Positions 1 through 64,000 of a DNA stretch of 64,000 bases are shown here, one piece after another; positions within the stretch are counted from its first letter, which is position 1; each line of letters begins with the position of its first letter. A program made the translations under genes and the position numbers. The stretch comes from Salana multivorans. Lineage in GTDB: Bacteria > Actinomycetota > Actinomycetes > Actinomycetales > Beutenbergiaceae. Location of the stretch: NCBI RefSeq assembly GCF_003751805.1, contig NZ_RKHQ01000002.1, positions 1 through 64,000 of the forward strand. Direction: 5' to 3'. The notes below the pieces were generated by a model. It had not been told where the DNA came from. It saw nothing but the letters and a program-made list of their open reading frames with translations, and ran no database searches.

Positions 1-1
1 C

Positions 2-500
2 ATGCTCGCGCTCCTGGATCACATCGAGAAGCTGACCGGCAGGCTGGACCACGCCGAGTTCCGTGCAACGGAGGCCGAGTGGCAGTTGGCGGCCGAGAGT
101 ACGCACCAGGATGACGGACCGTGCGCGTCTGTGACCCTCGCGAACGTGGATATCGCGAAGATCTACGACGAGAACGAAATCCTGCGGCGCGACCTGCACA
201 CGCCAAGGCTGAGCGCGAGCACGCCTCGGTATTGCTCGGCTCCTGCGTCAGGAGCGGAACGTGCTGCGGCGCGAGGTGGACGGACGCGGACGGGCTCGTG
301 CCGCCTCGACCGGGTGCCGAGCGGAGCACGGTGCGACGCCTGGCGGACGGCTCGCTGGTCTGCTCGGGGTGCGGCAGATTGTGGCCGTGCCGACGCTCCG
401 CGCGCTGGAGGGGGACGCGTCATGACGAGGGCCGCGATGATGGCGACGACGCGCTACGGTCGGGCCATGAGCCAGTACCCGCGCAGCGTCGCGCCGTCCG
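2..500 (+). pseudogene. Frame-broken phage gene, probably helical protein
   Basis: The first 65 or so codons (frame starting at base 2) read as a charged helical protein with stretches such as LLDHIEKLTGRLDHAEFRA and DENEILRRDL. Near base 197 the sensible reading jumps to the next frame (AKAEREHAS), and near 245-280 a further frame gives a similar charged helix (LRQERNVLRREVD). The switches are what single-base losses would produce. The gene may begin before the window. I do not recognise a family; a coiled-coil phage protein is the most I can say. Whether it is truly broken or damaged by sequence errors cannot be decided here. Confidence 0.35.
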
Positions 501-503
501 CCC

Positions 504-821
504 ATGCAGCTCAGCACAAACCCCAACCTCACGCGTGGGCGCCCCGGCGCGCTACCCGGCGGAGGCGTTTCGCGACCGTCGCGTCGACGCAGTCTCGGAT
601 GGGTGTGGGGTGTGGTTGCGGGAGTGGGTGCGATCGTCCTGGTGGCGGTCATCACCCGGGCAATCCGGAGGTCGCTCGCGCGACGGCCGACCTTCGCGCG
701 AGCTGGTCCGGGCTGGTTGATGCTTCTGGTCGCCACTCACGGGGTCATCCGGACTGGCCCGCGCCTAGTCGTAACCCACTCTGCTCGCACATGCGAGAGC
801 AATAGGATAAGTGTCGTGTAG
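504..821 (+). CDS. Possible small phage membrane protein
   Basis: An ATG at 504 opens a 105-codon frame with one clear hydrophobic segment (VWGVVAGVGAIVLVAVITRA, about residues 33-52) followed by a basic stretch, as in a single-span inner-membrane protein. The C-terminal half looks less natural, and the surrounding DNA has many apparent one-base deletions, so the true end is probably nearer 700. No family is recognised. The membrane segment is seen in the sequence; the gene's reality is inferred. Confidence 0.3.
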   Translation: MQLSTNPNLTRGRPGALPGGGVSRPSRRRSLGWVWGVVAGVGAIVLVAVITRAIRRSLARRPTFARAGPGWLMLLVATHGVIRTGPRLVVTHSARTCESNRISVV

Positions 822-831
822 TGTGTTGACA
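784..831 (+). promoter_or_regulatory. Hairpin and possible promoter before dNMP kinase gene
   Basis: A 6-bp hairpin (CTCGCA, CA loop, TGCGAG; 784-797) is followed by an A/T-richer stretch unlike its surroundings and by TTGACA at 826-831. This lies just before the dNMP kinase gene and could be a terminator-promoter unit between phage operons. No convincing -10 element sits at the right distance, so this is only a candidate. Confidence 0.25.
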
Positions 832-857
832 CGGCAGGCGAGAGAATGGAGAGAGAA

Positions 858-1463
858 GTGACCATCATCATCGGACTGGCTGGGGCGAAGCGCTCGGGCA
901 AGACAGCGCGGCGAATACTCGCTGCGGCCACGGGTTCGCATCATGTGCTTCGCGACCCCTGCGCGACATCCTCGGAGGGCTCGACCCGATCATCCCGGCG
1001 GCGCGAACCCAGGGCGGCTACCAGCGCCTCAGCGAAGGCGTTGAGGGAGGCGGGGGGCTGGGAGGGCATCAAGGGCAGCCCTTCTACTGGAGGTCCGCGG
1101 CCTGTTGGCAGCGCCTCGGCACCGAGGCCGGCCGCATGGTTCTCGGCCAGGACATCTGGGTCGACGCCTGGAGTCTCGGATCGCCGGCGCGGTCGAGATG
1201 GGCGAGGACCGCTTCGTCATCCGGACGTCCGCTTCCCGACGAGATGGACCGACTCCTCGACATGGTGGCTCCGTGTACCGACTCGTCGGCCGAGGGTCGG
1301 CAACGATCCCCACCCCTCGGAGCGGGCGCTCGACGGCATCGCCCTCACGGAGATCGAGAACGACATGGAGGTCATCGACCTGCATCGCCACCTCGACTCG
1401 ATCGTCGAGATGGAGCGCGACTACGAGGACATGCGGGCCGACCTCGCGGGGGTGACCGCATGA
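858..1463 (+). pseudogene. Phage deoxynucleoside monophosphate kinase, frame-broken
   Basis: The translation opens with a P-loop (IIGLAGAKRSGKT) from a GTG at 858 preceded by GGAGAGAG. Further signature blocks of phage dNMP kinases follow, in different frames: DILGGLDPIIP (from 965), WQRLGTEAGRMVLGQDIWVD (around 1115-1165), VRFPDEMD (around 1230), HPSERALDGI (around 1312) and a helical tail ending at the TGA at 1461. Such enzymes phosphorylate dNMPs to dNDPs to supply phage DNA synthesis. Restoring one G and one C near 950-960 would join FAD-PLRDIL into the normal active-site loop, so the breaks look like homopolymer losses rather than ancient decay. The family call rests on motif memory; the frame breaks are seen directly. 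Confidence 0.6.
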
Positions 1464-1948
1464 AGCTGCCCACCGCGGACGACATCTCGGGATGGTGGAC
1501 CGGCCTAGCGGGTCGCCCCGAGGCCCCCGCCGATCGCACGTGCCGAGCGCCCCCGCGCGCCTGGAGGCCGAAGTCGCGTGCACTGAGGATCGGCCGGCTT
1601 CGGCGGCCGACGCCCCGCTGCCCCCCTCGGGCTACCGATGGGCTGCGGACGTTGCGGAGGTGTCGTCCGTCTATCGCGGTTCGCCCTCTCGCGGAGGGCC
1701 GCTCCTGGGGTTGCAGCTTCTGTTGCTCCGGGAGTCGGACGGGGAAGGGCCGTTGGTCGGCGTCGCGTCTTCGGGGACCATGGCGAGATCCGTCGATGGA
1801 CGATGTCATCGAGGCGATGGAGAGCATCCTTAAGGATCGCCATGCCCTGGAAGCGGAGGCGGCTGCGCGGCAGGCTCGGTGGGACGAGCGCGTGGCGAGA
1901 CTAGCGCGCCTTGAGCGCCTCGCCGAGAGCCTCGGGGGTGGTCGCTGA
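1460..1948 (+). pseudogene. Frame-broken phage gene with helical C-terminus
   Basis: The ATG at 1460 overlaps the kinase stop (ATGA) and gives MKLPTADDISGWWTGL before the frame is lost. The last 55 codons (from the ATG at 1799, MDDVIEAMESILKDRHALEA onward) are a clean amphipathic, Arg/Glu-rich helix ending at the TGA at 1946. Beginning and end are in the same frame, but the middle is not readable, which needs about three one-base losses. Family unknown. Tight overlaps on both sides mark it as a member of the same phage operon. Confidence 0.4.
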
Positions 1949-2199
1949 TGGGGCCGGCTACGCGGAGGTGTCCTACAACCTCGACGAGAAGTACGTGACC
2001 GGCGACCGGATCTGCCGTGCCGCCGGGGAGGCGTCGCGGTTCTCATCGACCTGGCGACCGCAGACTATGCCCGCCCGCTTGCGTGCATCGACGTGCGGGC
2101 GATGATCGTCCTCGCGTCCGTCTGGCCGGAGCTGAGCGAGCCCGACACGATCCCGAGCCGTACCTCGTCCAGCTCATCCACCCGGGGGTCATGCCATGA
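1948..2199 (+). pseudogene. Small phage gene with three apparent one-base losses
   Basis: The ATG at 1948 overlaps the previous stop (TGATG). The plausible protein runs GYAEVSYNLDEKYVTGDRIC, then VLIDLATADYARPLACIDVR, then EPYLVQLIHPGVMP and TGA at 2197. Each block sits one frame back from the previous one, exactly as three single-base deletions would give. Reconstructed length is about 84 residues. No family recognised. The next gene's ATG overlaps this stop (ATGA), which supports the reconstruction. Confidence 0.4.
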
Positions 2200-2479
2200 C
2201 CGAGCGAAAGGGGCAGGGGTCGTGACCAAGCACTGTGTCGTCGCTCATCGCATCTGCCGAACGACCGGCAAGCGCAGCTTCTTCTCGGACCGCGACGCCC
2301 GGAAGGCCCTGGGCCGCGCCCAGGCGAAGCGCGAGAAGTGGCAGCGGACCGAGACGCGGTACTACCACTGTCGCGACTGCGATGGCTACCACCTGACCTC
2401 GCAGTCGCGACAGGAGCACGACGCCGCCGCAGTGCTCTGGCAGGAGTTGCGCAAGATCGCCGAGGAGAGTGTTGCCTGA
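2196..2479 (+). CDS. Small phage zinc-ribbon-like protein
   Basis: From a GTG at 2222 there is an intact 85-codon frame ending at 2479. It holds YHCRDCDGYHLTS near residues 48-60, a CxxC followed by His, typical of small metal-binding proteins in actinophages. An ATG at 2196 overlapping the preceding stop, plus one lost base in the G-rich stretch 2208-2221, would give a longer N-terminus (MTERKGQG...), so the true start may be 2196. The N-terminus is basic and the C-terminus helical. Exact role unknown; nucleic-acid binding is an inference from the zinc-ribbon look. Confidence 0.6.
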
Positions 2480-2718
2480 TGCAATGGTGTAACGTGGGGT
2501 TGAACGTGCCTGACGATGGTGCCGTCGTAGAGGGGCGGCACTCGACCAACTGCGCGGTGAGCGTCGGGCGCGATGGCTGCGTTGTCCTCACCACCTGGCG
2601 CGGGTACCCGGCAGACCGCCAGATGACCACCTTCCTCGACCGACAGGCGTTCCTCGACGCCGTCTCCGACGCCCTTGGCGTCGACATCACCGACCACAAC
2701 GAAGGGAGCACACTGTGA
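2479..2718 (+). CDS. Hypothetical phage protein
   Basis: An intact 79-codon frame starts at an ATG overlapping the preceding stop by one base (TGATG) and ends overlapping the GTG of the RNA ligase gene by 4 bases. The protein is acidic, with a central beta-rich part (CAVSVGRDGCVVLTTW) and a helical end (RQAFLDAVSDALGVD). No known motif seen. It is the first gene from the left edge that reads cleanly throughout. Confidence 0.6.
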   Translation: MQWCNVGLNVPDDGAVVEGRHSTNCAVSVGRDGCVVLTTWRGYPADRQMTTFLDRQAFLDAVSDALGVDITDHNEGSTL

Positions 2719-3813
2719 AGCTCAGCGAGATCCTCGACCCGACCCTGCTGGCGGCCGATGTCGACGCCGGCTACATCACCTCGCGCCACCACCCCGACGA
2801 CCAGTCGCTCGTCATCTACAACTACACCCCGGCGGCGCAGTATGACCGGCACTGGACGGACGCGACGCGCCTCTGTCGCGGTCTGATCGTGCGGCTCGAC
2901 GGCAGCGGCGACGCCGACATCGTCGCTCGTCCGTTCGCCAAGTTCTTCAACTATGGCGAGCACCCGGACGGGAGCCTCAACCTCAGCCAGTGGGCCGTCG
3001 CCTACGACAAGCTCGACGGCTCTCTCGGGTCATCTACCCCGCGCCGGACGGACGCCCCGCCGTCGCGACGAGGGGGTCGTTCACCAGCGACCAGGCGGTC
3101 CACGCGACGACCGTCCTGCGCGAGCGGTACTCCAAGGTCGACACCCAGGCCGGGTGGACGGATCTCGTGGAGATCATCTACCCTCGAACCGGATCGTCGT
3201 CGACTACGGCGATATGGACGACCTGGTCCAGATCGGGATGGTTAACCACGCGACGGGGCATTCCACCCCGTCTGCCTGGTGGTCCAAGTACGGGATGCCC
3301 GCCGCCTCGCGAGTGGCCGAGGGCTCCCTCGCTGAGGTGCTTGCGCTGCCCCCGCGAGAGGGCAAGGAGGGGGTCGTGGTCCACCTCGCCGACGGGACGA
3401 TGGTGAAGATCAAGCAGGACGACTACGTGCGCCTGCACCGCATCGTCACCGGCCTCAACGAGACCACCGTGTGGGAGGCGCTGCGCACCGGCACCTACTG
3501 GCGGCTGGAGCGGGAGATGCCCGAGGAGTTCCGCGACTGGGCCTGGAGGATCGCGAGGCCGCTCCTCGCAGACCACGGGCTGCTCGTTCAGGGGGCGCGA
3601 CAGGCGCACGCCTCCGCCGCGCTCGCGGCGCCCAGCAAGCACTACACCGAGCGCCGTACGTGGCGGAAGGAGTTCGCCCGACTGGCGAACCGCAGCGCCT
3701 ACGCGCCCTACATCTTCGCGATCGAGGACGGGCGGGACTTCTACGACATGGCCTGGAAGGCGGTTCGCCCCAAGGGTCCCAAGCCGACCGGGCGAACGGA
3801 GTGTGCGGCGTGA
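2715..3813 (+). pseudogene. T4 Rnl1-type RNA ligase, two frame breaks
   Basis: ATP-dependent RNA ligases of the T4 RnlA family seal 5'-phosphate and 3'-OH RNA ends, typically nicked tRNA anticodon loops. The motif order is intact across three frames: KLDGSL with the adenylated lysine (about 3008-3025), ATRGSF (about 3067), EGVVVHLADG (about 3367-3396) and VKIK (about 3402-3413), then the Rnl1-like C-terminal domain to the TGA at 3811. Adding one G to the GGG near 3028 and one C to the CCC near 3182 restores a single reading frame of about 366 codons (family size about 370). The gene is therefore either freshly inactivated or affected by sequence errors; I favour the latter because neighbours show the same pattern. 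It overlaps the kinase gene by 4 bases (GTGA). Confidence 0.75.
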
Positions 3814-4748
3814 CCGGTCAGGAGCTCGTGATCTTGCGGGGCTACCCCGGCAGCGGCAAGACGACATGGGCGACCGAGTGGGTCGCCGAGGACCCGGAGG
3901 GTCGTGCGCGCCTGTCGCGAGATGATCTTCGCGACGCCTTCTATGACCGGCGTTCAGGCCTCTCGTCCTCGCAGGAGGGCGCGATCACCAAGGCGCATCG
4001 CGCCGCGGTGAAGGCTCTTCTCGCGGGCGGCAAGAGCGTCGCCGTCGACGACACCAACCTCCGCCTCCGGACGGCCCGTGAGTGGGTCGACCTCGCCATC
4101 TCCGGGGGAGCCTCCTGGCGCGTCGTGAACGTCGAGACGCCCGTCGGGGAGTGTCACGAGCGAAACGTCGCCCGAGCTCTGCATGGCGAGGCGGCGGTTC
4201 CTGGGGGAGTCATCAACAGCTTCGCCCAGCGCTACCCGATGCCGTGGCCCGAGGTGAAGCCGAGCGAGCGCAAGAGGGCGAGCGACCCGATGCCCTACAC
4301 GCGCGAGGACGGAGCCGGCTTGCCGCTCGCGATCATCGTCGACATCGACGGCACCCTGGCCCACATGAACGGGCGAGGGCCCTACGACCTTGATCGCGTC
4401 CATGAGGACACCGTCGATCCGGTGGTCGACATGCTGATCGAGAAGATGTGGCTCGACGAGGTCTCCGTCATCTTCCTGAGCGGTCGCGAGGACTCCTGCG
4501 CTGCCGTGACCAACTCGTGGCTCGCCGACGCCGGCTGGGACTCGCGCGAGACGGAGGGCGTGGTGGGTCCGCTCATGCGCAAGACCGGCGACCGTCGTCC
4601 CGACTTCGAGGTGAAGTACGACCTGTTCAACGAGCACGTGCGCGGTCGTTACGACGTCATCTTCGCGCTCGACGACCGGAATCAGGTGGTTCGCCTCTGG
4701 CGTGACATGGGCATCAAGTGCCTCCAGGTTCAGGACGGCGACTTCTGA
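3810..4748 (+). CDS. pseT: Polynucleotide 5'-kinase / 3'-phosphatase (T4 PseT type)
   Basis: A 312-residue bifunctional RNA end-healing enzyme, close to T4 Pnk (301). The N-terminal kinase has a P-loop GYPGSGKTT at about residues 12-20 and VDDTN near 75. The C-terminal HAD phosphatase has DIDGTLA (about 175), FLSGRED (about 224) and the ending DDRNQVVRLWRDMGI...QVQDGDF, which matches the T4 enzyme style closely. It converts 2',3'-cyclic phosphate/5'-OH ends into ligatable ends. The GTG at 3810 overlaps the ligase stop, so healing and sealing are translationally coupled, as expected for repair of tRNAs cut by host anticodon nucleases. Intact, unlike the ligase just upstream. Confidence 0.92.
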   Translation: MTGQELVILRGYPGSGKTTWATEWVAEDPEGRARLSRDDLRDAFYDRRSGLSSSQEGAITKAHRAAVKALLAGGKSVAVDDTNLRLRTAREWVDLAISGGASWRVVNVETPVGECHERNVARALHGEAAVPGGVINSFAQRYPMPWPEVKPSERKRASDPMPYTREDGAGLPLAIIVDIDGTLAHMNGRGPYDLDRVHEDTVDPVVDMLIEKMWLDEVSVIFLSGREDSCAAVTNSWLADAGWDSRETEGVVGPLMRKTGDRRPDFEVKYDLFNEHVRGRYDVIFALDDRNQVVRLWRDMGIKCLQVQDGDF

Positions 4749-5065
4749 TGGCGACCACGAGTCAGCGCGAGGCGACCATCGAGCGATGGTGCCGCTGTGG
4801 GACCGAGTGGGGCGCGAAGGCGGATGTCCGCTGGTGCCCGCACTGCGACGGGGGCGAGGGGTGCACCGCCTACCCGATGATCCCCGCCACGGCCAAGGAC
4901 GGCCAGGGGGAGACGGTGCTCACGGGGCTCGGGGGTATCGGCGGGGCGTGCACGAAGTGCGAGGTCTCGCGGCGCATCTGCTGCACCTGCGGGCAGCCCG
5001 CAGGGAGCTACGTGGCTGCGCTCGAATGCACGAAGAAGGACATCGAGGAGAGGGGTTACGAGTGA
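4748..5065 (+). CDS. Cysteine-rich phage protein
   Basis: 105 residues, starting at an ATG overlapping the kinase stop (TGATG). Eleven or so cysteines fall in CxxC-like groups: RWCRCG near 13, WCPHCDGGEGC near 29-39, CTKC near 70 and CCTCGQPAG near 77. This suggests two zinc ribbons. The C-terminus overlaps the next gene (GTGA). No family recognised; metal or nucleic-acid binding is inferred from the cysteine pattern only. Confidence 0.65.
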   Translation: MATTSQREATIERWCRCGTEWGAKADVRWCPHCDGGEGCTAYPMIPATAKDGQGETVLTGLGGIGGACTKCEVSRRICCTCGQPAGSYVAALECTKKDIEERGYE

Positions 5066-5748
5066 GTGAGAGCAAGTTCAAGGTCGGGGACCGCGTGGTC
5101 CGAACCGGCGCGCACCACTACCGCCTGGGGGGCGCCGGGGTGGTCGCTGTCGACCCCAACGAGTGGGAGCTCGGGACCGCTGGAACCGTGCGGTGGGTCT
5201 ACGGCGATGGTGACCTCGGCGTCAAGGTCGATGGAGCGCCCGTGACTGCGATCGTCCCGGAGTCGGTGACCCTGGAGTCGGAGTACCTCAAGCGCCTCCC
5301 GCGCGTCATCTCGTTCGGCGAGATCCAGGTCGGCGACACGATCCGCGTGGAGCTGGTGCGGGACGACGGCATGAGCGACACGCGCCAGGGGTTGGTCACC
5401 GAGGTCTCGCTCGCCGGCTACGCCCAGTCGAACGGGTACATCCTCGCCTTCGTGGACCGAGTTTCAGGGATGGCCCAGACGATCACGCTCCTGGACCGGC
5501 CCAAGCCCGAGCAGGAGCTCCCGTCCACCATCGGCGCGACCATCGTCAACGTCCGGGTCTCGATCCCGCGGGGCTGGTCATCGGACCCCTTCGAGCGCGT
5601 CTACGCATTCGGCGTTCGTCGGCTCTTCGGCGCCGACGAACGGCCGTGGCTGCTGTTCAACCCCGACCAGGGGTGGCAGGACGCCGCCGACGAGCACATC
5701 GTCGACTGGGCCCCCGGCGAGGTCGTCGCGGCGGCGGGCGCCCCGTGA
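5062..5748 (+). CDS. Hypothetical phage protein, beta-rich
   Basis: 228 residues from a GTG that overlaps the previous stop by 4 bases. The N-terminal third has short barrel-like strands (KFKVGDRVVRTG, GTAGTVRWVYGDGDLGVKVD) reminiscent of KOW/SH3-like folds found in small nucleic-acid binding phage proteins; residues 90-150 repeat the style (IQVGDTIRVELVRDDGM). No catalytic motif is visible. Two tandem beta-barrels is my best structural guess. It ends overlapping the next GTG. Confidence 0.6.
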   Translation: MSESKFKVGDRVVRTGAHHYRLGGAGVVAVDPNEWELGTAGTVRWVYGDGDLGVKVDGAPVTAIVPESVTLESEYLKRLPRVISFGEIQVGDTIRVELVRDDGMSDTRQGLVTEVSLAGYAQSNGYILAFVDRVSGMAQTITLLDRPKPEQELPSTIGATIVNVRVSIPRGWSSDPFERVYAFGVRRLFGADERPWLLFNPDQGWQDAADEHIVDWAPGEVVAAAGAP

Positions 5749-5930
5749 TCGTTCTGCTCCTGCTCGCGACCTTCCTCGCCGGAGTGGTGTGCGGCCTCGC
5801 ACTCGCCTCCACCACGGGGCGCCGGAGTCGCGCCTCCAGCCCGACAGCACACCCGGCGGGGCCGACCGGCCTCGAAGCCATCACCAGCGATGCCGTCTAC
5901 GGCACGCCGATCAACAAGACCACCTACTGA
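5745..5930 (+). CDS. Small phage membrane protein
   Basis: 61 residues from a GTG overlapping the preceding stop. Residues 1-21 are a strong hydrophobic segment (VIVLLLLATFLAGVVCGLAL), followed by a short basic linker and a polar tail. A single-span protein with the tail in the cytoplasm is likely (positive-inside). It directly precedes the membrane-bound SPFH protein, so the two may act at the membrane together; that is inference. Confidence 0.6.
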   Translation: MIVLLLLATFLAGVVCGLALASTTGRRSRASSPTAHPAGPTGLEAITSDAVYGTPINKTTY

Positions 5931-5941
5931 GAGGAGCAACA

Positions 5942-6877
5942 GTGTTCATCGTTGCCATCATCCTTGCCGTCATCGCGCTCATCGCGACGGCCGTGTTCTT
6001 CATCGTCAAGCCCAGGGGGAACAACTACGACTTCCCGACGAAGCGGGCGGCCGGCATTGCCGCCGCTGTCGCGCTCGTGGGATCGCTCCTGTTCGTCGGG
6101 TTCAGCACCATCTACTCGCAGTCGGTTGGTCAGGCGTCGGTCCTCGTGAACGCTGGTGGGACCGTCGCCGGCCAGAACAGCGAGCCCGGCTTCGCAACCA
6201 AGGCGCCCTGGCAGACCCGCAGCGAGTGGGATCTGTTCTCCCAGTCCGTGACCTACGCCGGCGACGACAAGGGTGCGCCGTCCTACACGGGTGGGCAGGT
6301 CTCGGGCCAGCAGGTCACCGCCAGCGTCTCTGGCGGCGCCCAGAGCAACTTCGACTTCTCCGCCGTCTATTCGCTCGACGGGGACCACGTCGAGGAGCTC
6401 TACGAGTCCTACCGCTCGCAGGAGCGCTTCACGAAGCAGGTCATCGAGCCGACCATCCTCGCCGTCGTGCGCGACGTCCCCTCCGCGTACTCGCCGGTCC
6501 AGTTCCGGGGCGAGAAGCGCGGCGAGGCCCAGGACACCATGCTGGAGCGGCTCAACAGCCGGCTGTCGCAGTACGGCGTGACCGTCTCCCTGGTGAACCT
6601 CCAGAACATCACCTTCTCCGACGACGTCGAGGCGTCGATCAAGAGCGTCGAGGTCGCCCAGCAGAAGGAGGCCGAGGCTGAGGCCAACCTCCGCGCGACC
6701 GAGGTGTCCGCCCAGGCTCAGGTGGTCGAGGCCGAGGCGCAGGCCGAGGCCAACCGCGTTCTGACCGAGTCGCTCACCCCCGAGCTGCTCCGACTTCGCG
6801 AGATCGAAGCGTACGGGTCGGGCACGGTGTTCGTGGTGCCGGAGGGCTCGACTCCGTTCGTCCAGGTCGCGCCGTGA
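5942..6877 (+). CDS. SPFH/Band-7 domain membrane protein
   Basis: 311 residues; GTG start behind a good ribosome site (GAGAGGAG, 5930-5937). Two N-terminal hydrophobic segments (about 2-22 and 37-57) anchor an SPFH/prohibitin-like domain (about 60-230), which includes TMLERLNSRLSQYGVTVSLV and NITFSDDVEASIKSVEVAQQ. It ends with an Ala/Glu-rich coiled coil (KEAEAEANLRATEVSAQAQV) typical of prohibitin-stomatin oligomers. Such proteins form ring scaffolds in membranes. In a phage the role is unproven; protection of the host membrane, superinfection exclusion or interference with FtsH-like proteases are possibilities. Context is a tightly packed phage operon, and the lipoprotein gene overlaps its stop. 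Confidence 0.85.
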   Translation: MFIVAIILAVIALIATAVFFIVKPRGNNYDFPTKRAAGIAAAVALVGSLLFVGFSTIYSQSVGQASVLVNAGGTVAGQNSEPGFATKAPWQTRSEWDLFSQSVTYAGDDKGAPSYTGGQVSGQQVTASVSGGAQSNFDFSAVYSLDGDHVEELYESYRSQERFTKQVIEPTILAVVRDVPSAYSPVQFRGEKRGEAQDTMLERLNSRLSQYGVTVSLVNLQNITFSDDVEASIKSVEVAQQKEAEAEANLRATEVSAQAQVVEAEAQAEANRVLTESLTPELLRLREIEAYGSGTVFVVPEGSTPFVQVAP

Positions 6878-7077
6878 AGCGTCGGATCGCAGCGGTTGCC
6901 GTCGCGGCCGGCCTCGCGCTCGGCCTCTCGGCGTGCGGGGTCGAGGCTGAGAGCTCCACCCAGACACGAGCGGGAACGGTGAACGTGTTCACCGTCGACC
7001 TGCCGGACGGTGGTCGGATGCTCTGCGCAACGCTCACCCGCGGTGAGGACGGCGTCGCGCTCGACTGCTCATGGTGA
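6874..7077 (+). CDS. Phage-encoded small lipoprotein
   Basis: 67 residues from a GTG overlapping the SPFH stop. A basic start (VKRR), a hydrophobic core and a lipobox LSAC (Cys21) mark a signal peptidase II substrate. The mature part is about 46 residues and contains two more cysteines, so one disulfide is possible. Phage lipoproteins often act in superinfection exclusion or lysis; nothing here distinguishes these. The lipobox is seen directly, the role is not. Confidence 0.75.
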   Translation: MKRRIAAVAVAAGLALGLSACGVEAESSTQTRAGTVNVFTVDLPDGGRMLCATLTRGEDGVALDCSW

Positions 7078-7259
7078 GCGTCGCCCCGCGCTGGCGGCGG
7101 TACCGCGCGTACTGCGACGACTGTCGCTGGGTCGGTCCCGGATACTGGCGGACGGGCCACGGCGCGCAGAGCGATCTTCGGGAGCATCTCGCGAAGAACC
7201 ACGAGCGGTCCGCCCACGGGGTGGAGTTGGTGCCGTTCGGTGATCTCGATGGCGACTGA
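7071..7259 (+). CDS. Small phage zinc-finger-like protein
   Basis: 62 residues. The arrangement YCDDCRW near 14-20 with H30 and HLAKNH at about 39-44 resembles a C2H2-type finger common in actinophage small proteins. The start is ATG at 7071 (or GTG at 7074), inside the end of the lipoprotein gene. It overlaps the next gene by 11 bases. Nucleic-acid binding is inferred from the Cys/His spacing. Confidence 0.65.
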   Translation: MVSVAPRWRRYRAYCDDCRWVGPGYWRTGHGAQSDLREHLAKNHERSAHGVELVPFGDLDGD

Positions 7260-7707
7260 GTACCAGCGGAAGCTGTGGGACCAGTTCTACGAAGCGGGGC
7301 GGAACCACAGGGTGATGCAGGCGCTAGAGCGCGAGCTCGACGCCCCTCTTCCCCCGCCGCCGCCGCTGCGGAGCGAGTTCGTGCCGGAGGATGCCTGGCC
7401 CTCGCTCCCCGCCTCGCCAAAGCTGTTCATCAAGAAGGCGACGGCGAACGGCTGGGCCGTCAGGGTGCTGGACTCGGTTGGTCCTCGACTCGGCGGACTC
7501 GGGCTCCGCAACGTTCTGGAGCCCGAGTGCCACACGCTTGGCGTCTCGGCCCGCAGGGGGCCGGTCGCCATGTGCGCCTGGTGGCGCGAGACCGACAGCG
7601 TCAACAAGGACGGCAGCTACAAGTGGGTGGCCGACTCCGCGATCGGGTTCCAGCCCACGCTCAAGGTCATCTCCCACACGGACGCCACGAAGTACCTGCA
7701 AGCCTGA
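7249..7707 (+). CDS. Hypothetical phage protein
   Basis: 152 residues from the ATG at 7249; a GTG at 7240 would add three residues. The N-terminus is helical, followed by a proline run (LPPPPPP, about 33-40) and a beta-rich C-terminal half with several tryptophans (ANGWAVRVLDS, AMCAWWRETDS, YKWVADSAIGFQP). No family recognised. It is the last gene of the phage block and is followed at once by a strong terminator. Confidence 0.6.
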   Translation: MATEYQRKLWDQFYEAGRNHRVMQALERELDAPLPPPPPLRSEFVPEDAWPSLPASPKLFIKKATANGWAVRVLDSVGPRLGGLGLRNVLEPECHTLGVSARRGPVAMCAWWRETDSVNKDGSYKWVADSAIGFQPTLKVISHTDATKYLQA

Positions 7708-7711
7708 ACAT

Positions 7712-7757
7712 CGAAGGGCCCCAGCTCAAGGATCACACCCTAGGCTGGGGCCCTTCG
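7712..7757. terminator. Perfect hairpin terminator closing the phage operon
   Basis: A perfect 14-bp inverted repeat, CGAAGGGCCCCAGC (7712-7725) and its complement (7744-7757), around an 18-base loop, flanked by TT/AA runs in the arms. It lies between the last phage gene and the convergent chromosomal gene, so it can stop transcription from both sides. Its right arm falls inside the readthrough tail of the truncated minus-strand gene. Confidence 0.85.
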
Positions 7758-8404
7758 GCGTGCCAGGTGCATCCTAGGCGGATGACCAGGTCCATCCCGA
7801 CGTGGAGGCAGCCGGGCTGGTCCAGCTCGACCTGGAGCTCGCGCGTGGGCCGCAGCTCGTTGCGGCCCGTCGCCTCGGGCGTGAAGAACCGGAACGCGTC
7901 GTAGTGCGAGCACGTGATCTGGTGCCGCTCGACGACGGCGTCGGTCCCTGCCTCGCCGAGCCGCAGGGGGAGCGCGTGCCGGTGCGCGCCGGCCGGCTCG
8001 CGGTAGACAATCGCCCACTCGTGCAGCCCGAAGCACGAGAAGACCGGCGGCCGGTCGGCGACGGCCGCCAGCAGCGTCGCGTGGTGGCGCACCGCGCCTC
8101 CCCGGTCCGCCAGGTAGGCCCGGCCGTCGAGGCGCACCGCGTCGCCCTCCGTCGTGAACCAGCGGGCCGACGCGACCGGTGAGCCCGCGGCGTCGGCGAG
8201 CGCGACGCCGGCCCCGGGGGACCAGCGCCGCAGGACCGCGGGCCGCAGCGGGTAGTACGTGTAGAGGAAGTCCTCGACGGCGTGCGAGGAGCCGGCGGCG
8301 CGGCGCTCGCGGTGCCCGGCCGTGAGTGCGTCGGCCCGGCGGGCGTGCGCCTCGGCCCGGGCCGTCCAGGCGCCGCGGGGCAGCAGCGTCAGGGTCGGGC
8401 TCAC
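7733..8404 (-). pseudogene. 3-methyladenine glycosylase-like protein, 3' end replaced at phage junction
   Basis: From the GTG at 8404 (overlapping the upstream gene's stop by 4 bases) the protein has a sequence style I know from actinobacterial proteins labelled 3-methyladenine DNA glycosylase: HAVEDFLYTYYPLRPAVLRR, FGLHEWAIVYR, CSHYDAFRFFTPEA, QPGCLHVGMDL. In that family the chain continues for roughly 80 more residues after GMDL (typically YKWAYK...). Here the reading turns into 15 unrelated residues taken from the phage terminator and stops at 7733. The last family residue lies near 7787. So the gene is cut by the phage-chromosome junction and probably inactive. The enzymatic label itself is weakly established. 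Confidence 0.65.
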
Positions 8405-9756
8405 CGGACCCAGCCGGGCGGCGGGGGGAGCTGGGCGCGCAGCTCGGTCCGTCGCGCGGCCGCGTCCGACGCCAGCTTGAGGAGGCGTTCGAGCGGCCCC
8501 TGGCCGAGCAGCGGGCGCCACACGCAGGCGAAGACGATCGACCCCAGCGCGAGCGCGAGGAGCGGCACGTTGCTCTCGGGGTAGAACACCGCCATCGGGC
8601 CGAGGATCGCGATGACGACGATCTGGCCGGCGTAGATCGTGAGTGACATCGCGCCGGCCGTCGCCAGCGGCCACAGGAGCGTCGCGCCGATGCGGGGCGT
8701 GGTGAGCAGGAGGCACAGACCGGTGACGGCGACCGCGACGCCGAGGTTCCCGACGACCTCGAACGTGGAGCCGGCGTGCGGCTCGGTCGAGACGAGGACG
8801 TCGGGCCAGAACAGGTAGTCCGGCGCGTACGCGGAGTTCGCCCAGACGCCCTGGAGGAGGACGCCGAGGCCGTACCCGACCGCGGCCAGCGCGGTGCCGA
8901 GCCCGAGCAGCGTCGCGGCGTAGCGCGGCGACGCGAGGTTGCCGCGCCCCATGACGAGGCCGGCCAGGAGGTAGCCGATCCAGACGAGCGCGGGGTAGTA
9001 GCCCCAGACGAGCTCGCCGATGCCGAAGCCGAACTGCACCAGCGACGGCTGGACGGTACCGGTGGTCGCCTCGCGGAGTCCGAGGACGACGAGCGGGCCG
9101 ATCGTCACGGCGGCGGCGATGATCGCGACCAGCCAGCGTGTGGAGAGTCGCAGCACCGGCAGCGCCATGAAGAACAGGACGGCGTAGGTCGGCAGGATGA
9201 TGACGACCGGCGTGCCGAGCGCCTGCAGCGCGATGCCGATGGGCAGCAGGATCGCGGCGCGCACGGCGATCTTGACCCGGACGCTGCGCCAGGCGACGCG
9301 CTGCGGCGGCAGGGGGCCGGGGGCGAGCGGGGGCACGGGGCCGAGGCCGCGGGCGCGACGCGACATGAGCGCGATGGAGACACCCGCGAGCGTCGCGAAC
9401 AGCGCGGAGGAGCGGCCGTCGAAGATCCACATCCACTGCTCGCCCCAGCCGCCGCCGGACGCGTGGTGACCCGTGCCGAGGTGCGCGACGAGCATGCCGA
9501 TGATGGCGACCGCGCGCGCCACGTCGACGCCGCTGATCCGGACCTTCGCCGCCGCGGGAGCTGCGCCGCGCGCCGGGGCGGGCACGGGCGTCGGGGCGAC
9601 ACCGGCGGCCGGGATCGCCGGCCCCGGCGTGACGGGGCCCGGCGGGGGCGGGACGAGCTGACCCGGCCGGCCAGCCGCGACCGGCGCGACGGGGGTGCCC
9701 GCGGGGAACACGGGACCTGCGGCTGGCGGCGGCGGGGGAGGTGTCGTCACGGACAC
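8401..9756 (-). CDS. Multi-pass membrane acyltransferase-like protein (HGSNAT/DUF418 style)
   Basis: About 451 residues. A Pro/Ala-rich cytoplasmic-looking N-terminus (to about 70) precedes VDVARAVAIIGMLVAHLG and FDGRSSALFATLAGVSIAL, a start typical of heparan-alpha-glucosaminide N-acetyltransferase-like and DUF418 proteins. About ten hydrophobic segments follow, ending in a basic tail. Such proteins probably move acyl groups across the membrane onto envelope glycans; the substrate is unknown. The start is GTG 9756 or 9750. It is translationally coupled to the truncated gene downstream and divergent from the methyltransferase. Confidence 0.7.
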   Translation of the reverse strand: MSVTTPPPPPPAAGPVFPAGTPVAPVAAGRPGQLVPPPPGPVTPGPAIPAAGVAPTPVPAPARGAAPAAAKVRISGVDVARAVAIIGMLVAHLGTGHHASGGGWGEQWMWIFDGRSSALFATLAGVSIALMSRRARGLGPVPPLAPGPLPPQRVAWRSVRVKIAVRAAILLPIGIALQALGTPVVIILPTYAVLFFMALPVLRLSTRWLVAIIAAAVTIGPLVVLGLREATTGTVQPSLVQFGFGIGELVWGYYPALVWIGYLLAGLVMGRGNLASPRYAATLLGLGTALAAVGYGLGVLLQGVWANSAYAPDYLFWPDVLVSTEPHAGSTFEVVGNLGVAVAVTGLCLLLTTPRIGATLLWPLATAGAMSLTIYAGQIVVIAILGPMAVFYPESNVPLLALALGSIVFACVWRPLLGQGPLERLLKLASDAAARRTELRAQLPPPPGWVR

Positions 9757-9852
9757 GAGGGTAGGCGACGGGACGATGGACGGGGCCGCACGGCGTCCGA
9801 GGGGTAGGTTGGGGGTGCGACGACGAGGTCGCCAGGGCAGAAGGAGGTCACG

Positions 9853-10665
9853 ATGACGACGACGCGATACACCCACGGTCACAGCGACGCCGTCCTGCGG
9901 TCGCACGCGTGGCGCACGGTCGAGAACTCGGCCGCGTACCTCGTCGACGACCTCGCCCCGGGCCTCGACGTGCTCGACGTCGGCTGCGGGCCGGGCACCA
10001 TCACGATCGACTTCGCGCGCCGGGTGAACCCGGGCGGGCGCGCCGTCGGGATCGACACCTCCTACGAGGTGCTGATGAAGGCGTCGGAGCTCGCGGCGGT
10101 CAGCGGCGTCGACAACGTGCTGTTCGAGCCGGCCGACGTCATGGACCTCCCGTTCGCGACCGGGAGCTTCGACATCGTCCACGCGCACCAGGTGCTCCAG
10201 CACCTGCAGGACCCGGTCGGGGCGCTGCGCGAGATGACCCGCGTCCTGCGGCCCGGCGGCGTCCTCGCCGTGCGCGACGCCGACTACGGCGCGATGACCT
10301 GGTTCCCGGAGCTCGCCGGCCTCGAGGAGTGGCGTGACCTGTACGCGCGGGTCGCCCGCGCCTCCGGCGGTCAGCCCGACGCCGGACGCCGCCTGCTCGC
10401 GTGGGTCCTCGCCGCCGGCTTCGACGTCGACGACGTGGACGTCAGCGCCTCCACCTGGTGCTTCGCCGACCCGGAGTCGCGCGCCTGGTGGGCGGGGACG
10501 TGGGCCGAGCGGATCCGCGGCTCCGGGGTGGCCGAGCGGGCGCTCGCGCTCGGGTACGCGACCCGCGAGGAGCTGGAGGAGCTGGCCGAGGTGTGGCGCG
10601 AGTGGGGCGAGCAGGACAGCGCGCTGTTCCTCGTGCCGCACACCGAGGTCCGCGCCCGCAAGTAG
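9853..10665 (+). CDS. Class I SAM-dependent methyltransferase
   Basis: 270 residues behind a near-perfect ribosome site (AGAAGGAGG, 9839-9847). The Rossmann core shows motif I LDVGCGPGTITIDFA (about 38-52), an acidic motif II (AVGID), FDIVHAHQVLQHLQDP as motif IV/post-motif and LRPGGVLAVRD. This is the UbiE/Methyltransf_11 style, acting on small molecules, but the acceptor is not deducible. It stands alone between the divergent acyltransferase and the FAH gene. Confidence 0.85.
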   Translation: MTTTRYTHGHSDAVLRSHAWRTVENSAAYLVDDLAPGLDVLDVGCGPGTITIDFARRVNPGGRAVGIDTSYEVLMKASELAAVSGVDNVLFEPADVMDLPFATGSFDIVHAHQVLQHLQDPVGALREMTRVLRPGGVLAVRDADYGAMTWFPELAGLEEWRDLYARVARASGGQPDAGRRLLAWVLAAGFDVDDVDVSASTWCFADPESRAWWAGTWAERIRGSGVAERALALGYATREELEELAEVWREWGEQDSALFLVPHTEVRARK

Positions 10666-10726
10666 CGCGGCTCGCGCCCGGCGCCGGCCGGCGCCTTGCC
10701 CCGGCTCGGGTCCGTAGGCTGGTCGC

Positions 10727-11509
10727 ATGCGCATCGCTCGTGTCGCCGTCGGCGACGACCCCCGCTACGCCGTCGTCCAGGGTGAGGGCAACGACCCGGA
10801 GCAGTGGCAGTTCGCCATGCTCGCGGGCGACCCGCTGTACGGGGGCGTCGAGCCGACCGGTCAGGTCCTGCCCGCCGATGGCGTCCGGCTCCTCGCCCCG
10901 GTGATCCCGCGCTCGAAGGTCGTCGGCGTCGGGCGCAACTACGCCGAGCACGCGGCCGAGCTGGGCAACGAGGTGCCCGAGCGGCCGCTCGTCTTCCTCA
11001 AGCCGAACACCTCCGTCATCGGCCCGGACGACCCGATCGTCCTGCCCTCCTACTCCGACGACGTGCACTTCGAGGGGGAGCTCGCCGTCGTCGTCTCGCG
11101 GCTGTGCAAGGACGTGCCGGTCGCTCGGGCGCTCGACGTCGTGCTCGGGTACACGGTCGCGAACGACGTGACGGCCCGCGACCAGGGCGCGACCGGGCCG
11201 TGGGCGCTGAAGAAGGGGTTCGACTCCTCCTGCCCGCTCGGTCCGGTCATCGCCACCGACGTCGACCCCGGCGACCTGCGGATCCGGACCTGGGTCGACG
11301 GCGAGCTGCGCCAGGACGGCAGCACCGCCCAGATGCTGGTCGGCGTCTCCGAGCTGATCGCGTACGTGTCGTCGATCTTCACGCTCCTGCCCGGCGACGT
11401 GATCCTCACCGGCACGCCGGCCGGGGTCGGACGGATCGACGCCGGCCAGCGCGTCGAGGTCGAGATCGAGGGCATCGGGCGCCTGGGCAACCCGGTCCTG
11501 CGCCGCTGA
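10727..11509 (+). CDS. Fumarylacetoacetate hydrolase family protein
   Basis: 260 residues. An N-terminal cap is followed by the FAH fold: VGVGRNYAEHAAELGN (about 64-79), PLVFLKPNTSVIGP, metal-binding HFEGELAVVV (Glu, Glu), NDVTARDQ and LTGTPAGVG. These are the usual metal-ligand and catalytic regions of the FAH/oxaloacetate decarboxylase/isomerase superfamily, so a beta-diketone or 2-oxoacid is the likely substrate. It commonly sits directly before gltX in actinomycetes, as here (108-base gap). Confidence 0.88.
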   Translation: MRIARVAVGDDPRYAVVQGEGNDPEQWQFAMLAGDPLYGGVEPTGQVLPADGVRLLAPVIPRSKVVGVGRNYAEHAAELGNEVPERPLVFLKPNTSVIGPDDPIVLPSYSDDVHFEGELAVVVSRLCKDVPVARALDVVLGYTVANDVTARDQGATGPWALKKGFDSSCPLGPVIATDVDPGDLRIRTWVDGELRQDGSTAQMLVGVSELIAYVSSIFTLLPGDVILTGTPAGVGRIDAGQRVEVEIEGIGRLGNPVLRR

Positions 11510-11617
11510 GCCGAGGCCGGGGCTCACCCCGCGCTGGTCCGGCGCGGCCGCCGATGCGCTCCTGCGCCTGGGGGACGAGGGACGCGGGGACGGCGCCCGC
11601 GGCTAGGCTGGCTGATC

Positions 11618-13159
11618 GTGACCGAGACGCCAGCTGAGACCGCTCCGACCGCCGCCGCCCCTTCCGTCGGACCGGCCCCGACCGTGCGCTTCTGCCCGTC
11701 GCCGACCGGCATCCCGCACGTCGGGATGATCCGCACGGCGCTGTTCAACTGGGCGCAGGCGCGGCACACGGGCGGCACGTTCGTGTTCCGGATCGAGGAC
11801 ACCGACGCGGCCCGCGACTCGGAGGAGTCCTACGCCGCGATCGTCGAGTCGCTGCGCTGGCTCGGGATCGACTGGGACGAGGGCATCGACGTCGGCGGGC
11901 CGAACGGCCCCTACCGGCAGAGCCAGCGCGCCGACATCTACGCCGACGTCATCGAGCGGCTCAAGGCCGGCGGCTACCTCTACCCGTCGTTCTCGACGCC
12001 CGAGGAGATCGAGGCACGCAACGTCGCGGCTGGCCGCCCGCCGCAGATGGGCTACGACAACGCCGAGCGCGACCTCGCCCCCGAGCGGGTCGCGGCCCTC
12101 GAGGCCGAGGGCCGCCGGCCGGTCTGGCGCCTGCGGATGCCCGACGACGACCTCACCTTCCACGACCTCATCCGCGGCGAGGTGACGTTCAAGGCGGGCT
12201 CGGTGCCGGACTACGTCGTCGTCCGCGCCGACGGCAAGCCGCTCTACACGCTCGTCAACCCGGTCGACGACGCGCTCATGGGTGTCACCCAGGTGCTGCG
12301 CGGGGAGGACCTGCTCTCCTCGACGCCGCGCCAGCTCGCGCTCTACCGGGCGCTCGTCGAGCTGGGCATCGCGAAGCAGACGCCGGAGTTCGCACACATG
12401 CCGCTCGTGCGGGGCGAGGGCAACAAGAAGCTCTCCAAGCGCGACCCCGAGTCCGACCTGTTCCACCACCGCGAGCGCGGGTTCGTCCCGGAGGGGCTCC
12501 TGAACTACCTCGCGCTGCTCGGCTGGGCCATCGGCCCGGACCGCGACGTCTTCACCATGCGCGAGCTGGTCGAGGCCTTCGACATCCGCGACGTGAACCC
12601 CAACCCGGCGCAGTTCGACCTCGCGAAGGCCGAGGCGATCAACGCGCAGCACCTGCGGATGCTCGATGTCGCGGACTTCACCGCGCGCCTCGTCCCGTAC
12701 CTGCGCGGGTACCTGTCCGCCGACACCTACGGGGGCCTCACCGACCGCGAGCGCGCGATCCTCGACGCCGCGGCGCCGCTCGTCCAGGAGCGCATGACGC
12801 TGCTCGGCGAGGCGCCGGGGATGCTCGGCTTCCTGTTCACGCCGGACGCGGACCTCGTCGTCGAGGAGGACGCAGCGGCCTCGCTCAAGGAGGGCGCGGC
12901 CGACGTGCTCGACGCGGCCGTCGGCGCGCTCGACGCGCTGGCGGAGGAGGAGTTCGCGACGGCCGCGATCGAGGAGGCCCTGCGCGGTGCGATCGTCGAC
13001 GGGATCGGGATCAAGCCGCGCCTGGCCTTCGGCCCGCTGCGCGTCGCCGTCTCCGGCCGCCGGGTCTCGCCGCCGCTGTTCGAGTCGATGGAGATCCTCG
13101 GGCGGACCTCGACGCTGGCGCGGCTCGCTGCGCTGCGCGCCTCGCTGCCGGCGTCGTGA
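11618..13159 (+). CDS. gltX: Glutamyl-tRNA synthetase
   Basis: 513 residues, class I aminoacyl-tRNA synthetase charging tRNA-Glu. The Rossmann signature is [16 protein letters not shown] (about 29-44), with HVGM in place of HIGH, and the KMSKS-like loop is KLSKRD (about 271). Catalytic-domain landmarks [11 protein letters not shown] and [11 protein letters not shown] are in place, followed by the anticodon-binding C-terminal domain. Start is GTG at 11618. A HAD phosphatase gene overlaps the stop. A tRNA-Glu gene is about 6.7 kb downstream. Confidence 0.97.
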
Positions 13160-13911
13160 GCCCCGCGCGGCTCGCGGGCGTCCGGGGCGTCCTGCTCGAC
13201 ATCGACGACACGCTCGTGGTGACCCGCGAGGCGTTCGGGGCCGGCATCGCCGCGGTCCTGCGCGAGCGCGTCCCCGACATCACCGGCGAACGGCTCGCGG
13301 AGGCGACCGCCATGTGGCGCGCGGACCCGAACGGGCACTACCGCCGGTACGTGCGCGGGGAGCTGACGAAGGACGAGCAGCGGCTGCACCGCGCCAACGA
13401 GGTGCACGCGCACCTCGGCGTCGCCCGGCTGGACCGCGACACCTTCCCGGCCTGGGACGCCGTCTTCTGGGACGGGTTCGAGGCGGCCTGGCGTCCGTTC
13501 GACGACGCGGCGGGCGCCGTCGCGTCGCTGACGGGGGCGGGGCTCGCGCTCGGCGCGCTCACCAACGCCGAGGGTCCGATGTCGCAGCGCAAGCTGGTCG
13601 CTACCGGCTTCGGCGACAGCGTCCGGCTGCTCGTCAGCCTCTCCACCTTCGGGGTCGGCAAGCCGGACCCGCGGGTGTTCCGCGAGGGCGTCCGGCTGCT
13701 CGGGCTCGAGCCGGAGGAGACGGTGTACGTCGGCGACGAGCTCGACACGGACGCGATCGCCGCGCGCGAGGCCGGGCTGCACGGCGTGTGGCTCGACCGT
13801 CCGGGCGCGCGCCGCGGGGGCGTGCACCTGGAGGACCCCGGCGTCGCCCGCGAGCTCGGCATCCCCGTCATCGGCTCGCTCGGCGAGCTGCCCGGGCTCC
13901 TGGGTCGCTAG
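13156..13911 (+). CDS. HAD family hydrolase
   Basis: 251 residues from a GTG overlapping the gltX stop (GTGA). Motif I is LLDIDDTLV (the two catalytic Asp, about 14-22), motif II is the Thr in LTNAEG (about 135-140), motif III is the Lys in VGKPDPRVF and motif IV is [10 protein letters not shown]. The cap between motifs I and II is helical, as in the subclass I phosphatases (phosphoglycolate-phosphatase-like). Translational coupling to gltX is common in the order; the physiological substrate is unknown. Confidence 0.9.
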
Positions 13912-13935
13912 CCGCGCGGTGGCGGCTGCCCGGAG

Positions 13936-15063
13936 CTACGCAGCCGGCGGCGACGTGCGGTAGAGGTCGGCCGGGTCGCCGAGGAACCGCGCGAGCGGAT
14001 CCGGGCGGCCGAGCCAGGCCGCCGGCTCCGCCGTCTCCCGCGTCGTGGCGAGCGCCCGCAGGAACGCCCGGCGGATGCTCCGCCAGGGTGCCAGGCCGGC
14101 GTCGCCGTGCCCGACGACGACCAGTCGCGTCTGCGGCTCGCTCTCCTCCCACGGGCCGGCGACGCCGATGAGCACGCCGCCGCCGGTGGCCTCCCAGCCG
14201 CAGGCCGTGTCCGGGCGGTTCGGCAGCCAGAACACGCCTCGGCTCGTCGTCGCCTCGGGGGCCAGGTCCGCCGCGAGCGCGAGCAGGCGCTCGGGGTGGA
14301 ACGGCCGCTCGCTCGTCAGCTCGACCTGCCACACCCCCGACGCGGCGATCCGGACGCCGTCGGCCTCGTCGACGTGGCGGAAGCCGTGCCCGGGGCCGCT
14401 GGTCACCGGGTCGCAGCGCTCCTCGGCGTCCTCGAGGTCGTGCTCCCCGGCGAGCGCGAGCGCCAACCACGGCTCGCACAAGTCGGCGACCAGCGCCGAC
14501 GTGGGGGAGCGGAGCGCATCGACGAGGTCGCGCCCGGCGTCGTCGTGACCGGCGAGCACCACGAGGTCGGCGGTGACGAGGTGCGCGACGACGTCGCCGT
14601 CGTCGACGAGGTCCGCGCGGATGGTCCCGGGGTCGAGCGCGGCGACCGTGTGGGCGAGCCGTGCGCCGAACAGCCGGCTGCCGGGCTCCGTCTCGTGCGC
14701 GAGCTGACGCGTGGCGGGAAGGATCTCGGCCCCGAGCGGGAGCGCGAGCAGGACGGCGCTCGCACCGTCGGCCAGCAGGGCCGCGATCGCGGGGACGGCG
14801 TCCTCGCGCAGCGCGCAGCCGGCGCAGGCGTGCTCCAGCGCCACCTCGGTCTGCTCCCGCGCGCCGGCCCAGTCGAGCACCCGTCGCGTGAGAGTGACGG
14901 CGGAGTCCGCGGGGTCGGTCTCCGGCCCTGGCCCCGGGTCGCCGGTGAGGTCGTGCACGACGACGACGAGGTCGGGTCGGTCCAGGAGGGCGGTGGCGAT
15001 CGCGGTCTCGCGCACGGTGGGGTCGGTGCTCGCGAGGACGACGACGGGCGTGGGGGAGTCCAT
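13936..15063 (-). CDS. CobW-like protein with degenerate P-loop, zinc locus
   Basis: 375 residues; the ATG at 15063 keeps the start clear of the Zur box. Overall layout follows COG0523/CobW metallochaperone GTPases: an N-terminal alpha/beta domain, a cysteine motif ACAGCALREDAVPA (about 75-88, matching the usual GCxxC...RED region) and a CobW C-terminal-like domain with RPFHPERL, GVFWLPNRPD and WRSIRRAFL. The expected GxxGxGKT is replaced by ASTDPTVRETAIATAL, so GTP binding in the usual way is doubtful. It is divergent from the zinc-free ribosomal operon across one Zur-like box, implying induction by zinc shortage and a role in zinc allocation. Confidence 0.75.
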   Translation of the reverse strand: MDSPTPVVVLASTDPTVRETAIATALLDRPDLVVVVHDLTGDPGPGPETDPADSAVTLTRRVLDWAGAREQTEVALEHACAGCALREDAVPAIAALLADGASAVLLALPLGAEILPATRQLAHETEPGSRLFGARLAHTVAALDPGTIRADLVDDGDVVAHLVTADLVVLAGHDDAGRDLVDALRSPTSALVADLCEPWLALALAGEHDLEDAEERCDPVTSGPGHGFRHVDEADGVRIAASGVWQVELTSERPFHPERLLALAADLAPEATTSRGVFWLPNRPDTACGWEATGGGVLIGVAGPWEESEPQTRLVVVGHGDAGLAPWRSIRRAFLRALATTRETAEPAAWLGRPDPLARFLGDPADLYRTSPPAA

Positions 15064-15083
15064 CGTCACATCGTAGGAGTTGT

Positions 15084-15109
15084 TGATAATGATTCTCAAG
15101 TTCTATAGT
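15084..15109 (+). promoter_or_regulatory. Zur box and core promoter of zinc-starvation operon
   Basis: TGATAATGATTCTCA (15084-15098) is a 7-1-7 inverted repeat with one mismatched pair, matching the actinobacterial Zur consensus I know (TGAAAATGATTTTCA type). A -10-like TATAGT follows at 15104-15109, with TGTTGA at 15081-15086 as a weak -35 (17-base spacer), so bound Zur would cover the promoter. The -10 ends 6 bases before the rpmB ATG, which suggests a leaderless transcript. The same box can control the divergent CobW-like gene. Confidence 0.85.
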
Positions 15110-15115
15110 GGGACC

Positions 15116-15352
15116 ATGGTCGCAACATGTCAGCTCACCGGCGCCGCGCCGTCCTTCGGCAGGAGCGTCTCCCACTCCCATCGCCGGACGTCCCGGCGCT
15201 GGAACCCCAACATCCAGCGCAAGCGCTACGTCGTCCCGTCCCTCGGGCGCACCGTCACGCTGCACCTGTCCGTCCGCGGCATCCGCACGATCGACCGGAT
15301 CGGGATCGAGGCCGCCGTCGCGCGGATCATCGCCCGCGGGGGGAGGGTCTGA
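15116..15352 (+). CDS. rpmB: Ribosomal protein bL28, zinc-free paralogue
   Basis: 78 residues. [20 protein letters not shown] is the L28 signature; the C-terminus [16 protein letters not shown] also fits the family. Only one Cys (residue 5) is present and the CxxC pairs of zinc-type L28 are missing, unlike the other rpmB at 42847-43038. The ATG at 15116 has no Shine-Dalgarno sequence and lies about where transcription should start. It opens the Zur-controlled operon; under zinc starvation it would replace the zinc form in the 50S subunit. Confidence 0.95.
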
Positions 15353-15522
15353 TGGCGCGCGCCTACAAGGAGGTCCGGCCCAAGATCAAGCTCGTCTCCA
15401 CCGCGGGGACGGGCTACACGTACGTCACCCGGAAGAACCGGCGCAACGACCCCGACCGGATGGTCCTGCGCAAGTACGACCCGGTGGTGCGCCGGCACGT
15501 CGAGTTCAAGGAGAGTCGCTGA
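15352..15522 (+). CDS. rpmG: Ribosomal protein bL33, zinc-free form
   Basis: 56 residues with the L33 core [20 protein letters not shown] and [17 protein letters not shown]. No cysteine is present, so this is the C-minus form. The ATG overlaps the rpmB stop (TGATG), giving coupled translation. A large-subunit protein expected to be made only when zinc is short, by virtue of the upstream Zur box. Confidence 0.96.
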
Positions 15523-15827
15523 TGGCGAAGAAGTCGAAGATCGCGCGCAACGAGCAGCGGCGCGCCGTCGTGGCGCGCCACCGCGAGGTGCGCCTGGAAC
15601 TGAAGAGGGCGTCGGTCGACCCGGCGCGCCCGATCGAGGAGCGGGAGGCCGCCATGCGCGCCCTGCACCGCCTGCCGCGCGACGCCAGCCCGACGCGCGT
15701 GCGCAACCGCGACGTCGTCGACGGTCGCCCGCGCGGTCACCTGCGCAGGTTCGGGCTGTCCCGCGTCCAGTTCCGCAAGCGGGCGCTGGACGGCGAGCTG
15801 CCCGGCGTCACGAAGTCGAGCTGGTAG
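15522..15827 (+). CDS. rpsN: Ribosomal protein uS14, zinc-free long form
   Basis: 101 residues, the long S14 version without the zinc-binding CxxC...CxxC of the short form. [14 protein letters not shown] at the N-terminus and [15 protein letters not shown] with [11 protein letters not shown] toward the C-terminus are characteristic. The ATG overlaps the rpmG stop. It is a 30S head protein; its place here matches C-minus ribosomal operons of other actinomycetes. Confidence 0.97.
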
Positions 15828-15833
15828 GCGAGC

Positions 15834-16115
15834 ATGAGGAACGACATCCACCCGCCGTACGGCCCCGTGGTCTTCCGGGACGTCTCGGTCCCGGAGGGCA
15901 CGCCCGGCCGGGAGCTGCTCACCCGCTCGACGCTGGTCGCGACGGCGACCGAGACCGTGACGTGGAGCGACGGCCGGACCTACCCGCTCGTCGAGGTGCA
16001 GATCTCCTCGGCGAGCCACCCGTTCTACACGGGCAGGCAGAAGATCCTCGACACCGCAGGACGCGTCGAGAAGTTCAACCGCCGCTACGGCCGCGGAGAA
16101 GGAGGACGACGATGA
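15834..16115 (+). CDS. rpmE2: Ribosomal protein bL31 type B, zinc-free
   Basis: 93 residues. [19 protein letters not shown] and [20 protein letters not shown] are diagnostic for the type B L31, which lacks the four zinc-binding cysteines of type A. Six bases separate it from rpsN; its 3' end overlaps the L36 gene by 4 bases (ATGA). Type B L31 commonly replaces the zinc form during zinc limitation. Confidence 0.97.
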
Positions 16116-16234
16116 AGGTGCGCGCGTCGCTGCGCTCGCTCGCCAAGCAGCCCGGCTCGAAGGTCGTGCGCCGCAAGGGCCGGATCTACGTCATCAACAA
16201 GCAGAACCCGCGGTTCAAGGGGAGGCAGGGCTGA
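16112..16234 (+). CDS. rpmJ: Ribosomal protein bL36, zinc-free paralogue
   Basis: A 40-residue basic protein, [20 protein letters not shown] ... [18 protein letters not shown], which is the L36 pattern without its C/C/C/H zinc site. The ATG at 16112 overlaps the L31 stop and its stop overlaps the L32 ATG, so translation is coupled on both sides. Comparable to ykgO-type L36 genes. Confidence 0.93.
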
Positions 16235-16404
16235 TGGCGGTCCCGAAGCGGAAGCTGTCCCGGGCCAACACGCGCGCGCGTCGGTCCCAGTGGAAGGCGG
16301 AGCCGCCGGCCCAGCTCGTCGCGGCGCGCACGCCCGACGGCCGGACGGTGATGGTCCCGCGCCGGCTCGTCCGGGCGGTCGAGCGCGGGCTCGTCACCCC
16401 GTAG
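16234..16404 (+). CDS. rpmF: Ribosomal protein bL32, zinc-free paralogue
   Basis: 56 residues: [20 protein letters not shown] is the L32 N-terminus, nearly identical to the second rpmF at 56212-56400. The C-terminal half ([20 protein letters not shown]) has no cysteine, whereas the other copy has CPQC and CPSC. The ATG overlaps the L36 stop. It is the last gene of the six-gene operon; a strong hairpin follows 67 bases later. Confidence 0.92.
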
Positions 16405-16471
16405 CGACGGCTCGCCGCCGGCGATCGCCGACCGGCGATGCCGGGGGAGACCCAGGAAGCTGAGCGCGGAA

Positions 16472-16507
16472 GGCCCGCGGAGAGGTCGTGCGACCCCTCC
16501 GCGGGCC
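16472..16507. terminator. Bidirectional hairpin between rpmF and surface protein gene
   Basis: GGCCCGCGGAG (16472-16482) pairs perfectly with 16497-16507. After one mismatch a further 5 bp (GGTCG/CGACC) continue the stem to a 2-base loop, making about 16 bp in total. Located between convergent genes with ends at 16404 and 16540. Confidence 0.8.
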
Positions 16508-16539
16508 CTCCGCGCGTCGTACCGTCCCGCGACCGTGAC

Positions 16540-18150
16540 TCAGCGCGCGAGGCGCCGGCGGGCCACGGCGGCGCCGCCGCCGAGCGCGAGGGCCAGGACG
16601 GCGAGCCCGGCCACGATCGCCGACGACTCGGCGCCGGTGTCCGGGAGGCGGGAACCGGTCGGCGTCGGACCGGGCGTGCCCGACGCGGGCGTGCTGGGCG
16701 CGGTGCTCGGCGTGCCGCCGGGTGTCGGCCGGTCGCTGGGCGTGACGCTCGGCGAGGGCTCCTCGCTCGGCTCGTCGCTCGGAGTGGGCGTCGCTGCGTC
16801 CTCCTCGACCGTCACGGTCTGGGCCGCGTCCTCGATGTCCCGGTGCTCGGCGACGACGGGGCCCTCCCCGTCGGCGCCCTCGTGCAGCGTCTCGAAGGCG
16901 ACGAGGCTCTCGCCGGCGTGGCCGGCGGGGACGACGAACGTCACCTCGACGGAGCCCGAGGGCTCGCCCGGGGTGAACGTGACCGCGCCGGTGATGCCGG
17001 TCGGGGTCCCGTCGGACCTGCGCACGAGCTCGCCGACGAGCGTGTACTCGGTGCCGGGCGTGAGGTTCTCGTAGCTGACCGTGTCCACGACCGTCCCGCC
17101 GCTCGCGGGCAGGACGCGGTCGCCGTCGGCGGCGTCGACCAGCGACGTGCCGATGGCCGGCACCGGCGCACCGGGGGCCGCCGACCAGCGCGCCGTCGCC
17201 CGGGCGCTCGTCGTCGCGGTGCTCGGCACGACCAGGATGATCGACTGCGCGTGGGACTCGGCGGTCGGCGTCCCGCCGGACGCGGCCGGCACCGAGACGA
17301 CCCTGCCGGTCGCGCTCGACCCGACGGCGGACACCGTGACGGTCGCCGACCCGGCGGCGCTCGAGCCGCGCAGGTCCAGGTACAGCTCCTGCCCGTCGAC
17401 GACGGCGGCCGGGTCGACGGGTGTGCCGGACGCGTCGACCAGCGCGGTCGCCGGGTCGACCGACGCCGTCACCGTCGGCTGGTTCGTGCTCACGACGAAC
17501 GGGCCGACGAGGGTTCCGGCCGTGCCCGGCGTCGCCGGCGCCGTGATCGACGCCGTGACCGCGAGGTCCTCCGGGGTCGTGCCGCTGCTCGCGTTCGCGC
17601 CGTCGACGAGGTACCAGTAGGCGGTCTCGGAGTCCTCGGACTCCCAGCTCCAGGAGGCGTCCCACGTGAGATCGGTGTAGCGCCAGATCGCGTACTGCGT
17701 CGCCTCGATGGCGTCGTTCCGGGAGATGTCCGGTACGCCGGACGCCTCACCGAAGTCGGCGAGGCTGAGTGCCGGGTAGCTGTGGGCGAGCACCCAGAGC
17801 ACCTTGCCGGCGACGGCCGGGTCGCTCAGGTGGTTGTCGCCGAGGAAGTCGTCGAGGCCGCCGACCGTCCCCTCGACGTTCGTCCGGGCCGACACGTCGT
17901 GCTCGACGCAGTAGGCCCACGCGTCGGGGTCGCCGGTCGGGGGCGTCTCGTACCAGATGGGGAACAGGCCCGTTCCGCCGTAGCCCTGCTTGCTCCCGAT
18001 GTGGACGGTGTCGCCCGGCTCCGCCGCCGTGGCGGCCGCGCTCGGGACGACGAGCGCGGCGAGCGTGAGCAGCGCCGTGGCGAGCCGTCTGCCCGGCCGT
18101 GCTGCCGGCCGTGTCGCCGACCCGCCGGTCGTGGTGTGCTGTGTGGACAT
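16540..18150 (-). CDS. LPXTG-anchored thioester-domain adhesin with VaFE/ester-bond repeat
   Basis: 536 residues. A signal peptide (cleavage near 43, ATAAEP) is followed by a thioester domain: AYCVEHD puts Cys81, and ATQYAIW puts Gln152, where these domains form an internal Cys-Gln thioester that can bond covalently to host or matrix amines. Ig-like sequence follows. A VaFE-type repeat (about 345-460: DTVSYENLTPGTEYTLVGEL, ESLVAFETL, VVAEHRDIED, AAQTV) is expected to carry a Thr-Gln ester crosslink. A Pro/Thr/Ser-rich wall-spanning stalk (460-500) leads to LPDTG (502-506), a hydrophobic segment and a basic tail for sortase. No sortase gene is in the window. The ATG at 18150 was chosen because it begins the signal peptide. 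Confidence 0.88.
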   Translation of the reverse strand: MSTQHTTTGGSATRPAARPGRRLATALLTLAALVVPSAAATAAEPGDTVHIGSKQGYGGTGLFPIWYETPPTGDPDAWAYCVEHDVSARTNVEGTVGGLDDFLGDNHLSDPAVAGKVLWVLAHSYPALSLADFGEASGVPDISRNDAIEATQYAIWRYTDLTWDASWSWESEDSETAYWYLVDGANASSGTTPEDLAVTASITAPATPGTAGTLVGPFVVSTNQPTVTASVDPATALVDASGTPVDPAAVVDGQELYLDLRGSSAAGSATVTVSAVGSSATGRVVSVPAASGGTPTAESHAQSIILVVPSTATTSARATARWSAAPGAPVPAIGTSLVDAADGDRVLPASGGTVVDTVSYENLTPGTEYTLVGELVRRSDGTPTGITGAVTFTPGEPSGSVEVTFVVPAGHAGESLVAFETLHEGADGEGPVVAEHRDIEDAAQTVTVEEDAATPTPSDEPSEEPSPSVTPSDRPTPGGTPSTAPSTPASGTPGPTPTGSRLPDTGAESSAIVAGLAVLALALGGGAAVARRRLAR

Positions 18151-18277
18151 GGCGCTTCGCTTCCCCCTTAGGACCGGGCGAGGGCGGCGCCGTCGACGCC
18201 CGCGTCGTGCCCCTCGCCGCGCGGAACCCCGAAGGTAGTTGAACGCGGTCCTTCTCCACGAGCCCCGGGGCCCTCCT

Positions 18278-18295
18278 GACCCCCGTGCGGGGGTC
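18278..18295 (-). terminator. Short GC hairpin after the NAGS-like gene
   Basis: GACCCCC (18278-18284) pairs with GGGGGTC (18289-18295) around GTGC. It lies 22 bases past the stop of the minus-strand acetyltransferase gene and before the start of the surface-protein gene. There is no T-run, so strength is uncertain. Confidence 0.5.
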
Positions 18296-18316
18296 ACGAC
18301 GGGGCGGGTCGACCGG

Positions 18317-19525
18317 CTAGACGTCCCGCCAGAAGCAGCGCGCCCTGGCGAGGCGCTCGGGGTCGTACCCCGTCCACTTGGCGGCGGGGATGGCGCTGCG
18401 CGGCACCTCGTGGAAGCCGCGCCGGACGAAGAAGGCCGCGGCGTCGTCCGAGACCGTGACCGCGAACAGGGCCCGCAGGCCGACCGCCTTCGCGCGGGCG
18501 ACGAGACCGTCGACGAGGAGCCCGCCGGACCCGGCGCCGGAGAACTCCGACACGGTGATGAGACCGGAGATCTCGCCGAGCCCGTCGCGACCGTAGGCGT
18601 CCGTCTCCAGACCGACGACGCCGGCGAGGTGCCCCGTCCGCGAGACGCGCGCGCCGAGCCCCCCGACCGCCATCCGCGCGACCTCCTCGCGCGAGCGCGG
18701 CTTGAGGATGCCGTCCGCGACGCCCTGGGCGACGAGCCGCTCGAGCGCCGGCAGGTCGTCGACGCGCAGCGTCGTCAGCTCGATGTAGTGGCCGAGCGTG
18801 AGCACCGTTCCGGCGCCGTCGAACGTGAACAGCTCGACCTCGACGTCCTCGGGCCGGCACAGGTTGACGCTCGCAGCCCCGCCGCGCAGCGCGGCCAGCG
18901 CCGCCGGGAGCAGGCTGCTCGCACCGCGGTCCCGGAGCGCCTGGCCCAGCTCCTTCTGGTGCCGGGAGAGGTCGACGAACGAGCGCGGCGGATCGCCCCA
19001 GCCGCCGCCGGCGTCGGTCAGCACGAGCTTGGTCGCGCGCAACCGGGAGGCGACGAAGCCCGCGGTGTCCGGCACCGCGTCGGGCGAGGTGGCGACGACG
19101 ACGACCACGCGCTCGTCGGCGGTCGTGATCCACAGCCGGGCGAGCGCGGCGTCGTGCCACACGACCGGGGAGGACAGGACGGCGACGCTCGCGCCGAGCT
19201 CGGCCGCGGCGTCGACGATCCGACCGGCGGCGCCGCGGTCGGGCACGACGGCGACGAACCGGGTGTCGCCGGGGGCGAAGCTGTCGATGGAGCGGACGAG
19301 AGCGCCGATGCCGTCGTCCGTGACGACCGGGAGCGAGACGACGACGGTCGTCCCGCGGAACTCGGCGACGAAGAAGGCGCGCTCGGTGGCCGGGATCGCC
19401 TGGGGGGCGACGGTGCCGCGCGGAACCTGGTCCGGCTCGGGCACGGGGTGCACGGCATGGTCGAGCGGAGCCGCCGGGCGCTCGGCGCGCGGGCGGGGGG
19501 AGCCGTGGATCGGGGAGCGGGACAT
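18317..19525 (-). CDS. argA: N-acetylglutamate synthase-like protein (kinase-like + GNAT)
   Basis: 402 residues. After a variable N-terminus comes a carbamate/acetylglutamate-kinase-like domain (about 50-250) and a GNAT acetyltransferase domain (about 250-402), joined by VELFTFDGAGTVLTLGHYIE, a linker typical of bifunctional-style N-acetylglutamate synthases (first step of arginine synthesis). GNAT features include LAGVVGLETDAYGRDGLGEI and ITVSEFSGAGSGGLLVDGLV, with FFVRRGFHEV near the end. The pyrophosphate-binding VGSGKT-like acetyl-CoA loop is not canonical, so activity is not certain. Start ATG 19525 keeps it clear of the tRNA genes upstream. No other arg genes are nearby. Confidence 0.72.
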   Translation of the reverse strand: MSRSPIHGSPRPRAERPAAPLDHAVHPVPEPDQVPRGTVAPQAIPATERAFFVAEFRGTTVVVSLPVVTDDGIGALVRSIDSFAPGDTRFVAVVPDRGAAGRIVDAAAELGASVAVLSSPVVWHDAALARLWITTADERVVVVVATSPDAVPDTAGFVASRLRATKLVLTDAGGGWGDPPRSFVDLSRHQKELGQALRDRGASSLLPAALAALRGGAASVNLCRPEDVEVELFTFDGAGTVLTLGHYIELTTLRVDDLPALERLVAQGVADGILKPRSREEVARMAVGGLGARVSRTGHLAGVVGLETDAYGRDGLGEISGLITVSEFSGAGSGGLLVDGLVARAKAVGLRALFAVTVSDDAAAFFVRRGFHEVPRSAIPAAKWTGYDPERLARARCFWRDV

Positions 19526-19662
19526 CGGGTCCAGTCTGGCGCAGTCGCGCGGGTTTGGTGAGCGGGCGTTCGCCGTGTAGAGTCGTGCGTCGGTTGAACG
19601 ACCACGACACACCACTTCTGGGACGACCAGAACGCGGCGTGAAACGGGTCCGGATACCCCCT

Positions 19663-19734
19663 TGGGGTATGGTGTAATTGGCAGCACGACTGATTCTGGT
19701 TCAGTTAGTCTAGGTTCGAGTCCTGGTACCCCAG
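19663..19734 (+). tRNA. tRNA-Gln (CTG)
   Basis: 72 bases fold as a cloverleaf: acceptor TGGGGTA/TACCCCA, anticodon stem ACTGA/TCAGT with loop TTCTGGT giving anticodon CTG, T-arm GGTTCGAGTCC, discriminator G. CCA is not encoded (CGC follows). It reads CAG codons, the preferred Gln codon in this DNA. Confidence 0.96.
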
Positions 19735-19825
19735 CGCAACGGCGACACCGTGATTTCACTTCCGGGTGAGCATCCGGTACAGTCTCCGAGGCGCCAGAAC
19801 CGGAACCGGTCCTGGCCAGCGTGAC

Positions 19826-19898
19826 GGCCCCATCGTATAGCGGCCTAGTACGCCGCCCTCTCACGGCGGTAACGCGGGTTCGAATCCCGCTGGGGTCA
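19826..19898 (+). tRNA. tRNA-Glu (CTC)
   Basis: 73 bases: acceptor GGCCCCA/TGGGGTC with one G-U pair, anticodon stem CCGCC/GGCGG with loop CTCTCAC giving anticodon CTC, T-arm GGGTTCGAATCCC, discriminator A. CCA is not encoded. It lies 91 bases after tRNA-Gln on the same strand and is probably cotranscribed with it. Confidence 0.97.
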
Positions 19899-19903
19899 CG
19901 CAA

Positions 19904-19936
19904 TCGAGGCCTCCACTCATCGAGTGGAGGCCTCGA
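19904..19936 (+). terminator. Terminator of the tRNA Gln-Glu unit
   Basis: TCGAGGCCTCCACTC (19904-19918) pairs perfectly over 15 bp with 19922-19936 around a 3-base loop (ATC), starting 5 bases after the tRNA-Glu 3' end and followed by GTCGTCTTC. The convergent HNH gene ends at 19971, so it may serve both. Confidence 0.88.
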
Positions 19937-19970
19937 GTCGTCTTCGGGCTCGGGCTGCTCGGCCCCGCGC

Positions 19971-20360
19971 TCACGTGAGGTCGGGCTGGACCTCCGCCGG
20001 CTCGCCGACGAGCGAGGCCATCCCGAGCTCGTCCAGCTCCAGCCGGATCGCCACCCACCGCTCGAGGAACGCGCGCTCGTCGTAGCGGCGGCGGCGCAGC
20101 CAGCCGGTGACCTCCGCGTTGCACTTGCTCGCGTTGCAGGACCGGCAGGCCGGCACCACGTTGTCGAGCGTGTACGCCCCACCCCGGGAGATCGGCTGGA
20201 CGCAGTCCTTCTGGAGGTCGGACGCGGTCGCGCCGCAGTAGGCGCAGCCGCCCCAGGTCCGCAGCAGGTACTCCCACTGGGCGGTCGTCAGGTCGTTCGG
20301 TGCCGCGCGGACCCGCCGGCGCCGGCGACGCGAGTGGACGAGCTGACGACGAGTGGCCAC
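19971..20360 (-). CDS. HNH endonuclease domain protein
   Basis: 129 residues. A very basic N-terminus (RRRRRR) precedes CAYCG (about 39-43), DCVQPISRGGAYTLDNVVPA and CRSCNASKCN. This is the zinc-stabilised beta-beta-alpha HNH motif in which the middle DH is here DCVQP, so the first catalytic His is not obvious; N66-like and the final Asn/Lys residues are kept. Stand-alone HNH proteins of this size are widespread in actinobacterial chromosomes and often of unknown role. It lies downstream of and convergent with the tRNA genes, a position favoured by mobile DNA, but nothing else mobile is visible. Confidence 0.75.
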   Translation of the reverse strand: MATRRQLVHSRRRRRRVRAAPNDLTTAQWEYLLRTWGGCAYCGATASDLQKDCVQPISRGGAYTLDNVVPACRSCNASKCNAEVTGWLRRRRYDERAFLERWVAIRLELDELGMASLVGEPAEVQPDLT

Positions 20361-20472
20361 GGCCCAACGCTAGGGCGCGCGTCGCGCGAACCGGCCCGGG
20401 CACGCCGGGACGTCGGCGTGGCCGCGCGGGAGGGTCGCGTGAGGGGCGGGTCCTCGCGCGGTCGGTCCGCGA

Positions 20473-21192
20473 TCAGCCCTGGTCGGCGCGGCGCAGCACC
20501 TCGGTCAGCCGGTTGGCCGCCGACATGATCGCCGCGGCGTGCAGCCGGCCGGGCTGGCGCGTCATGCGCTCGATCGGGCCCGAGATGGACACGGCGGCGA
20601 CGACGCGTCCCGACGGCCCGCGGACGGGGGCCGAGACCGAGGCGACGCCCGGCTCGCGCTCGGCGACGGACTGCGCCCAGCCGCGCCGGCGCACGCCGGA
20701 CAGGATGGTCGCGGTGAACGCGGCGCCGTGCAGGCCGCGGTGGAGGCGGTCCGGCTCCTCCCACGCGAGGAGGATCTGCGCGGCGGAGCCGGCCTGCATC
20801 GAGAGCTGCGCGCCGACCGGGATCGAGTCGCGCAGGCCGACGGGCCGCTCGGCCGCGGCGACGCAGATGCGGTGGTCGCCCTGGCGGCGGAAGAGCTGGG
20901 CGCTCTCGGCGGTGTGGTCGCGCAGCGCCGCGAGCACGGGGCCGGCGGCCGCGAGCAGGCGGTCCTCGCCGGCGGCGGAGGCCAGCTCGGCCAGCCGCGG
21001 GCCGAGCACGAAGCGCCCCTGGAGGTCGCGCGCGACGAACCGGTGGTGCTCGAGCGCGACCGCCAGCCGGTGGGCCGTCGGACGCGCGAGGTGCGTCGCG
21101 GCCACGAGCTGGGCGAGTGTCGCGGGGCCTGACTCGAGGGCTCCGAGAACGATCGCTGCCTTGTCCAGAACGCCGACGCCGCTTGTGTCCAT
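20473..21192 (-). CDS. ndgR: IclR-family regulator next to leuCD (NdgR-like)
   Basis: 239 residues. An N-terminal winged helix-turn-helix (VLDKAAIVLGALESGPATLA, then LARPTAHRLAVALEHHRFV) is followed by the IclR effector domain (RICVAAAERPVGLRDSIPVG, SVSAPVRGPSGRVVAAVSIS). It is divergent from leuC with 147 bases between, the same arrangement as Streptomyces ndgR, a regulator of leucine synthesis and other amino-acid functions. Identity as NdgR is by synteny and family, not by test. The ATG at 21192 gives the usual length. Confidence 0.85.
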   Translation of the reverse strand: MDTSGVGVLDKAAIVLGALESGPATLAQLVAATHLARPTAHRLAVALEHHRFVARDLQGRFVLGPRLAELASAAGEDRLLAAAGPVLAALRDHTAESAQLFRRQGDHRICVAAAERPVGLRDSIPVGAQLSMQAGSAAQILLAWEEPDRLHRGLHGAAFTATILSGVRRRGWAQSVAEREPGVASVSAPVRGPSGRVVAAVSISGPIERMTRQPGRLHAAAIMSAANRLTEVLRRADQG

Positions 21193-21339
21193 GCTCTGAT
21201 ATTGCCGTCTCGGAGGCTGAGACGCAAATCCATGATGCGGGACGGCGCGGGATGATGCATCAACGCTGCGGTCACGCACGGCCGGAACATGCGGCCCGAC
21301 CGCCGAGAACGTAACCCGCATCACGAGGTGGCAGGAACC
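21193..21339. promoter_or_regulatory. ndgR-leuC divergent control region
   Basis: 147 bases between divergent starts. It contains the perfect 10-bp palindrome TGATGCATCA (21253-21262) and a nearby related CATGATGC (21230-21237), candidates for an IclR-type operator. The leuC ATG is preceded by GAGGTGGCAGG. No leader peptide or attenuator structure is evident. Confidence 0.45.
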
Positions 21340-22821
21340 ATGGGCAAGACTCTCGCTGAGAAGGTCTGGGACGCGCACATCGTCCGCAAGGGCGAGAACG
21401 GCGCCCCCGACCTCCTCTACATCGACCTCCACCTCTGCCACGAGGTGACGAGCCCCCAGGCCTTCGAGGGGCTCCGGCTCGCCGGGCGCCCCGTGCGCCG
21501 GCCGGACCTCACGCTCGCGACCGAGGACCACAACACCCCGACGCTCGACATCGACCTGCCGATCGCCGACCTGACGAGCCGCACGCAGATCGACACGCTG
21601 CGCACCAACGCCCGCGAGTTCGGCGTCCGGATCCACTCCCTCGGCGACGCGGACCAGGGCATCGTCCACCAGGTCGGGCCGCAGCTCGGCCTCACCATGC
21701 CCGGCCTCACGGTCGTCTGCGGCGACTCGCACACCTCGACGCACGGCGCGTTCGGCGGCCTGGCGTTCGGCATCGGCACGAGCGAGGTCGAGCACGTCCT
21801 CGCGACGCAGACCCTGCCGCTGGCGCCGTTCAGGACGATGGCGATCAACGTCGTCGGCGACCTGCCCCCCGGCACGACGAGCAAGGACATCATCCTCGCG
21901 ATCATCGCGAAGATCGGGACCGGCGGCGGTCAGGGCTACGTCCTCGAGTACCGCGGCGAGGCCATCGAGAAGCTCTCGATGGAGGCGCGGATGACGATCT
22001 GCAACATGTCGATCGAGGCCGGCGCGCGCGCCGGCATGATCGCGCCGGACCAGACCACCTTCGACTACATCAAGGGCCGTCCGCACGCGCCGGAGGGCGA
22101 GGACTGGGACGCCGCGGTCGAGTACTGGACGACGCTGCGCACGGACGACGACGCCGTCTTCGACACCGAGGTCGAGCTGCGGGCGAGCGACCTCGAGCCG
22201 TTCGTCACGTGGGGGACCAACCCCGGCCAGGGCCTCCCGATCAGCGCCAGCATCCCGGTGCCCGAGGAGATCGCCGACGAGAACGAGCGGATCGCCGCCG
22301 AGCGCGCCATCGAGTACATGGGCCTGACGCCGGGTCAGCCGCTGCGCGAGATCCCGGTCGACACGGTCTTCATGGGCTCCTGCACCAACGGCCGCATCGA
22401 GGACCTGCGCTCGATCGCGAAGGTCATCCAGGGGCGCCGGAAGGCGGACAACGTGCGTGTGCTCGTCGTGCCGGCCTCGGCGCGCGTACGGCTGCAGGCC
22501 GAGGCCGAGGGCCTCGACCTCATCTTCAAGAGCTTCGGAGCCGAGTGGCGCAACGCCGGCTGCTCCATGTGCCTCGGCATGAACCCGGACCAGCTCGCCC
22601 CGGGGGAGCGCTCGGCGTCGACGTCGAACCGCAACTTCGAGGGCCGCCAGGGCAAGGGCGGGCGGACGCACCTCGTCTCCCCGCTCGTCGCGGCGGCCAC
22701 GGCGATCCGCGGCACGCTCTCGTCGCTGTCCGACCTCGACCTGCCGGACGGCACCGACCTCACGACGTTCGACGGCTCGCCGCTCGCGCCGCTCGACCCC
22801 ACCGTCCTCGTCCAGGTCTGA
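21340..22821 (+). CDS. leuC: 3-isopropylmalate dehydratase large subunit
   Basis: 493 residues, aconitase-type isomerase of leucine synthesis (2- to 3-isopropylmalate) with LeuD. Typical start [13 protein letters not shown]. The [4Fe-4S] ligands are the Cys in [14 protein letters not shown] (about 347-352) and the CxxC in [16 protein letters not shown] (about 408-411). Substrate-binding [13 protein letters not shown] and [14 protein letters not shown] are in place. The ATG at 21340 is chosen over an upstream in-frame ATG at 21289 because the family begins here. Confidence 0.98.
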
Positions 22822-22855
22822 CGGCCGGCACCGAGAAGAACGAGAAGGACCAGTC

Positions 22856-23503
22856 ATGGAGAAGTTCACCGTTCACACCGGCATCGGGGTCCCGCTGCGT
22901 CGCAGCAACGTCGACACCGACCAGATCATCCCCGCCGTCTACCTCAAGCGGGTGACGCGGACCGGCTTCGAGGACGCGCTGTTCGCCGCGTGGCGCGGTG
23001 ACCCGTCGTTCGTCCTCAACCAGGACGCCTACCGCTCCGGCACGGTGCTGGTGGCCGGCCCCGACTTCGGCACCGGCTCCTCGCGCGAGCACGCCGTGTG
23101 GGCGCTCAAGGACTACGGGTTCCGGGTCGTGCTCGCCTCGCGGTTCGCCGACATCTTCCGCGGCAACTCCGGCAAGCAGGGCCTCGTGGCCGGCATCGTC
23201 GAGCAGGAGGACATCGAGCTCCTCTGGAAGATCCTGGAGAACGAGCCCGGCACCGAGGTGACGGTCGATCTCGTCAACAAGACGGCGACGGCCGGCGACG
23301 TCACGGTCCCGTTCCAGATCGACGACTACACGCGCTGGCGCCTCATGGAGGGCCTCGACGACATCGGCCTCACGCTCCAGCACGCCGACGAGATCACGGC
23401 GTTCGAGGCCCGGCGCGAGTCCTGGCGCCCCAGGACGCTCCCGGCCAAGACCCTGCCGAAGCAGGACATCGAGGCCGCGCGTCCCGCCGACCAGCCCGCC
23501 TGA
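22856..23503 (+). CDS. leuD: 3-isopropylmalate dehydratase small subunit
   Basis: 215 residues, partner of LeuC; 34 bases separate the genes. It shows the small-subunit features [39 protein letters not shown] and [15 protein letters not shown]. The C-terminus carries a short Pro/Ala-rich tail. Ribosome site GAGAAGGACC lies just before the ATG. Operon with leuC, probably under the divergent IclR regulator. Confidence 0.98.
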
Positions 23504-23612
23504 GCCGGGCGCGGCCGATGCCGAGTCGGCTGACCCGGTTCGGCTCGCCGTCGCGGCATCCCGCCGCGCGCCCGACCGCCTCGATGTCGGACCTCGCGGT
23601 TACGGTCGCGGG

Positions 23613-24077
23613 ATGAGCGACGCACCCGTGACCTGGCCCCGTTCGATCACCGCGGTGACGCTGGGGGTCGAGGACGTCGGACGATCCCTCGCGTTCTACC
23701 GCGCGCTGGGCTGGGCGGCGGACGAGGTGCACGACGAGGTCGCGTTCGTCCATCTCGCCGGCCAGGTGCTGTGCCTCTTCGCGCGCGCCGGGCTCGCGGC
23801 CGACACGGGTCGTGACGACCTGGTCCCCGGCTCGGGCTCGGTCGCGCTCGCGCGCAACGTCGAGACGGCCGACGACGTCGACCGCGCCTACGCCGCGGCG
23901 CTCGCCGCCGGGGCGCTGGGGGTCACGCCGCCGCGGCCGACGGACTGGGGCGGGCGGAGCTGCTACGTCGCCGACCCCGACGGCCACCTGTGGGAGCTGG
24001 CCTGGAACCCGTTCTGGCTGATCGGTCCGGACGGCGTCTTCGCCGGTGACGCGCCCGCGGCGGACCCGGCGCCGTAG
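23613..24077 (+). CDS. VOC (glyoxalase/dioxygenase fold) protein
   Basis: 154 residues with paired beta-alpha-beta-beta-beta modules: SITAVTLGVEDVGRSLAFYR at the start, VAFVHLAGQVLCLFA, and YVADPDGHLWELAWNPFW at the end with a conserved metal-ligand Glu. This is the lactoylglutathione-lyase-like subgroup annotated only as VOC protein. The substrate is unknown. It stands alone, convergent with the luciferase-like gene. Confidence 0.85.
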   Translation: MSDAPVTWPRSITAVTLGVEDVGRSLAFYRALGWAADEVHDEVAFVHLAGQVLCLFARAGLAADTGRDDLVPGSGSVALARNVETADDVDRAYAAALAAGALGVTPPRPTDWGGRSCYVADPDGHLWELAWNPFWLIGPDGVFAGDAPAADPAP

Positions 24078-24113
24078 TCCCGGCTCGGCCGGCCCGCTCC
24101 GCCAGCTGCCGAC

Positions 24114-24974
24114 TCAGCCGGCCGGGCGCGGCGGCCCGGCCTCGACCAGCTCGACCTGGCGCTCGTACCAGGAGTCCGGCCCGTCCCAGTGCCCGTCGAT
24201 CCACCAGGTGGCACCGGCCGCCGCGTAGCCGGCGGCGCGCTCGGCGCTCGCGTCGGGGTCCTCGCCCGCGAACCGGCCCTGGATGACGACGTCGAACCCC
24301 GCCATCGCCTCCGGTCCTCCCCGCAGCTCGGTGAGGCGGGCCACGAGCGCGGCGACGTCCTCGGGGGTCGGGTCCTCCATCGCGCGCTCGCCCCGGAGCT
24401 GGACCACGATCCCGTCCCACCGCGCCGCCCGCGCCATCGAGCGAGGAGCCGGCCACACGCCGACCGGCCACACGGGGATCCGCGGGCGCCGGAGCGGCGG
24501 CGGAGAGACGAGCATCCGCTCGATCCGGTAGTGCTGGCCCTCGTGGTCGAACGGCTCGCCGGTGGCCGCGAGGTCGAGGATCGCGAGCGTCTCGTCCAGC
24601 AGCCCGGCCCGGTCCCGGAGCGACGCGGGGGTGCTGCCGCGGCCCGTCACGCCGGAGTACGCGCGATCCTCCAGCACCCCGACGCCGACCGGGAGCACCA
24701 GCCGCCCGCCCGACAGGTGGTCGACGGTGAGCGCCTGCCGCGCCAGCTCCCACGGCTGGCGGCGCGGCACGGCGAGGACGAGGGCGCCGAGGGTGATCCG
24801 CTCGGTCGCGGTGGCCGCGGCGGCCAGCAGCGCGAACGGGTCCCAGACCGGGTCGGGCCCGAGCGAGACGGCGTCCCAGGTGAAGAAGCCGTCCCAGCCG
24901 CCGGCCTCGGTCGCGCGGGCGAGGTGGACCTGCTGGCTCGGCGTGCCGAAGGCGCCGACGAATCCGAACTTCAT
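24114..24974 (-). CDS. LLM-class flavin-dependent oxidoreductase
   Basis: 286 residues of the bacterial luciferase-like fold: MKFGFVGAFGTPSQQVHLA, GGWDGFFTWDAVSLGPDPVW, ITLGALVLAVPRRQPWELAR and LSGGRLVLPVGVGVLED are the typical TIM-barrel landmarks. Likely FMN- or F420-dependent; the cofactor cannot be read from the sequence. Four bases past it lies the MarR gene on the same strand, so MarR and this enzyme may be one transcript. Confidence 0.85.
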   Translation of the reverse strand: MKFGFVGAFGTPSQQVHLARATEAGGWDGFFTWDAVSLGPDPVWDPFALLAAAATATERITLGALVLAVPRRQPWELARQALTVDHLSGGRLVLPVGVGVLEDRAYSGVTGRGSTPASLRDRAGLLDETLAILDLAATGEPFDHEGQHYRIERMLVSPPPLRRPRIPVWPVGVWPAPRSMARAARWDGIVVQLRGERAMEDPTPEDVAALVARLTELRGGPEAMAGFDVVIQGRFAGEDPDASAERAAGYAAAGATWWIDGHWDGPDSWYERQVELVEAGPPRPAG

Positions 24975-24978
24975 CCCG

Positions 24979-25563
24979 TCAACGGTACGGCGGGACCGGG
25001 CCGTCCGGAAGGGTCGGGCCGGTGCCGGTCCCGGCGGCCGTCCCCGGCTCGGGCCCGGGCGCGGACGCGTTCCCCGGCTCGGGGTGCAGCACCGACTCGG
25101 CGGCCTCGAGCGCCGCCCGGAGGTAGCGGACCACCACGTCGCGCTCGGCGTCCGTGAGACGCGCGTCCGCCAGGCCGATGCCCCGGAACATCGGTCCGAG
25201 GTGGTGCAGGACCTCCTCGCGCGCGCTCGGCGTCAGGACCACCTCGGTGCGGCGCCGGTCGGTGAGGTGGCGCCGGCGCTGGACATGACCCTTCGCCTCC
25301 AACCGGTCGACGATCCCCGTGGAGGCCGCCGTCGACACGTTCAGCAGGCGGGCGATCTCCGCCGGGCCGATCGATCCGCCGTCATCCGCCAGCTCGCCGG
25401 CCGCGATGTGCTCGAGCGTGTGCAGCTCGGTCGGGGACATGGCGGCGCGCGCCGCGACGGTGCTCCGCACCTCGCCCGAGAGCCCCATGACCTGACGCAG
25501 CAGGCGCAGGGACTCCGTCTGGCGCCAGGCGCCCGGGGTGGAGAGATCGGGGGATCCCGTCAT
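24979..25563 (-). CDS. MarR-family transcriptional regulator
   Basis: About 194 residues. The winged helix-turn-helix core is MSPTELHTLEHIAAGEL, IGPAEIARLLNVSTAASTGI, VDRLEAKGHVQRRRHLTDRR (wing) and RRTEVVLTPSAREEVL. A Gly/Pro-rich C-terminal tail is unusual. The start is ATG 25563, or GTG 25572. It is divergent from an MMPL exporter with 72 bases between, a standard repressor-pump pairing, so it probably represses the pump and itself. Confidence 0.88.
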   Translation of the reverse strand: MTGSPDLSTPGAWRQTESLRLLRQVMGLSGEVRSTVAARAAMSPTELHTLEHIAAGELADDGGSIGPAEIARLLNVSTAASTGIVDRLEAKGHVQRRRHLTDRRRTEVVLTPSAREEVLHHLGPMFRGIGLADARLTDAERDVVVRYLRAALEAAESVLHPEPGNASAPGPEPGTAAGTGTGPTLPDGPVPPYR

Positions 25564-25574
25564 ATAGTTCACCT

Positions 25575-25588
25575 ACTTAGTTACAAGT
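25575..25588. promoter_or_regulatory. Candidate MarR operator
   Basis: ACTTAGTTACAAGT is an imperfect palindrome (ACTT/AAGT arms) in an AT-rich stretch that stands out from the GC-rich surroundings, between the divergent MarR and MMPL genes. AGTTCA-like halves recur beside it (25566-25571 and 25586-25591). Binding is inferred from position. Confidence 0.45.
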
Positions 25589-25635
25589 TCATCAAGCAAT
25601 CGTACGCCGTCGACCACTCGTCACCTGGAGCAACC

Positions 25636-27699
25636 GTGGCACACCGCACCCCCGGCACCAATCCGATCGCTAGCCGGTGGCTGGCCCTCGCGACCGGCCG
25701 CGGGACCGCCTGGGTGGTCGCCCTGGTGCCGCTGCTCCTCGGCCTCGCCGTCATCGGTGCCCTCGGCGATGGGCACCGCGACCGGCTCCCGACCGACCAG
25801 CTCCCGGCCGGCTACGACTCCACCGCCGCGGTCGAACTCGCGGAGCGGCTGCCCGACGCCGGCACGTCGACCGCGATCGTCGTGTTCTCCACCGGTCCGG
25901 CCGACGACGGTGTCGCGCTCAGCCAGGAGCAGCTCGGCGAGCTCGGTCGCGTCGTGGCGGACCTGAGCGGCGACGAGGAGCCGGTGCTCGTCCCGTCGGA
26001 GGACGGAACGGCAGCCCTCGGCATCCTCACGCTCCAGGCCGCGAGCGCGTCCGAGGTGGCGGCGGAGGTCTCCGACCTGCGTCAGGAGCTCGCGACGCAG
26101 CTTCCCGACGGCGTGGTCGCGCAGGTGACCGGTCCGGCGGGGATCGAGGCGGACCTGGCCGCGGTGTTCGACGGCGCGAACGTACGGCTGCTCGCGGTGA
26201 CGGCGCTCGTCGTGGCCGTCCTCCTCGTCGTGACCTATCGCAGCCCGGTCGTGTGGATCGTCCCGCTCCTCGTCGTCGGCATCGCCGACCAGACCGCGGC
26301 GCGGCTCGCGACCCGGTTGCTGGCGCTGGTCGACGTCGCCTGGAACGAGTCGACGGTCGGCATCCTGTCCGTCCTCGTGTTCGGCGCCGGGACGAACTAC
26401 GCCCTCCTGCTCATCTCCCGCTACCGGGACGAGCTGCGCGTCCGGGAGGACCGGCGCGAGGCCATGCGGGTCGCGGTGCGGCGCACGGTCGAGCCGGTGA
26501 CGGCGAGCGCCGGCACCGTCGTCGTCGGCGTCCTCGCGCTGCTCCTCTCGCTCGTGCCGACGACGCGCGGGCTGGGGCTCGCCTGCGCCGTCGGGATCGT
26601 CGTCGCCGCGCTGTTCGTGCTCGGCTGCCTGCCCAGCGCGCTCGTCCTGCTCCCGCGCGGCGTCTTCTGGCCGCGCGAGCCGCGGGTGGGGGAGAGCACG
26701 GCGGCGCAGAGCCGGTCGGTGTGGCGACGGGTCGGCGAGGTCGTCGCCCGGCGGCCGATCCCGGTCGGGCTCGCCGTCGTCGTCGCGCTCGGCGTGCTCG
26801 CGACGCCCGGTCTCGGCCTGCGCCTCGGTCTCGACACCGCCGACCAGTTCCTCACCAAGCCCGAGGCGATCGCGGCGAGCGAGCGGATCGTCGAGTCCTT
26901 CCCGGCCGGGACGGCCAACCCCACGACCATCGTCACGACGCAGGACGCCGAGCGCGTCGTCGCGGCGGCGGAGGCCGTCGACGGCGTGGCGTCGGTCCGT
27001 CCCGCAGCGGCGGCCGACGGCGTCACCCAGCTCCAGGTGGTCCTCGACGCGGCCGAGGGCAGCGAGGGGAGCCGCGCCGCCGTCGTCGACCTGCGCGCGG
27101 CCCTCGCCGACCTGCCGGAGACCTACGTCGGCGGCCCCGAGGCGCAGACCATGGACGGCACGGCGGCCGCTGCTCGCGACCGCGAGCTCATCGTGCCGAT
27201 CATCCTCGTCGTCGTCCTCGTGGCGCTCACCCTGCTCCTGCGGGCCGTCGTCGCGCCGGTCCTGCTCGTGCTCACCGTGGTGGGGACGTACTTCGCCGCC
27301 GTCGGGGCCTCGTGGTGGATCTTCACCGGGTTGCTCGGGTTCGCGGCGCTGGACGAGGGGGTGCCCCTCCTGGCGTTCCTGTTCCTCGTGGCGCTGGGGG
27401 TCGACTACAACATCTTCCTCGTGACGCGGGCGAGGGAGGAGACGCGGGAGCACGGTCCCCGGCTGGGGATGCTCCGGGCGCTCGGCGCGACGGGCGGCGT
27501 CATCACGAGCGCCGGCATCCTGCTCGCCGCCGTCTTCGCCACCCTCGGCGTCCTCCCGCTCGTCGTCCTGGCGCAGCTCGGCGTCGTGGTCTGCGTCGGG
27601 GTGCTCCTGGACACGCTCGTCGTGCGCACGATGCTCGTGCCGGCGCTCGCGTTCGTCCTCCGCGAGCGGTTCTGGTGGCCGCAGCGCCTCCTCCGCTAG
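25636..27699 (+). CDS. MMPL/RND-family exporter
   Basis: 687 residues with the two-fold RND layout: an N-terminal TM helix, a large extracytoplasmic loop (about 45-190), five TM segments (about 190-340), a second TM/loop unit (about 370-510) and five more TM segments. Motifs GAGTNYALLLISRYRDELR and GVDYNIFLVTRAREETREHG are the paired cytoplasmic-end signatures of MMPL proteins (proton-driven export of lipids or hydrophobic drugs). GTG start with GGAG 9 bases upstream. Next to its likely MarR repressor. The substrate is unknown. Confidence 0.9.
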   Translation: MAHRTPGTNPIASRWLALATGRGTAWVVALVPLLLGLAVIGALGDGHRDRLPTDQLPAGYDSTAAVELAERLPDAGTSTAIVVFSTGPADDGVALSQEQLGELGRVVADLSGDEEPVLVPSEDGTAALGILTLQAASASEVAAEVSDLRQELATQLPDGVVAQVTGPAGIEADLAAVFDGANVRLLAVTALVVAVLLVVTYRSPVVWIVPLLVVGIADQTAARLATRLLALVDVAWNESTVGILSVLVFGAGTNYALLLISRYRDELRVREDRREAMRVAVRRTVEPVTASAGTVVVGVLALLLSLVPTTRGLGLACAVGIVVAALFVLGCLPSALVLLPRGVFWPREPRVGESTAAQSRSVWRRVGEVVARRPIPVGLAVVVALGVLATPGLGLRLGLDTADQFLTKPEAIAASERIVESFPAGTANPTTIVTTQDAERVVAAAEAVDGVASVRPAAAADGVTQLQVVLDAAEGSEGSRAAVVDLRAALADLPETYVGGPEAQTMDGTAAAARDRELIVPIILVVVLVALTLLLRAVVAPVLLVLTVVGTYFAAVGASWWIFTGLLGFAALDEGVPLLAFLFLVALGVDYNIFLVTRAREETREHGPRLGMLRALGATGGVITSAGILLAAVFATLGVLPLVVLAQLGVVVCVGVLLDTLVVRTMLVPALAFVLRERFWWPQRLLR

Positions 27700-27747
27700 C
27701 CTCGTCGGTTCGACCAGCGCTCTCGCCCCGGAAGGCCCGGCTCGCCG

Positions 27748-28275
27748 ATGGACAACGTGAAGTACCTGCTCATCCTGCTCCTCGTCATCGCCCTGCCGGT
27801 CGCCGGCTCGGTGCTCAAGCGCATGGCGAACGCGAAGGGGGACGAGCTGGGCCGGCGACGCCTCGCGAACCGGACGGTGCAGGCGCTCGAGCAGCTCGCC
27901 GTCTCGCTCGACGTCGCGGCGGACCCGGCCGCGGCGGCGCGACTCGTCACCGAGGTCGCCGACACGATGAAGAAGTGGCGCCGGGCGGGGGAGCTGGAGT
28001 GGCACCGCGAGGTGCTCTACCCGGCCGACATCGTCGTGCGTCTCGACCCGACCGAGACGGGCTGCCGCCTCGCGGTCGTCCGGACGCACGAGTCGGTCAC
28101 GGTCCCGCAGGGCGTGCGCGACTGGGAGCGCTTCCGGGACGCCGTCGCCGCCGCAGCGACGACGCACGGCGTCGCGACCGCGACGACGGCGAGCCACCCC
28201 ATGGTGCGGGTGCCCCGCCAGGAGCCCGCCGGTATCGGGCAGTCGGACCACCTGTGGGTGCGCGCCGACGCCTGA
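27748..28275 (+). CDS. Hypothetical protein with N-terminal membrane anchor
   Basis: 175 residues. Residues 5-23 are hydrophobic (KYLLILLLVIALPVAGSVL), followed by a helical region (about 28-85) and a C-terminal alpha/beta part. No known motif. It lies 48 bases after the MMPL gene on the same strand and may be cotranscribed. A bitopic protein with a cytoplasmic domain is the most that can be supported. Confidence 0.65.
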   Translation: MDNVKYLLILLLVIALPVAGSVLKRMANAKGDELGRRRLANRTVQALEQLAVSLDVAADPAAAARLVTEVADTMKKWRRAGELEWHREVLYPADIVVRLDPTETGCRLAVVRTHESVTVPQGVRDWERFRDAVAAAATTHGVATATTASHPMVRVPRQEPAGIGQSDHLWVRADA

Positions 28276-28325
28276 CCCGCGAGCGCCCGCCCTCGTGTGA
28301 GCCGGACCACATAATCAGAGCAACT

Positions 28326-28342
28326 GTCTCGCATTGCAAGAC
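28326..28342. promoter_or_regulatory. Near-perfect palindrome upstream of the ABC/LLM operon
   Basis: GTCTCGCATTGCAAGAC is an 8-1-8 inverted repeat with a single mismatched pair, about 94 bases before the substrate-binding protein start, in a locally AT-richer region. A 5-bp hairpin GGTTG/CAACC (28348-28363) follows. The site looks like a repressor operator; no regulator gene is adjacent. Confidence 0.5.
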
Positions 28343-28435
28343 TTATCGGTTGTCCCAGCAACCAGGGTGTGACTCCTCGTACCGTCGAGGCACTCGGCAC
28401 CGGCCGAGGTCCCTCAACACCGACGGAGCACCCGC

Positions 28436-30118
28436 ATGTCTCGCATCGCCCACCGACCCGCAGCTGGCATCGTCTCGTTCGCCGTCGCCGCCGTCATGCT
28501 CGCGGGCTGCGCCTCGGGCTCCGGGGGCGGCACCGCCGACTCGACCACCGACGCCGCCACCGGCTCGAGCGGGACGGACGCGACGCCGGCCGGCGACGTC
28601 CAGACCGGGGGAGAGCTGCTCTACCTCGAGTACCAGCCGTTCACGACCCTCTACCCGCCGCAGTCGGGCTTCTACCCGAACGGCGGCATCATCGCGAACA
28701 TCACCGACCGGCTCGTCTACCAGGACCCGGTGACGCTCGAGCTGGAGCCGTGGCTCGCCACCGACTGGACGGTCAACGAGGACGCGACGGAGTACACCTT
28801 CGACCTGCGCCCGGGCGTCACCTTCTCCGACGGGACGCAGCTGACGGCCGAGGTCGTCGCCAAGAACTTCGACCTCTACGGCCTCGGTGACGCCGAGCGC
28901 GGCTTCCCGGTCTCCGAGCAGATCAACAACTACGCCGGCTCGACCGTCGTCGACGAGGACACCGTCACGTTCAGCTTCTCCGCCCCCGCGCCGGGCTTCC
29001 TCCAGGCGACCAGCGCCAACGGCGCGGGCATCCTGTCCGAGGCGACCCTCGACGGCGACGTCGACTTCTTCGCCCCGGGCAACGCGACGCAGGTCGTCGG
29101 CACCGGCCCGTTCGTCGTCGCCGACGAGACGGTCGGGACGGAGCTGCTGCTCGAGGCGCGCGAGGACTACGACTGGGCGCCGCCGTCGCTCGAGCACCAG
29201 GGCCGCGCCTACCTCGACGCCGTCCGGTTCACGGTGACGCCGGAGGACGCGGTCCGCGTCGGGGCGCTCACCTCCGGCCAGGCCGACCTCGTCCGCTACG
29301 TCCAGGCGTACGACGAGCAGCAGGTCACGGGCGCCGGGCTCCAGCTCTTCGCCCCGCAGACCCAGGGCGTCAACAACTCCCTCTCGCTGCGGTTCACCAA
29401 CCCGATCCTCAGCGACCTCAAGGTCCGCCAGGCGCTCGTCGCCGGCGTCGACGCGCAGGAGGTCGTCGACACGATCTTCACCGAGAACTACCCGGCCGCG
29501 ACCGGCGTGCTCTCCCACACCGCCCTCGGCTACGTCGACGAGTCCGACCGGCTCGCCTACGACCCCGAGCACGCGGCCGAGCTCCTCGACGAGGCCGGCT
29601 GGACGCTGGACGGCGCCACCGACGGCATCAGGACCAAGGACGGCCAGCGGCTCTCGCTCGTCGCGTCCGAGGCCAAGCCGCAGCCGCTCTCCAAGGACAC
29701 GCTGACCCTCGTCGCGCAGCAGCTCGCGAAGATCGGCGTCGAGCTCAAGATCCTCGCCGCCGACGCCGGGACGTTCGCTGAGGCGATCGTCGACCCCGAC
29801 CAGGTGCAGCTCTACCACTCGATGGTCGCCCGCTCGGACCTCGACGTCATCAAGAGCCAGTACCACTCGCAGAACCGCAACTCGCTCCTCTCGACCGACG
29901 CCGAGCTGGACCGCCTCCTCGAGGTCGTCTCCTCCACGGCCGACCCGGCCGCGCGGCTCGAGGCGAGCAAGGCGGCCCAGGACTACCTCGTCGAGCAGGC
30001 CTACGTCATCCCGCTGTTCGAGGAGCCGCAGGTCTACGGCGCGCAGAACTACGTCCACGGCTTCGGCTGGGACTCGATCGCGCGTCCGATCTTCTACTCG
30101 ACCTGGCTCGAGGGCTGA
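28436..30118 (+). CDS. ABC transporter substrate-binding lipoprotein (family 5)
   Basis: 560 residues. Signal peptide with lipobox LAGC (Cys25), a Gly/Ser/Thr-rich linker, then the family 5 (oligopeptide/nickel) fold: YQPFTTLYPPQSGFYPNGGI, YTFDLRPGVTFSDGTQLTAE, FSFSAPAPGFLQ, LEAREDYDW and RQALVAGVDAQEVVDTI. I recall a subfamily of such proteins (named after Klebsiella KPN_01854) always found with a luciferase-like monooxygenase and CMD/AhpD-like proteins, exactly as in this operon. The ligand is unknown. Founding gene of the seven-gene unit. Confidence 0.9.
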   Translation: MSRIAHRPAAGIVSFAVAAVMLAGCASGSGGGTADSTTDAATGSSGTDATPAGDVQTGGELLYLEYQPFTTLYPPQSGFYPNGGIIANITDRLVYQDPVTLELEPWLATDWTVNEDATEYTFDLRPGVTFSDGTQLTAEVVAKNFDLYGLGDAERGFPVSEQINNYAGSTVVDEDTVTFSFSAPAPGFLQATSANGAGILSEATLDGDVDFFAPGNATQVVGTGPFVVADETVGTELLLEAREDYDWAPPSLEHQGRAYLDAVRFTVTPEDAVRVGALTSGQADLVRYVQAYDEQQVTGAGLQLFAPQTQGVNNSLSLRFTNPILSDLKVRQALVAGVDAQEVVDTIFTENYPAATGVLSHTALGYVDESDRLAYDPEHAAELLDEAGWTLDGATDGIRTKDGQRLSLVASEAKPQPLSKDTLTLVAQQLAKIGVELKILAADAGTFAEAIVDPDQVQLYHSMVARSDLDVIKSQYHSQNRNSLLSTDAELDRLLEVVSSTADPAARLEASKAAQDYLVEQAYVIPLFEEPQVYGAQNYVHGFGWDSIARPIFYSTWLEG

Positions 30119-30134
30119 GGGAACCGGTCGAGAG

Positions 30135-31070
30135 ATGAGCTACGTCGCCGGCCGCGTCGCGAGCGCCCTGGGGGTCCTGCTCGCCGCGTTCACCCTGGCC
30201 TTCCTCCTGCTCCAGGCGCTCCCGGGGGACGCCGTGATGATCCGGTTCGAGAGCCCCGAGCTGGGGCTCTCCCCGGAGCAGATCGCGACCATCCGGGAGT
30301 CCTACGGGGCCGACGCCGGGCTGCTCACCCAGTACGGCCACGCCCTGGCCGGCGCGGTCCAGGGGGACTTCGGCTTCTCGGCGGCGACGGGTGCTCCCGT
30401 CCGCGTCCTGATCGGCGAGGCGATCGGCTCGACGGTGCTGCTGGCCGTCCTCGGCCTGCTCACCGCGACGGTCCTTGCGGTCGCGCTCGCCGTCGCGGCG
30501 ACGCTCCTGCCGTGGTCCTGGCTGGCCGGCGCCATCCGCTCGCTGCCGTCGCTGTTCGTCTCGGTGCCCGTGTTCTGGCTCGGGATCGTGCTGGTCCAGA
30601 TCTTCTCGTTCCGGCTCGGCTGGATCTCCGTGATCCGGCCGGGCCCGCTCGAGGGGCTGATCCTTCCGGTGCTCACGCTCGCCGTCCCGATCAGCGCCCC
30701 GCTCGCCCAGATCCTGCTCCGCTCGATCGACACGGCGCGCGCGGCGCCGTTCGTCGGCGTCGTGCGGGCCAAGGGGGCGTCCGAGGGCTGGCTCCTGGCG
30801 AACAACGTGCTGCGCAACGCCGCCGTGCCGGCGCTCACCATCGCCGGCGTCCTGCTCGGCGAGCTGATCGGCGGTGCCGTCGTCACGGAGACCGTGTTCG
30901 CCCGCTACGGCATCGGCCGGATCACGGCGGACGCCCTCGCCACCCAGGACGTGCCCGTGCTCCAGGCGATCGTCGTCCTCGCGGCCGCCGCCTTCGTCGT
31001 CGTCAACCTCGGCGTCGACCTGCTCGCCCCGATCGTCGACCCGCGGCTGCGCCGCCGGGCCGCAGCCTGA
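30135..31070 (+). CDS. ABC transporter permease, DppB type
   Basis: 311 residues with six TM segments: N-terminal MSYVAGRVASALGVLLAAFT, VFWLGIVLVQIFSFRLGW, and the EAA loop RAKGASEGWLLANNVLRNAA that contacts the ATPase. VTETVFARYGIGRITADALA is the usual C-terminal mark of DppB/OppB proteins. Sixteen bases after the binding-protein gene and 10 before its partner permease. Confidence 0.92.
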   Translation: MSYVAGRVASALGVLLAAFTLAFLLLQALPGDAVMIRFESPELGLSPEQIATIRESYGADAGLLTQYGHALAGAVQGDFGFSAATGAPVRVLIGEAIGSTVLLAVLGLLTATVLAVALAVAATLLPWSWLAGAIRSLPSLFVSVPVFWLGIVLVQIFSFRLGWISVIRPGPLEGLILPVLTLAVPISAPLAQILLRSIDTARAAPFVGVVRAKGASEGWLLANNVLRNAAVPALTIAGVLLGELIGGAVVTETVFARYGIGRITADALATQDVPVLQAIVVLAAAAFVVVNLGVDLLAPIVDPRLRRRAAA

Positions 31071-31080
31071 GGAGCCCGCC

Positions 31081-32028
31081 ATGTCAACGGATCTCTCGCT
31101 CGCTCCCGGCCCCTCGGCCGTGCTCGCCGAGGAGGCGGGGGTCGACCCCGTCGAGGCCGGCGACGCCGCCGGTGCGGCCGGCACGGTCGGGGGCGTCGCC
31201 GCCGGCGGCGCGCCGGGCCGGCGTCGCCGCCGGCTGCCCGCGCTCACCGTGGTCGCCTCGTTCGCCCTCCTCGGGCTCGTGGTCGCCTGGGCGCTCCTGC
31301 CCGCGCTGTTCGGCCACGCCGACCCCTACGCCGGCGTGCCGAGCGAGAAGCTCGCCGGCCCGAGCCCCGCGCACTGGTTCGGCACCGACACGACCGGTCG
31401 CGACCTGTTCACCCGCGTGGTCTACGGCGCGCGCTACAGCCTGCTCGGCGGTGCCGTGGCGGTGACGGTCGGCCTCGTCGCCGGCACGGCCATCGGCGTC
31501 CTGGCCGGGACGATCGGCGGGATCCTCGACGAGGCGCTCATGCGCGTCGTCGACGTCCTGCTCGCGATCCCGGCCCTCCTGCTGTCGCTGTCGGTCATCA
31601 TCCTGCTGGGGTTCGGCACGACGTCGGTCGCGATCGCGGTCGGTGTCACGTCCGTCGCGGCCTTCGCGCGGCTCTCGCGCAGCGAGGTCGTCCGGGTCCG
31701 GCGCACCGAGTACGTCGAGGCGGCGTTCGGCAGCGGCGGGCGGTGGTGGCAGGTGCTCCTGCGGCACGTCCTGCCGAACTCGCTCACCGCGGTCCTCGCG
31801 CTCGCGGCACTCCAGTTCGGCACGGCGATCCTCGCGATCTCGACGCTCGGCTTCCTCGGCTACGGCGCCCCGCCGCCGACGCCCGAGTGGGGGCTGCTCA
31901 TCGCCGAGGGACGCAACTACCTCGCCACCGCCTGGTGGCTGACGACGCTGCCCGGCATCGTCGTCGTCCTCACCGTGCTGGCCGCGAACCGCGTGTCGGT
32001 CTGGATCGCGCGCAGGAGCGAGGCATGA
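31081..32028 (+). CDS. ABC transporter permease, DppC type
   Basis: 315 residues. A long soluble N-terminus (1-55, Ala/Gly-rich) precedes the first TM; then PAHWFGTDTTGRDLFTRVVY, the standard DppC/OppC entry motif, and five TM segments with the EAA-type loop YVEAAFGSGGRWWQVLLRHV. ISTLGFLGYGAPPPTPEWGL is also typical. Its stop overlaps the ATPase ATG (ATGA). Confidence 0.92.
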   Translation: MSTDLSLAPGPSAVLAEEAGVDPVEAGDAAGAAGTVGGVAAGGAPGRRRRRLPALTVVASFALLGLVVAWALLPALFGHADPYAGVPSEKLAGPSPAHWFGTDTTGRDLFTRVVYGARYSLLGGAVAVTVGLVAGTAIGVLAGTIGGILDEALMRVVDVLLAIPALLLSLSVIILLGFGTTSVAIAVGVTSVAAFARLSRSEVVRVRRTEYVEAAFGSGGRWWQVLLRHVLPNSLTAVLALAALQFGTAILAISTLGFLGYGAPPPTPEWGLLIAEGRNYLATAWWLTTLPGIVVVLTVLAANRVSVWIARRSEA

Positions 32029-33767
32029 GCACCGTCGGCACGAACCTGCTCGAGGTCACGGACCTCTCGGTCGGGTACGCGAGCGCCGGTGGCGCCCCCC
32101 GGGCCGTCACGCACGGCGTCTCGTTCGCGGTCGCGCCCGGCGAGGTCGTCGCGCTCGTGGGGGAGTCGGGGTCCGGCAAGACCACGACGGCCCAGGCGGC
32201 GATCGACCTGCTGCCCCCGGGTGGCCAGGTGCTCTCGGGGCGCATCGCGCTCGACGGCGAGGACGTCACGCGCGCCTCCCGTCGCCGCTGGCGCCAGCTT
32301 CGCGGTGCCCGGGTCGGGCTCGTCCCGCAGGACCCCGGCGCCTCGCTCGACCCGACCAAGCGGATCGGCGACTCGATCGCCGAGGCGTTCCGCATCCACG
32401 CCGGGGCGCGGGGTTCGGTTCCTCGACGGCTGGTGCGGCCGCGCGTGCTCGAGCTGCTCGAGCGCGTCGGCATCGACGACCCCGAGCGCCGGGCCCGCCA
32501 GTACCCGCACGAGCTGTCGGGCGGGATGAAGCAGCGCGTCCTCATCGCGGGCGCGATCGCGCTCGGGCCGGGCCTGCTCATCGCGGACGAGCCGACCAGC
32601 GCGCTCGACGTCACCGTCCAGCGCCGCATCCTCGCGCTCCTGGACGACCTGCGCCGCGAGCAGGGCACGGGCATCCTCCTGGTGACGCACGACCTCGCGC
32701 TCGCGGCCGACCACGCCGACCGGATCCTCGTGCTGCGCGACGGCCGGGTCCAGGAGGACGGGCCGGCGGCGCGGGTCCTGGCGGCGCCCAGCTCGGAGTA
32801 CACCCGCCGCCTGCTCGCCGACGCCCCGACGCTCGCCACCCCGATCCACCGGGCCGCGGTCCCGGCGGTCGGGGGCGGCGCGGCCGAGGCGTCCGACGGC
32901 GCGGCCCCGCCCGCCCTGTCCGTGCGGGACCTCACCGTCGAGTTCGGCGGCCCGGGCGTCTTCGCGCGGCTCGTCGGCCGCGGCCGGCCGGCGTTCCGCG
33001 CCGTCGACGGCGTCTCGTTCGACGTCCCGCGGGGGACGACGCACGCGCTGGTGGGGGAGTCGGGCTCGGGGAAGACGACGACGGCGCGCGCGGTCGCGGC
33101 CTTCCAGCGGGCCGCCGGCGGCTCGGTGACGCTGCTGGGGCGCGACGTCCGGTCCCTGTCCGCGGCGGGTCGGCGCGAGCTGCGCCGCAGCGTCCAGCTC
33201 GTCTACCAGAACCCGTTCGCCTCGCTGGACCCGCGACAGAGCATCCTCCAGGCCGTCGAGGAGCCGCTGACGAACTTCGGCCTCGGCTCGGCCGCCGAGC
33301 GACACGACCACGCCGTCAAGGCGCTCGAGCGCGTCGCTCTCCCGGCCGAGCTGCACGCGCGGAGGCCGCGGGAGCTCTCGGGTGGACAGCGTCAACGCGT
33401 CGCGATCGCGCGCGCCATCGTGCTGCACCCCGAGGTGCTCATCCTCGACGAGGCGACGAGCGCGCTCGACGTCACCGTCCAGGCCGGCATCCTCCGACTG
33501 CTCGACGACCTCCAGCGCGAGCGCGGGATGACCTATCTCGTCATCTCCCACGACCTCGCCGTCGTCCGGCAGATCGCCGACTCGATCACGGTGCTGCGAG
33601 GCGGCCGCGTGGTCGAGCAGGGCAGCACGAGCGAGATCTTCGAGCGCCCGCGCGCCGACTACACCCGCGAGCTCATCGCCGCGATCCCCGGCGCCTCGCT
33701 CGATGCGAGCCTCGCCGCCACCGGCACGACCAGCACGCTCAGCACGACCGCCCCGACAGGAGCCTGA
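32025..33767 (+). CDS. Dual ABC ATPase (DppD-DppF fusion)
   Basis: 580 residues holding two complete ATPase domains in one chain. Domain 1: Walker A GESGSGKTTTAQ (about 46), signature LSGGMKQR (about 165), Walker B LLIADEPTSALD. Domain 2: GESGSGKTTTAR (about 345), LSGGQRQR (about 452), LILDEATSALD. The linker is about 40 residues, Ala/Pro-rich. The fusion gives a fixed heterodimer for the heterodimeric permease pair. Two bases separate it from the monooxygenase gene. Confidence 0.94.
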   Translation: MSTVGTNLLEVTDLSVGYASAGGAPRAVTHGVSFAVAPGEVVALVGESGSGKTTTAQAAIDLLPPGGQVLSGRIALDGEDVTRASRRRWRQLRGARVGLVPQDPGASLDPTKRIGDSIAEAFRIHAGARGSVPRRLVRPRVLELLERVGIDDPERRARQYPHELSGGMKQRVLIAGAIALGPGLLIADEPTSALDVTVQRRILALLDDLRREQGTGILLVTHDLALAADHADRILVLRDGRVQEDGPAARVLAAPSSEYTRRLLADAPTLATPIHRAAVPAVGGGAAEASDGAAPPALSVRDLTVEFGGPGVFARLVGRGRPAFRAVDGVSFDVPRGTTHALVGESGSGKTTTARAVAAFQRAAGGSVTLLGRDVRSLSAAGRRELRRSVQLVYQNPFASLDPRQSILQAVEEPLTNFGLGSAAERHDHAVKALERVALPAELHARRPRELSGGQRQRVAIARAIVLHPEVLILDEATSALDVTVQAGILRLLDDLQRERGMTYLVISHDLAVVRQIADSITVLRGGRVVEQGSTSEIFERPRADYTRELIAAIPGASLDASLAATGTTSTLSTTAPTGA

Positions 33768-33769
33768 CC

Positions 33770-34792
33770 ATGACATCGAACGAGCTGCGCCTCGGCGTCT
33801 TCACCCGACTCCTCGACGACACCTCACCGGCCGAGCGCTACCGCAACGCCAGCGAGCAGATCGTCCAGGCCGAGGCCCTCGGCTTCCACTCGGCCTGGGT
33901 GGCCCAGCACCACTTCCACCGCGACGAGGGCGGTCTGCCGGCCCCCGCCGTGTTCCTCGCCTCCGTCGCGCCGCTGACCCGGCGGATCCGGCTCGGCTTC
34001 GGCGTCATCACGCTGCCGCTGGAGCACCCGCTCCGCGTCGCCGAGGACCTCGCGGTGCTCGACGAGATCTCCGGGGGACGCGTGGAGGTCGGGTTCGGGA
34101 CGGGCGGCACGCCGTCGTCCTTCCGCGCGTTCGGTCACGACGCCGCCGACCGGCGGCGGATCTACGCCGAGCACCTCGACGTCGTGACGCGGGCCTGGGC
34201 CGGCGACGACCTCGGCGACCCGGAGAACCAGCTCTACCCCCCGGCGCCCACGCTGCTGGAGCGGCAGTGGGAGGCGACCTTCTCCGTCGAGGGCGGCGCC
34301 CGCGCCGGAGCGAACGGCAACGGCCTGCTGCTCTCCCGCAGCCAGCCGCGTCCCGACGGCCAGCCCGACCTGCGGATCTGGGAGATCCAGGAGCCGATCG
34401 TCGCCGCCTACCTGGAGAACCTCCCCGACGGCGTCGCCCCGCGGATCGCCGCGTCGCGCACCGTCATCGTGACGGACGACGAGGCGACGGCCCGCCGCGA
34501 GGCCGAGCGCGGGCTGCGCGCGGTCGCCGGTCGCGCCGGGCTGTGGGGTCTCGACCCGGCCGGCTCGCTCGACCACCTCATCGCGGCCTCCGACACCGTG
34601 ACCGGGACGAGCGAGCAGGTGACCGAGCAGCTCGCCCGTGACACCGTGCTGCGCGACGCGACGGACCTCCTCGTCCAGGTGCACTCCGTCGACCCGGTGC
34701 ACGAGCTCGTCCTGCGCTCGCACGAGCTGCTCGCGACGCAGGTCGCGCCCGCGCTCGGTCGCCGGCTCGCGCCGGTGGAGGTGGGGGCATGA
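33770..34792 (+). CDS. Luciferase-like FMN-dependent monooxygenase of the importer operon
   Basis: 340 residues. TIM-barrel landmarks LRLGVFTRLLDD, AEALGFHSAWVAQHHFHRDE, RIRLGFGVITLPLEHPLRVA and LDEISGGRVEVGFGTGGTPS are clear. I recall this as the KPN_01858-type subfamily, defined by association with the same ABC importer and AhpD-like genes. It probably oxidises the imported compound with a flavin from a general reductase. The next gene overlaps its stop by 4 bases. Product unknown. Confidence 0.85.
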   Translation: MTSNELRLGVFTRLLDDTSPAERYRNASEQIVQAEALGFHSAWVAQHHFHRDEGGLPAPAVFLASVAPLTRRIRLGFGVITLPLEHPLRVAEDLAVLDEISGGRVEVGFGTGGTPSSFRAFGHDAADRRRIYAEHLDVVTRAWAGDDLGDPENQLYPPAPTLLERQWEATFSVEGGARAGANGNGLLLSRSQPRPDGQPDLRIWEIQEPIVAAYLENLPDGVAPRIAASRTVIVTDDEATARREAERGLRAVAGRAGLWGLDPAGSLDHLIAASDTVTGTSEQVTEQLARDTVLRDATDLLVQVHSVDPVHELVLRSHELLATQVAPALGRRLAPVEVGA

Positions 34793-35445
34793 GCGCGTCG
34801 GTCGCATCGCCGGACGTCCTGGACCGGGTCGCCGGGATCGAGCCGTCGAGCACGCTGGACGCGCTGCGGCACGCCCGGCCGGCCGCGCGGACGCACACCC
34901 AGCGGGCGCACGACGTGCTCCTGGACCCCGCCGACGACCGCGGGTTCACCCGCGCGGAGCGGCTCGCCGTCGCGAGCTTCGTGCTCGGCCTGCACCGCGG
35001 CGGGCCGGGCCGAGGGATCCCCGCGCTCGCCCAGACGTACGACGACGCCCTGCAGGAGCTCGCGCCGGACCTCGCGGACGCGGTGCAGCACGCGGCAACC
35101 GCCGCCCGTCGGCCGGGCCCGTACGGCGTGTACCGGGAGGTCGGTCTCGCGAGCGAGTCCGAGCCGGGGGAGGCGTTCACGGCCGCGGCCGACCCGGGGG
35201 CCGGGCTCGACGACCGGCTCGCGGCCGGGCTCGACCACGCCGCGCTGCTCGTCCTGCGACCGCGCGAGGCCTCGCCGGAGGCGCTCGCGGCGCTGGCCGG
35301 CGCCGGCTGGACGCCCGCACAGGTCGTCGAGCTGTCCCAGCTCGTCTCCTTCCTCACCTACCAGGCGCGCATCGCGCACGCGCTCGCCGTCGTGGTCGAC
35401 GACGACCCCGCGCTCGCCACCCGACCCGACGGAGACCCCCGATGA
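34789..35445 (+). CDS. CMD-domain protein (Avi_7170-like)
   Basis: 218 residues, helical, related to carboxymuconolactone decarboxylase folds: LHRGGPGRGIPALAQTYDDA, LDHAALLVLRPREASPEALA, AGWTPAQVVELSQLVSFLTY and RIAHALAVV. The CxxC redox pair of AhpD proteins is absent, so peroxidase activity of the usual kind is unlikely; a structural or substrate-binding partner of the following AhpD-like protein is more plausible. Overlaps its neighbours by 4 bases at both ends. Confidence 0.78.
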   Translation: MSASVASPDVLDRVAGIEPSSTLDALRHARPAARTHTQRAHDVLLDPADDRGFTRAERLAVASFVLGLHRGGPGRGIPALAQTYDDALQELAPDLADAVQHAATAARRPGPYGVYREVGLASESEPGEAFTAAADPGAGLDDRLAAGLDHAALLVLRPREASPEALAALAGAGWTPAQVVELSQLVSFLTYQARIAHALAVVVDDDPALATRPDGDPR

Positions 35446-36071
35446 CGACCGCCCCGACGACCGACCTGCACCGGCCCGAGCACTTCACGCGGGACGCGCT
35501 CGGCTGGGTGCCGTGGCTCGAGCCCCCGACGGCCGACGAGCTCACGCCGGAACAGGTCGAGGCGCTCGTCGAGCCCGGTCGCGTCGCGAGCCCGTACTTC
35601 CGGCTGCTGGCCCTGGCGCCGGAGATCCTGGAGTCGCGCACGCGCGCGGACCTCGACATGGTGCTGACGGGTGCGCCACGCCCGGGGCAGGACGGCGAGG
35701 GGCTGCCCCGCCCCGAGCGCGAGCTGGCCTCGACCGTCGCGTCGCGTCTCAACGGCTGCGTCTTCTGCGCGAGCGTGCACTCCCGGCTCGCCGCCCAGCT
35801 CGGCAAGCGGCCGGAGGAGGTCGACCTGCTGCTGCGCGACGGCGTCGCGGCGGCCGACCGGCTCGAGCCGCGGTGGGCCGCGGTCGTGCGGGCCGCTGCC
35901 GCGCTCTCGGCCACCCCGCCGACGTTCGACGCGGAGAACGTCGCCGAGCTGCGCGCCGTCGGTCTGTCCACCGAGGCCGTCCTCGACGCGGTCGGGTCGG
36001 CGGCGTTCTTCGCGTGGGCGAACCGGCTCATGCTGTCGCTGGGTGAGCCCGAGGTGCCCGCACCCCGTTAG
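35442..36071 (+). CDS. AhpD-like alkylhydroperoxidase-domain protein (Avi_7169-like)
   Basis: 209 residues. The AhpD/CMD core has the redox motif NGCVFCASVHSRLAAQLGK (CxxC with downstream His, about 103-110). The N-terminal part (HFTRDALGWVPWLEPPTADE) is typical of this operon-linked subfamily. The cysteine pair suggests thiol-dependent reduction, perhaps of a peroxide or hydroperoxide formed by the monooxygenase. Last gene of the overlapping unit; plsC follows after 11 bases, so readthrough into plsC is possible. Confidence 0.82.
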   Translation: MTTAPTTDLHRPEHFTRDALGWVPWLEPPTADELTPEQVEALVEPGRVASPYFRLLALAPEILESRTRADLDMVLTGAPRPGQDGEGLPRPERELASTVASRLNGCVFCASVHSRLAAQLGKRPEEVDLLLRDGVAAADRLEPRWAAVVRAAAALSATPPTFDAENVAELRAVGLSTEAVLDAVGSAAFFAWANRLMLSLGEPEVPAPR

Positions 36072-36082
36072 GATCGGCCAGC

Positions 36083-36934
36083 GTGGAGCACACCGAGCAC
36101 GACTACCCGCCGCGTCACAAGTCCGGCCACTACCGGTTCATCGCGGCGGTGGTCCGGCCCATCCTCAACGCGCTCGGCCGCAAGCGCTGGAGCGGGACGG
36201 AGAACCTCCCGGCCGAGGGCGGGTTCATCGTGGCGTCCAACCACCTGTGCAACCTCGACCCGCTCACGGTCGCCCACATGCTCTACAACAACGGGGCGCC
36301 GCCGCGCATCCTGGCGAAGTCGGAGCTGTGGCGGATGCCGATCATCGGCCCGACCATGCGGCACAGCCACATGATCCCGGTCGAGCGGGGCACCCGGACG
36401 GCCGCCGACTCGCTCGTCGCGGCGGAGGCGGCGATCGCGCACGGCGAGGCCGTGTTCATCTATCCCGAGGGCACGCACTCCAAGGACCCGGACAAGTGGC
36501 CCATGGTCGCCAGGACCGGCGTGGCCCGCCTGGCGCTCGCGACCGGCGCGCCCGTCATCCCCGTGGCCCAGTGGGGGGCCCACCTCGTCATGCCGAACCA
36601 CAAGCCGTGGTTCCGCCCGTGGGCGCAGCCGAAGTTCCAGGTGCTCGTCGGCACGCCCGTGGACCTGGCCGACCTGATCGGTCGCAGCGACCACGAGGCC
36701 CTCGTGGAGGCCACCGCCCGGATCATGCGCGCCATCACCGCGCTGCTCGCGCGGCTGCGCGGCGAGACGCCGCCCGAGATCCCCTGGGACCACCGCAGGG
36801 GCGGTCGCGTCGTGCGCGAGCCGAGGCCGGGGTCGGCCGAGGCGCGGGGGACCGACGAGGCGCGGACGGAGCAGGCCCGCCCGGGCGGGGCGGCCGACGA
36901 GGCCGGGGACACCGCCGGGGAGGACGCCTCGTGA
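36083..36934 (+). CDS. plsC: 1-acyl-sn-glycerol-3-phosphate acyltransferase
   Basis: 283 residues, PlsC/LPLAT family, making phosphatidic acid at the membrane. Catalytic NHLCNLD (HX4D, about 53-58) and FIYPEGTHSKD (acyl-acceptor motif, about 128) are present, with VARTGVARLALATGAPVIPV as motif IV. The C-terminus (230-283) is a charged low-complexity tail. GTG start at 36083. The gpsA GTG overlaps its stop, the usual plsC-gpsA coupling of two glycerophospholipid steps. Confidence 0.95.
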   Translation: MEHTEHDYPPRHKSGHYRFIAAVVRPILNALGRKRWSGTENLPAEGGFIVASNHLCNLDPLTVAHMLYNNGAPPRILAKSELWRMPIIGPTMRHSHMIPVERGTRTAADSLVAAEAAIAHGEAVFIYPEGTHSKDPDKWPMVARTGVARLALATGAPVIPVAQWGAHLVMPNHKPWFRPWAQPKFQVLVGTPVDLADLIGRSDHEALVEATARIMRAITALLARLRGETPPEIPWDHRRGGRVVREPRPGSAEARGTDEARTEQARPGGAADEAGDTAGEDAS

Positions 36935-37929
36935 GGGCCGTCGTCATCGGCTCCGGCGCCTGGGGCACGACCTTCGCCCAGGTGCTGGCGGACGCCGGCA
37001 ACGACGTCGTCGTGTGGACGACGCAGGAGGCCGTCGCCGAGGAGATCAACACCCGGCACACGAACGGCCGGCACCTGCCGGACGGGACCGTGCTGCCCGA
37101 GACCCTCGCGGCCTCGACCGACCTGGCGCGGCTGCTGCCGACCGCGGAGGTCGTCGTCGTGGCGCTCCCGTCGCAGGTGGTGCGCGACGTGCTCACCCCG
37201 TACGCGGGACTGGTCGCCCCCGAGGCGGTCGTGGTCTCGCTCATGAAGGGCGTCGAGCTGTCGACGCTCGAGGTGATGAGCCAGGTGCTCATGGAGATCT
37301 GGGACCTGGCACCCGAGCGGATGGCCGTCGTGTCCGGGCCGAACCTCGCGGGCGAGATCGCACGCCGCGAGCCGACGACCACGGTCGTCGCGTGCCGGGA
37401 CGATGCCGTCGCGCACCGGATCGCCGAGGCGATCGCGACGCCGTACTTCCGCGTCTTCACGAGCACCGACGTCATCGGGCTCGAGATCGGCGGCGCGGTG
37501 AAGAACGTCATCGCGCTCGCCGTCGGTATCGCCGAGGGGATGGGGTACGGCTACAACATGGTCGCGTCGATCATGACGCGCGGCCTGTCGGAGGGCACCC
37601 GGATCGGTCTCGCGATCGGCGCCGAGCGGGAGACGTTCCTCGGCCTCGCGGGCGTCGGCGACCTCGTCGCCACCTGCTCCTCGCCCAGCTCGCGCAACCA
37701 CCGGCTCGGCTCCTACATCGGCAAGGGGCTCACCCTGGCGGAGGCCGTCGAGGCGACCGGGGCGACGGCCGAGGGTGCCAAGTCCTGCCGGCCCATCCTC
37801 GAGCTCGCCCGGCGGCACGGCGTCAAGGCGTCCGTCATCGCGGCCGTCGTCGCCGTCGTGCACGAGGGGCGCGACCCGGCCCAGGTCGTTCGCGAGCTGC
37901 ACGCCCGCCCCCCGCGCGCCGAGGACTGA
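36931..37929 (+). CDS. gpsA: Glycerol-3-phosphate dehydrogenase [NAD(P)+]
   Basis: 332 residues. Rossmann motif VIGSGAWGTTFAQVLADAGN (about 5-24), SGPNLAGEIARREPT, the catalytic-Lys region GGAVKNVIALAVGIAEGMGY (about 190) and GLAGVGDLVATCSSPSSRNH are all canonical. Makes sn-glycerol-3-phosphate from dihydroxyacetone phosphate for lipid synthesis, feeding PlsC encoded just upstream. GTG start overlaps the plsC stop. Confidence 0.97.
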   Translation: MRAVVIGSGAWGTTFAQVLADAGNDVVVWTTQEAVAEEINTRHTNGRHLPDGTVLPETLAASTDLARLLPTAEVVVVALPSQVVRDVLTPYAGLVAPEAVVVSLMKGVELSTLEVMSQVLMEIWDLAPERMAVVSGPNLAGEIARREPTTTVVACRDDAVAHRIAEAIATPYFRVFTSTDVIGLEIGGAVKNVIALAVGIAEGMGYGYNMVASIMTRGLSEGTRIGLAIGAERETFLGLAGVGDLVATCSSPSSRNHRLGSYIGKGLTLAEAVEATGATAEGAKSCRPILELARRHGVKASVIAAVVAVVHEGRDPAQVVRELHARPPRAED

Positions 37930-38492
37930 TCGCCGCCCGGCGCACGGGACCACCGCGCCAGGGTGGCGGAGCCGGCCTCGCGGCACACCGCCGGCGGTGG
38001 GTGCCCGACTGCGGTGCGAACATCCCGGTGTCGTAGACGCATCGTGCGCGATGCGTCCTTGCGGGTGCGGTGCGAGCGTCGTCGCTGGTCGGAGCGTCGG
38101 CGTCGACCCCCGCGATGCGTCGTGCACGACGCCAGCGGTCCCGGCTGCCGCCGTGCCGCGCGCGGCACGTCCCCGGCACCACCGCGTACTGCCGCGCGGG
38201 CACGTTTCCGGCACCACCGCGCACTGCGTGCGACGCGCCCCGGGACGGGCCCGGCCGCCGACACCGGCGGCGCCCGGCGAGGCTCAGCGGCAGGCGCCGG
38301 CGTCCGCGGACGCCCGCGGCGTCGCCGCCGGCATCGGCCGGCCCGCCCGAGCGCGCGGCGACGGCGTTCGTGGACGATGCATCCGGGTGCAGCATCCTGC
38401 CCGGTCCGAGCCCGACCGATGGCGTCCCGGAAGCGACGCATGCGACGCGTTCTGGCACACGCACCCCTGCGTCGCTCTGCGTCGGTGCCGAC
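37930..38492. repeat. Gene-free interval with hairpins, palindromes and a tandem repeat
   Basis: 563 bases between convergent gpsA and the PLP gene without a convincing gene. It contains a hairpin GACGCATCG/CGATGCGTC with loop TGCG (38036-38057), a perfect 16-bp palindrome GCGTCGTGCACGACGC (38117-38132), and two 29-bp direct repeats differing at three positions (38164-38192 and 38199-38227, each containing CCGGCACCACCGCG). Variants of GACGCAT and ATGCGTC recur through to 38475. The dyads could be terminators for the convergent genes or a mobile repeat family. Confidence 0.7.
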
Positions 38493-39695
38493 TCAGCCCG
38501 CCTGCGACGCGACGAGCGCCTGGTCCAGGTCGGCCCACAGGTCGCGGACGTCCTCGATGCCGACGCTCACCCGGAGCAGGTCCTCGGGGACGCTCGGCGC
38601 CTCGTTCGGCCAGCGCCGACGCCGCTCGAGCATCGACTCGACACCGCCGAGCGACGTCGCCGGCAGCCACAGCCGCACCTCCTCGGTGAGCCGGCGCGCG
38701 GCCTCTGCTCCGCCGCGCACGCGCAGCGTGAGGATCGCGCCGAAGCCGTCCATCTGCCGGGCGGCGAGGTCGTGCTGCGGGTGGTCGGGCAGCCCGGGGT
38801 AGGACACCGCGAGCACGGCGGGGTGCTCGCGCAGACGCCCGGCCAGCTCGGCCGCGTTCTGCTGCGCGCGCTCCATCCGCAGCGCCAGCGTCCGCAGCCC
38901 GCGCAGCGCCAGCCACGCCTCGAACGGGCCGGCGATGCCGCCGCCCGTCACGCGCCGCTGCCGGACGCGGGCCCACAGGTCTGCGTCGCCGGTCACGACG
39001 GCGCCGAGCACGACGTCGGAGTGCCCGGCCAGGTACTTCGTCACCGAGTGGACGACGACGTCCGCGCCCAGCTCCAGCGGCCGCTGCAGCAGCGGCGTCG
39101 CGAACGTGTTGTCCACGACGACGACCGCGCCGACCGCGTGGGCGGCGCTCGAGACGGCGGCGACGTCCGCGACCTCGAGCATCGGGTTCGTCGGCGTCTC
39201 GAGCCAGACCAGGTCGGCGGGGCGTCCGGCGTCGCCGTCCGCGCCGTCCGTGCCATCCGCGCCGTCCGACCCGCGGATCGCGGCGACGACGGCCGCGGTG
39301 TCCGCGATGTCGACGCGACGGATCTCGACGCCGCACCGCTCCGCGAGCTGTCGGGCCGCGACCAGGGCCTCGTGGTAGGCGTGCCGGGGGACGACGAGCA
39401 CGCCGCCTGGCGGCGTGAGGTCCAGGACCGCGCTGATCGCCGCCTGGCCCGACCCGAACAGGAGACCCGGTCGGTCCGCGCCCTCCAGCTCGGCGATCGC
39501 CTCCTCCAGCGGGTGCCAGGTCTCGGTGTCGATCCGGGCGTAGACGAGGTGCTCCGGGCCCGCTGCACCGGGCCGCTCGGCCCCGACGTAGGTGCTCGAC
39601 AGGACGACCGGCGGGTTGACCGGCGCACCGGGGGTGCGGGCCGGGCGACCGGCCGCCACGACCGTCGTCGCCGGGCTGAGTGGGGAGTTGCTCAC
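38493..39695 (-). CDS. Cystathionine gamma-synthase/lyase-type PLP enzyme
   Basis: About 400 residues (GTG 39695; an ATG at 39734 would add 13). Trans-sulfuration fold: NPPVVLSSTYVG at the N-terminus, LLFGSGQAAISAVLDL (phosphate site), VVVDNTFATPLLQRPLELGA, VVHSVTKYLAGHSDVVLGAV with the PLP lysine in VTKYL, and GIEDVRDLWADLDQAL at the end. Synthase versus lyase cannot be fixed from sequence; methionine or cysteine metabolism. A run of near-perfect GAD repeats (GSDGADGTDGADGDAG) is inserted around 160. Divergent from ddl with 62 bases between. Confidence 0.88.
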   Translation of the reverse strand: MSNSPLSPATTVVAAGRPARTPGAPVNPPVVLSSTYVGAERPGAAGPEHLVYARIDTETWHPLEEAIAELEGADRPGLLFGSGQAAISAVLDLTPPGGVLVVPRHAYHEALVAARQLAERCGVEIRRVDIADTAAVVAAIRGSDGADGTDGADGDAGRPADLVWLETPTNPMLEVADVAAVSSAAHAVGAVVVVDNTFATPLLQRPLELGADVVVHSVTKYLAGHSDVVLGAVVTGDADLWARVRQRRVTGGGIAGPFEAWLALRGLRTLALRMERAQQNAAELAGRLREHPAVLAVSYPGLPDHPQHDLAARQMDGFGAILTLRVRGGAEAARRLTEEVRLWLPATSLGGVESMLERRRRWPNEAPSVPEDLLRVSVGIEDVRDLWADLDQALVASQAG

Positions 39696-39757
39696 GTCTA
39701 GCCACGGTACGCGCGTGGCGTCCCGGCTCTCCACCGGGCGCCGCGTAGTCTCGCCCC

Positions 39758-40873
39758 GTGACCAGGACGCGCGTGGCGATCATCTTCGGCGGACGCAGCA
39801 GCGAGCACGCCATCTCGTGCGCCACCGCCGCCGGCGTGCTCTCCGCGATCGACCGGGAGCGGTTCGAGGTCGTCCCCGTCGGCATCGCGCTCGACGGGTC
39901 GTGGGTCCTCCTGCCCGACGATCCCGAGCCGCTGCGGATCGACGGCGCGCGGCTCCCGGAGGTCCACTCGGCCGGGGCCCCCGGCGTGCTCGTCCCGTTC
40001 GGCCCCGACGCTCGCTCGCTCGTGACGACGGACGTCGGCGGCGGCGTGACGGCGCTCGCCGAGGTCGACGTGGTCCTGCCGCTCCTGCACGGCCCGTTCG
40101 GCGAGGACGGCACGATCCAGGGCCTGCTCGAGCTGGGCGGGATCCCGTACGTCGGGTCGGGCGTGCTCGCCTCGGCCGCCGGGATGGACAAGCACGTGAT
40201 GAAGGTGATGCTCGCGGGAGCTGGCATCCCCGTCGGACCCTACGTCGTGCTCACGCGGACCGAGTGGGAGCGCGACCGGGAGCTGTGCCTCGACGCGGCG
40301 CAGGCGCTTGGCGACCTGCTGTTCGTCAAGCCGGCTCGGGCCGGGTCGAGCATGGGGATCAGCCGGTGGACCGGCGCGGACGGCCGCGACGCGCTCGCCC
40401 GCGCGATCGAGGAGGCGCGCGAGCACGACCCCAAGATCGTGGTCGAGGCCGGGCTGCGCGGGCGGGAGATCGAGGTCGCGGTGCTCCAGGGACGCGGGCT
40501 CGACCGGCCCCGGACGACGGTGCCGGGGGAGATCCTCGTCGGCGGTGGCCGCGACTTCTACGACTTCGAGGCCAAGTACACCGACACCGGCGACACGACG
40601 CTCGTCATCCCCGCCGATCTCGACGACGACGAGGTCGCCGCGGCGCGGGCGCTCGCGGCGGACGCGTTCGACGCGCTCGGCTGCGAGGGGCTGGCACGGG
40701 TCGACCTCTTCCTCACCGAGTCCGGCTTCGTCGTCAACGAGGTGAACACGATGCCCGGGTTCACGCCGTTCTCGATGTTCCCGCAGCTCTGGCGCAGCGA
40801 GGGGCTCAGCTACCCCGAGCTCATCACGGAGCTGCTCGAGCTCGCCCTCGAGCGGCCCGTCGGGCTGCGCTGA
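39758..40873 (+). CDS. ddl: D-alanine-D-alanine ligase
   Basis: 371 residues, ATP-grasp enzyme making the D-Ala-D-Ala of peptidoglycan precursors. Start VAIIFGGRSSEHAISCATAA (about 6-25), then LHGPFGEDGTIQGLLELGGI, SGVLASAAGMDKHVMKVML, FVKPARAGSSMGISRW, the omega-loop YDFEAKYTDTGDTTLVIPA and the ATP/Mg site ARVDLFLTESGFVVNEVNTM. YDFEAKY fits a D-Ala-D-Ala rather than D-Lac ligase (which has a shorter loop). GTG start. Confidence 0.97.
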   Translation: MTRTRVAIIFGGRSSEHAISCATAAGVLSAIDRERFEVVPVGIALDGSWVLLPDDPEPLRIDGARLPEVHSAGAPGVLVPFGPDARSLVTTDVGGGVTALAEVDVVLPLLHGPFGEDGTIQGLLELGGIPYVGSGVLASAAGMDKHVMKVMLAGAGIPVGPYVVLTRTEWERDRELCLDAAQALGDLLFVKPARAGSSMGISRWTGADGRDALARAIEEAREHDPKIVVEAGLRGREIEVAVLQGRGLDRPRTTVPGEILVGGGRDFYDFEAKYTDTGDTTLVIPADLDDDEVAAARALAADAFDALGCEGLARVDLFLTESGFVVNEVNTMPGFTPFSMFPQLWRSEGLSYPELITELLELALERPVGLR

Positions 40874-40951
40874 GCGCACGAGCGGACCGGTCGAGCCGAG
40901 CCCGGCGACCAGCCGGGTGTGCGGCGTCGCCCACGCCCCGTCGGTGCGGCG

Positions 40952-41119
40952 TCAGCGCGTGCGCGCGACGACGTCGAGCACCTCGCCCATGAGGGCGAGC
41001 CAGCTCTCGTTGTCGAGGTCGCGGCGCTGGGCGCGCGCGTAGGGGAGGTACTGCGACACGGCCTCGCGAACCAGGGCGACGGCATCGTCGTGGGTGCGGG
41101 TGGACGTGGTGGTGCTCAT
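40952..41119 (-). CDS. Small conserved-looking hypothetical protein
   Basis: 55 residues: MSTTTSTRTHDDAVALVREA ... DNESWLALMGEVLDVVARTR. Predicted almost wholly helical after a Thr/Ser start. The ATG at 41119 has a good ribosome site (GGAG, 7 bases upstream on the minus strand), and codon use is of the normal GC-ending kind. No family recognised. It lies between convergent ddl and the DUF3515 gene on the same strand. Confidence 0.6.
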   Translation of the reverse strand: MSTTTSTRTHDDAVALVREAVSQYLPYARAQRRDLDNESWLALMGEVLDVVARTR

Positions 41120-41229
41120 CGGGGTCTCCGATCGAGATCTGCGCCAGGGGTGGTGACGTCACCATCGTCCGTCCCGGGGAGACCTCGCGCCTGGGACCAA
41201 AGGTCCGGCGTCCGGACCCGCCGGCCCGG

Positions 41230-41736
41230 CTAGAGGCAGGCGCGCTCGGGGCTGGTGCGCGAGACGGCCCCCGCGAGGTCGACGAGGATCGCGGTCGCGT
41301 CCGACCCGGCGTACTCCACGGGCACGACGACCTCGATCGCCGGGACGCGACCGTAGGTCGTGAAGGCGAACCGGCCGCGTCCGCCGTCGTCGGCCGTCGA
41401 GCCCTGCGGGTCGTCCTCGTGCACGATCCAGTCGACGACGGTGCCGTCGCCCGCCGTGACCTGGATGCAGCGCTCGGGCGTCGGCGGGAGCGGCTCCACC
41501 CCGCAGCGCAGCGTGATCGCCGGATCGCCCCACGCGAGCGAGGCCTGGGACGTCGTCGGCCGGCGATCGGCGCCGGCGAGCGAGGACGGCGCGACGCGCA
41601 GCACCTGGGCGCACACCTCGGCCGACGCGTGGGGTGCCGCGTCGAGCACGACGTCCGACGCGCAGCCGGACAGCATCGTCGCCCCGGCCGCCAGCGCGAG
41701 GGCGAGGGAGGGGACGGCGACGCGGCGGGGACTCAC
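41230..41736 (-). CDS. DUF3515-family lipoprotein
   Basis: 168 residues with a signal peptide and lipobox LSGC (Cys25). The mature domain has AEVCAQVLRVAPSSLAG, WGDPAITLRCGVEPLPPTPE and WIVHEDDPQG, the pattern of the actinobacterial DUF3515 family, which usually lies between ddl and thiL as here. Four cysteines in the mature part could form disulfides outside the membrane. Function unknown. GTG start at 41736, back to back with thiL. Confidence 0.85.
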   Translation of the reverse strand: MSPRRVAVPSLALALAAGATMLSGCASDVVLDAAPHASAEVCAQVLRVAPSSLAGADRRPTTSQASLAWGDPAITLRCGVEPLPPTPERCIQVTAGDGTVVDWIVHEDDPQGSTADDGGRGRFAFTTYGRVPAIEVVVPVEYAGSDATAILVDLAGAVSRTSPERACL

Positions 41737-41777
41737 CCCTCCACGGTAGTCGGCCGACCGTGCGCGAGGATGGTCCG

Positions 41778-42755
41778 GTGCGCGTCGACGAGATCACCGA
41801 GACCGAGCTGATCGCCCGGTTCGCGCCGATGCTGCCGGTGGGCGTGCGGACCGTGCTCGGTCCCGGTGACGACGCCGCCGTCCTCACCGCGCGCGGCGAC
41901 CTCGTCGTCACGACCGACGTGCTCGTGGAGGACCACCACTTCCGGACGCGGTGGTCGACCGGGGCCGACGTCGGCTGGCGCGCCGCCATGCAGAACCTCG
42001 CCGACGTCGCGGCGATGGGAGCCGTCCCGACCGCGCTCGTGGTCGCGCTGACCCTGCCGCCATGGACCCCGGTCGCGTGGGTCGAGGACCTCGCGCGGGG
42101 GCTCGCGCAGGCGTGCGAGCCGCACGGGGTCGGCGTCGTGGGCGGCGACCTGTCCGCCGGGCCGGCGCTGTCCGTCGCCGTCACCGCCCTCGGCGAGCTC
42201 GACGGGCGCCGGCCCGTGACGCGCGGGGGAGCCCGGCCGGGCGACGTCGTCGCCCACGCGGGCGTGCTCGGCCGCTCGGCGGCGGGGCTGGCGCTCCTGG
42301 CCGCCGCGTCGGAGGGGGTGACGTCCCTGCCCGGTGGGGAGCGGCTCGTCGAGGCGTTCCGGAGGCCCGACCCGCCACTGCTCTCCGGGGTCGACGCGGC
42401 GCGCGCCGGCGCGAGCGCCATGCTCGACGTCTCGGACGGGCTGCTGCGCGACGCCGGCCGGATCGGGCTGGCCAGCGGCGTCCGGCTCGACCTGTCGCGC
42501 GGACTCCTCGCGCCCGGCGTCGACGCGCTCGCCGAGGCCGCGCAGGACGTCGGCGTCGACCCGCTGACGTGGGTGCTGACGGGTGGCGAGGACCACGGCC
42601 TCCTCGCGACGTTCCCGCCGTCGGTCGCGCTCCCGCCCTCGTTCCACCGGATCGGCGTCGTCGTCGCGGCGGACGTGCCGGGCGACCCGGGCGTCACCGT
42701 CGACGGCGCGACGTGGGCAGGCCCGCTCGGCTGGGACCACTTCCACGCGACCTGA
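41778..42755 (+). CDS. thiL: Thiamine-monophosphate kinase
   Basis: 325 residues. Phosphorylates thiamine monophosphate to the active diphosphate. PurM-like ATP fold: GPGDDAAVLTARGDLVVTTD near 33, DVLVEDHHFRTRW, NLADVAAMGAVPTALVVALT, VGGDLSAGPALSVAVTALGE, MLDVSDGLLRDAGRIG and GGEDHGLLATFPP. The GTG at 41778 is preferred; an in-frame GTG at 41760 would add six residues. Divergent from DUF3515, convergent with rpmB. Confidence 0.95.
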   Translation: MRVDEITETELIARFAPMLPVGVRTVLGPGDDAAVLTARGDLVVTTDVLVEDHHFRTRWSTGADVGWRAAMQNLADVAAMGAVPTALVVALTLPPWTPVAWVEDLARGLAQACEPHGVGVVGGDLSAGPALSVAVTALGELDGRRPVTRGGARPGDVVAHAGVLGRSAAGLALLAAASEGVTSLPGGERLVEAFRRPDPPLLSGVDAARAGASAMLDVSDGLLRDAGRIGLASGVRLDLSRGLLAPGVDALAEAAQDVGVDPLTWVLTGGEDHGLLATFPPSVALPPSFHRIGVVVAADVPGDPGVTVDGATWAGPLGWDHFHAT

Positions 42756-42790
42756 GTCGTCCCCGTCGGCGGCGGTCGGCTCCGGGGACG

Positions 42791-42828
42791 ACGAAGGCCG
42801 CGGTCCCCGAGGGGAGCGCGGCCTTCGT
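42791..42828. terminator. Hairpin between convergent thiL and rpmB
   Basis: ACGAAGGCCGCG (42791-42802) pairs perfectly over 12 bp with 42817-42828 around a 14-base loop. Located between the thiL stop (42755) and the rpmB stop (42847), so it can act for both strands. Confidence 0.85.
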
Positions 42829-42846
42829 GCGACTACGGGTGCGGGC

Positions 42847-43038
42847 TCAGAGAGCGCGCGTCACCTTGCCGGCCTTGAGGCAGGAGGTGCACACGTTGAG
42901 GCGCTTGGGCGTGCCGTTGATGACGGTCCGCACCTTCTGGATGTTCGGGTTCCAACGGCGCGAGGTCCGCACGTGCGAGTGCGAGACGCTCTTGCCGAAG
43001 CTGGGTGCCTTGGCGCACACGTCGCAGGTCGAAGCCAC
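42847..43038 (-). CDS. rpmB: Ribosomal protein bL28, zinc-binding form
   Basis: 63 residues. CDVC (about 5-8) and CTSC (about 50-53) form the zinc knuckle; [20 protein letters not shown] is the L28 core, almost identical to that of the zinc-free copy at 15116-15352. GTG start at 43038 with GGAG-like AGGAGAACG upstream. This is the housekeeping copy, in its usual place near recG and thiL. Confidence 0.97.
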   Translation of the reverse strand: MASTCDVCAKAPSFGKSVSHSHVRTSRRWNPNIQKVRTVINGTPKRLNVCTSCLKAGKVTRAL

Positions 43039-43272
43039 GGTCGTTCTCCTCATCATGAGCCGCCTGATCTGGCGGCGAATCCTGACAGCGTCGGGGTCGC
43101 GACTCCGCGAGGGAGGTGCATACCGGCACAACGCAACCGCAGCAGCATACCCTACGGCGCCGGACCGATCCACCAGCCGATCGTCGACGGCGCCCGTCCA
43201 CACATCCTCTGGATCCACGGGCTCGACGTCGCGCGACCCCCGGTGTCGGACCAGCAGCCTACCCTCGGTGTC

Positions 43273-45570
43273 ATGACGAGCAGCGGACGCGGGAGCGACG
43301 GGCACTGGCCGGGCATGCCCCGCACGCCCGTCGACCGCAGCCTGCGCATGCAGCTCGGTGAGGCGGCGTCGCGCAAGTACGCCAAGCTCGGCCTCCACTC
43401 GGTCCGCGACCTCCTCGAGCACTACCCGCGCCGGATGATCGACCCGGGCCGGCTGACGGACCTGTCGCGGCTGCGGCCCGGGCAGCACGTCGTCGTGGTG
43501 GTGGACGTGCTCGGGCTGACGGCCCGCCCGATGCGGGCCCGGCGGGGGTTCGTCGTGCAGGTCGACGTCTCCGACGGGGACGGCGTGCTCCAGATCGTCT
43601 ACTTCGCGCCGAGCGCCCACCGCGTCGCCTACCTGGAGCGCCGCCTGGCACCGGGGCGGCGGATCGTCGTCGACGGCGTGGTCGCGGCGCACGGCGGCCG
43701 GCTGCAGCTCACCCACCCCGAGATCGACGACGTGGACGAGGAGGAGACCGACGAGGAGGCCCGCGAGCGCGCCAGCCGTCCCAAGGTCCGCTACGGGCAG
43801 ACCCGGGGGCTCAAGAGCCTGACGATCCAGAAGCACGTCCGCGGTGTCCTCGCCTCGCTCGACGACGAGCTGCTGCCCGACCCGGTCCCGCTCGAGGTGC
43901 GGCTGGAGCGCGGCCTCCTCACGCACGCGATGGCGCTGCGCGCGATCCACGAGCCGCAGGACGCGCAGCAGTACCGCGACGCGGTCGAGGCCCTGCGGTT
44001 CGAGGAGGCGTTCGTGCTCCAGGCCGCGATGGCCCGCCGTCGCCACGAGGCCTCCCTCGAGCCCGCCACCGCGCGCCCGGTCCGTCCGGGCGGGATCCTC
44101 GACGTGTTCGACACGCGCCCGCCGTTCACGCTCACGGCCGGCCAGCTCGAGGTCGGCGGCGAGATCAGCCGCGAGCTCGCGGGGACGACGCCGATGCACC
44201 GCCTGCTGCAGGGCGAGGTCGGCTCCGGCAAGACGCTGGTGGCGCTGCGCGCCATGCTCCAGGTCGTCGACAACGGGGGACAGGCCGCGCTGCTCGCGCC
44301 GACCGAGGTCCTCGCGGCGCAGCACGAGCGCTCGATCCGCGGCCTGCTCGGCGACCTCGGCGAGGCGGGCATGCTCGGCGGGGCGCTGGACGCCACGCGC
44401 GTCGTGCTGCTCACCGGCTCGCAGTCGACGGCGCAGCGGCGCAAGGCCCTGCTGGAGGCGGCGACGGGGACGGCCGGGATCGTCATCGGCACCCACGCGC
44501 TGCTCCAGCAGCACGTGACGTTCCACGACCTCGGGCTCGTCGTGGTCGACGAGCAGCACCGGTTCGGCGTCGAGCAGCGCGACGCCCTGCGGGCGAAGGC
44601 GCGGACGGCGCCCCACCTGCTCGTCATGACGGCGACGCCCATCCCGCGCACCGTCGCCATGACGATCTTCGGCGACCTCGAGGTCTCGACGCTGCGCCAG
44701 CTCCCGGCCGGCCGCGCCGACGTCGCGACGCACGTGGTCGACACGGGCAACGAGCGCTGGGTGCAGCGGATGTGGGCGCGGGTCGCGGAGGAGGTCGGGC
44801 AGGGGCGGCGCGTGTACGTCGTCTGCCCGCGCATCTCCGCGACGGTCGCGGAGGCGGGGGAGGACCTCGACGCCGGGCCGGCGGCCGATGACGACGACGG
44901 CACCACGGGCGGCGAGCCGTCGGCGGCGCCGCGCGAGCTGGAGTCGGTCGAGGCCGTGGTCGAGCGGCTGGGCGGCGAGCCGGCCCTCGCCGGGATCGAG
45001 CTGCGCGCGCTGCACGGCCGGATGGGCCCGGAGGAGAAGGACGCTGCGATGGCCGACTTCGCCTCGGGGGCCGCCCCGGTGCTCGTGGCGACGACCGTCG
45101 TCGAGGTGGGCGTCGACGTGCCGGAGGCGAGCGTCATGGTCATCCTCGACGCCGACCGGTTCGGTCTGTCCCAGCTCCACCAGCTCCGCGGGCGGATCGG
45201 CCGCGGAGCTCTGCCCGGGGTCTGCTTCGCGGTGACGCCCGTGCCGGAGCTCGACCCGGGGACGGGGGAGCGGTCGGCCGCGCGGGAGCGGCTCGAGACG
45301 TTCGCCGGCACGCGGGACGGCTTCGCCCTGGCCGAGGCCGACCTCGGTCAGCGGCGCGAGGGCGACGTCCTGGGGGCGGCGCAGCACGGCCGGACCGCCT
45401 CGCTCCGGCTCCTGCGCGTCGTGCACGACGCCGAGACGATCGAGCTGGCGCGGGAGGCCGCGCGCTCCGTCGTCGCGAGCGACCCCGCGCTCGAGCGACA
45501 CCCGGAGCTGGCCGAGGCGATCACCCGCGCGCTGGACGCCGAGCGCGAGGAGTACCTGGAGCGGTCCTGA
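43273..45570 (+). CDS. recG: ATP-dependent DNA helicase RecG
   Basis: 765 residues. An OB-fold wedge domain (about 60-170) precedes the helicase core: Walker A GEVGSGKT (about 315), VVVDEQHRFGVEQRDAL (DEQH box, about 430), LLVMTATPIPRTVAMTIFGD (motif III) and LHQLRGRIGRG (motif VI). An acidic insertion (DAGPAADDDDGTTGGEPSAA, about 535-555) between the two RecA lobes is typical of actinobacterial RecG. Remodels stalled replication forks and Holliday junctions. ATG at 43273 follows a 234-base intergenic stretch in which I see no other gene. Confidence 0.97.
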   Translation: MTSSGRGSDGHWPGMPRTPVDRSLRMQLGEAASRKYAKLGLHSVRDLLEHYPRRMIDPGRLTDLSRLRPGQHVVVVVDVLGLTARPMRARRGFVVQVDVSDGDGVLQIVYFAPSAHRVAYLERRLAPGRRIVVDGVVAAHGGRLQLTHPEIDDVDEEETDEEARERASRPKVRYGQTRGLKSLTIQKHVRGVLASLDDELLPDPVPLEVRLERGLLTHAMALRAIHEPQDAQQYRDAVEALRFEEAFVLQAAMARRRHEASLEPATARPVRPGGILDVFDTRPPFTLTAGQLEVGGEISRELAGTTPMHRLLQGEVGSGKTLVALRAMLQVVDNGGQAALLAPTEVLAAQHERSIRGLLGDLGEAGMLGGALDATRVVLLTGSQSTAQRRKALLEAATGTAGIVIGTHALLQQHVTFHDLGLVVVDEQHRFGVEQRDALRAKARTAPHLLVMTATPIPRTVAMTIFGDLEVSTLRQLPAGRADVATHVVDTGNERWVQRMWARVAEEVGQGRRVYVVCPRISATVAEAGEDLDAGPAADDDDGTTGGEPSAAPRELESVEAVVERLGGEPALAGIELRALHGRMGPEEKDAAMADFASGAAPVLVATTVVEVGVDVPEASVMVILDADRFGLSQLHQLRGRIGRGALPGVCFAVTPVPELDPGTGERSAARERLETFAGTRDGFALAEADLGQRREGDVLGAAQHGRTASLRLLRVVHDAETIELAREAARSVVASDPALERHPELAEAITRALDAEREEYLERS

Positions 45571-45664
45571 GCCCATCGGCGCGTGGTCCGCCCGGCCACG
45601 CTCGCCGAGCCCGACCGGGGCGCTCGGGTTCGGTGCGAGCCCGCGCGGCTCGTACGCTCGGGGG

Positions 45665-46366
45665 ATGGCGAAGTCCTCCCCAGCGGTGCTGCGCGCCCGC
45701 GACCTGCTCGTCGGCTACGGCGAGAGCGCCGACTCGGCCGTGTGCCCGCCGATCTCGGTGACGATCCCGCCGGGGGCGGCACTCGCCGTCGTGGGGGCGA
45801 ACGGCAGCGGGAAGTCGACGTTCCTGCGCGCGGTCGTCGGTCTGCTGCCGGCCCTCGGCGGGACGATCGAGCTGCTCGGACGGGCGGTCGACGAGCGCGA
45901 GGCGGACTTCCGCGCCGCCGTCGCGACCGTCATGGACGAGGATGCGGCGTTCCCCGCGCTCACCGTGCGCGAGCACCTGCTCCTGCTGGCCCGCGGTCAC
46001 GGCGTCGCCCAGGCGAGCGAGCTGGTCACGACCCTCACGCGGGAGTTCGGGATCGCTGAGCGCGAGCGCGCGATGCCGACCGCGCTGTCCTCCGGGCAGC
46101 GACGCCGCATGCTCCTGGCCGCCGCGTTCGTCCGCCCCCGGCGCGTGCTCGTGCTCGACGAGCCCGAGCAGCGGCTCGACGCCGGCATGCGCGACCGGCT
46201 GGGCGAGCGCCTCGCGGCCGAGCGGCGCAGCGGGGTCACGGTCGTCATGGCGACGCACGACCCCGTGCTCGTCGAGCGGGTCGCGACGCACGCGCTCGTC
46301 ATCACGGACGAGCAGGCCCGGCAGGCCAAGCCGCGGGCCGCCCTCGACCTCATCGAGACGCTGTGA
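45665..46366 (+). CDS. ABC transporter ATP-binding protein
   Basis: 233 residues, single ATPase domain. Walker A GANGSGKST (about 44), Q-loop near MDEDAAFPALTV, signature ALSSGQRRRMLLAAAF (LSSGQ rather than LSGGQ, about 145), Walker B VLVLDEPEQRLD and H-loop MATHDP. It overlaps the next gene, a large membrane protein, by 4 bases, so the pair forms one transporter. The substrate is unknown. Confidence 0.9.
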   Translation: MAKSSPAVLRARDLLVGYGESADSAVCPPISVTIPPGAALAVVGANGSGKSTFLRAVVGLLPALGGTIELLGRAVDEREADFRAAVATVMDEDAAFPALTVREHLLLLARGHGVAQASELVTTLTREFGIAERERAMPTALSSGQRRRMLLAAAFVRPRRVLVLDEPEQRLDAGMRDRLGERLAAERRSGVTVVMATHDPVLVERVATHALVITDEQARQAKPRAALDLIETL

Positions 46367-48147
46367 CCGCCCCTGGCGCTCCCGGCGCCCCCGATGCCCC
46401 CGGCGCGGAGCTAGCCCCCGAGGCCGACGTGACCGCCGCCGGACCCGACGCGACGGTCGGCGACGAGGTCGACCCGGACGACCCGAGCTCCGCCGAGCAG
46501 CAGCTCACCGTCCTGCCGCTCGACGAGCCCGTCCCGGGCCAGCCCGTCGCGACGACCCGCCTGACCGGCCGCGGTCTGCGCTCGCTCACGGCGACGGCCA
46601 GGCGTGGCCACGGCGGCGCCAAGTGGACCAGCCTGTTCGGCGACGTCTACGTCTCCGTCCTCTCGGCGGTCGTCGGCGTCACGATGGCGGTCCAGGCCGC
46701 GCGCATGCTCGGGGCGGACCTCGGCAACCTCGAGGGCGCGGCGCAGGCCGCGGGACCCGCCCTCGACCCGGCCTGGCTCGTGCCCATCGTCGGTCTCGCG
46801 GCGGCCGGGCTCGTGCTGGGCGTCGTCGTGCGGCTCGGCCCGGTCGGGGTCGGCGGCGCGGGCGCCCTGTGGTGGCTGCCGACGCCGGCCGACCGCGCCG
46901 GGCTGCTGCGCCCCGTCGCGCTGGCCTGGCTCGCCGGCGGCGCGGTCGCCGGCGCCGCGGTCGGTGCGGTGCTCGCGGGCTTCGCCCACGTGGCCTGGCT
47001 CGGCTGGTTCGCGCTCGTGGGAGCCGGCGGGGGAGCCGCCCTCGTCGCCGTCGCGATCCTGAGCCAGCGCGGGGGAGCCGGCGGGCGGTCGCTCGCCTCG
47101 GCGCCGGTGCGGGCGCGGCGTCTCGCCCGGCTGGGCGAGACGTGCTTCGCGCTCGCCGTCGCCGCCTGGATCGCGCTCGCCGTCGCGCGGCGGCCGGCCC
47201 CGGAGCCCAGCCCGGTCCTGCTCGCCGCCGTCCTGCTCGCCCTCGCGGTCGTGCTCGGCGTCGTCGCGATCGCCGGTCTCGGCTCGATCCCGGGCGCGGT
47301 GCTGCGCGCGCGAGGCGCCAGGACGGGCGACGCGACGTCGTCCGTCGCCGCGCTCGACCTGCGCGGTCTCGGCCGCGTCCTCACCGACTCCGGCGGCGAC
47401 GTCCGACGGCGCAGCTCGGCGCTGCGGACCGTGCGCGGGCCGCTGAGCGCCGTCTTCACGGCGGACTCCCGCCTCGTGCTGCGCAGCCCGTGGCAGCTCA
47501 TCGCGTTCACCAGCGCCGTCGGGCTGCCGCTCGCGCTCGCGGTCTCGGGTGGTTCCCTGCTCATGGTCGCGCTGTTCGTCGTCGTCGGCGGGGCCCTCGT
47601 CGCGAACGTCGGCGGTGCCGGCGCGCGAGCGGCGCACGACGCCCCGGTCCTCGACCGCGTGCTCGGCCTCGGCGCTCGCCGCTCGCGGCTCGCGCGGCTC
47701 CCGTTCGCCTCCCTGCTCGTCTTCGTCTGGGCGATGGTCGTGCTGCCGCTGCTGCTCTCGATGCGCGGTGTCGGCCTCGGCTGGGAGCTGGTCCCGCTCG
47801 CGCTGCTGCTCGCCCCCGGGCTTGCCTCCGCCGGCATCCAGGCCGCCTACCGCAAGTCGATGGACTGGTCGCAGCCGCTCGTCATCACGCCCCAGGGCGC
47901 GTACCCGCCGGGGCTGATGAGCGCGCTCGCCCTCGGCCCGATGCTCACGCTCATCGCGCTCCTGCCGACGCTCGTGGCGCTCGCGGTCGCGGTGCTCTCG
48001 CCGGCGACGCAGGTTCCCGTCGGCGTCCTGCTGCTCCAGGCCGTCGTCTCATCGATCCTCGTCGCGGTCGCCACCCACGTCCGCAAGGACGCCGGCCGGC
48101 CGGCTCGTCCGACCCGGCCGACCTCGGCCGCGGCGACGGCCAGGTAG
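46363..48147 (+). CDS. Large integral membrane protein, partner of the ABC ATPase
   Basis: 594 residues. An acidic Pro/Ala-rich N-terminus (1-80) is followed by about 10-12 hydrophobic segments in two groups (about 100-320 and 375-580), separated by a soluble stretch (about 320-370). The pattern resembles actinobacterial DUF6297-type proteins coupled to one ATPase; that name is from memory. Together they may form an exporter of unknown substrate. GTG start overlaps the ATPase stop. Confidence 0.75.
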   Translation: MTAPGAPGAPDAPGAELAPEADVTAAGPDATVGDEVDPDDPSSAEQQLTVLPLDEPVPGQPVATTRLTGRGLRSLTATARRGHGGAKWTSLFGDVYVSVLSAVVGVTMAVQAARMLGADLGNLEGAAQAAGPALDPAWLVPIVGLAAAGLVLGVVVRLGPVGVGGAGALWWLPTPADRAGLLRPVALAWLAGGAVAGAAVGAVLAGFAHVAWLGWFALVGAGGGAALVAVAILSQRGGAGGRSLASAPVRARRLARLGETCFALAVAAWIALAVARRPAPEPSPVLLAAVLLALAVVLGVVAIAGLGSIPGAVLRARGARTGDATSSVAALDLRGLGRVLTDSGGDVRRRSSALRTVRGPLSAVFTADSRLVLRSPWQLIAFTSAVGLPLALAVSGGSLLMVALFVVVGGALVANVGGAGARAAHDAPVLDRVLGLGARRSRLARLPFASLLVFVWAMVVLPLLLSMRGVGLGWELVPLALLLAPGLASAGIQAAYRKSMDWSQPLVITPQGAYPPGLMSALALGPMLTLIALLPTLVALAVAVLSPATQVPVGVLLLQAVVSSILVAVATHVRKDAGRPARPTRPTSAAATAR

Positions 48148-48176
48148 CCACCGCCTCCGGTTCCCGGGGGCGGACC

Positions 48177-48980
48177 TCAGCCGCGCGAGCGGTCGCGTCC
48201 GATCGGAACGACCTGCGGCGTGCCGACGACGGGGTCGGGCACGACGACGCAGGGCAGGCCGAACACCTCCCCGACGAGGTCGGACGTCACGATGTCGCGC
48301 GGGGCGCCCTCGGCGACCACCCGCCCGTCGCGCATCGCGATGAGGTGCGTCGCGTACCGCGCGGCGTGGTTGAGGTCGTGCAGCACGGCCACGAGCGTGT
48401 GGCCGGCGAGGTTGAGGTCCGTGAACAGCTCGAGCAGCTCGATCTGGTAGGTGATGTCGAGGTAGGTCGTCGGCTCGTCGAGCAGCAGGATGCCGGTCTG
48501 CTGCGCCAGGGCCATCGCGACCCACACCCGCTGGCGCTGGCCGCCCGACAGCTCGTCGACCAGGCGGCCGGAGAGCTCGGTGATGCCGGTCGCCGCCATC
48601 GCCCGCAGCACGGCCTGCTCGTCGTCCCCGGTCCACTGCCGGAGGAGGTTCTGGTGCGGGTAGCGCCCGCGGGCGACGAGGTCGGCGACGGTGATGCCGT
48701 CGGGAGCGATGGAGCTCTGGGGCAGCAGCCCGATCCGGCGCGCGACCTCCCGGGCGCGGTAGGAGTGGATGTCGGCGCCGTCGAGCACCACCCGGCCGGC
48801 GGTGGGACGCAGCAGGCGGCTGAGCCCGCGCAGGAGCGTCGACTTGCCGCACGCGTTCGGGCCGACGATCACCGTGAACGAGCGGTCGGGGATCGAGACG
48901 GAGAGGTTCTCGGAGATCGTCCGCCGGTCGTACCCGATCGTCGCCGCCTCCACGCGCAGCCGCGCACCTGTCTCAGGCAC
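48177..48980 (-). CDS. Ferric-siderophore ABC transporter ATPase (FepC/FecE type)
   Basis: 267 residues. Walker A GPNACGKSTLLRGLSRLL (about 39-46; ACGKS as in FepC), IGLLPQSSIAPDGITVADLV, signature ELSGGQRQRVWVAMALAQ (about 142), Walker B ILLLDEPTTYLD and H-loop LVAVLHDLNHAARYATHLI. These are the hallmarks of iron-siderophore ATPases. It overlaps the upstream permease gene by 8 bases; last gene of the minus-strand unit. Confidence 0.94.
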   Translation of the reverse strand: MPETGARLRVEAATIGYDRRTISENLSVSIPDRSFTVIVGPNACGKSTLLRGLSRLLRPTAGRVVLDGADIHSYRAREVARRIGLLPQSSIAPDGITVADLVARGRYPHQNLLRQWTGDDEQAVLRAMAATGITELSGRLVDELSGGQRQRVWVAMALAQQTGILLLDEPTTYLDITYQIELLELFTDLNLAGHTLVAVLHDLNHAARYATHLIAMRDGRVVAEGAPRDIVTSDLVGEVFGLPCVVVPDPVVGTPQVVPIGRDRSRG

Positions 48981-50061
48981 GGTGCCTCACTTCCCTGATG
49001 ATGAGCCAGACGAGATAGGCGCCGCCGGCCACCACCGTGACGATGCCGACGGGCAGCGCGGTCGGCAGGGCGTGCTGCGCGACGAGGTCGGCCCCGACGA
49101 GCAGCAGCGCGCCCGTGCAGGCCGCCGGCGCGACGGCGATGCCCGGCGAACGGGTGAGGCGCCGGGCGATCTGGGGCGCGGACAGCGCGACGAACGCGAT
49201 CGGCCCGGCCGCGGCCGTCACGACGGCCGTCAGCGCCACCGCGATCAGCATGACCGTCAGCCGCACCGGTTCCGCGCGCGTGCCGGTGGCGCGTGCCGCG
49301 TCGTCGCCCAGCTCGAGCTGCCGCAGCCCCGGGCCGAGCGCCGCCCCGGCCGCCAGGAGGACCAGCACGAGGCCGCCGCCGACGATCGCCTGGTCCCAGG
49401 TGGTCCCGTTGAGCGAGCCGGCGCCCCAGACCGCGGCGGTGAGCGCGAGCTCCTGGTTCGCGGTCAGCATGAGCCACGTGTTGAACGAGGCGAGGACGGC
49501 CGCGACGGCGATCCCGACGATGATGAGCCGGAACCCCTGGACCCCCCGACGCCATGCCAGCAGGTAGACGACCCCGGCGGTGAGGATGCCGCCGACCAGC
49601 GCTCCGCCGGCAACCTGGAGGTACCCGCCGCCGATGACGATGATGACGAGCAGCGCGCCGGTGTAGGAGCCGGTGGAGAAGCCGATGACGTCGGGGGACG
49701 CCAGCGGGTTGCGGGTGAGCGACTGGAACGCGCCCCCCGCCGCGCCGAGCGCGGCGCCGAACACCAGCCCGGCGAGGACGCGTGGCAGCCGCCAGTCGAC
49801 GACGACGGTGCGCGCGAAGCCGGCGTCCGGATCGTTCGTGAGCGCCGCCAGCACCTGGGGGAGGGTGAGCGGGTAGTCGCCGACGACGAGACCGACCGCG
49901 GCCAGCGTGACCGCCGCGACGACGAGCCCGGCGCACACGAGGAGCGCCCGCAGCCGCCACCGGCCGGCCAGGCCGCCGGCGCGCAGCGCGACCGAGCGGT
50001 AGCCGGGGTCGACGAGCCCGGTCGGAGCGTCGCCGGGGACGGCGTCCGCGATCGCGCTCAC
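48973..50061 (-). CDS. FecCD-family siderophore permease
   Basis: 362 residues, about 9-10 TM helices. LPRVLAGLVFGAALGAAGGA, FQSLTRNPLASPDVIGFSTG and GPIAFVALSAPQIARRLTRS are canonical BtuC/FecCD segments. GTG start at 50061 overlaps the other permease's stop (GTGA). Forms the membrane pore with the permease encoded just upstream. Confidence 0.94.
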   Translation of the reverse strand: MSAIADAVPGDAPTGLVDPGYRSVALRAGGLAGRWRLRALLVCAGLVVAAVTLAAVGLVVGDYPLTLPQVLAALTNDPDAGFARTVVVDWRLPRVLAGLVFGAALGAAGGAFQSLTRNPLASPDVIGFSTGSYTGALLVIIVIGGGYLQVAGGALVGGILTAGVVYLLAWRRGVQGFRLIIVGIAVAAVLASFNTWLMLTANQELALTAAVWGAGSLNGTTWDQAIVGGGLVLVLLAAGAALGPGLRQLELGDDAARATGTRAEPVRLTVMLIAVALTAVVTAAAGPIAFVALSAPQIARRLTRSPGIAVAPAACTGALLLVGADLVAQHALPTALPVGIVTVVAGGAYLVWLIIREVRHRA

Positions 50062-51158
50062 AGCCCGCTCGCTCGCTGCCGGCGGACCAGGACGATGAGG
50101 ACGGGCGCCCCGACGAAGGCCGTGACGATGCCGACCGGGACCTCGCCGGGCCAGTCGACCACGCGGCCGACGATGTCGGAGACCAGCAGCAGCGCCGGCG
50201 CGAGCACGATCGTGTACGCGAGGATCCACCGCTGGTCCGGCCCGACGATCCAGCGGGCCACGTGCGGCACCATGAGGCCGACGAAGGCGATCGGGCCGGC
50301 GATCGCGGTCGCCCCACCGGCCAGCAGCGTGACGGCGGTGACGACGACGACCCTGGTGAGCACGACGTTCGTGCCGAGGGAGCGCGCGAGGTCGTCCCCG
50401 AGCGCGATGGCGTTGAGCGAGCCGCTCGCGACCATCGCGAGGACGACGCCGACCAGCAGGAACGGGAGGACGGGCAGCAGGACGTCCCAGCCCCGCTCGA
50501 CGAGCGTCCCGGCGTTCCAGCTCCGCATCGTGTTGAACGTCATCGGGTCGAGCAGGATCAGCGCCGTGACGATCCCGCTCAGCACCGCGCCGAGCGCGAC
50601 ACCCGCCAGGGTGAGCCGCACGGGGTCGGCGCCGCCCCGACCGGCCGAGCCGACGACGTAGACGGCGACCGTGACGACGAGCGCCCCGGCGAAGGCGAGC
50701 CAGACCTGCCCCGAGGTCGACGTCACCCCGAGCGCGGCGACACCGATCGCGATGAAGAACGAGGCGCCGGAGGTGACACCGAGGATGCCCGGGTCGGCGA
50801 GCGGGTTGCGCGTCAGGGCCTGGATGAGCGCGCCCGCGACCCCGAGCGCCAGCCCGACGCAGACTCCGACGACGGTGCGGGGCACGCGCAGGTGCCACAC
50901 GACGTGGGACTCCTCCGTTCCCCCCAGCAGGGTGTGGAGCACGGTGAGCGGCGCAATGCCCCTCGAGCCCACCGCGATGCTGACCAGGACGAGGACCGCC
51001 AGCACCACCATCGCGACGAGCAGCCCGAGCGTCCGGGTGGCGCCGGACGACGCGACGGGCCCCCGCTCGGTGGAGCCGGAGGCCGAGGTCAGGTCGGAGA
51101 GCTGGGTCGGCTCGGCGATCGACGGCGCCGCGCGCGGGTCGATCGGGGCAGCCGTCAT
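50058..51158 (-). CDS. FecCD-family siderophore permease
   Basis: 366 residues. After a 45-residue soluble start come FecCD segments: VPRTVVGVCVGLALGVAGAL, IQALTRNPLADPGILGVTSG and GPIAFVGLMVPHVARWIVGP. The ATG at 51158 is first in the minus-strand operon; the IdeR-like box lies 66 bases upstream. Partner of the second FecCD permease. Confidence 0.94.
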   Translation of the reverse strand: MTAAPIDPRAAPSIAEPTQLSDLTSASGSTERGPVASSGATRTLGLLVAMVVLAVLVLVSIAVGSRGIAPLTVLHTLLGGTEESHVVWHLRVPRTVVGVCVGLALGVAGALIQALTRNPLADPGILGVTSGASFFIAIGVAALGVTSTSGQVWLAFAGALVVTVAVYVVGSAGRGGADPVRLTLAGVALGAVLSGIVTALILLDPMTFNTMRSWNAGTLVERGWDVLLPVLPFLLVGVVLAMVASGSLNAIALGDDLARSLGTNVVLTRVVVVTAVTLLAGGATAIAGPIAFVGLMVPHVARWIVGPDQRWILAYTIVLAPALLLVSDIVGRVVDWPGEVPVGIVTAFVGAPVLIVLVRRQRASGL

Positions 51159-51223
51159 GGACGATCCGTTCCTCGGGCCGGAGCCGGCCGACCCGCGTCG
51201 CGGCCGTGTAGCATCCGGATTAC

Positions 51224-51242
51224 TTAGGTAAGGGTAACCTGA
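51224..51242. promoter_or_regulatory. IdeR/DmdR iron box between divergent siderophore genes
   Basis: TTAGGTAAGGGTAACCTGA matches the actinobacterial iron-box consensus TTAGGTTAGGCTAACCTAA at 16 of 19 positions, with the symmetric AGGT/ACCT halves kept. It lies between the permease operon (minus) and the binding-protein gene (plus), so one operator can repress both when iron is plentiful. A -10-like TACGAA (51244-51249) follows on the plus side. Confidence 0.9.
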
Positions 51243-51294
51243 GTACGAATGCTGTCGCGACTCTCGCAGGGGGACTCGGACGGCCATCCACTGA

Positions 51295-52380
51295 ATGGAG
51301 CCACCATTGTCTCGTCGTCCCACTCGTCGCCGCACCACCGCCCGTCGAGCGACGCTCGCGCTCGCCGCAGCCGTCGCCGCCCTCGCGCTCGCCGCGTGCT
51401 CGACCCCCGCCACGTCGTCGCAGACCACGCCGCCGGCCGACCCCGCGGGGTCGGCGGCCTCGTCGGGAGCAGCCGAGGGATCGGGCGACGCGGGCACCGA
51501 GGACTCGGCCTACCCGGTGACGATCGACACGAAGTTCGGCCCGGTCACGATCGAGGAGCGGCCCGAGCGGGTCGTGGCCCTCGGCTGGGGTGACGCGGAG
51601 CTCGCGCTCGCGTTCGGCGTGCAGCCCGTCGGGGCCGCCGACTGGCTCGCCTTCGGCGGCGAGGGCGTCGGTCCGTGGGCCGAGGGCCTCTACGACTCGG
51701 CTCCCGAGATCATCGGGACGATGGAGCCCTCCTACGAGGCGATCGCCGCGCTCGAGCCCGACCTCATCCTCGACGTGCGCAGCTCCGGTGACGCGGAGCG
51801 CTACGAGCGGCTGTCGACGATCGCGACGACGGTCGGCGTGCCCGACGGCGGCGACTCGTGGCTGGCGACGCGCGACCAGCAGGTCGGGATGATCGCCGCC
51901 GCGCTCGGCCAGACCGAGCGCGGCGAGGAGCTCGTCGCCGAGGTCGACGACGCGTTCGCCGAGGTGTCGGCCGCGCACCCCGAGTGGGCGGGGAAGACCG
52001 TCACGGTCGCGACCCGCACCGCCGACGGCTGGGGCGCGTACGCCGCGACCGACGGCCGCGTGCAGCTCCTCGAGAACATGGGCTTCACCCTGAGCCCGAC
52101 CATCGCGGCCCTGCCGGTCGACGAGAACGGCTGGAGCGTCAGCATCTCCGCCGAGCAGCTCGACCTGCTCGACGCCGACCTCCTCGTCGCGTTCCCGATC
52201 TTCATCGACGCCAGCGAGATCACCGACGACGCCGGGTGGCAGCTCGTCCCGGCGGTCGCCGACGGCCGGTCGATCGTCGTCACGGACGACCTCTCGCAGG
52301 CGTTCTCGCTCGGCACGCCCGCGGCGCAGCTCTACGCGATCGACCACTTCACCTCGCTCATCGAGAGCGCCATCGGTTGA
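51295..52380 (+). CDS. Iron-siderophore binding lipoprotein
   Basis: 361 residues. Basic signal peptide and lipobox LAAC (Cys35), then a Ser/Thr/Gly-rich linker and the FepB/FhuD-type two-lobed fold: VTIDTKFGPVTIEERPERVV, VVALGWGDAELALAFGVQPV, YEAIAALEPDLIL and GAYAATDGRVQLLENMGFTL. Binds a ferric siderophore outside the cell and delivers it to the divergently encoded permeases. Controlled by the iron box 53 bases upstream. Confidence 0.93.
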   Translation: MEPPLSRRPTRRRTTARRATLALAAAVAALALAACSTPATSSQTTPPADPAGSAASSGAAEGSGDAGTEDSAYPVTIDTKFGPVTIEERPERVVALGWGDAELALAFGVQPVGAADWLAFGGEGVGPWAEGLYDSAPEIIGTMEPSYEAIAALEPDLILDVRSSGDAERYERLSTIATTVGVPDGGDSWLATRDQQVGMIAAALGQTERGEELVAEVDDAFAEVSAAHPEWAGKTVTVATRTADGWGAYAATDGRVQLLENMGFTLSPTIAALPVDENGWSVSISAEQLDLLDADLLVAFPIFIDASEITDDAGWQLVPAVADGRSIVVTDDLSQAFSLGTPAAQLYAIDHFTSLIESAIG

Positions 52381-52420
52381 GCGCCGTCGTGCTGCGCCCC
52401 CTGCACCGCCGGACGTCCCG

Positions 52421-53224
52421 GTGACCCGGCGACGTCCGGCGGCGCAGGCCCGCAAGCCGGAGGTGGCCACCGTCCGCGGGTTCCGGGTGGTCGACGCGCT
52501 GACGATCTCGCCGGGGTTCCGCCGGGTCGTCGTCCGCAACGAGGACGAGGACTTCGACGAGGAGTTCTCCTACCTCGGCTACGACCACTGGTTCCGCCTC
52601 TTCCTCCCGGTGCCCGGGCGGCCGCTCGAGCTGCCGCTCGGCGGGCTGGACGGCTGGCACCAGCGCCTGCTCGCGATGCCGGACGAGGTCCGCCCGATCG
52701 TCCGCAACTACACGATCCGCGCCGCCCGGCGCGACTCGGCCGGCTGGGAGCTCGACGTCGACTTCGTCCTGCACCGCGGAGCGTCGGGCGAGGTGGAGGG
52801 CGAGGCGGCCGGCTGGGCGCTGGCGTGCCGGCCCGGGGACGAGCTGGGCTTCCTCGACCAGGGCTGCATCTTCACCGCGTACGACGAGCGGCCGCTGCTC
52901 CTCGTGACGGACGAGACGGGCCTGCCCGGCGTCGAGGCGATCCTCGCGACGCTCGACCACGACCGCGTCACGACGGTCGTCGAGGTGGCGTCGGAGGAGG
53001 ACCGGCGCGAGCTCGCGGGGCCCGGGGCGTCATGGACGGCGCGCCGGCCGGGCCAGGGGTACGGCGACGCGGCGCTGGAGGTGCTGCGCGGGACGAGCAT
53101 CGACCCGGCCTGCAGCGCCTACATCGTCGGCGAGTCGGCGTTCGTGCTCCGGGCGCGCACGGTCTGCCGGCGGGCCGGCGTCGCGAAGGAGGCGATCGGC
53201 TTCTGCGGGTACTGGCGGCTGTGA
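52421..53224 (+). CDS. Siderophore-interacting protein (ferric-siderophore reductase)
   Basis: 267 residues of the ViuB/YqjH type: an FAD-binding domain with VRNYTIRAARRDSAGWELDV (RxYTxR motif, about 91-97) and GFLDQGCIFTAY, and an NAD(P)H domain with LLVTDETGLPGVEAIL. It frees iron by reducing the imported ferric siderophore in the cytoplasm. GTG start 40 bases after the binding-protein gene, so likely one transcript. Confidence 0.93.
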   Translation: MTRRRPAAQARKPEVATVRGFRVVDALTISPGFRRVVVRNEDEDFDEEFSYLGYDHWFRLFLPVPGRPLELPLGGLDGWHQRLLAMPDEVRPIVRNYTIRAARRDSAGWELDVDFVLHRGASGEVEGEAAGWALACRPGDELGFLDQGCIFTAYDERPLLLVTDETGLPGVEAILATLDHDRVTTVVEVASEEDRRELAGPGASWTARRPGQGYGDAALEVLRGTSIDPACSAYIVGESAFVLRARTVCRRAGVAKEAIGFCGYWRL

Positions 53225-53240
53225 GCCGTAGGCTGCCGGG

Positions 53241-53855
53241 GTGACGCGCATCATCGCCGGGGTCGCGGGCGGCCGGACGATCCAGGTGCCGCCGCGGGGG
53301 ACCCGCCCGACGTCGGACCGGGTCCGCGAGGCCCTGTTCACCCGCCTCGACAGCTACGGCCTGCTCGACGGCGCCCGCGTCCTCGACCTCTACGCCGGCT
53401 CCGGGGCCCTCGGGCTGGAGGCCGCGAGCCGCGGGGCGGTCGAGGTCGACCTCGTCGAGCACGACCGCCGCGCCGCGCAGACCTGTCGCGACAACGCGCG
53501 CGCCCTCGGGATCCCCGGCGTCGACGTCCGCGTGCACCAGGCGCGGGTCGAGACGTTCCTCGCGGCGCGTCCGGCGCGTCCGGCGGACGTGACGGGTGTG
53601 GCGGATCGGGCGGAGGACCCGCGCGACGACGCCTGGTCGCTCGTGCTGATCGACCCGCCGTACGACGTCGCGACCGACCGCGTCGACGCCGTCCTGCACC
53701 AGCTCGTCGGGCACCTGAGCCGGGACGCGGTCGTCGTGGTCGAGCGCTCGTCGCGCAGCTCGGCGCCCACGCCGCCGCCCGAGCTCGAGACGTGGCAGGA
53801 CCGCAGGTACGGCGAGACGACGCTGCACTTCCTCGAGCGCGCTACCGTCGGGTGA
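53241..53855 (+). CDS. rsmD: 16S rRNA (guanine-966-N2)-methyltransferase
   Basis: 204 residues. MTRIIAGVAGGRTIQVPPRG and TRPTSDRVREALFTRLD are the RsmD start; VLDLYAGSGALGLEAASRGA is SAM motif I and VLIDPPYD the catalytic DPPY motif. A 15-20 residue Arg/Ala-rich insertion precedes DPPY. GTG start; stop overlaps the next ATG. Normally sits next to recG and coaD; here 7.7 kb of transporter genes separate it from recG. Confidence 0.95.
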   Translation: MTRIIAGVAGGRTIQVPPRGTRPTSDRVREALFTRLDSYGLLDGARVLDLYAGSGALGLEAASRGAVEVDLVEHDRRAAQTCRDNARALGIPGVDVRVHQARVETFLAARPARPADVTGVADRAEDPRDDAWSLVLIDPPYDVATDRVDAVLHQLVGHLSRDAVVVVERSSRSSAPTPPPELETWQDRRYGETTLHFLERATVG

Positions 53856-54265
53856 TGAGCACGCAACGCCCGAACGACCCCGCCCCGTTCGACGGTCCCG
53901 CCGACGGGATCGGCTACCCGCTCGACCCTCCGACGTCGACCAGCGACGCCGGTCCGGCCGGCACCACCGGGCCGGCCGGCACCGCGGCTCCCGTCGCCCC
54001 GACCTACGGGACGCCGGCCGAGAGCCCCGAGGTCCTCGTCCCCACGCCCCTGCCGTCGCGCGGCGGCCTGAGCCGGTCCAAGATCATGGCCGCCACGCCG
54101 ATCCTGGCGACGATCGGGTTCTTCGTCTGCGGGTTCGCGTTCAACGGCTGGGCCTGGGCCTGGGTGTTCTGGCTGGCCGTCCCGCTCGTCGGCATCCTCA
54201 CGAGCGACGACGACGACCAGAAGCGGCTCCGCCGGGAGCGCAAGCGCGGCACGATCGAGCGGTGA
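53855..54265 (+). CDS. Small membrane protein of unknown function
   Basis: 136 residues. The first 85 are Pro/Gly/Thr-rich and disordered-looking; two hydrophobic segments follow (ATPILATIGFFVCGFAFNGW and WAWVFWLAVPLVGILTS, about 87-120), then a very basic tail (KRLRRERKRGTIER). A two-span membrane protein with a long cytoplasmic N-terminus is likely. It overlaps the rsmD stop by one base. No family recognised. Confidence 0.7.
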   Translation: MSTQRPNDPAPFDGPADGIGYPLDPPTSTSDAGPAGTTGPAGTAAPVAPTYGTPAESPEVLVPTPLPSRGGLSRSKIMAATPILATIGFFVCGFAFNGWAWAWVFWLAVPLVGILTSDDDDQKRLRRERKRGTIER

Positions 54266-54357
54266 GCTCCGCGACGTCGCCCGGCGTCGACCTCCCGGAG
54301 CCCGCCCGGTCGGCGTGCCACGGGACCGTCCGTCGTCCCTCCCCCTATCGTGAGGGG

Positions 54358-54939
54358 GTGCGTACCGCCGTGGTTCCCGGCACCTTCGACCCCGTGACGC
54401 TCGGGCACGTCGACATCGTCGTGCGCGCCGCGCGGCTGTTCGACGAGGTCGTCGTCGGCATCGCGCGCAACGCCGGCAAGACGCCGCTGCTCGACGCCGA
54501 GACGCGCCGGGCAGCGTTCGCGGGCGCCGTCGCCCACCTGCCCGGCGTGCGGGTGGAGATCGTGCCCGGCCTGCTCGTCGACTTCTGCCGCGAGGTCGGC
54601 GCCGTCGCGATCGTCAAGGGCCTGCGCGGCGGCGGGGACCTCGACGCCGAGGCGCCGATGGCCGCCATGAACCGCCACCTGTCGGCCGTCGGGACCGGCG
54701 ACGCCGGCGTCGACACCGTCTTCCTCGTGAGCGACGGTCGCCTCGCCCACATCGCCAGCTCGATGGTGCGGGACGTCGCGACCTACGACGGTCCGATCGA
54801 CGACCTCGTGCCGGACGGCGTCGGAGACCTCGTCCGCGCCGCGATCGCCGACCGCTCCGCCCGTTCCCGGACCGGCCGCGACAGCAGCGGCCCAGCTCCG
54901 TCCGTCCCGTCCGCCCCGACCCCGAGGGAGACCCCGTGA
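54358..54939 (+). CDS. coaD: Phosphopantetheine adenylyltransferase
   Basis: 193 residues; the penultimate step of coenzyme A synthesis. PGTFDPVTLGHVDIVVRAAR carries the (T/H)xGH nucleotidyl-transfer motif, RAAFAGAVAHLPGVRVEIV and IVKGLRGGGDLDAEAPMAAM match the pantetheine site (GGGDL instead of the common AVSDF), and HIASSMVRDVA is the SSSxVR-type motif. The C-terminus is about 30 residues longer than usual, Ser/Pro-rich. GTG start at 54358; the next GTG overlaps its stop. Confidence 0.95.
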   Translation: MRTAVVPGTFDPVTLGHVDIVVRAARLFDEVVVGIARNAGKTPLLDAETRRAAFAGAVAHLPGVRVEIVPGLLVDFCREVGAVAIVKGLRGGGDLDAEAPMAAMNRHLSAVGTGDAGVDTVFLVSDGRLAHIASSMVRDVATYDGPIDDLVPDGVGDLVRAAIADRSARSRTGRDSSGPAPSVPSAPTPRETP

Positions 54940-55427
54940 CCGACCACACCACGTCCACCGAGGACCCGGCGGCCGGCCTCCTCGCGCTGCTCGACGACCT
55001 GCGCGACGTCGTCGAGCAGGCGCGCGCGATGCCGATGAGCGCCTCCGTGCTCGTCAACAAGGCCGAGGTCGTCGACCTGATCGCCGCCGCCCGGGAGGCC
55101 GTCCCGGACCAGGTGGCCGCCGCCGACCGCATCGTCGCCGAGGCCGAGGGCGTGCTCGCCCGGTCGAAGGCGGAGGGCGCCGACATCCTCGCCGCGGCGC
55201 ACGTCGAGGCCGACCGGCTCGTCTCCGACCACGAGATCACGCGCCTCGCGCGGGAGCGGGCGGCGGAGATCGTCGCGGAGGCCGAGGCCAGGGCCGCCCA
55301 GCTCGAGGCCGACGCGGACGACTACTGCGACTCGCGGCTGGCCCAGTTCGAGGTCGATCTCGGCGCCGTCTCCAAGCAGGTCGCCGCCGGACGTGCGCGA
55401 CTGGCGGCGCGGCGCGGGGCACAGTAA
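54936..55427 (+). CDS. SepIVA/DivIVA-like coiled-coil protein
   Basis: 163 residues, almost entirely Ala/Glu/Arg-rich coiled coil (about 80-160: ADRIVAEAEGVLARSKAEGA, ARERAAEIVAEAEARAAQLE) after a short head containing PMSASVLVNKAEVVDLIAAA. Head and position between coaD and the DUF177-rpmF-rnc-mutM genes match the mycobacterial division protein SepIVA (Rv2927c). Role in septation or envelope growth is inferred by synteny. GTG start overlaps the coaD stop. Confidence 0.82.
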   Translation: MTDHTTSTEDPAAGLLALLDDLRDVVEQARAMPMSASVLVNKAEVVDLIAAAREAVPDQVAAADRIVAEAEGVLARSKAEGADILAAAHVEADRLVSDHEITRLARERAAEIVAEAEARAAQLEADADDYCDSRLAQFEVDLGAVSKQVAAGRARLAARRGAQ

Positions 55428-55548
55428 GGTAGTTCTTTGGTCCGCCGCTCGGCGCGACCCCCTGGAACACCCAGACACCCCCTGAGCCCGGTTGCGCGCC
55501 CTTCTGCCTGCGCCAGGGCCGGGCCGACACGAGAGGGAGCACCGCGTC

Positions 55549-56160
55549 ATGAACCCGCGCTCACCGTTCGTCGTCGGGGTGCACGAGCTCGTGCGTCGCC
55601 CCGGCGCGATGCACACCACCCGGCTGGCGATCCCGGCCCCCGGCGACCTGCGCAACGAGGTCATCGGCGTGCCGACCGGCGCCGAGGTCGAGATCGACCT
55701 GCGCCTGGAGTCCGTCGTCGAGGGCGTCCTCGCCTCGGCCCGCGTCCTCGCGCCGCTGGCGGGGGAGTGCGTGCGCTGCCTCACGGCCATCGCCGACGAG
55801 GCGGACGTCGAGCTGACCGAGCTGTTCGCCTACCCGGGCGCGATCGAGATCGACCCCGAGGACACCGAGGCGGAGGAGATCGCCGAGATCCTCGACGACG
55901 CCATCGACCTCGAGCAGGCCGTCCGGGACGCCATCGTCCTCGACCTGCCGTTCCAGCCGCACTGCCGGCCGGACTGCCTCGGCCTGTGCCCCGAGTGCGG
56001 CGTCGACCTCAACACGGCGGACCCGGACCACGGTCACGACGTCGTCGACGCCCGCTGGGCCGCGCTCGTCGAGGCCTTCAACCAGCCCGACGGCGAGCCC
56101 GACGAGACCCCCGGCGGCACCGCCGCACCCACCACGACCGGCGAGGAATCCGACCGGTGA
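55549..56160 (+). CDS. DUF177/YceD family protein
   Basis: 203 residues. FVVGVHELVRRPGAMHTTRL is the DUF177 N-terminal motif, GECVRCLTAIADEADVELTE the central one and CRPDCLGLCPECGVDLN a four-cysteine C-terminal site. The family is nearly always just before rpmF and is linked to 23S rRNA or L32 assembly; the exact function is open. A 121-base gap with no gene precedes the ATG, which has AGAGGGAGC upstream, so a promoter for the DUF177-rpmF-rnc-mutM unit is likely there. Confidence 0.92.
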   Translation: MNPRSPFVVGVHELVRRPGAMHTTRLAIPAPGDLRNEVIGVPTGAEVEIDLRLESVVEGVLASARVLAPLAGECVRCLTAIADEADVELTELFAYPGAIEIDPEDTEAEEIAEILDDAIDLEQAVRDAIVLDLPFQPHCRPDCLGLCPECGVDLNTADPDHGHDVVDARWAALVEAFNQPDGEPDETPGGTAAPTTTGEESDR

Positions 56161-56211
56161 GGAGTGCCGTAGACTTCTCTGCGGTTTACTGACGAAGGAA
56201 GAGGAAGACCC

Positions 56212-56400
56212 GTGGCTGTTCCCAAGCGCAAGATGTCGCGCTCCAACACCCGTGCGCGCCGCTCGCAGTGGAAGGCGACGCCCGCCGTGCTCTCCACCTG
56301 CCCCCAGTGCAAGTCGCCGCGCCTGCCGCACACGGCCTGCCCGAGCTGCGGCGCCTACAACCAGCGCACCTACGCCGAGGCTCTCCGCACCGACGCCTGA
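56212..56400 (+). CDS. rpmF: Ribosomal protein bL32, zinc-binding form
   Basis: 62 residues. [20 protein letters not shown] is the L32 start; CPQC (about 28-31) and CPSC (about 41-44) form the zinc site that the paralogue at 16234-16404 lacks. GTG start with AAGGAAGAGG upstream. It is the housekeeping copy in the standard DUF177-rpmF-rnc order. Confidence 0.97.
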
Positions 56401-56408
56401 GGCAGCCG

Positions 56409-57131
56409 ATGCCGAAGGACGTGCTGGAAGCGAGCCCGATGCCACCGGTTGGCCTCGGGCCGCTTCTGTCTGCCCTGGGGGAGGACCTCGACCCCGAGCT
56501 GGCCGTCCTCGCGCTGACGCACCGCAGCTTCGCCCACGAAGCGGGCGGCGTACCGACGAACGAGCGCCTGGAGTTCCTCGGGGACTCGGTGCTCGGCGTC
56601 ATCGTGACGGAGTACCTCTTCATCACCTACCCGGACGTCTCCGAGGGCGACCTCGCCAAGCGACGCTCGGCGTGCGTGTCCCAGCGGGCCCTCGCCCGCG
56701 TCGCGCGTGAGCTCGGGATCGGGTCCTTCCTGCTCCTGGGCCGCGGCGAGGCGAACTCGGGCGGCTCCGAGAAGGACTCGATCCTCTCCGACACGCTCGA
56801 GGCCCTCATCGGGGCGACGTTCCTCTCGGTCGGGCTCGACCGCACCCGCGTCATGGTGCTGCGCCTGCTCGCCTCGACGCTCGCCGGGGCCGCGACGGCG
56901 GGGGCCGGCCTCGACTGGAAGACGAGCCTCCAGGAGCGCTCGGCCGAGCTCGGGCTCGGCGTCCCGTCCTACGAGGTGCGCTCGACCGGGCCCGACCACG
57001 CGCGGGTCTTCACCGCCCAGGTCCTCATCGGCGGCGACGTGCTCGGCGAGGGCACCGGCACCGCCAAGAAGTACGCCGAGCAGCAGGCGGCCGAGCAGGC
57101 CTTCGCCGCGCTCGTCGGCTCCGACGCCTGA
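56409..57131 (+). CDS. rnc: Ribonuclease III
   Basis: 240 residues. Catalytic domain signature [20 protein letters not shown] (about 43-62) with the acidic Mg ligands, and later [12 protein letters not shown] (second acidic pair, about 124-131); a C-terminal dsRNA-binding domain has [16 protein letters not shown] and [18 protein letters not shown]. Processes rRNA precursors and other double-stranded RNA. ATG at 56409, 8 bases after rpmF. Confidence 0.96.
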
Positions 57132-57135
57132 GCCG

Positions 57136-58104
57136 TTGCCCGAGCTCCCCGAGGTCGAGACGGTTCGAGCCGGTCTCGCTGACCACGTCCTCGGCCGCGT
57201 CGTCGCCGGCGTGGACGTCCACAACCCCCGCACGGTCCGCCGCCTGCCCGGGGGCGCCGGGCAGCTCGCCGACGAGCTGACCGGGACCCGGCTGCGCGCC
57301 GCCGTCCGGCGCGGCAAGTTCCTCTGGCTCCTGCTGGACGCCGCCGCCGGGAGCGACGCGCCCGGCGCGGGCTCAGCCCTCCTGGTCCACCTCGGGATGA
57401 GCGGCCAGCTGCTGGTCCGCGACCGGCTCACGGCCGAGGCGGGCGCTGAGCACCCGCACCTGCGCGCCCGGCTCCACCTCGCGCCCGACGACTCCGGCCG
57501 ATCCCTCGACGCCGAAGCGGCCGAGGCGCCCGGCGTCCCCGTCGTCCTCGACTTCGTCGACCAGCGCACGTTCGGCTACCTCGCGACCGACCGGCTCGTC
57601 GCGACGCCCGACGGCGCCCCCGGCGGCCTGGGCGCGCCCGACCCGCTCGTCCCCGCGTCCGCCGCGCACATCGGCCGGGACCTGCTGGATCCCGCCGTCG
57701 ACCTCGACGTGCTCGCCCGAGCCCTGCGCGGGCGGCGGAGCGCCGTCAAGCGCGCGCTGCTGGACCAGACGCTCGTCTCCGGGGTCGGGAACATCTACGC
57801 GGACGAGGCGCTGTGGCGCGCCCGGGTGCACCCGGAGCAGCCGGCCCCGACGCTGAGCGCCCGCGCGGCGCGTGCCGTCCTCGAGTCGGCCGCCGAGGTC
57901 ATGCGCGCGGCGCTCGTGGCGGGCGGGACGTCCTTCGACGCCCTCTACGTCAACGTCAACGGCGCCTCGGGCTACTTCGACCGCTCGCTCGAGGTCTACG
58001 GCCGGGAGGGCGAGCCGTGCTCGCGCTGCGGCGCCCCCGTGCGCCGCGCGTCCTTCATGAACCGCTCCTCGCACTTCTGCCCCCGGTGCCAGCGGCGGCG
58101 GTAG
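57136..58104 (+). CDS. mutM: Formamidopyrimidine-DNA glycosylase
   Basis: 322 residues from a TTG at 57136, fixed by the need for Pro2-Glu3 ([13 protein letters not shown]): the N-terminal proline is the catalytic nucleophile. H2TH motif [20 protein letters not shown] (about 215-235), and a C-terminal zinc finger CSRCG...HFCPRCQ. Removes 8-oxoguanine from DNA. An insertion of about 20 residues (about 100-130) lengthens it against the usual 280-300. Four bases follow the rnc stop. Confidence 0.96.
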
Positions 58105-58296
58105 GTCGACGCGATGCACGAGTCCGGGGCGCACGCCGGGCTCGCCGCGGAGCAGCGGTCGCGGCTCCGCGACGTCATCGAGGGCCACGTCCGGACGGGC
58201 GCCGTCGTCCGCGTCCCGGCCGGGTGGTCCGGCGGGTCGGCCGACCTGAGAGGATGTGACCCGCTCACGACCGACGATCGACTCAGGGAGGCACTC

Positions 58297-58761
58297 GTGA
58301 TCATCTGGAGGGGCTGGGGCGTGCTCGCGTTCGTCTACGCGGCCGTCGGCATGATCCTGTTCGCGGGGGTGGCCTCGACCCTGGTGCCCGAGTCGGCGCT
58401 GCCGTTCACCATCGGGATCGGCCTGCTCCTCGCCGCCGTCGCGACCTGGTTCACCGGCATCGCGCTGAACCGGACGAGCCCCCGGCGCAAGATCGACGCC
58501 TGGGCGCAGGAGCGCAAGCGCCAGCTCGACGACCTCGTCGTCACCGGCCGGTTCTCGCTCGGTCCCGGTCAGCCCCAGCCGACGTCGGTCGCCCAGGCGC
58601 AGGAGATGGCCGACGCCCTGTTCGCCCACGAGCTGGCGCAGGCCCAGCGCGCGTTCAACGTGCACACGCTGTTCTGGATCCCGATGCAGTACCTCGCGTT
58701 CGTGTGGGGCGCCATCGCGCTGGCCGTCATCGTCATCGGCGCCGTCCAGGCGATGAGCTGA
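58297..58761 (+). CDS. Hypothetical membrane protein
   Basis: 154 residues. Three hydrophobic segments (WGVLAFVYAAVGMILFAGVA, PFTIGIGLLLAAVATWFTGI and at the C-terminus YLAFVWGAIALAVIVIGAV) enclose a cytoplasmic-looking helical region rich in Arg and Gln. The GTG at 58297 is chosen because AGGGAGG lies 8 bases upstream and the protein then begins VIIWRGWG; an in-frame ATG at 58114 would add 61 unlikely residues. No family recognised. Confidence 0.7.
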   Translation: MIIWRGWGVLAFVYAAVGMILFAGVASTLVPESALPFTIGIGLLLAAVATWFTGIALNRTSPRRKIDAWAQERKRQLDDLVVTGRFSLGPGQPQPTSVAQAQEMADALFAHELAQAQRAFNVHTLFWIPMQYLAFVWGAIALAVIVIGAVQAMS

Positions 58762-58925
58762 GCCGCCGGCGACCGACGGTCGCGGACGGCGACGGGATCA
58801 CCGGCCACGTCACCGCCCCGGCGAGGGAGGGGACGGCCGTCCGGGAGGGCGGCCGCCACCTCGGCCGGGACACCCGGACCACGGCCGGTTCGGGACTTGC
58901 GGCCCCCGCCCGGTAGCCTGCGAGG

Positions 58926-59558
58926 GTGACAACACCCACCACCGTCATGATCGTGGACGATCACGAGGTCGTCCGTCGCGGGATCGCCGACGTCGTCGCG
59001 GCCGCCGACGGGCTCGACGTCGTCGCCGAGGCCGGGACCGTCAAGGACGCGGAGCGCCGCGGCGCCCTGCTCAAGCCGCAGGTCGCGCTCATCGACCTCC
59101 AGCTCCCCGACGGCACAGGCATCGACGTCATCAAGGCGCTCGCGGTCAGCTCGCCGGAGACGCGGGCGATCGTGCTCACGTCCTTCGACGACGACGACGC
59201 GGTGTCCGCCGCCGTCGAGTCCGGTGCCCGGGCCTACGTGCTCAAGACGGTGCGCGGGGCGGAGATCGTCGACGTCGTGCGCGCCGTGGCCGCCGGCCGG
59301 GTGCTCCTGGACGAGCGGACGCTCACCCGGCGCCGCCAGGCCAACCCGGACCCGACCGCGTCGCTCACCGCGAGCGAGTCCAAGGTGCTCGACCTCGTGG
59401 CCAAGGGCATGACGAACCGGGACATCGCCGACGAGCTCGGTCTCGCCGAGAAGACGGTGAAGAACCACGTGACGTCGATGCTCGCGAAGCTCGGCCTCTC
59501 CCGCCGCACGCAGGTCATCGCCTGGGTGGCGAGCCAGCACACGCAGTCCTGGCGCTAG
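58926..59558 (+). CDS. NarL/FixJ response regulator (DevR/DosR-like)
   Basis: 210 residues. Receiver domain with acidic pair IVDDHE (11-14), phospho-acceptor Asp57 in ALIDLQLPDG, Thr in VLTSFDDDD and Lys in YVLKTV; then a LuxR-type helix-turn-helix, LTASESKVLDLVAKGMTNRD, IADELGLAEKTVKNHVTSML. Order and spacing resemble actinobacterial DevR/DosR. The histidine kinase gene is convergent with it, 36 bases beyond the stop. GTG start. Confidence 0.92.
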   Translation: MTTPTTVMIVDDHEVVRRGIADVVAAADGLDVVAEAGTVKDAERRGALLKPQVALIDLQLPDGTGIDVIKALAVSSPETRAIVLTSFDDDDAVSAAVESGARAYVLKTVRGAEIVDVVRAVAAGRVLLDERTLTRRRQANPDPTASLTASESKVLDLVAKGMTNRDIADELGLAEKTVKNHVTSMLAKLGLSRRTQVIAWVASQHTQSWR

Positions 59559-59574
59559 CCGGCCGATCGGCCGG
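59559..59574. terminator. Palindromic terminator between response regulator and kinase
   Basis: CCGGCCGATCGGCCGG is a perfect 16-bp palindrome beginning right after the response-regulator stop codon, between the convergent ends. Probably acts for both strands. No T-run. Confidence 0.6.
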
Positions 59575-59594
59575 GGCGGCCGACGGGTCCGGGC

Positions 59595-61274
59595 TCAGCC
59601 GATCCACGCCTCCCAGACGAGGGAGGACCCGCCGCCCGGGTTGGCCACCAGCCGCGCCGCGCCGCCGTGGTCCTCGGCCCGGCCGAGCAGGTTGGCCAGG
59701 CCGCTGCGCCGGTCGGACGCCGGCTCGGGACCCCGGCCGTCGTCCGACACCACGATCCGCACCGTCCGCGGCTCCACGTCGATGACGACGCGGGCGCTCG
59801 TCGCCTGCGCGTGCCGAGCCACGTTGGACAGCCCCTCGCGGACGACCGCGACGACGTCGTCGCTCATGTGGTCGCCCAGCCGCGCGTCGATCTCGGCCGC
59901 CTGCTCGCCGGCCGTGTCGAGCTCGGCGAGCTGCTCGCCGTCGAGCGTGAGGAGCATCGACGGCGCGAAGCCGAGGCTGGCGCGCGCGAGGGAGGCCTCG
60001 CGCAGCAGCCGCTCGAGCACGGGGAGCTGCTCGTCCCGGTCCCGCAGCGAGCGGACGATGCCGCGGATCTGCCGCACCCCCTCGTCGACGCCCCCGATCG
60101 CCTCGTCGATCTCCGTCACGACCGTCGGCTCCTCCGGCGTGCCGGCCAGCAGCTTCTTCGCGTGCTCGAGCCGCATGCCGGTGGCGAAGAGCTGCTGGAT
60201 CGCGAGGTCGTGCAGGTCGCGAGCGATCCGGCTGCGCTCGTTGAGCAGCGCCGCGATGTCCTCGGCGTGCCTCGCGGCCGCGAGCCGCAGCGCGAGCGCC
60301 GCCTGGCGCCCGAAGTCGGCCGCGACCGCGAGGTCCTGCTCGGTGAACGCCGGTCGGCCGGGCAGCCGGAACAGGATGAGGACGCCGAGCGAGCTCGTCG
60401 TGGCTCCGGCGCCCGCGTCGTCGTCGGCCAGGTGCGTGAGCAGCGGCGCGTAGAGCGCGCGCTCGAAGATCCGCGCCTCGGGGATGAACCGGTCCGCGTC
60501 GCGCGCGATGGAGTCGACGAGCACGCCGCTGGCCGTGTGGACGGACTCGATCGCCGGGCCGTCGGGCGGAAGGACGGCGCCGATGAGGGGTGCCATCCGG
60601 GGACCGTCGACGATCTCGACCATCCACTCCTCGTCCAGCGACGGCAGGACGATCGCGGCACCGTCCGCGTCCGCGACCTCGCGGATGCGCTGCGCGATGA
60701 GCGCGAGGACGTCCTCCTCCTCGGTGCCCTCGAGCAGCGCCGCGGTGATCTCCTGGGAGACCTGCATCCACCGCTCGCGGTCCTGCGCCTGCCGGTAGAG
60801 CCGGGCGTTGTCCATCGCGACGGCGGCCGCGGCGGCGAGCAGCGTCACCGTCTCGACGTCCTGCGGCGTGAACCCGCTCGGCTTGTTCGTGAGGTAGAGC
60901 CGCCCGAGCACGATGCCGCCGGCCATGACGGGGACGCCGAGGAAGGTGTGCATCGGCGGGTGACCCGGCGGGAACCCCTCGAACGCCGGGTGCTGGGTGA
61001 GGTCGTCGAGCAGGAGCACGCCCTCCGGCAGCGTGCCGAGCACCCCGTGGCCGCGCGGCGGGTGACCGAGGACGGCGACCTCCTCCGCGCTCATGCCCTG
61101 CTGGATGAACGTGGTCGTCTCGCCGTAGGCGTCGAGCTCGGCGATCGCGGCGTAGCGCGCCCCCGTGTGGTCGGCCGCGGCCACGACGAGCTCGGCGAGC
61201 GCGCGCTCGGCGTCGAGCTGGCCGGCGAGGTCGAGGAGCTGCGTGATGAGGGCGGGGGTGACGGGGGTGCTCAT
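59595..61274 (-). CDS. GAF-domain sensor histidine kinase (DevS/DosS-like)
   Basis: 559 residues, no TM segments. Two GAF domains (about 15-165 and 175-330), then HisKA_3 with phospho-acceptor His in ERSRIARDLHDLAIQQLFA (about 350) and an HATPase with LSNVARHAQATSARVVID and VSDDGRGPEP. The first GAF has the DosS/DosT-type run FPPGHPPMHTFLGVPV with His105 where I recall the haem-ligand His149 of DosS, and LGRLYLTNK after it, so haem sensing of oxygen or NO is plausible but unproven. Its likely partner is the convergent response regulator. Confidence 0.88.
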   Translation of the reverse strand: MSTPVTPALITQLLDLAGQLDAERALAELVVAAADHTGARYAAIAELDAYGETTTFIQQGMSAEEVAVLGHPPRGHGVLGTLPEGVLLLDDLTQHPAFEGFPPGHPPMHTFLGVPVMAGGIVLGRLYLTNKPSGFTPQDVETVTLLAAAAAVAMDNARLYRQAQDRERWMQVSQEITAALLEGTEEEDVLALIAQRIREVADADGAAIVLPSLDEEWMVEIVDGPRMAPLIGAVLPPDGPAIESVHTASGVLVDSIARDADRFIPEARIFERALYAPLLTHLADDDAGAGATTSSLGVLILFRLPGRPAFTEQDLAVAADFGRQAALALRLAAARHAEDIAALLNERSRIARDLHDLAIQQLFATGMRLEHAKKLLAGTPEEPTVVTEIDEAIGGVDEGVRQIRGIVRSLRDRDEQLPVLERLLREASLARASLGFAPSMLLTLDGEQLAELDTAGEQAAEIDARLGDHMSDDVVAVVREGLSNVARHAQATSARVVIDVEPRTVRIVVSDDGRGPEPASDRRSGLANLLGRAEDHGGAARLVANPGGGSSLVWEAWIG

Positions 61275-61292
61275 GCGGGGAACCTCACCGCG

Positions 61293-63056
61293 TCAGTCTG
61301 CCAGGGCGACCACGCGGTCGGCGGCACCGACCGCCCCGACGTGGTGGGTCACGACGACGACGCTGCGACCGGTCGCGGTGAGCGCGAGCAGGTCGGCGAC
61401 GAGCGCCGTCGCCACCTCGTCCGGCAGGTGCTCGGCTGGCTCGTCCAGGAGGAGGAGCGGGGCCGGGCTGGCGAGGGCGCGGGCCACGAGCAGGCGGCGG
61501 CGCTCGCCGCCGGAGATCGTGTCGGTCGACACCCGCGTGTCGAGGCCGTCGGGCAGCGCCTCGACCCACGCGAGCAGCCCGGCGGCGGCCAGCACGTCGC
61601 GCGCCTCCTCGCGGGTCAGGTCGCCGCGGGCGGCGCGCAGGTTCTCCAGCACGGAGGTGTCGAAGACGTGGGCGTCCTCGGCCGTGAGCGCGACGTGCTC
61701 GGCCCGCTCGGCGCCGCGCAGCCGCGCCGGGACGATCCCGTCGAGCGTCAGCTCGCCGGCCAGCGGCGGCAGCATGCCGGCGAGCGTGAGCAGCAGGGTC
61801 GTCTTCCCGACGCCGGACGGCCCGACGATCGCGAGGCTCGACCCCGGCGGCACGTCGAGGTCGAGCGGCGCCGCGAGGGCGGTGCCGCCGGGCCAGCCGT
61901 ACGCGAGGCCGCGCGCCGTCAGGCCCGGCGTCGCGGTGGGACCCGGCGTCGCGGCGCGGCCAGGGGCGGGCCGGGGATCGGCCCCCCGCGCGGCCGCCGC
62001 GTCGTCGTCGTCGAGGTCCAGCAGCGCGAGGATCCGTCGCGCGGCCTGGGCGCTGCGGTGGAGCTGGGACGCGGCCGCCGGCAGCGGCATCGTGGCCTCG
62101 AACACGGCGAGCGGGACCAGGACGACGACGGCGAGCTGCTCGGGCGTCAGCGTGCCGGACACGAGCGCCGGGACCCCGACCAGCAGGGCCCCGACCGCCG
62201 CGGCGCCCGTCGCGAGCACGGCCAGCGCGGCCGAGGAGGCGAGCGGGACGGCCGCGCGGCGCTCGGCGGCGCGCGAGCTGCGGTCGGCGGCGGCCAGCTC
62301 GTCGAGCACGACGCCGCGTCGTCCGGTGAGGGCCAGCTCCGCGGACCGGGTGAGCAGCGTCTCGGTCGCGACGGCCACCTCGGTCCGGGCGGCGACCCGC
62401 GCCGCCTCGGCGCGCGCGTCGGCGCGCTGCGCGAGCGCCGGCACGACGAGCGCCGACACGAGCAGGCAGACCAGCAGGACGCCGGCGGCGGCGAGGTCGA
62501 AGCAGGCGAGGAAGCCGACGGACCCGAGCCCGACGACGACGGCGACCAGCGCCGGGACGATCGCCCGCACGACGAGGTCGCCGACGTCGTCGACGTCGGC
62601 CCCGGTCCGCGCGAGCAGGTCCCCGCGGCGCAGGGCCGCGATCCGCTCCGTCCGGCCGCGGGCCAGCGCGTCGTAGAGGTTGGTGCGCAGGTCGGCCACC
62701 CCGCGCAGGGCGACGTCGTGCGCCGCGAGCCGGTCGAGGTAGCGGGAGACGCCGCGCAGCACGCCGAACAGGCGTACCCCGACGGCCGCGATGTTGAGCG
62801 TCATGACCGGCGGCATCTGCGAGGCGCGGACGATGAGCCACGCCGACGTCCCGGCGAGCGCCACCGAGGCGGCCAGCGTGAGCGAGCCGAGCGCGACGGC
62901 CGCGGCCAGCGCGCGTCGGCGCAGCCCGAGCAGGGGGAGGATCCGGCGCACGGCGCGCAGGTCGTCGCGCAGCCGCGGCCCCTCCGGCCGGGCGTCGTCG
63001 TCCGCGCGGGACGCGACGTCGCGCACGGGTGCGGCCTCGGCCGCCCGCCGGCTCAT
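61293..63056 (-). CDS. cydC: CydC subunit of thiol-exporting ABC transporter
   Basis: 587 residues: a six-TM membrane domain (about 45-330) fused to an ATPase with Walker A GPSGVGKTT (about 405), signature ISGGERRRLLVARALASP and Walker B LLLLDEPAEHLP. The start LRDDLRAVRRILPLLG and SAWLIVRASQMPPVMTLNIA are typical of CydC. With CydD it exports cysteine/glutathione-type thiols and is needed for cytochrome bd assembly. ATG overlaps the cydD stop (ATGA). Confidence 0.92.
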   Translation of the reverse strand: MSRRAAEAAPVRDVASRADDDARPEGPRLRDDLRAVRRILPLLGLRRRALAAAVALGSLTLAASVALAGTSAWLIVRASQMPPVMTLNIAAVGVRLFGVLRGVSRYLDRLAAHDVALRGVADLRTNLYDALARGRTERIAALRRGDLLARTGADVDDVGDLVVRAIVPALVAVVVGLGSVGFLACFDLAAAGVLLVCLLVSALVVPALAQRADARAEAARVAARTEVAVATETLLTRSAELALTGRRGVVLDELAAADRSSRAAERRAAVPLASSAALAVLATGAAAVGALLVGVPALVSGTLTPEQLAVVVLVPLAVFEATMPLPAAASQLHRSAQAARRILALLDLDDDDAAAARGADPRPAPGRAATPGPTATPGLTARGLAYGWPGGTALAAPLDLDVPPGSSLAIVGPSGVGKTTLLLTLAGMLPPLAGELTLDGIVPARLRGAERAEHVALTAEDAHVFDTSVLENLRAARGDLTREEARDVLAAAGLLAWVEALPDGLDTRVSTDTISGGERRRLLVARALASPAPLLLLDEPAEHLPDEVATALVADLLALTATGRSVVVVTHHVGAVGAADRVVALAD

Positions 63057-64000
63057 GCCGACACCTGCGCGCCGGCCCGCACGTGGACGACCTCGTCGGC
63101 GGCGGCGAGCGTCGCCGGACGGTGCGCGACGACGACGACGGCGGCCCCGCGCGCGGCCACGGCCCGCATCGCGTCGACGATCCGCGCCTCGTCGGCCGGC
63201 GCCAGGTGCGCCGTCGGCTCGTCCAGGACGACGAGCCGGGCGCCGCGCACGAGCGCGCGGGTCAGCTCGAGCCGGTGCGTCTGGCCGACCGACAGCCCGG
63301 AGGAGAGGCCGCCAGCGGACTCGGCGAGCCGGGTGTCCCAGCCGCCCGGCAGCGCGGCCACGACGTCGGACAGCCCGGTCGCCCGGGCCGCCTCCTCCAG
63401 GTCCGCGGCGGGGATCTCGCGACCGGACGTCACGTGCTCGCGGAGCGTGCCGCCGCCGGTGACGACGCGCTGCGGCACCCACGCGGCCTGCTCCCACCAC
63501 GCGGCCGGGTCGATCCCGGCCAGCGGGACGTCGGCCCGGGTGCCCGGCCCCGCGGTCAGATCGTCCGGCGGACCCGCCGTGTCGTCCGGATCGTCCGGCC
63601 CGCCGACCACCAGCTCGATCGAGCCGGCGTCGACCGGCTGGAGGAGCAGCAGCGCCATCGCCGTCGTCGTCTTGCCGGAGCCGCTCGGTCCGGCCAGCGC
63701 CGTGACGCGTCCGGGCCGGACCAGCGCGGACAGCGCCTCGGGGGCCAGGTAGCCCCGCTCGTCGGCCGCGACGCTCACGTCCGTGAGCCGGATCGCCCGC
63801 CAGGCCGGCACGGGAGCCGACCCGGCCGCCGGGAGCGGCGTGTCGAGCACGTGGAACACGCGCTGCACGGCGGCCAGCCCGTTCGTCGAGGCGTGGAACT
63901 GCGTGCCGACCTGGCGCAGCGGCTGGTACACCTCCGGCGCGAGGACGAGGACGACGAGCGCCGTGACGAGGTCGATCCGTCCGTAGACGAGGCGCATCCC
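63053..64000 (-). CDS. cydD: CydD subunit of thiol-exporting ABC transporter, partial
   Basis: The last 315 residues; the N-terminal membrane part lies beyond the window. The visible part begins in the last TM region (LVVLVLAPEVYQPLRQVGTQ, FHASTNGLAAVQRVF, typical of CydD), then an ATPase with Walker A GPSGSGKTTTAMALL, a Q-loop in AAWVPQRV, signature LSVGQTHRLELTRALV (V for the usual G) and Walker B LVVLDEPTAHL. A Pro/Asp-rich insertion (GGPDDPDDTAGPPDDLTA) lies in the ATPase. cydA/cydB are expected just outside the window. Confidence 0.92.
   Translation of the reverse strand, partial: GMRLVYGRIDLVTALVVLVLAPEVYQPLRQVGTQFHASTNGLAAVQRVFHVLDTPLPAAGSAPVPAWRAIRLTDVSVAADERGYLAPEALSALVRPGRVTALAGPSGSGKTTTAMALLLLQPVDAGSIELVVGGPDDPDDTAGPPDDLTAGPGTRADVPLAGIDPAAWWEQAAWVPQRVVTGGGTLREHVTSGREIPAADLEEAARATGLSDVVAALPGGWDTRLAESAGGLSSGLSVGQTHRLELTRALVRGARLVVLDEPTAHLAPADEARIVDAMRAVAARGAAVVVVAHRPATLAAADEVVHVRAGAQVSA

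Follow-up and report, generated by a model that had tools for sequence, protein, structure and literature searches.

A conserved importer, monooxygenase and AhpD/CMD operon of Salana multivorans with a probable role in scavenging sulfur from organic compounds

The window analysed here is a 64,000-nucleotide stretch of Salana multivorans contig NZ_RKHQ01000002.1. Positions 28436-36071 are occupied by seven genes on the + strand, in the order given by an earlier, sequence-only reading of this DNA. The features are as follows.

28276..28435, + strand: upstream region with a putative operator, the imperfect inverted repeat GTCTCGC-ATT-GCAAGAC at 28326-28342
28436..30118, + strand: family 5 extracellular solute-binding lipoprotein, TIGR04028 (TIGR04028 and PF00496)
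30135..31070, + strand: Opp/Nik-type permease 1 (PF00528; best NCBIfam model Opp2B at 232 bits, below its cut-off of 350)
31081..32028, + strand: Opp/Nik-type permease 2 (PF00528; best NCBIfam model Opp2C at 234 bits, below its cut-off of 300)
32025..33767, + strand: fused dual ABC ATPase, a single protein with two ABC_tran stretches
33770..34792, + strand: FMN-dependent luciferase-like monooxygenase, TIGR04027 (8k74 homologue)
34789..35445, + strand: CMD protein without CxxC, TIGR04029, a degenerate AhpD-fold partner (AhpD-type model)
35442..36071, + strand: AhpD-like peroxidase-related protein with CxxC, TIGR04030-like (TIGR04030 just missed; TIGR01926)

The intergenic spacings, in gene order, are +16, +10, -4, +2, -4 and -4 bases, bearing out the tightly packed seven-gene operon of the sequence-only reading. 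Its family assignments hold as well: the NCBIfam cut-offs are exceeded by the binding protein for TIGR04028 (748.3 bits, cut-off 468.5), by the monooxygenase for TIGR04027 (472.8 bits, cut-off 412.9) and by the CMD protein, which has no Pfam match, for TIGR04029 (160.6 bits, cut-off 100.75). Among the models TIGR04027-TIGR04030 named in that reading, only TIGR04030 was not reached. The AhpD-like protein scores 230.5 bits against a cut-off of 233.15, falling 2.65 bits short, and passes the broader TIGR01926 (152 bits, cut-off 81.8); because its match is full-length and the gene context is the same, we regard it as a divergent TIGR04030 relative.

Related loci were collected via the monooxygenase in one collection scan, which confirmed 492 relatives; of the best 80, 79 were used (L052 and L019 share a contig). 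Adding 14 further loci, one of them the window's own, gives a set of 93 loci, and removing the window while adding 6 more plasmid loci gives a set of 98; loci of one genus are non-independent. All seven parts are present in 75/93 loci, and the monooxygenase, CMD and AhpD proteins occur together in 88/93 (79 from the best 80 of 492 relatives), indicating that the gene set is not a chance assembly and upholding the conserved co-occurrence that the sequence-only reading had given for these families. The presence of the monooxygenase in 93/93 loci is by construction, since the loci were collected through it. Across 396 sampled genomes from this phylum, with scoring confined to each genome's top candidates, the monooxygenase and the binding protein turned up in the same two genomes, the window's own and one other (G366). 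The operon is present in plant-associated, soil and enterobacterial genera, Klebsiella among them. Its neighbourhoods vary widely, with sarcosine oxidase genes in Paracoccus as one example.

Structural comparison of the binding-protein model, a re-ranking of Foldseek's own matches, placed it nearest to members of binding-protein family 5, for example 5u4o (Z 39.0, rmsd 2.6, 461 aligned). It scores 142.9 bits against the NikA model TIGR02294 (cut-off 393), and its scores for the DppA and GsiB models lie far under their cut-offs. When aligned with DppA (~24% identity), R383 is replaced by A413, and D436 falls in a gap that is followed by an invariant R466; we take R383 and D436 to be ligand-binding residues of DppA. 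A DppA structure with both positions altered is deposited as 8z1z, according to the title of that entry.

The CMD protein of the window contains zero cysteines, CxxC is absent from its relatives (0/29 aligned rows), and its AlphaFold model (pLDDT 88) matches AhpD-family structures, an AhpD/peroxidase-related fold. The AhpD-like protein carries NGCVFCASVH, and with the register set by 1gu9 the residues E94, C106, C109 and H113 (E-x11-C-x2-C-x3-H) are invariant in 33/33 AhpD-like sequences; their catalytic roles are presumably those of M. tuberculosis AhpD. Both the lack of CxxC in the one protein and its presence in the other had been read correctly from the letters. Since CMD and AhpD occupy one open frame in 23/23 enterobacterial loci (93-locus set, 79 from the best 80 of 492 relatives) and the CMD model has an AhpD-type fold, the two proteins appear to belong together. 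The evidence equally allows the AhpD-like protein to act as a thiol/sulfenate reductase or to handle a peroxide or hydroperoxide.

Regulation of a counterpart points towards sulfur. TIGR04028 was matched over cut-off in 1/14 control genomes, that of C. glutamicum only, and gene order suggests that the protein is cg2678. The consecutive genes cg2678-74 encode a binding protein, permease, duplicated ATPase and CMD protein, as in the window; they are listed under the sulfur repressor McbR and are transcribed less in a cysR mutant, an effect that may be indirect. Under total starvation, in which sulfate is present, cg2678 belongs to the most strongly induced genes. Unlike the window, the C. glutamicum genome contains no TIGR04027 enzyme over cut-off, so its regulon supports the transporter and CMD part and not the monooxygenase directly.

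Between 28276 and 28435 there is no match at ≤2 mismatches to TAGAC-N6-GTCTA, which we take to be the McbR motif, and no sulfur regulator was seen at the window's operon. The repeat at 28326-28342 is the sole match in the window at ≤2 mismatches, with 3.7 expected by chance in the shuffled window, which makes the evidence for an operator weak; a comparable repeat lies upstream of the Miniimonas operon. A known riboswitch was considered and rejected, as Rfam at gathering score returned two tRNAs and nothing else in the whole window. Upstream of the family's operons, ATCTGAGAC gave 17 matches in 12 genomes versus 5 for the reversed control pattern; no regulon was seen among the 9/17 inspected, which include the operon itself twice. 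A matrix built from 9 sequences of the conserved 30-bp block that precedes the operon in enterobacteria was run on 247 kb of E. coli and, among about 494,000 positions, ranked metF 3rd, cysK 4th, tauA 42nd, cysP 170th, ssuE 425th, sbp 527th and tcyJ 1727th, with the controls lacZ, metB and phoA at 698th, 867th and 2668th. The strict enterobacterial promoter pattern was found in 8/15 genomes, where 8/9 matches are the operon's own promoter and the ninth (G420) precedes a membrane-fusion-type transporter gene; two of 7 inspected one-mismatch matches lie before an amino-acid-type binding protein, and the others share no theme.

Genes beside the operon provide a second line of evidence. In Agromyces (L110) a further monooxygenase gene stands immediately before the TIGR04027 gene; its best solved relative is YtnJ/MoxC (E about 3e-69), YtnJ being presumably CmoJ, and it matches DszA at 2e-61. 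This NtaA/DmoA-type protein, chosen as a query because it had already been noticed as a shared neighbour, was blasted over the 98 loci (79 scan-derived, from the best 80 of 492 relatives) and at 1e-30 gave 10 matches in 9/98 loci, in 7 of them within 1.1 kb, the L110 match being the query itself. The TIGR03860 density (97 matches in about 200 Mb) predicts ~0.6 in the 1.23 Mb of flank, a rough expectation because a blast with one query at 1e-30 is set against an HMM density at 1e-60. Without the four actinobacterial genera behind the choice of query, 4 matches are left (Variovorax, Rouxiella and Rhizobium twice). No such neighbour was found at 1e-30 in 89/98 loci (79 from the best 80 of 492 relatives). 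The genome searches covered 36 sequence entries for TIGR03860 and 33 for the SsuA family, versus 98 loci; two genomes with the operon (G022, G023) have no TIGR03860 match anywhere at 1e-60, and the window's genome has one at 1e-60, located away from the operon.

In two Pantoea records the operon is followed by an amidohydrolase. Among other neighbours are a divergently oriented set of sulfate-transporter genes in Nonomuraea jabiensis (L057) and a CysB-type regulator with a sulfurtransferase in Variovorax. SsuA-family genes are absent from the flanks of the 31 genomes searched (about 0.3 expected); the only flanks with such genes are those of two plasmids where their presence was known beforehand. 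One SsuA gene is 0.5 kb past the Inquilinus locus L117 and another 5.4 kb past L057. Coordinate coincidences in four further genomes were discarded as they fall on different contigs. TIGR01728 has no match at 1e-25 in the window's genome, and E. coli sulfur proteins blasted on the flanks of the 98 loci returned mainly generic ATPases.

The window's operon shares its general plan with known sulfur systems. Like ssuEADCB and tauABCD, it combines an importer with an oxygenase for sulfur scavenging, but the SsuA-type binding protein and SsuD-type monooxygenase belong to families other than the window's. FMN-dependent luciferase-family monooxygenases likewise serve sulfur salvage in the CmoO/CmoJ and scm (yxe) systems of B. 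subtilis, and an NtaA/DmoA-type second monooxygenase or an amidohydrolase adjoins the operon in some relatives' loci. The S-alkylcysteine salvage and scm (yxe) clusters also carry importers. The window's operon differs in having an Opp-type importer of family 5 whose two ATPase parts are fused, together with an AhpD/CMD pair. None of its seven proteins is an acetyltransferase, M20 deacetylase or CmoJ-like monooxygenase, enzymes that mark the CmoO/CmoJ systems. CmoO/CmoJ chemistry comprises sulfoxidation, C-S cleavage to a sulfenic acid, reduction and deacetylation (PMC10863075). The Pantoea amidohydrolase can be likened to the deacetylases that the available excerpt of PMC12757645 places in B. 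subtilis sulfur-salvage clusters.

Taken together, the evidence points to sulfur nutrition, one of the options in the sequence-only reading, and we consider that the operon probably scavenges sulfur from organic compounds. The McbR-regulated C. glutamicum operon, the excess of NtaA/DmoA-type neighbours, the lost DppA residues, with an invariant Arg by the second site, and the E-CxxC-H site point this way; the CmoO/CmoJ chemistry, the Pantoea amidohydrolase, the L057 sulfate transporter and the Variovorax CysB-type regulator and sulfurtransferase also count in its favour. The Klebsiella proteins listed as raised under iron limitation include both KPN_01858 and TauC, and this co-listing counts for sulfur, although the condition is iron and not sulfur limitation. 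Against it stand the 89/98 loci without such a neighbour (79 from the best 80 of 492 relatives), the operon-bearing genomes G022 and G023 with no TIGR03860 match at 1e-60, the lack of SsuA enrichment, the missing sulfur regulator and McbR-like site at the window's operon, the published slow oxidation of polyacrylate by a Klebsiella orthologue, and the lack of a TIGR04027 enzyme over cut-off in C. glutamicum.

In the proposed mechanism, uptake of a small organosulfur anion, with a thioether or a compound of the S-alkyl-cysteine type as a first guess, would run through the binding protein, both permeases and the dual ATPase. The TIGR04027 enzyme would take reduced FMN from a reductase encoded elsewhere, together with O2, and oxidise the compound at or adjacent to its sulfur, which could then be set free. 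The CxxC AhpD-like protein, complexed with the cysteine-less CMD, would then reduce whichever product arises, be it a sulfenic acid, a disulfide or a peroxide. The general idea of uptake and subsequent flavin-dependent oxidation had been called correctly. More tentatively, and with the balance of judgement against it, the operon may represent a third type of organosulfur salvage beside Ssu/Tau and Cmo/Scm, with Opp-type import of a cysteine compound that is S-alkylated and N-blocked, or of some other anionic thioether, TIGR04027 oxidation, and a heteromeric AhpD/CMD as dedicated sulfenic-acid (or persulfide) reductase returning the thiol.

It is unlikely, if conceivable, that the imported and oxidised compound is instead a sulfur-free nitrogen or carbon source (for example an opine, an N-acyl amino acid or some further kind of modified small molecule), with the AhpD pair removing peroxide from the flavoenzyme. 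Opine, nickel, glutathione and signal binders are among the structural neighbours of the binding protein, the monooxygenase is placed after a Liv-type transporter instead in two loci, and the diverse neighbourhoods, including that in Paracoccus, would suit such a role; it would account neither for McbR control of the counterpart in C. glutamicum nor for the excess of NtaA/DmoA-type neighbours.

The window's monooxygenase is a close homologue of the crystal structure 8K74 (E 5.7e-105), the Klebsiella orthologue PCX02514, for which the available excerpt of PMC11354265 reports activity on poly(acrylic acid). The pathway had been called undescribed; this holds in that the model names TIGR04027-TIGR04030 were not found in the literature searched, and fails in that the orthologue has a structure and a published activity. 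The Klebsiella operon (KPN_01854-01858) has the same transporter gene order and an AhpD-type gene directly downstream (K. pneumoniae record CP125156), but CMD and AhpD share one open frame there and are separate genes in the window. An enzyme oxidising carboxylate chains, in an operon that imports and degrades acidic oligomers for carbon, would fit the product C6H10O5, the lowered molecular weight of the polymer and the reduced activity of the R10A, R125A, S186A, R187A and H253A mutants given in that excerpt. When numbered through a K. pneumoniae homologue, the mutated residues map to R13, R128, S189, R190 and A256 of the window's monooxygenase; three columns are invariant, R128 is kept in 11/12, and H253 is not conserved. 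The same excerpt gives a turnover of 0.002 per second and no support of the reaction by FMN or FMNH2 despite the luciferase-type enzyme, and on these grounds we do not accept that oxidising poly(acrylic acid) is the physiological role. Since a family 5 importer is unlikely to pass a long polymer, the conserved arginines are compatible with any anion, and the sulfur regulon and AhpD pair would be left unexplained, we regard the carboxylate explanation as improbable.

Marginally more doubtful still is an oxidative-stress module, in which AhpD/CMD and the monooxygenase would counter peroxides and the importer supply a protective compound. The intact AhpD site and an OsmC-like neighbour in Nonomuraea L034 (55 bits, under the cut-off of 95) would agree with it; nutrient uptake fits the gene order better. 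Judging from excerpts of the sources, the P. aeruginosa sulfur-starvation response includes LsfA and Ohr, with ahpC, ahpF and ahpB slightly down (PMC12581299), and AhpC is cited as part of such a response (PMC7661421), so the presence of peroxidases cannot separate oxidative stress from sulfur scavenging. Least credible of all is an ordinary peptide or nickel importer sharing an operon with stress enzymes by chance: the binding protein and permeases do resemble Opp/Nik families, with 143 bits for NikA, but the NikA, DppA and GsiB scores far below cut-off, the loss of DppA R383 and D436, and the seven parts kept together in 75/93 loci (79 from the best 80 of 492 relatives) lead us to reject it.

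Sulfur scavenging, as the preferred reading, would give four curated families, so far only hypothetical equivalogs, a testable function in sulfur nutrition, with a role for the AhpD/CMD pair, and it throws into doubt the published poly(acrylic acid) activity as the physiological role of the Klebsiella orthologue. Given the spread of the operon over genera from plants and soil and over enterobacteria such as Klebsiella, the outcome of a single growth experiment would bear on many genomes.

A compact operon of seven genes for an importer, a monooxygenase and two AhpD-related proteins had been proposed by the sequence-only reading, and such a set was present: seven same-strand genes fill 28436-36071 of the window at spacings of +16, +10, -4, +2, -4 and -4 bases. 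The two permeases, like the dual ATPase, belong to the Opp/Nik type. Of the proposed assignments to TIGR04027-TIGR04030, the first three were borne out by profile search, whereas TIGR04030 scored below its cut-off.

NCBIfam profile scores of operon products
Binding protein: TIGR04028, 748 bits (cut-off 468.5)
Monooxygenase: TIGR04027, 473 bits (cut-off 412.9)
CMD protein: TIGR04029, 161 bits (cut-off 100.75)
AhpD-like protein: TIGR04030, 230.5 bits (below cut-off 233.15); over cut-off for TIGR01926

Other features of the window
19663-19898: two tRNA genes
24534-24842, minus strand: fragment of another luciferase-family frame (TIGR03619, 82 bits)
27748-28275: 175-aa frame immediately 5' of the operon, without an NCBIfam match at 1e-8
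36083-37929: acyltransferase-like, then gpsA-like frame 3' of the operon, named by inspection
38496-39734, minus strand: cystathionine gamma-lyase/synthase-like PLP enzyme, 2.4 kb past the operon

The acyltransferase-like frame starts 11 bases past the operon end. Because the neighbours at 36083-37929 recur in genomes G006, G023 and Miniimonas (neighbour clusters 21-28), transcription may read through from the operon into both frames.

Close homology (E 5.7e-105) links the monooxygenase to PDB 8K74, an enzyme reported as oxidising poly(acrylic acid) with NADPH at a turnover of 0.002 per second, in a reaction supported by neither FMN nor FMNH2 (PMC11354265). When the residues mutated in 8K74 were placed via the numbering of a K. 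pneumoniae homologue, the columns of R10, S186 and R187 were invariant in 12 sequences, that of R125 held Arg in 11 of 12, and that of H253 was variable. Any type of anionic substrate would be compatible with a positively charged pocket.

The predicted structure of the binding protein is similar to those of family 5 proteins that bind dipeptides, nickel complexes, opines or glutathione. DppA R383 and D436, the residues named in the 8z1z title, are both missing in an alignment at about 24% identity, and beside the second site (D436) stands an Arg invariant in 33 sequences, which speaks against ordinary dipeptides as the ligand.

Residues E94, C106, C109 and H113 of the AhpD-like protein, the active-site residues of AhpD, are kept in 33/33 sequences and align in register with M. 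tuberculosis AhpD, whose PDB title names a thioredoxin-like activity. The CMD protein of the window has no cysteine, and CxxC is absent from all 29 aligned CMD rows. Structures ranked 1-26 against the CMD model (pLDDT 88) were AhpD and peroxidase-related, suggesting a similar predicted fold; their best E was 0.002 and their TM about 0.5-0.6, and none reached E 0.001 or better. An OsmC-like protein adjoins the operon at locus L034 (11761-12291; 55 bits, below cut-off 95), its neighbour cluster spanning 13 loci in six genera.

The monooxygenase was over cut-off in 10 of 24 genomes of the window's family. In a phylum sample, where the top candidates alone were scored per genome, it occurred in 2 of 396, the same two that carry the binding protein. 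The latter was over cut-off in 12 of 25 genomes searched, 11 of which (all except G005) also have the monooxygenase. A scan of named genomes gave the best 80 of 492 relatives, the main source of 93 loci gathered with the monooxygenase, which is therefore present in 93/93 by construction. Among these loci, drawn mainly from those best 80 of 492, matches were found to CMD in 89, AhpD in 88 and the binding protein in 77; the complete seven-part set was present in 75, while ten had the monooxygenase, CMD and AhpD but lacked this transporter. At loci L089 and L126 the monooxygenase is preceded by an ABC transporter of the Liv type (branched-chain amino acids), so the importer type is exchangeable. 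CMD and AhpD share one open frame in 25 of the 93 (all 23 enterobacterial loci, Miniimonas and G016), which argues that the two proteins function as a single complex. The window's own genome holds a second, related gene set at about 1.2286-1.2408 Mb of G000:C1 (L189, L190), comprising a binding protein that resembles TIGR04028 (188 bits, under the cut-off), matches to an Opp-type permease and a dual ATPase, TIGR04027-like paralogues and the genome's sole match at 1e-60 to TIGR03860, the NtaA/DmoA-type monooxygenase family.

One of 14 control genomes, that of C. glutamicum, exceeded the TIGR04028 cut-off; TIGR04029 and TIGR04030 did so in one control genome each, and C. glutamicum is among the controls that match. 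From matching gene order we infer that cg2678 is its TIGR04028 protein. Three papers tie cg2678-74 to the sulfur network: it is transcribed less in a cysR mutant and belongs to the McbR regulon (PMC2580772), is McbR-marked and labelled peptide transporter and CMD (PMC2807442), and cg2678 appears in a table of most induced genes under total starvation with 1 mM sulfate present (PMC6892785). Counting against a sulfur role, the C. glutamicum genome has no TIGR04027 match over cut-off. Among the pointers to sulfur, KPN_01858 and TauC of Klebsiella are both higher under iron limitation (PMC7194016).

In Agromyces (locus L110) an NtaA/DmoA-type monooxygenase gene lies immediately before the operon monooxygenase. 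For the L110 protein, the best solved relative is YtnJ/MoxC, with DszA a close second; YtnJ is also called CmoJ. CmoJ cleaves alkylcysteine sulfoxides to a sulfenic acid (PMC10863075). Relatives of the L110 protein adjoin the operon in 9 of 98 loci, mainly from the best 80 of 492 (two Agromyces, G366 with two matches, Paenarthrobacter, Variovorax, Glaciihabitans, Rouxiella and two Rhizobium), seven of them within 1.1 kb. TIGR03860 has 97 members in 36 genomes (about 200 Mb), a density that predicts about 0.6 for the 1.23 Mb of flanking sequence. The query had been chosen because it already appeared as shared in a neighbour comparison, and so the matches in Agromyces, G366, Paenarthrobacter and Glaciihabitans are no independent test; removing those genera leaves four matches related to the L110 protein, in Variovorax, Rouxiella and Rhizobium. 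Against a sulfur role stand the 89 of 98 loci, from the same sampling, whose flanks lack such a neighbour, and genomes G022 and G023, which carry the operon with no TIGR03860 match at 1e-60 genome-wide.

Single cases that point to sulfur are a divergently oriented set of sulfate transporters in Nonomuraea jabiensis, a CysB-type regulator with a sulfurtransferase in Variovorax, sulfonate transporters on two Rhizobium plasmids and in Inquilinus, and an amidohydrolase following the operon in two Pantoea records. With a background of 135 SsuA-family genes in about 181 Mb, none lay inside operon flanks in the 31 genomes searched, and the two plasmids were known to carry such genes before the count, so the occurrence of sulfonate transporters near the operon is not significant. 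The PLP enzyme at 38496-39734 (PRK07582, 380 bits, below cut-off 440) is a possible link to sulfur amino acids.

What is shown directly is limited to the set of parts, its conservation, the residues of the active site and the counts of neighbours. In the proposed mechanism the transporter would import an anionic organosulfur compound, which the monooxygenase would oxidise with flavin at the sulfur or next to it; the AhpD/CMD proteins may carry out thiol-dependent reduction of the oxidation product or of peroxide. The seven genes include no flavin reductase, so reduced FMN would be supplied from elsewhere. One study places the peroxidases LsfA and Ohr in the sulfur-starvation response, with ahpC, ahpF and ahpB slightly down (PMC12581299); AhpC is placed in that response as cited in PMC7661421.

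The library searched contained no paper for the TIGR04027-TIGR04030 model names and one proteome mention of the four KPN/Avi locus names; gene types combined with sulfur terms returned no paper recognised from the listing as describing this gene set. The protein families are already known, and the link of the whole set to sulfur nutrition was not found in the literature searched. The defining parts of the Cmo and Ssu systems are absent from the window's operon, which is therefore classed with neither; it would be a further form of a known arrangement, an importer plus monooxygenase for sulfur scavenging.
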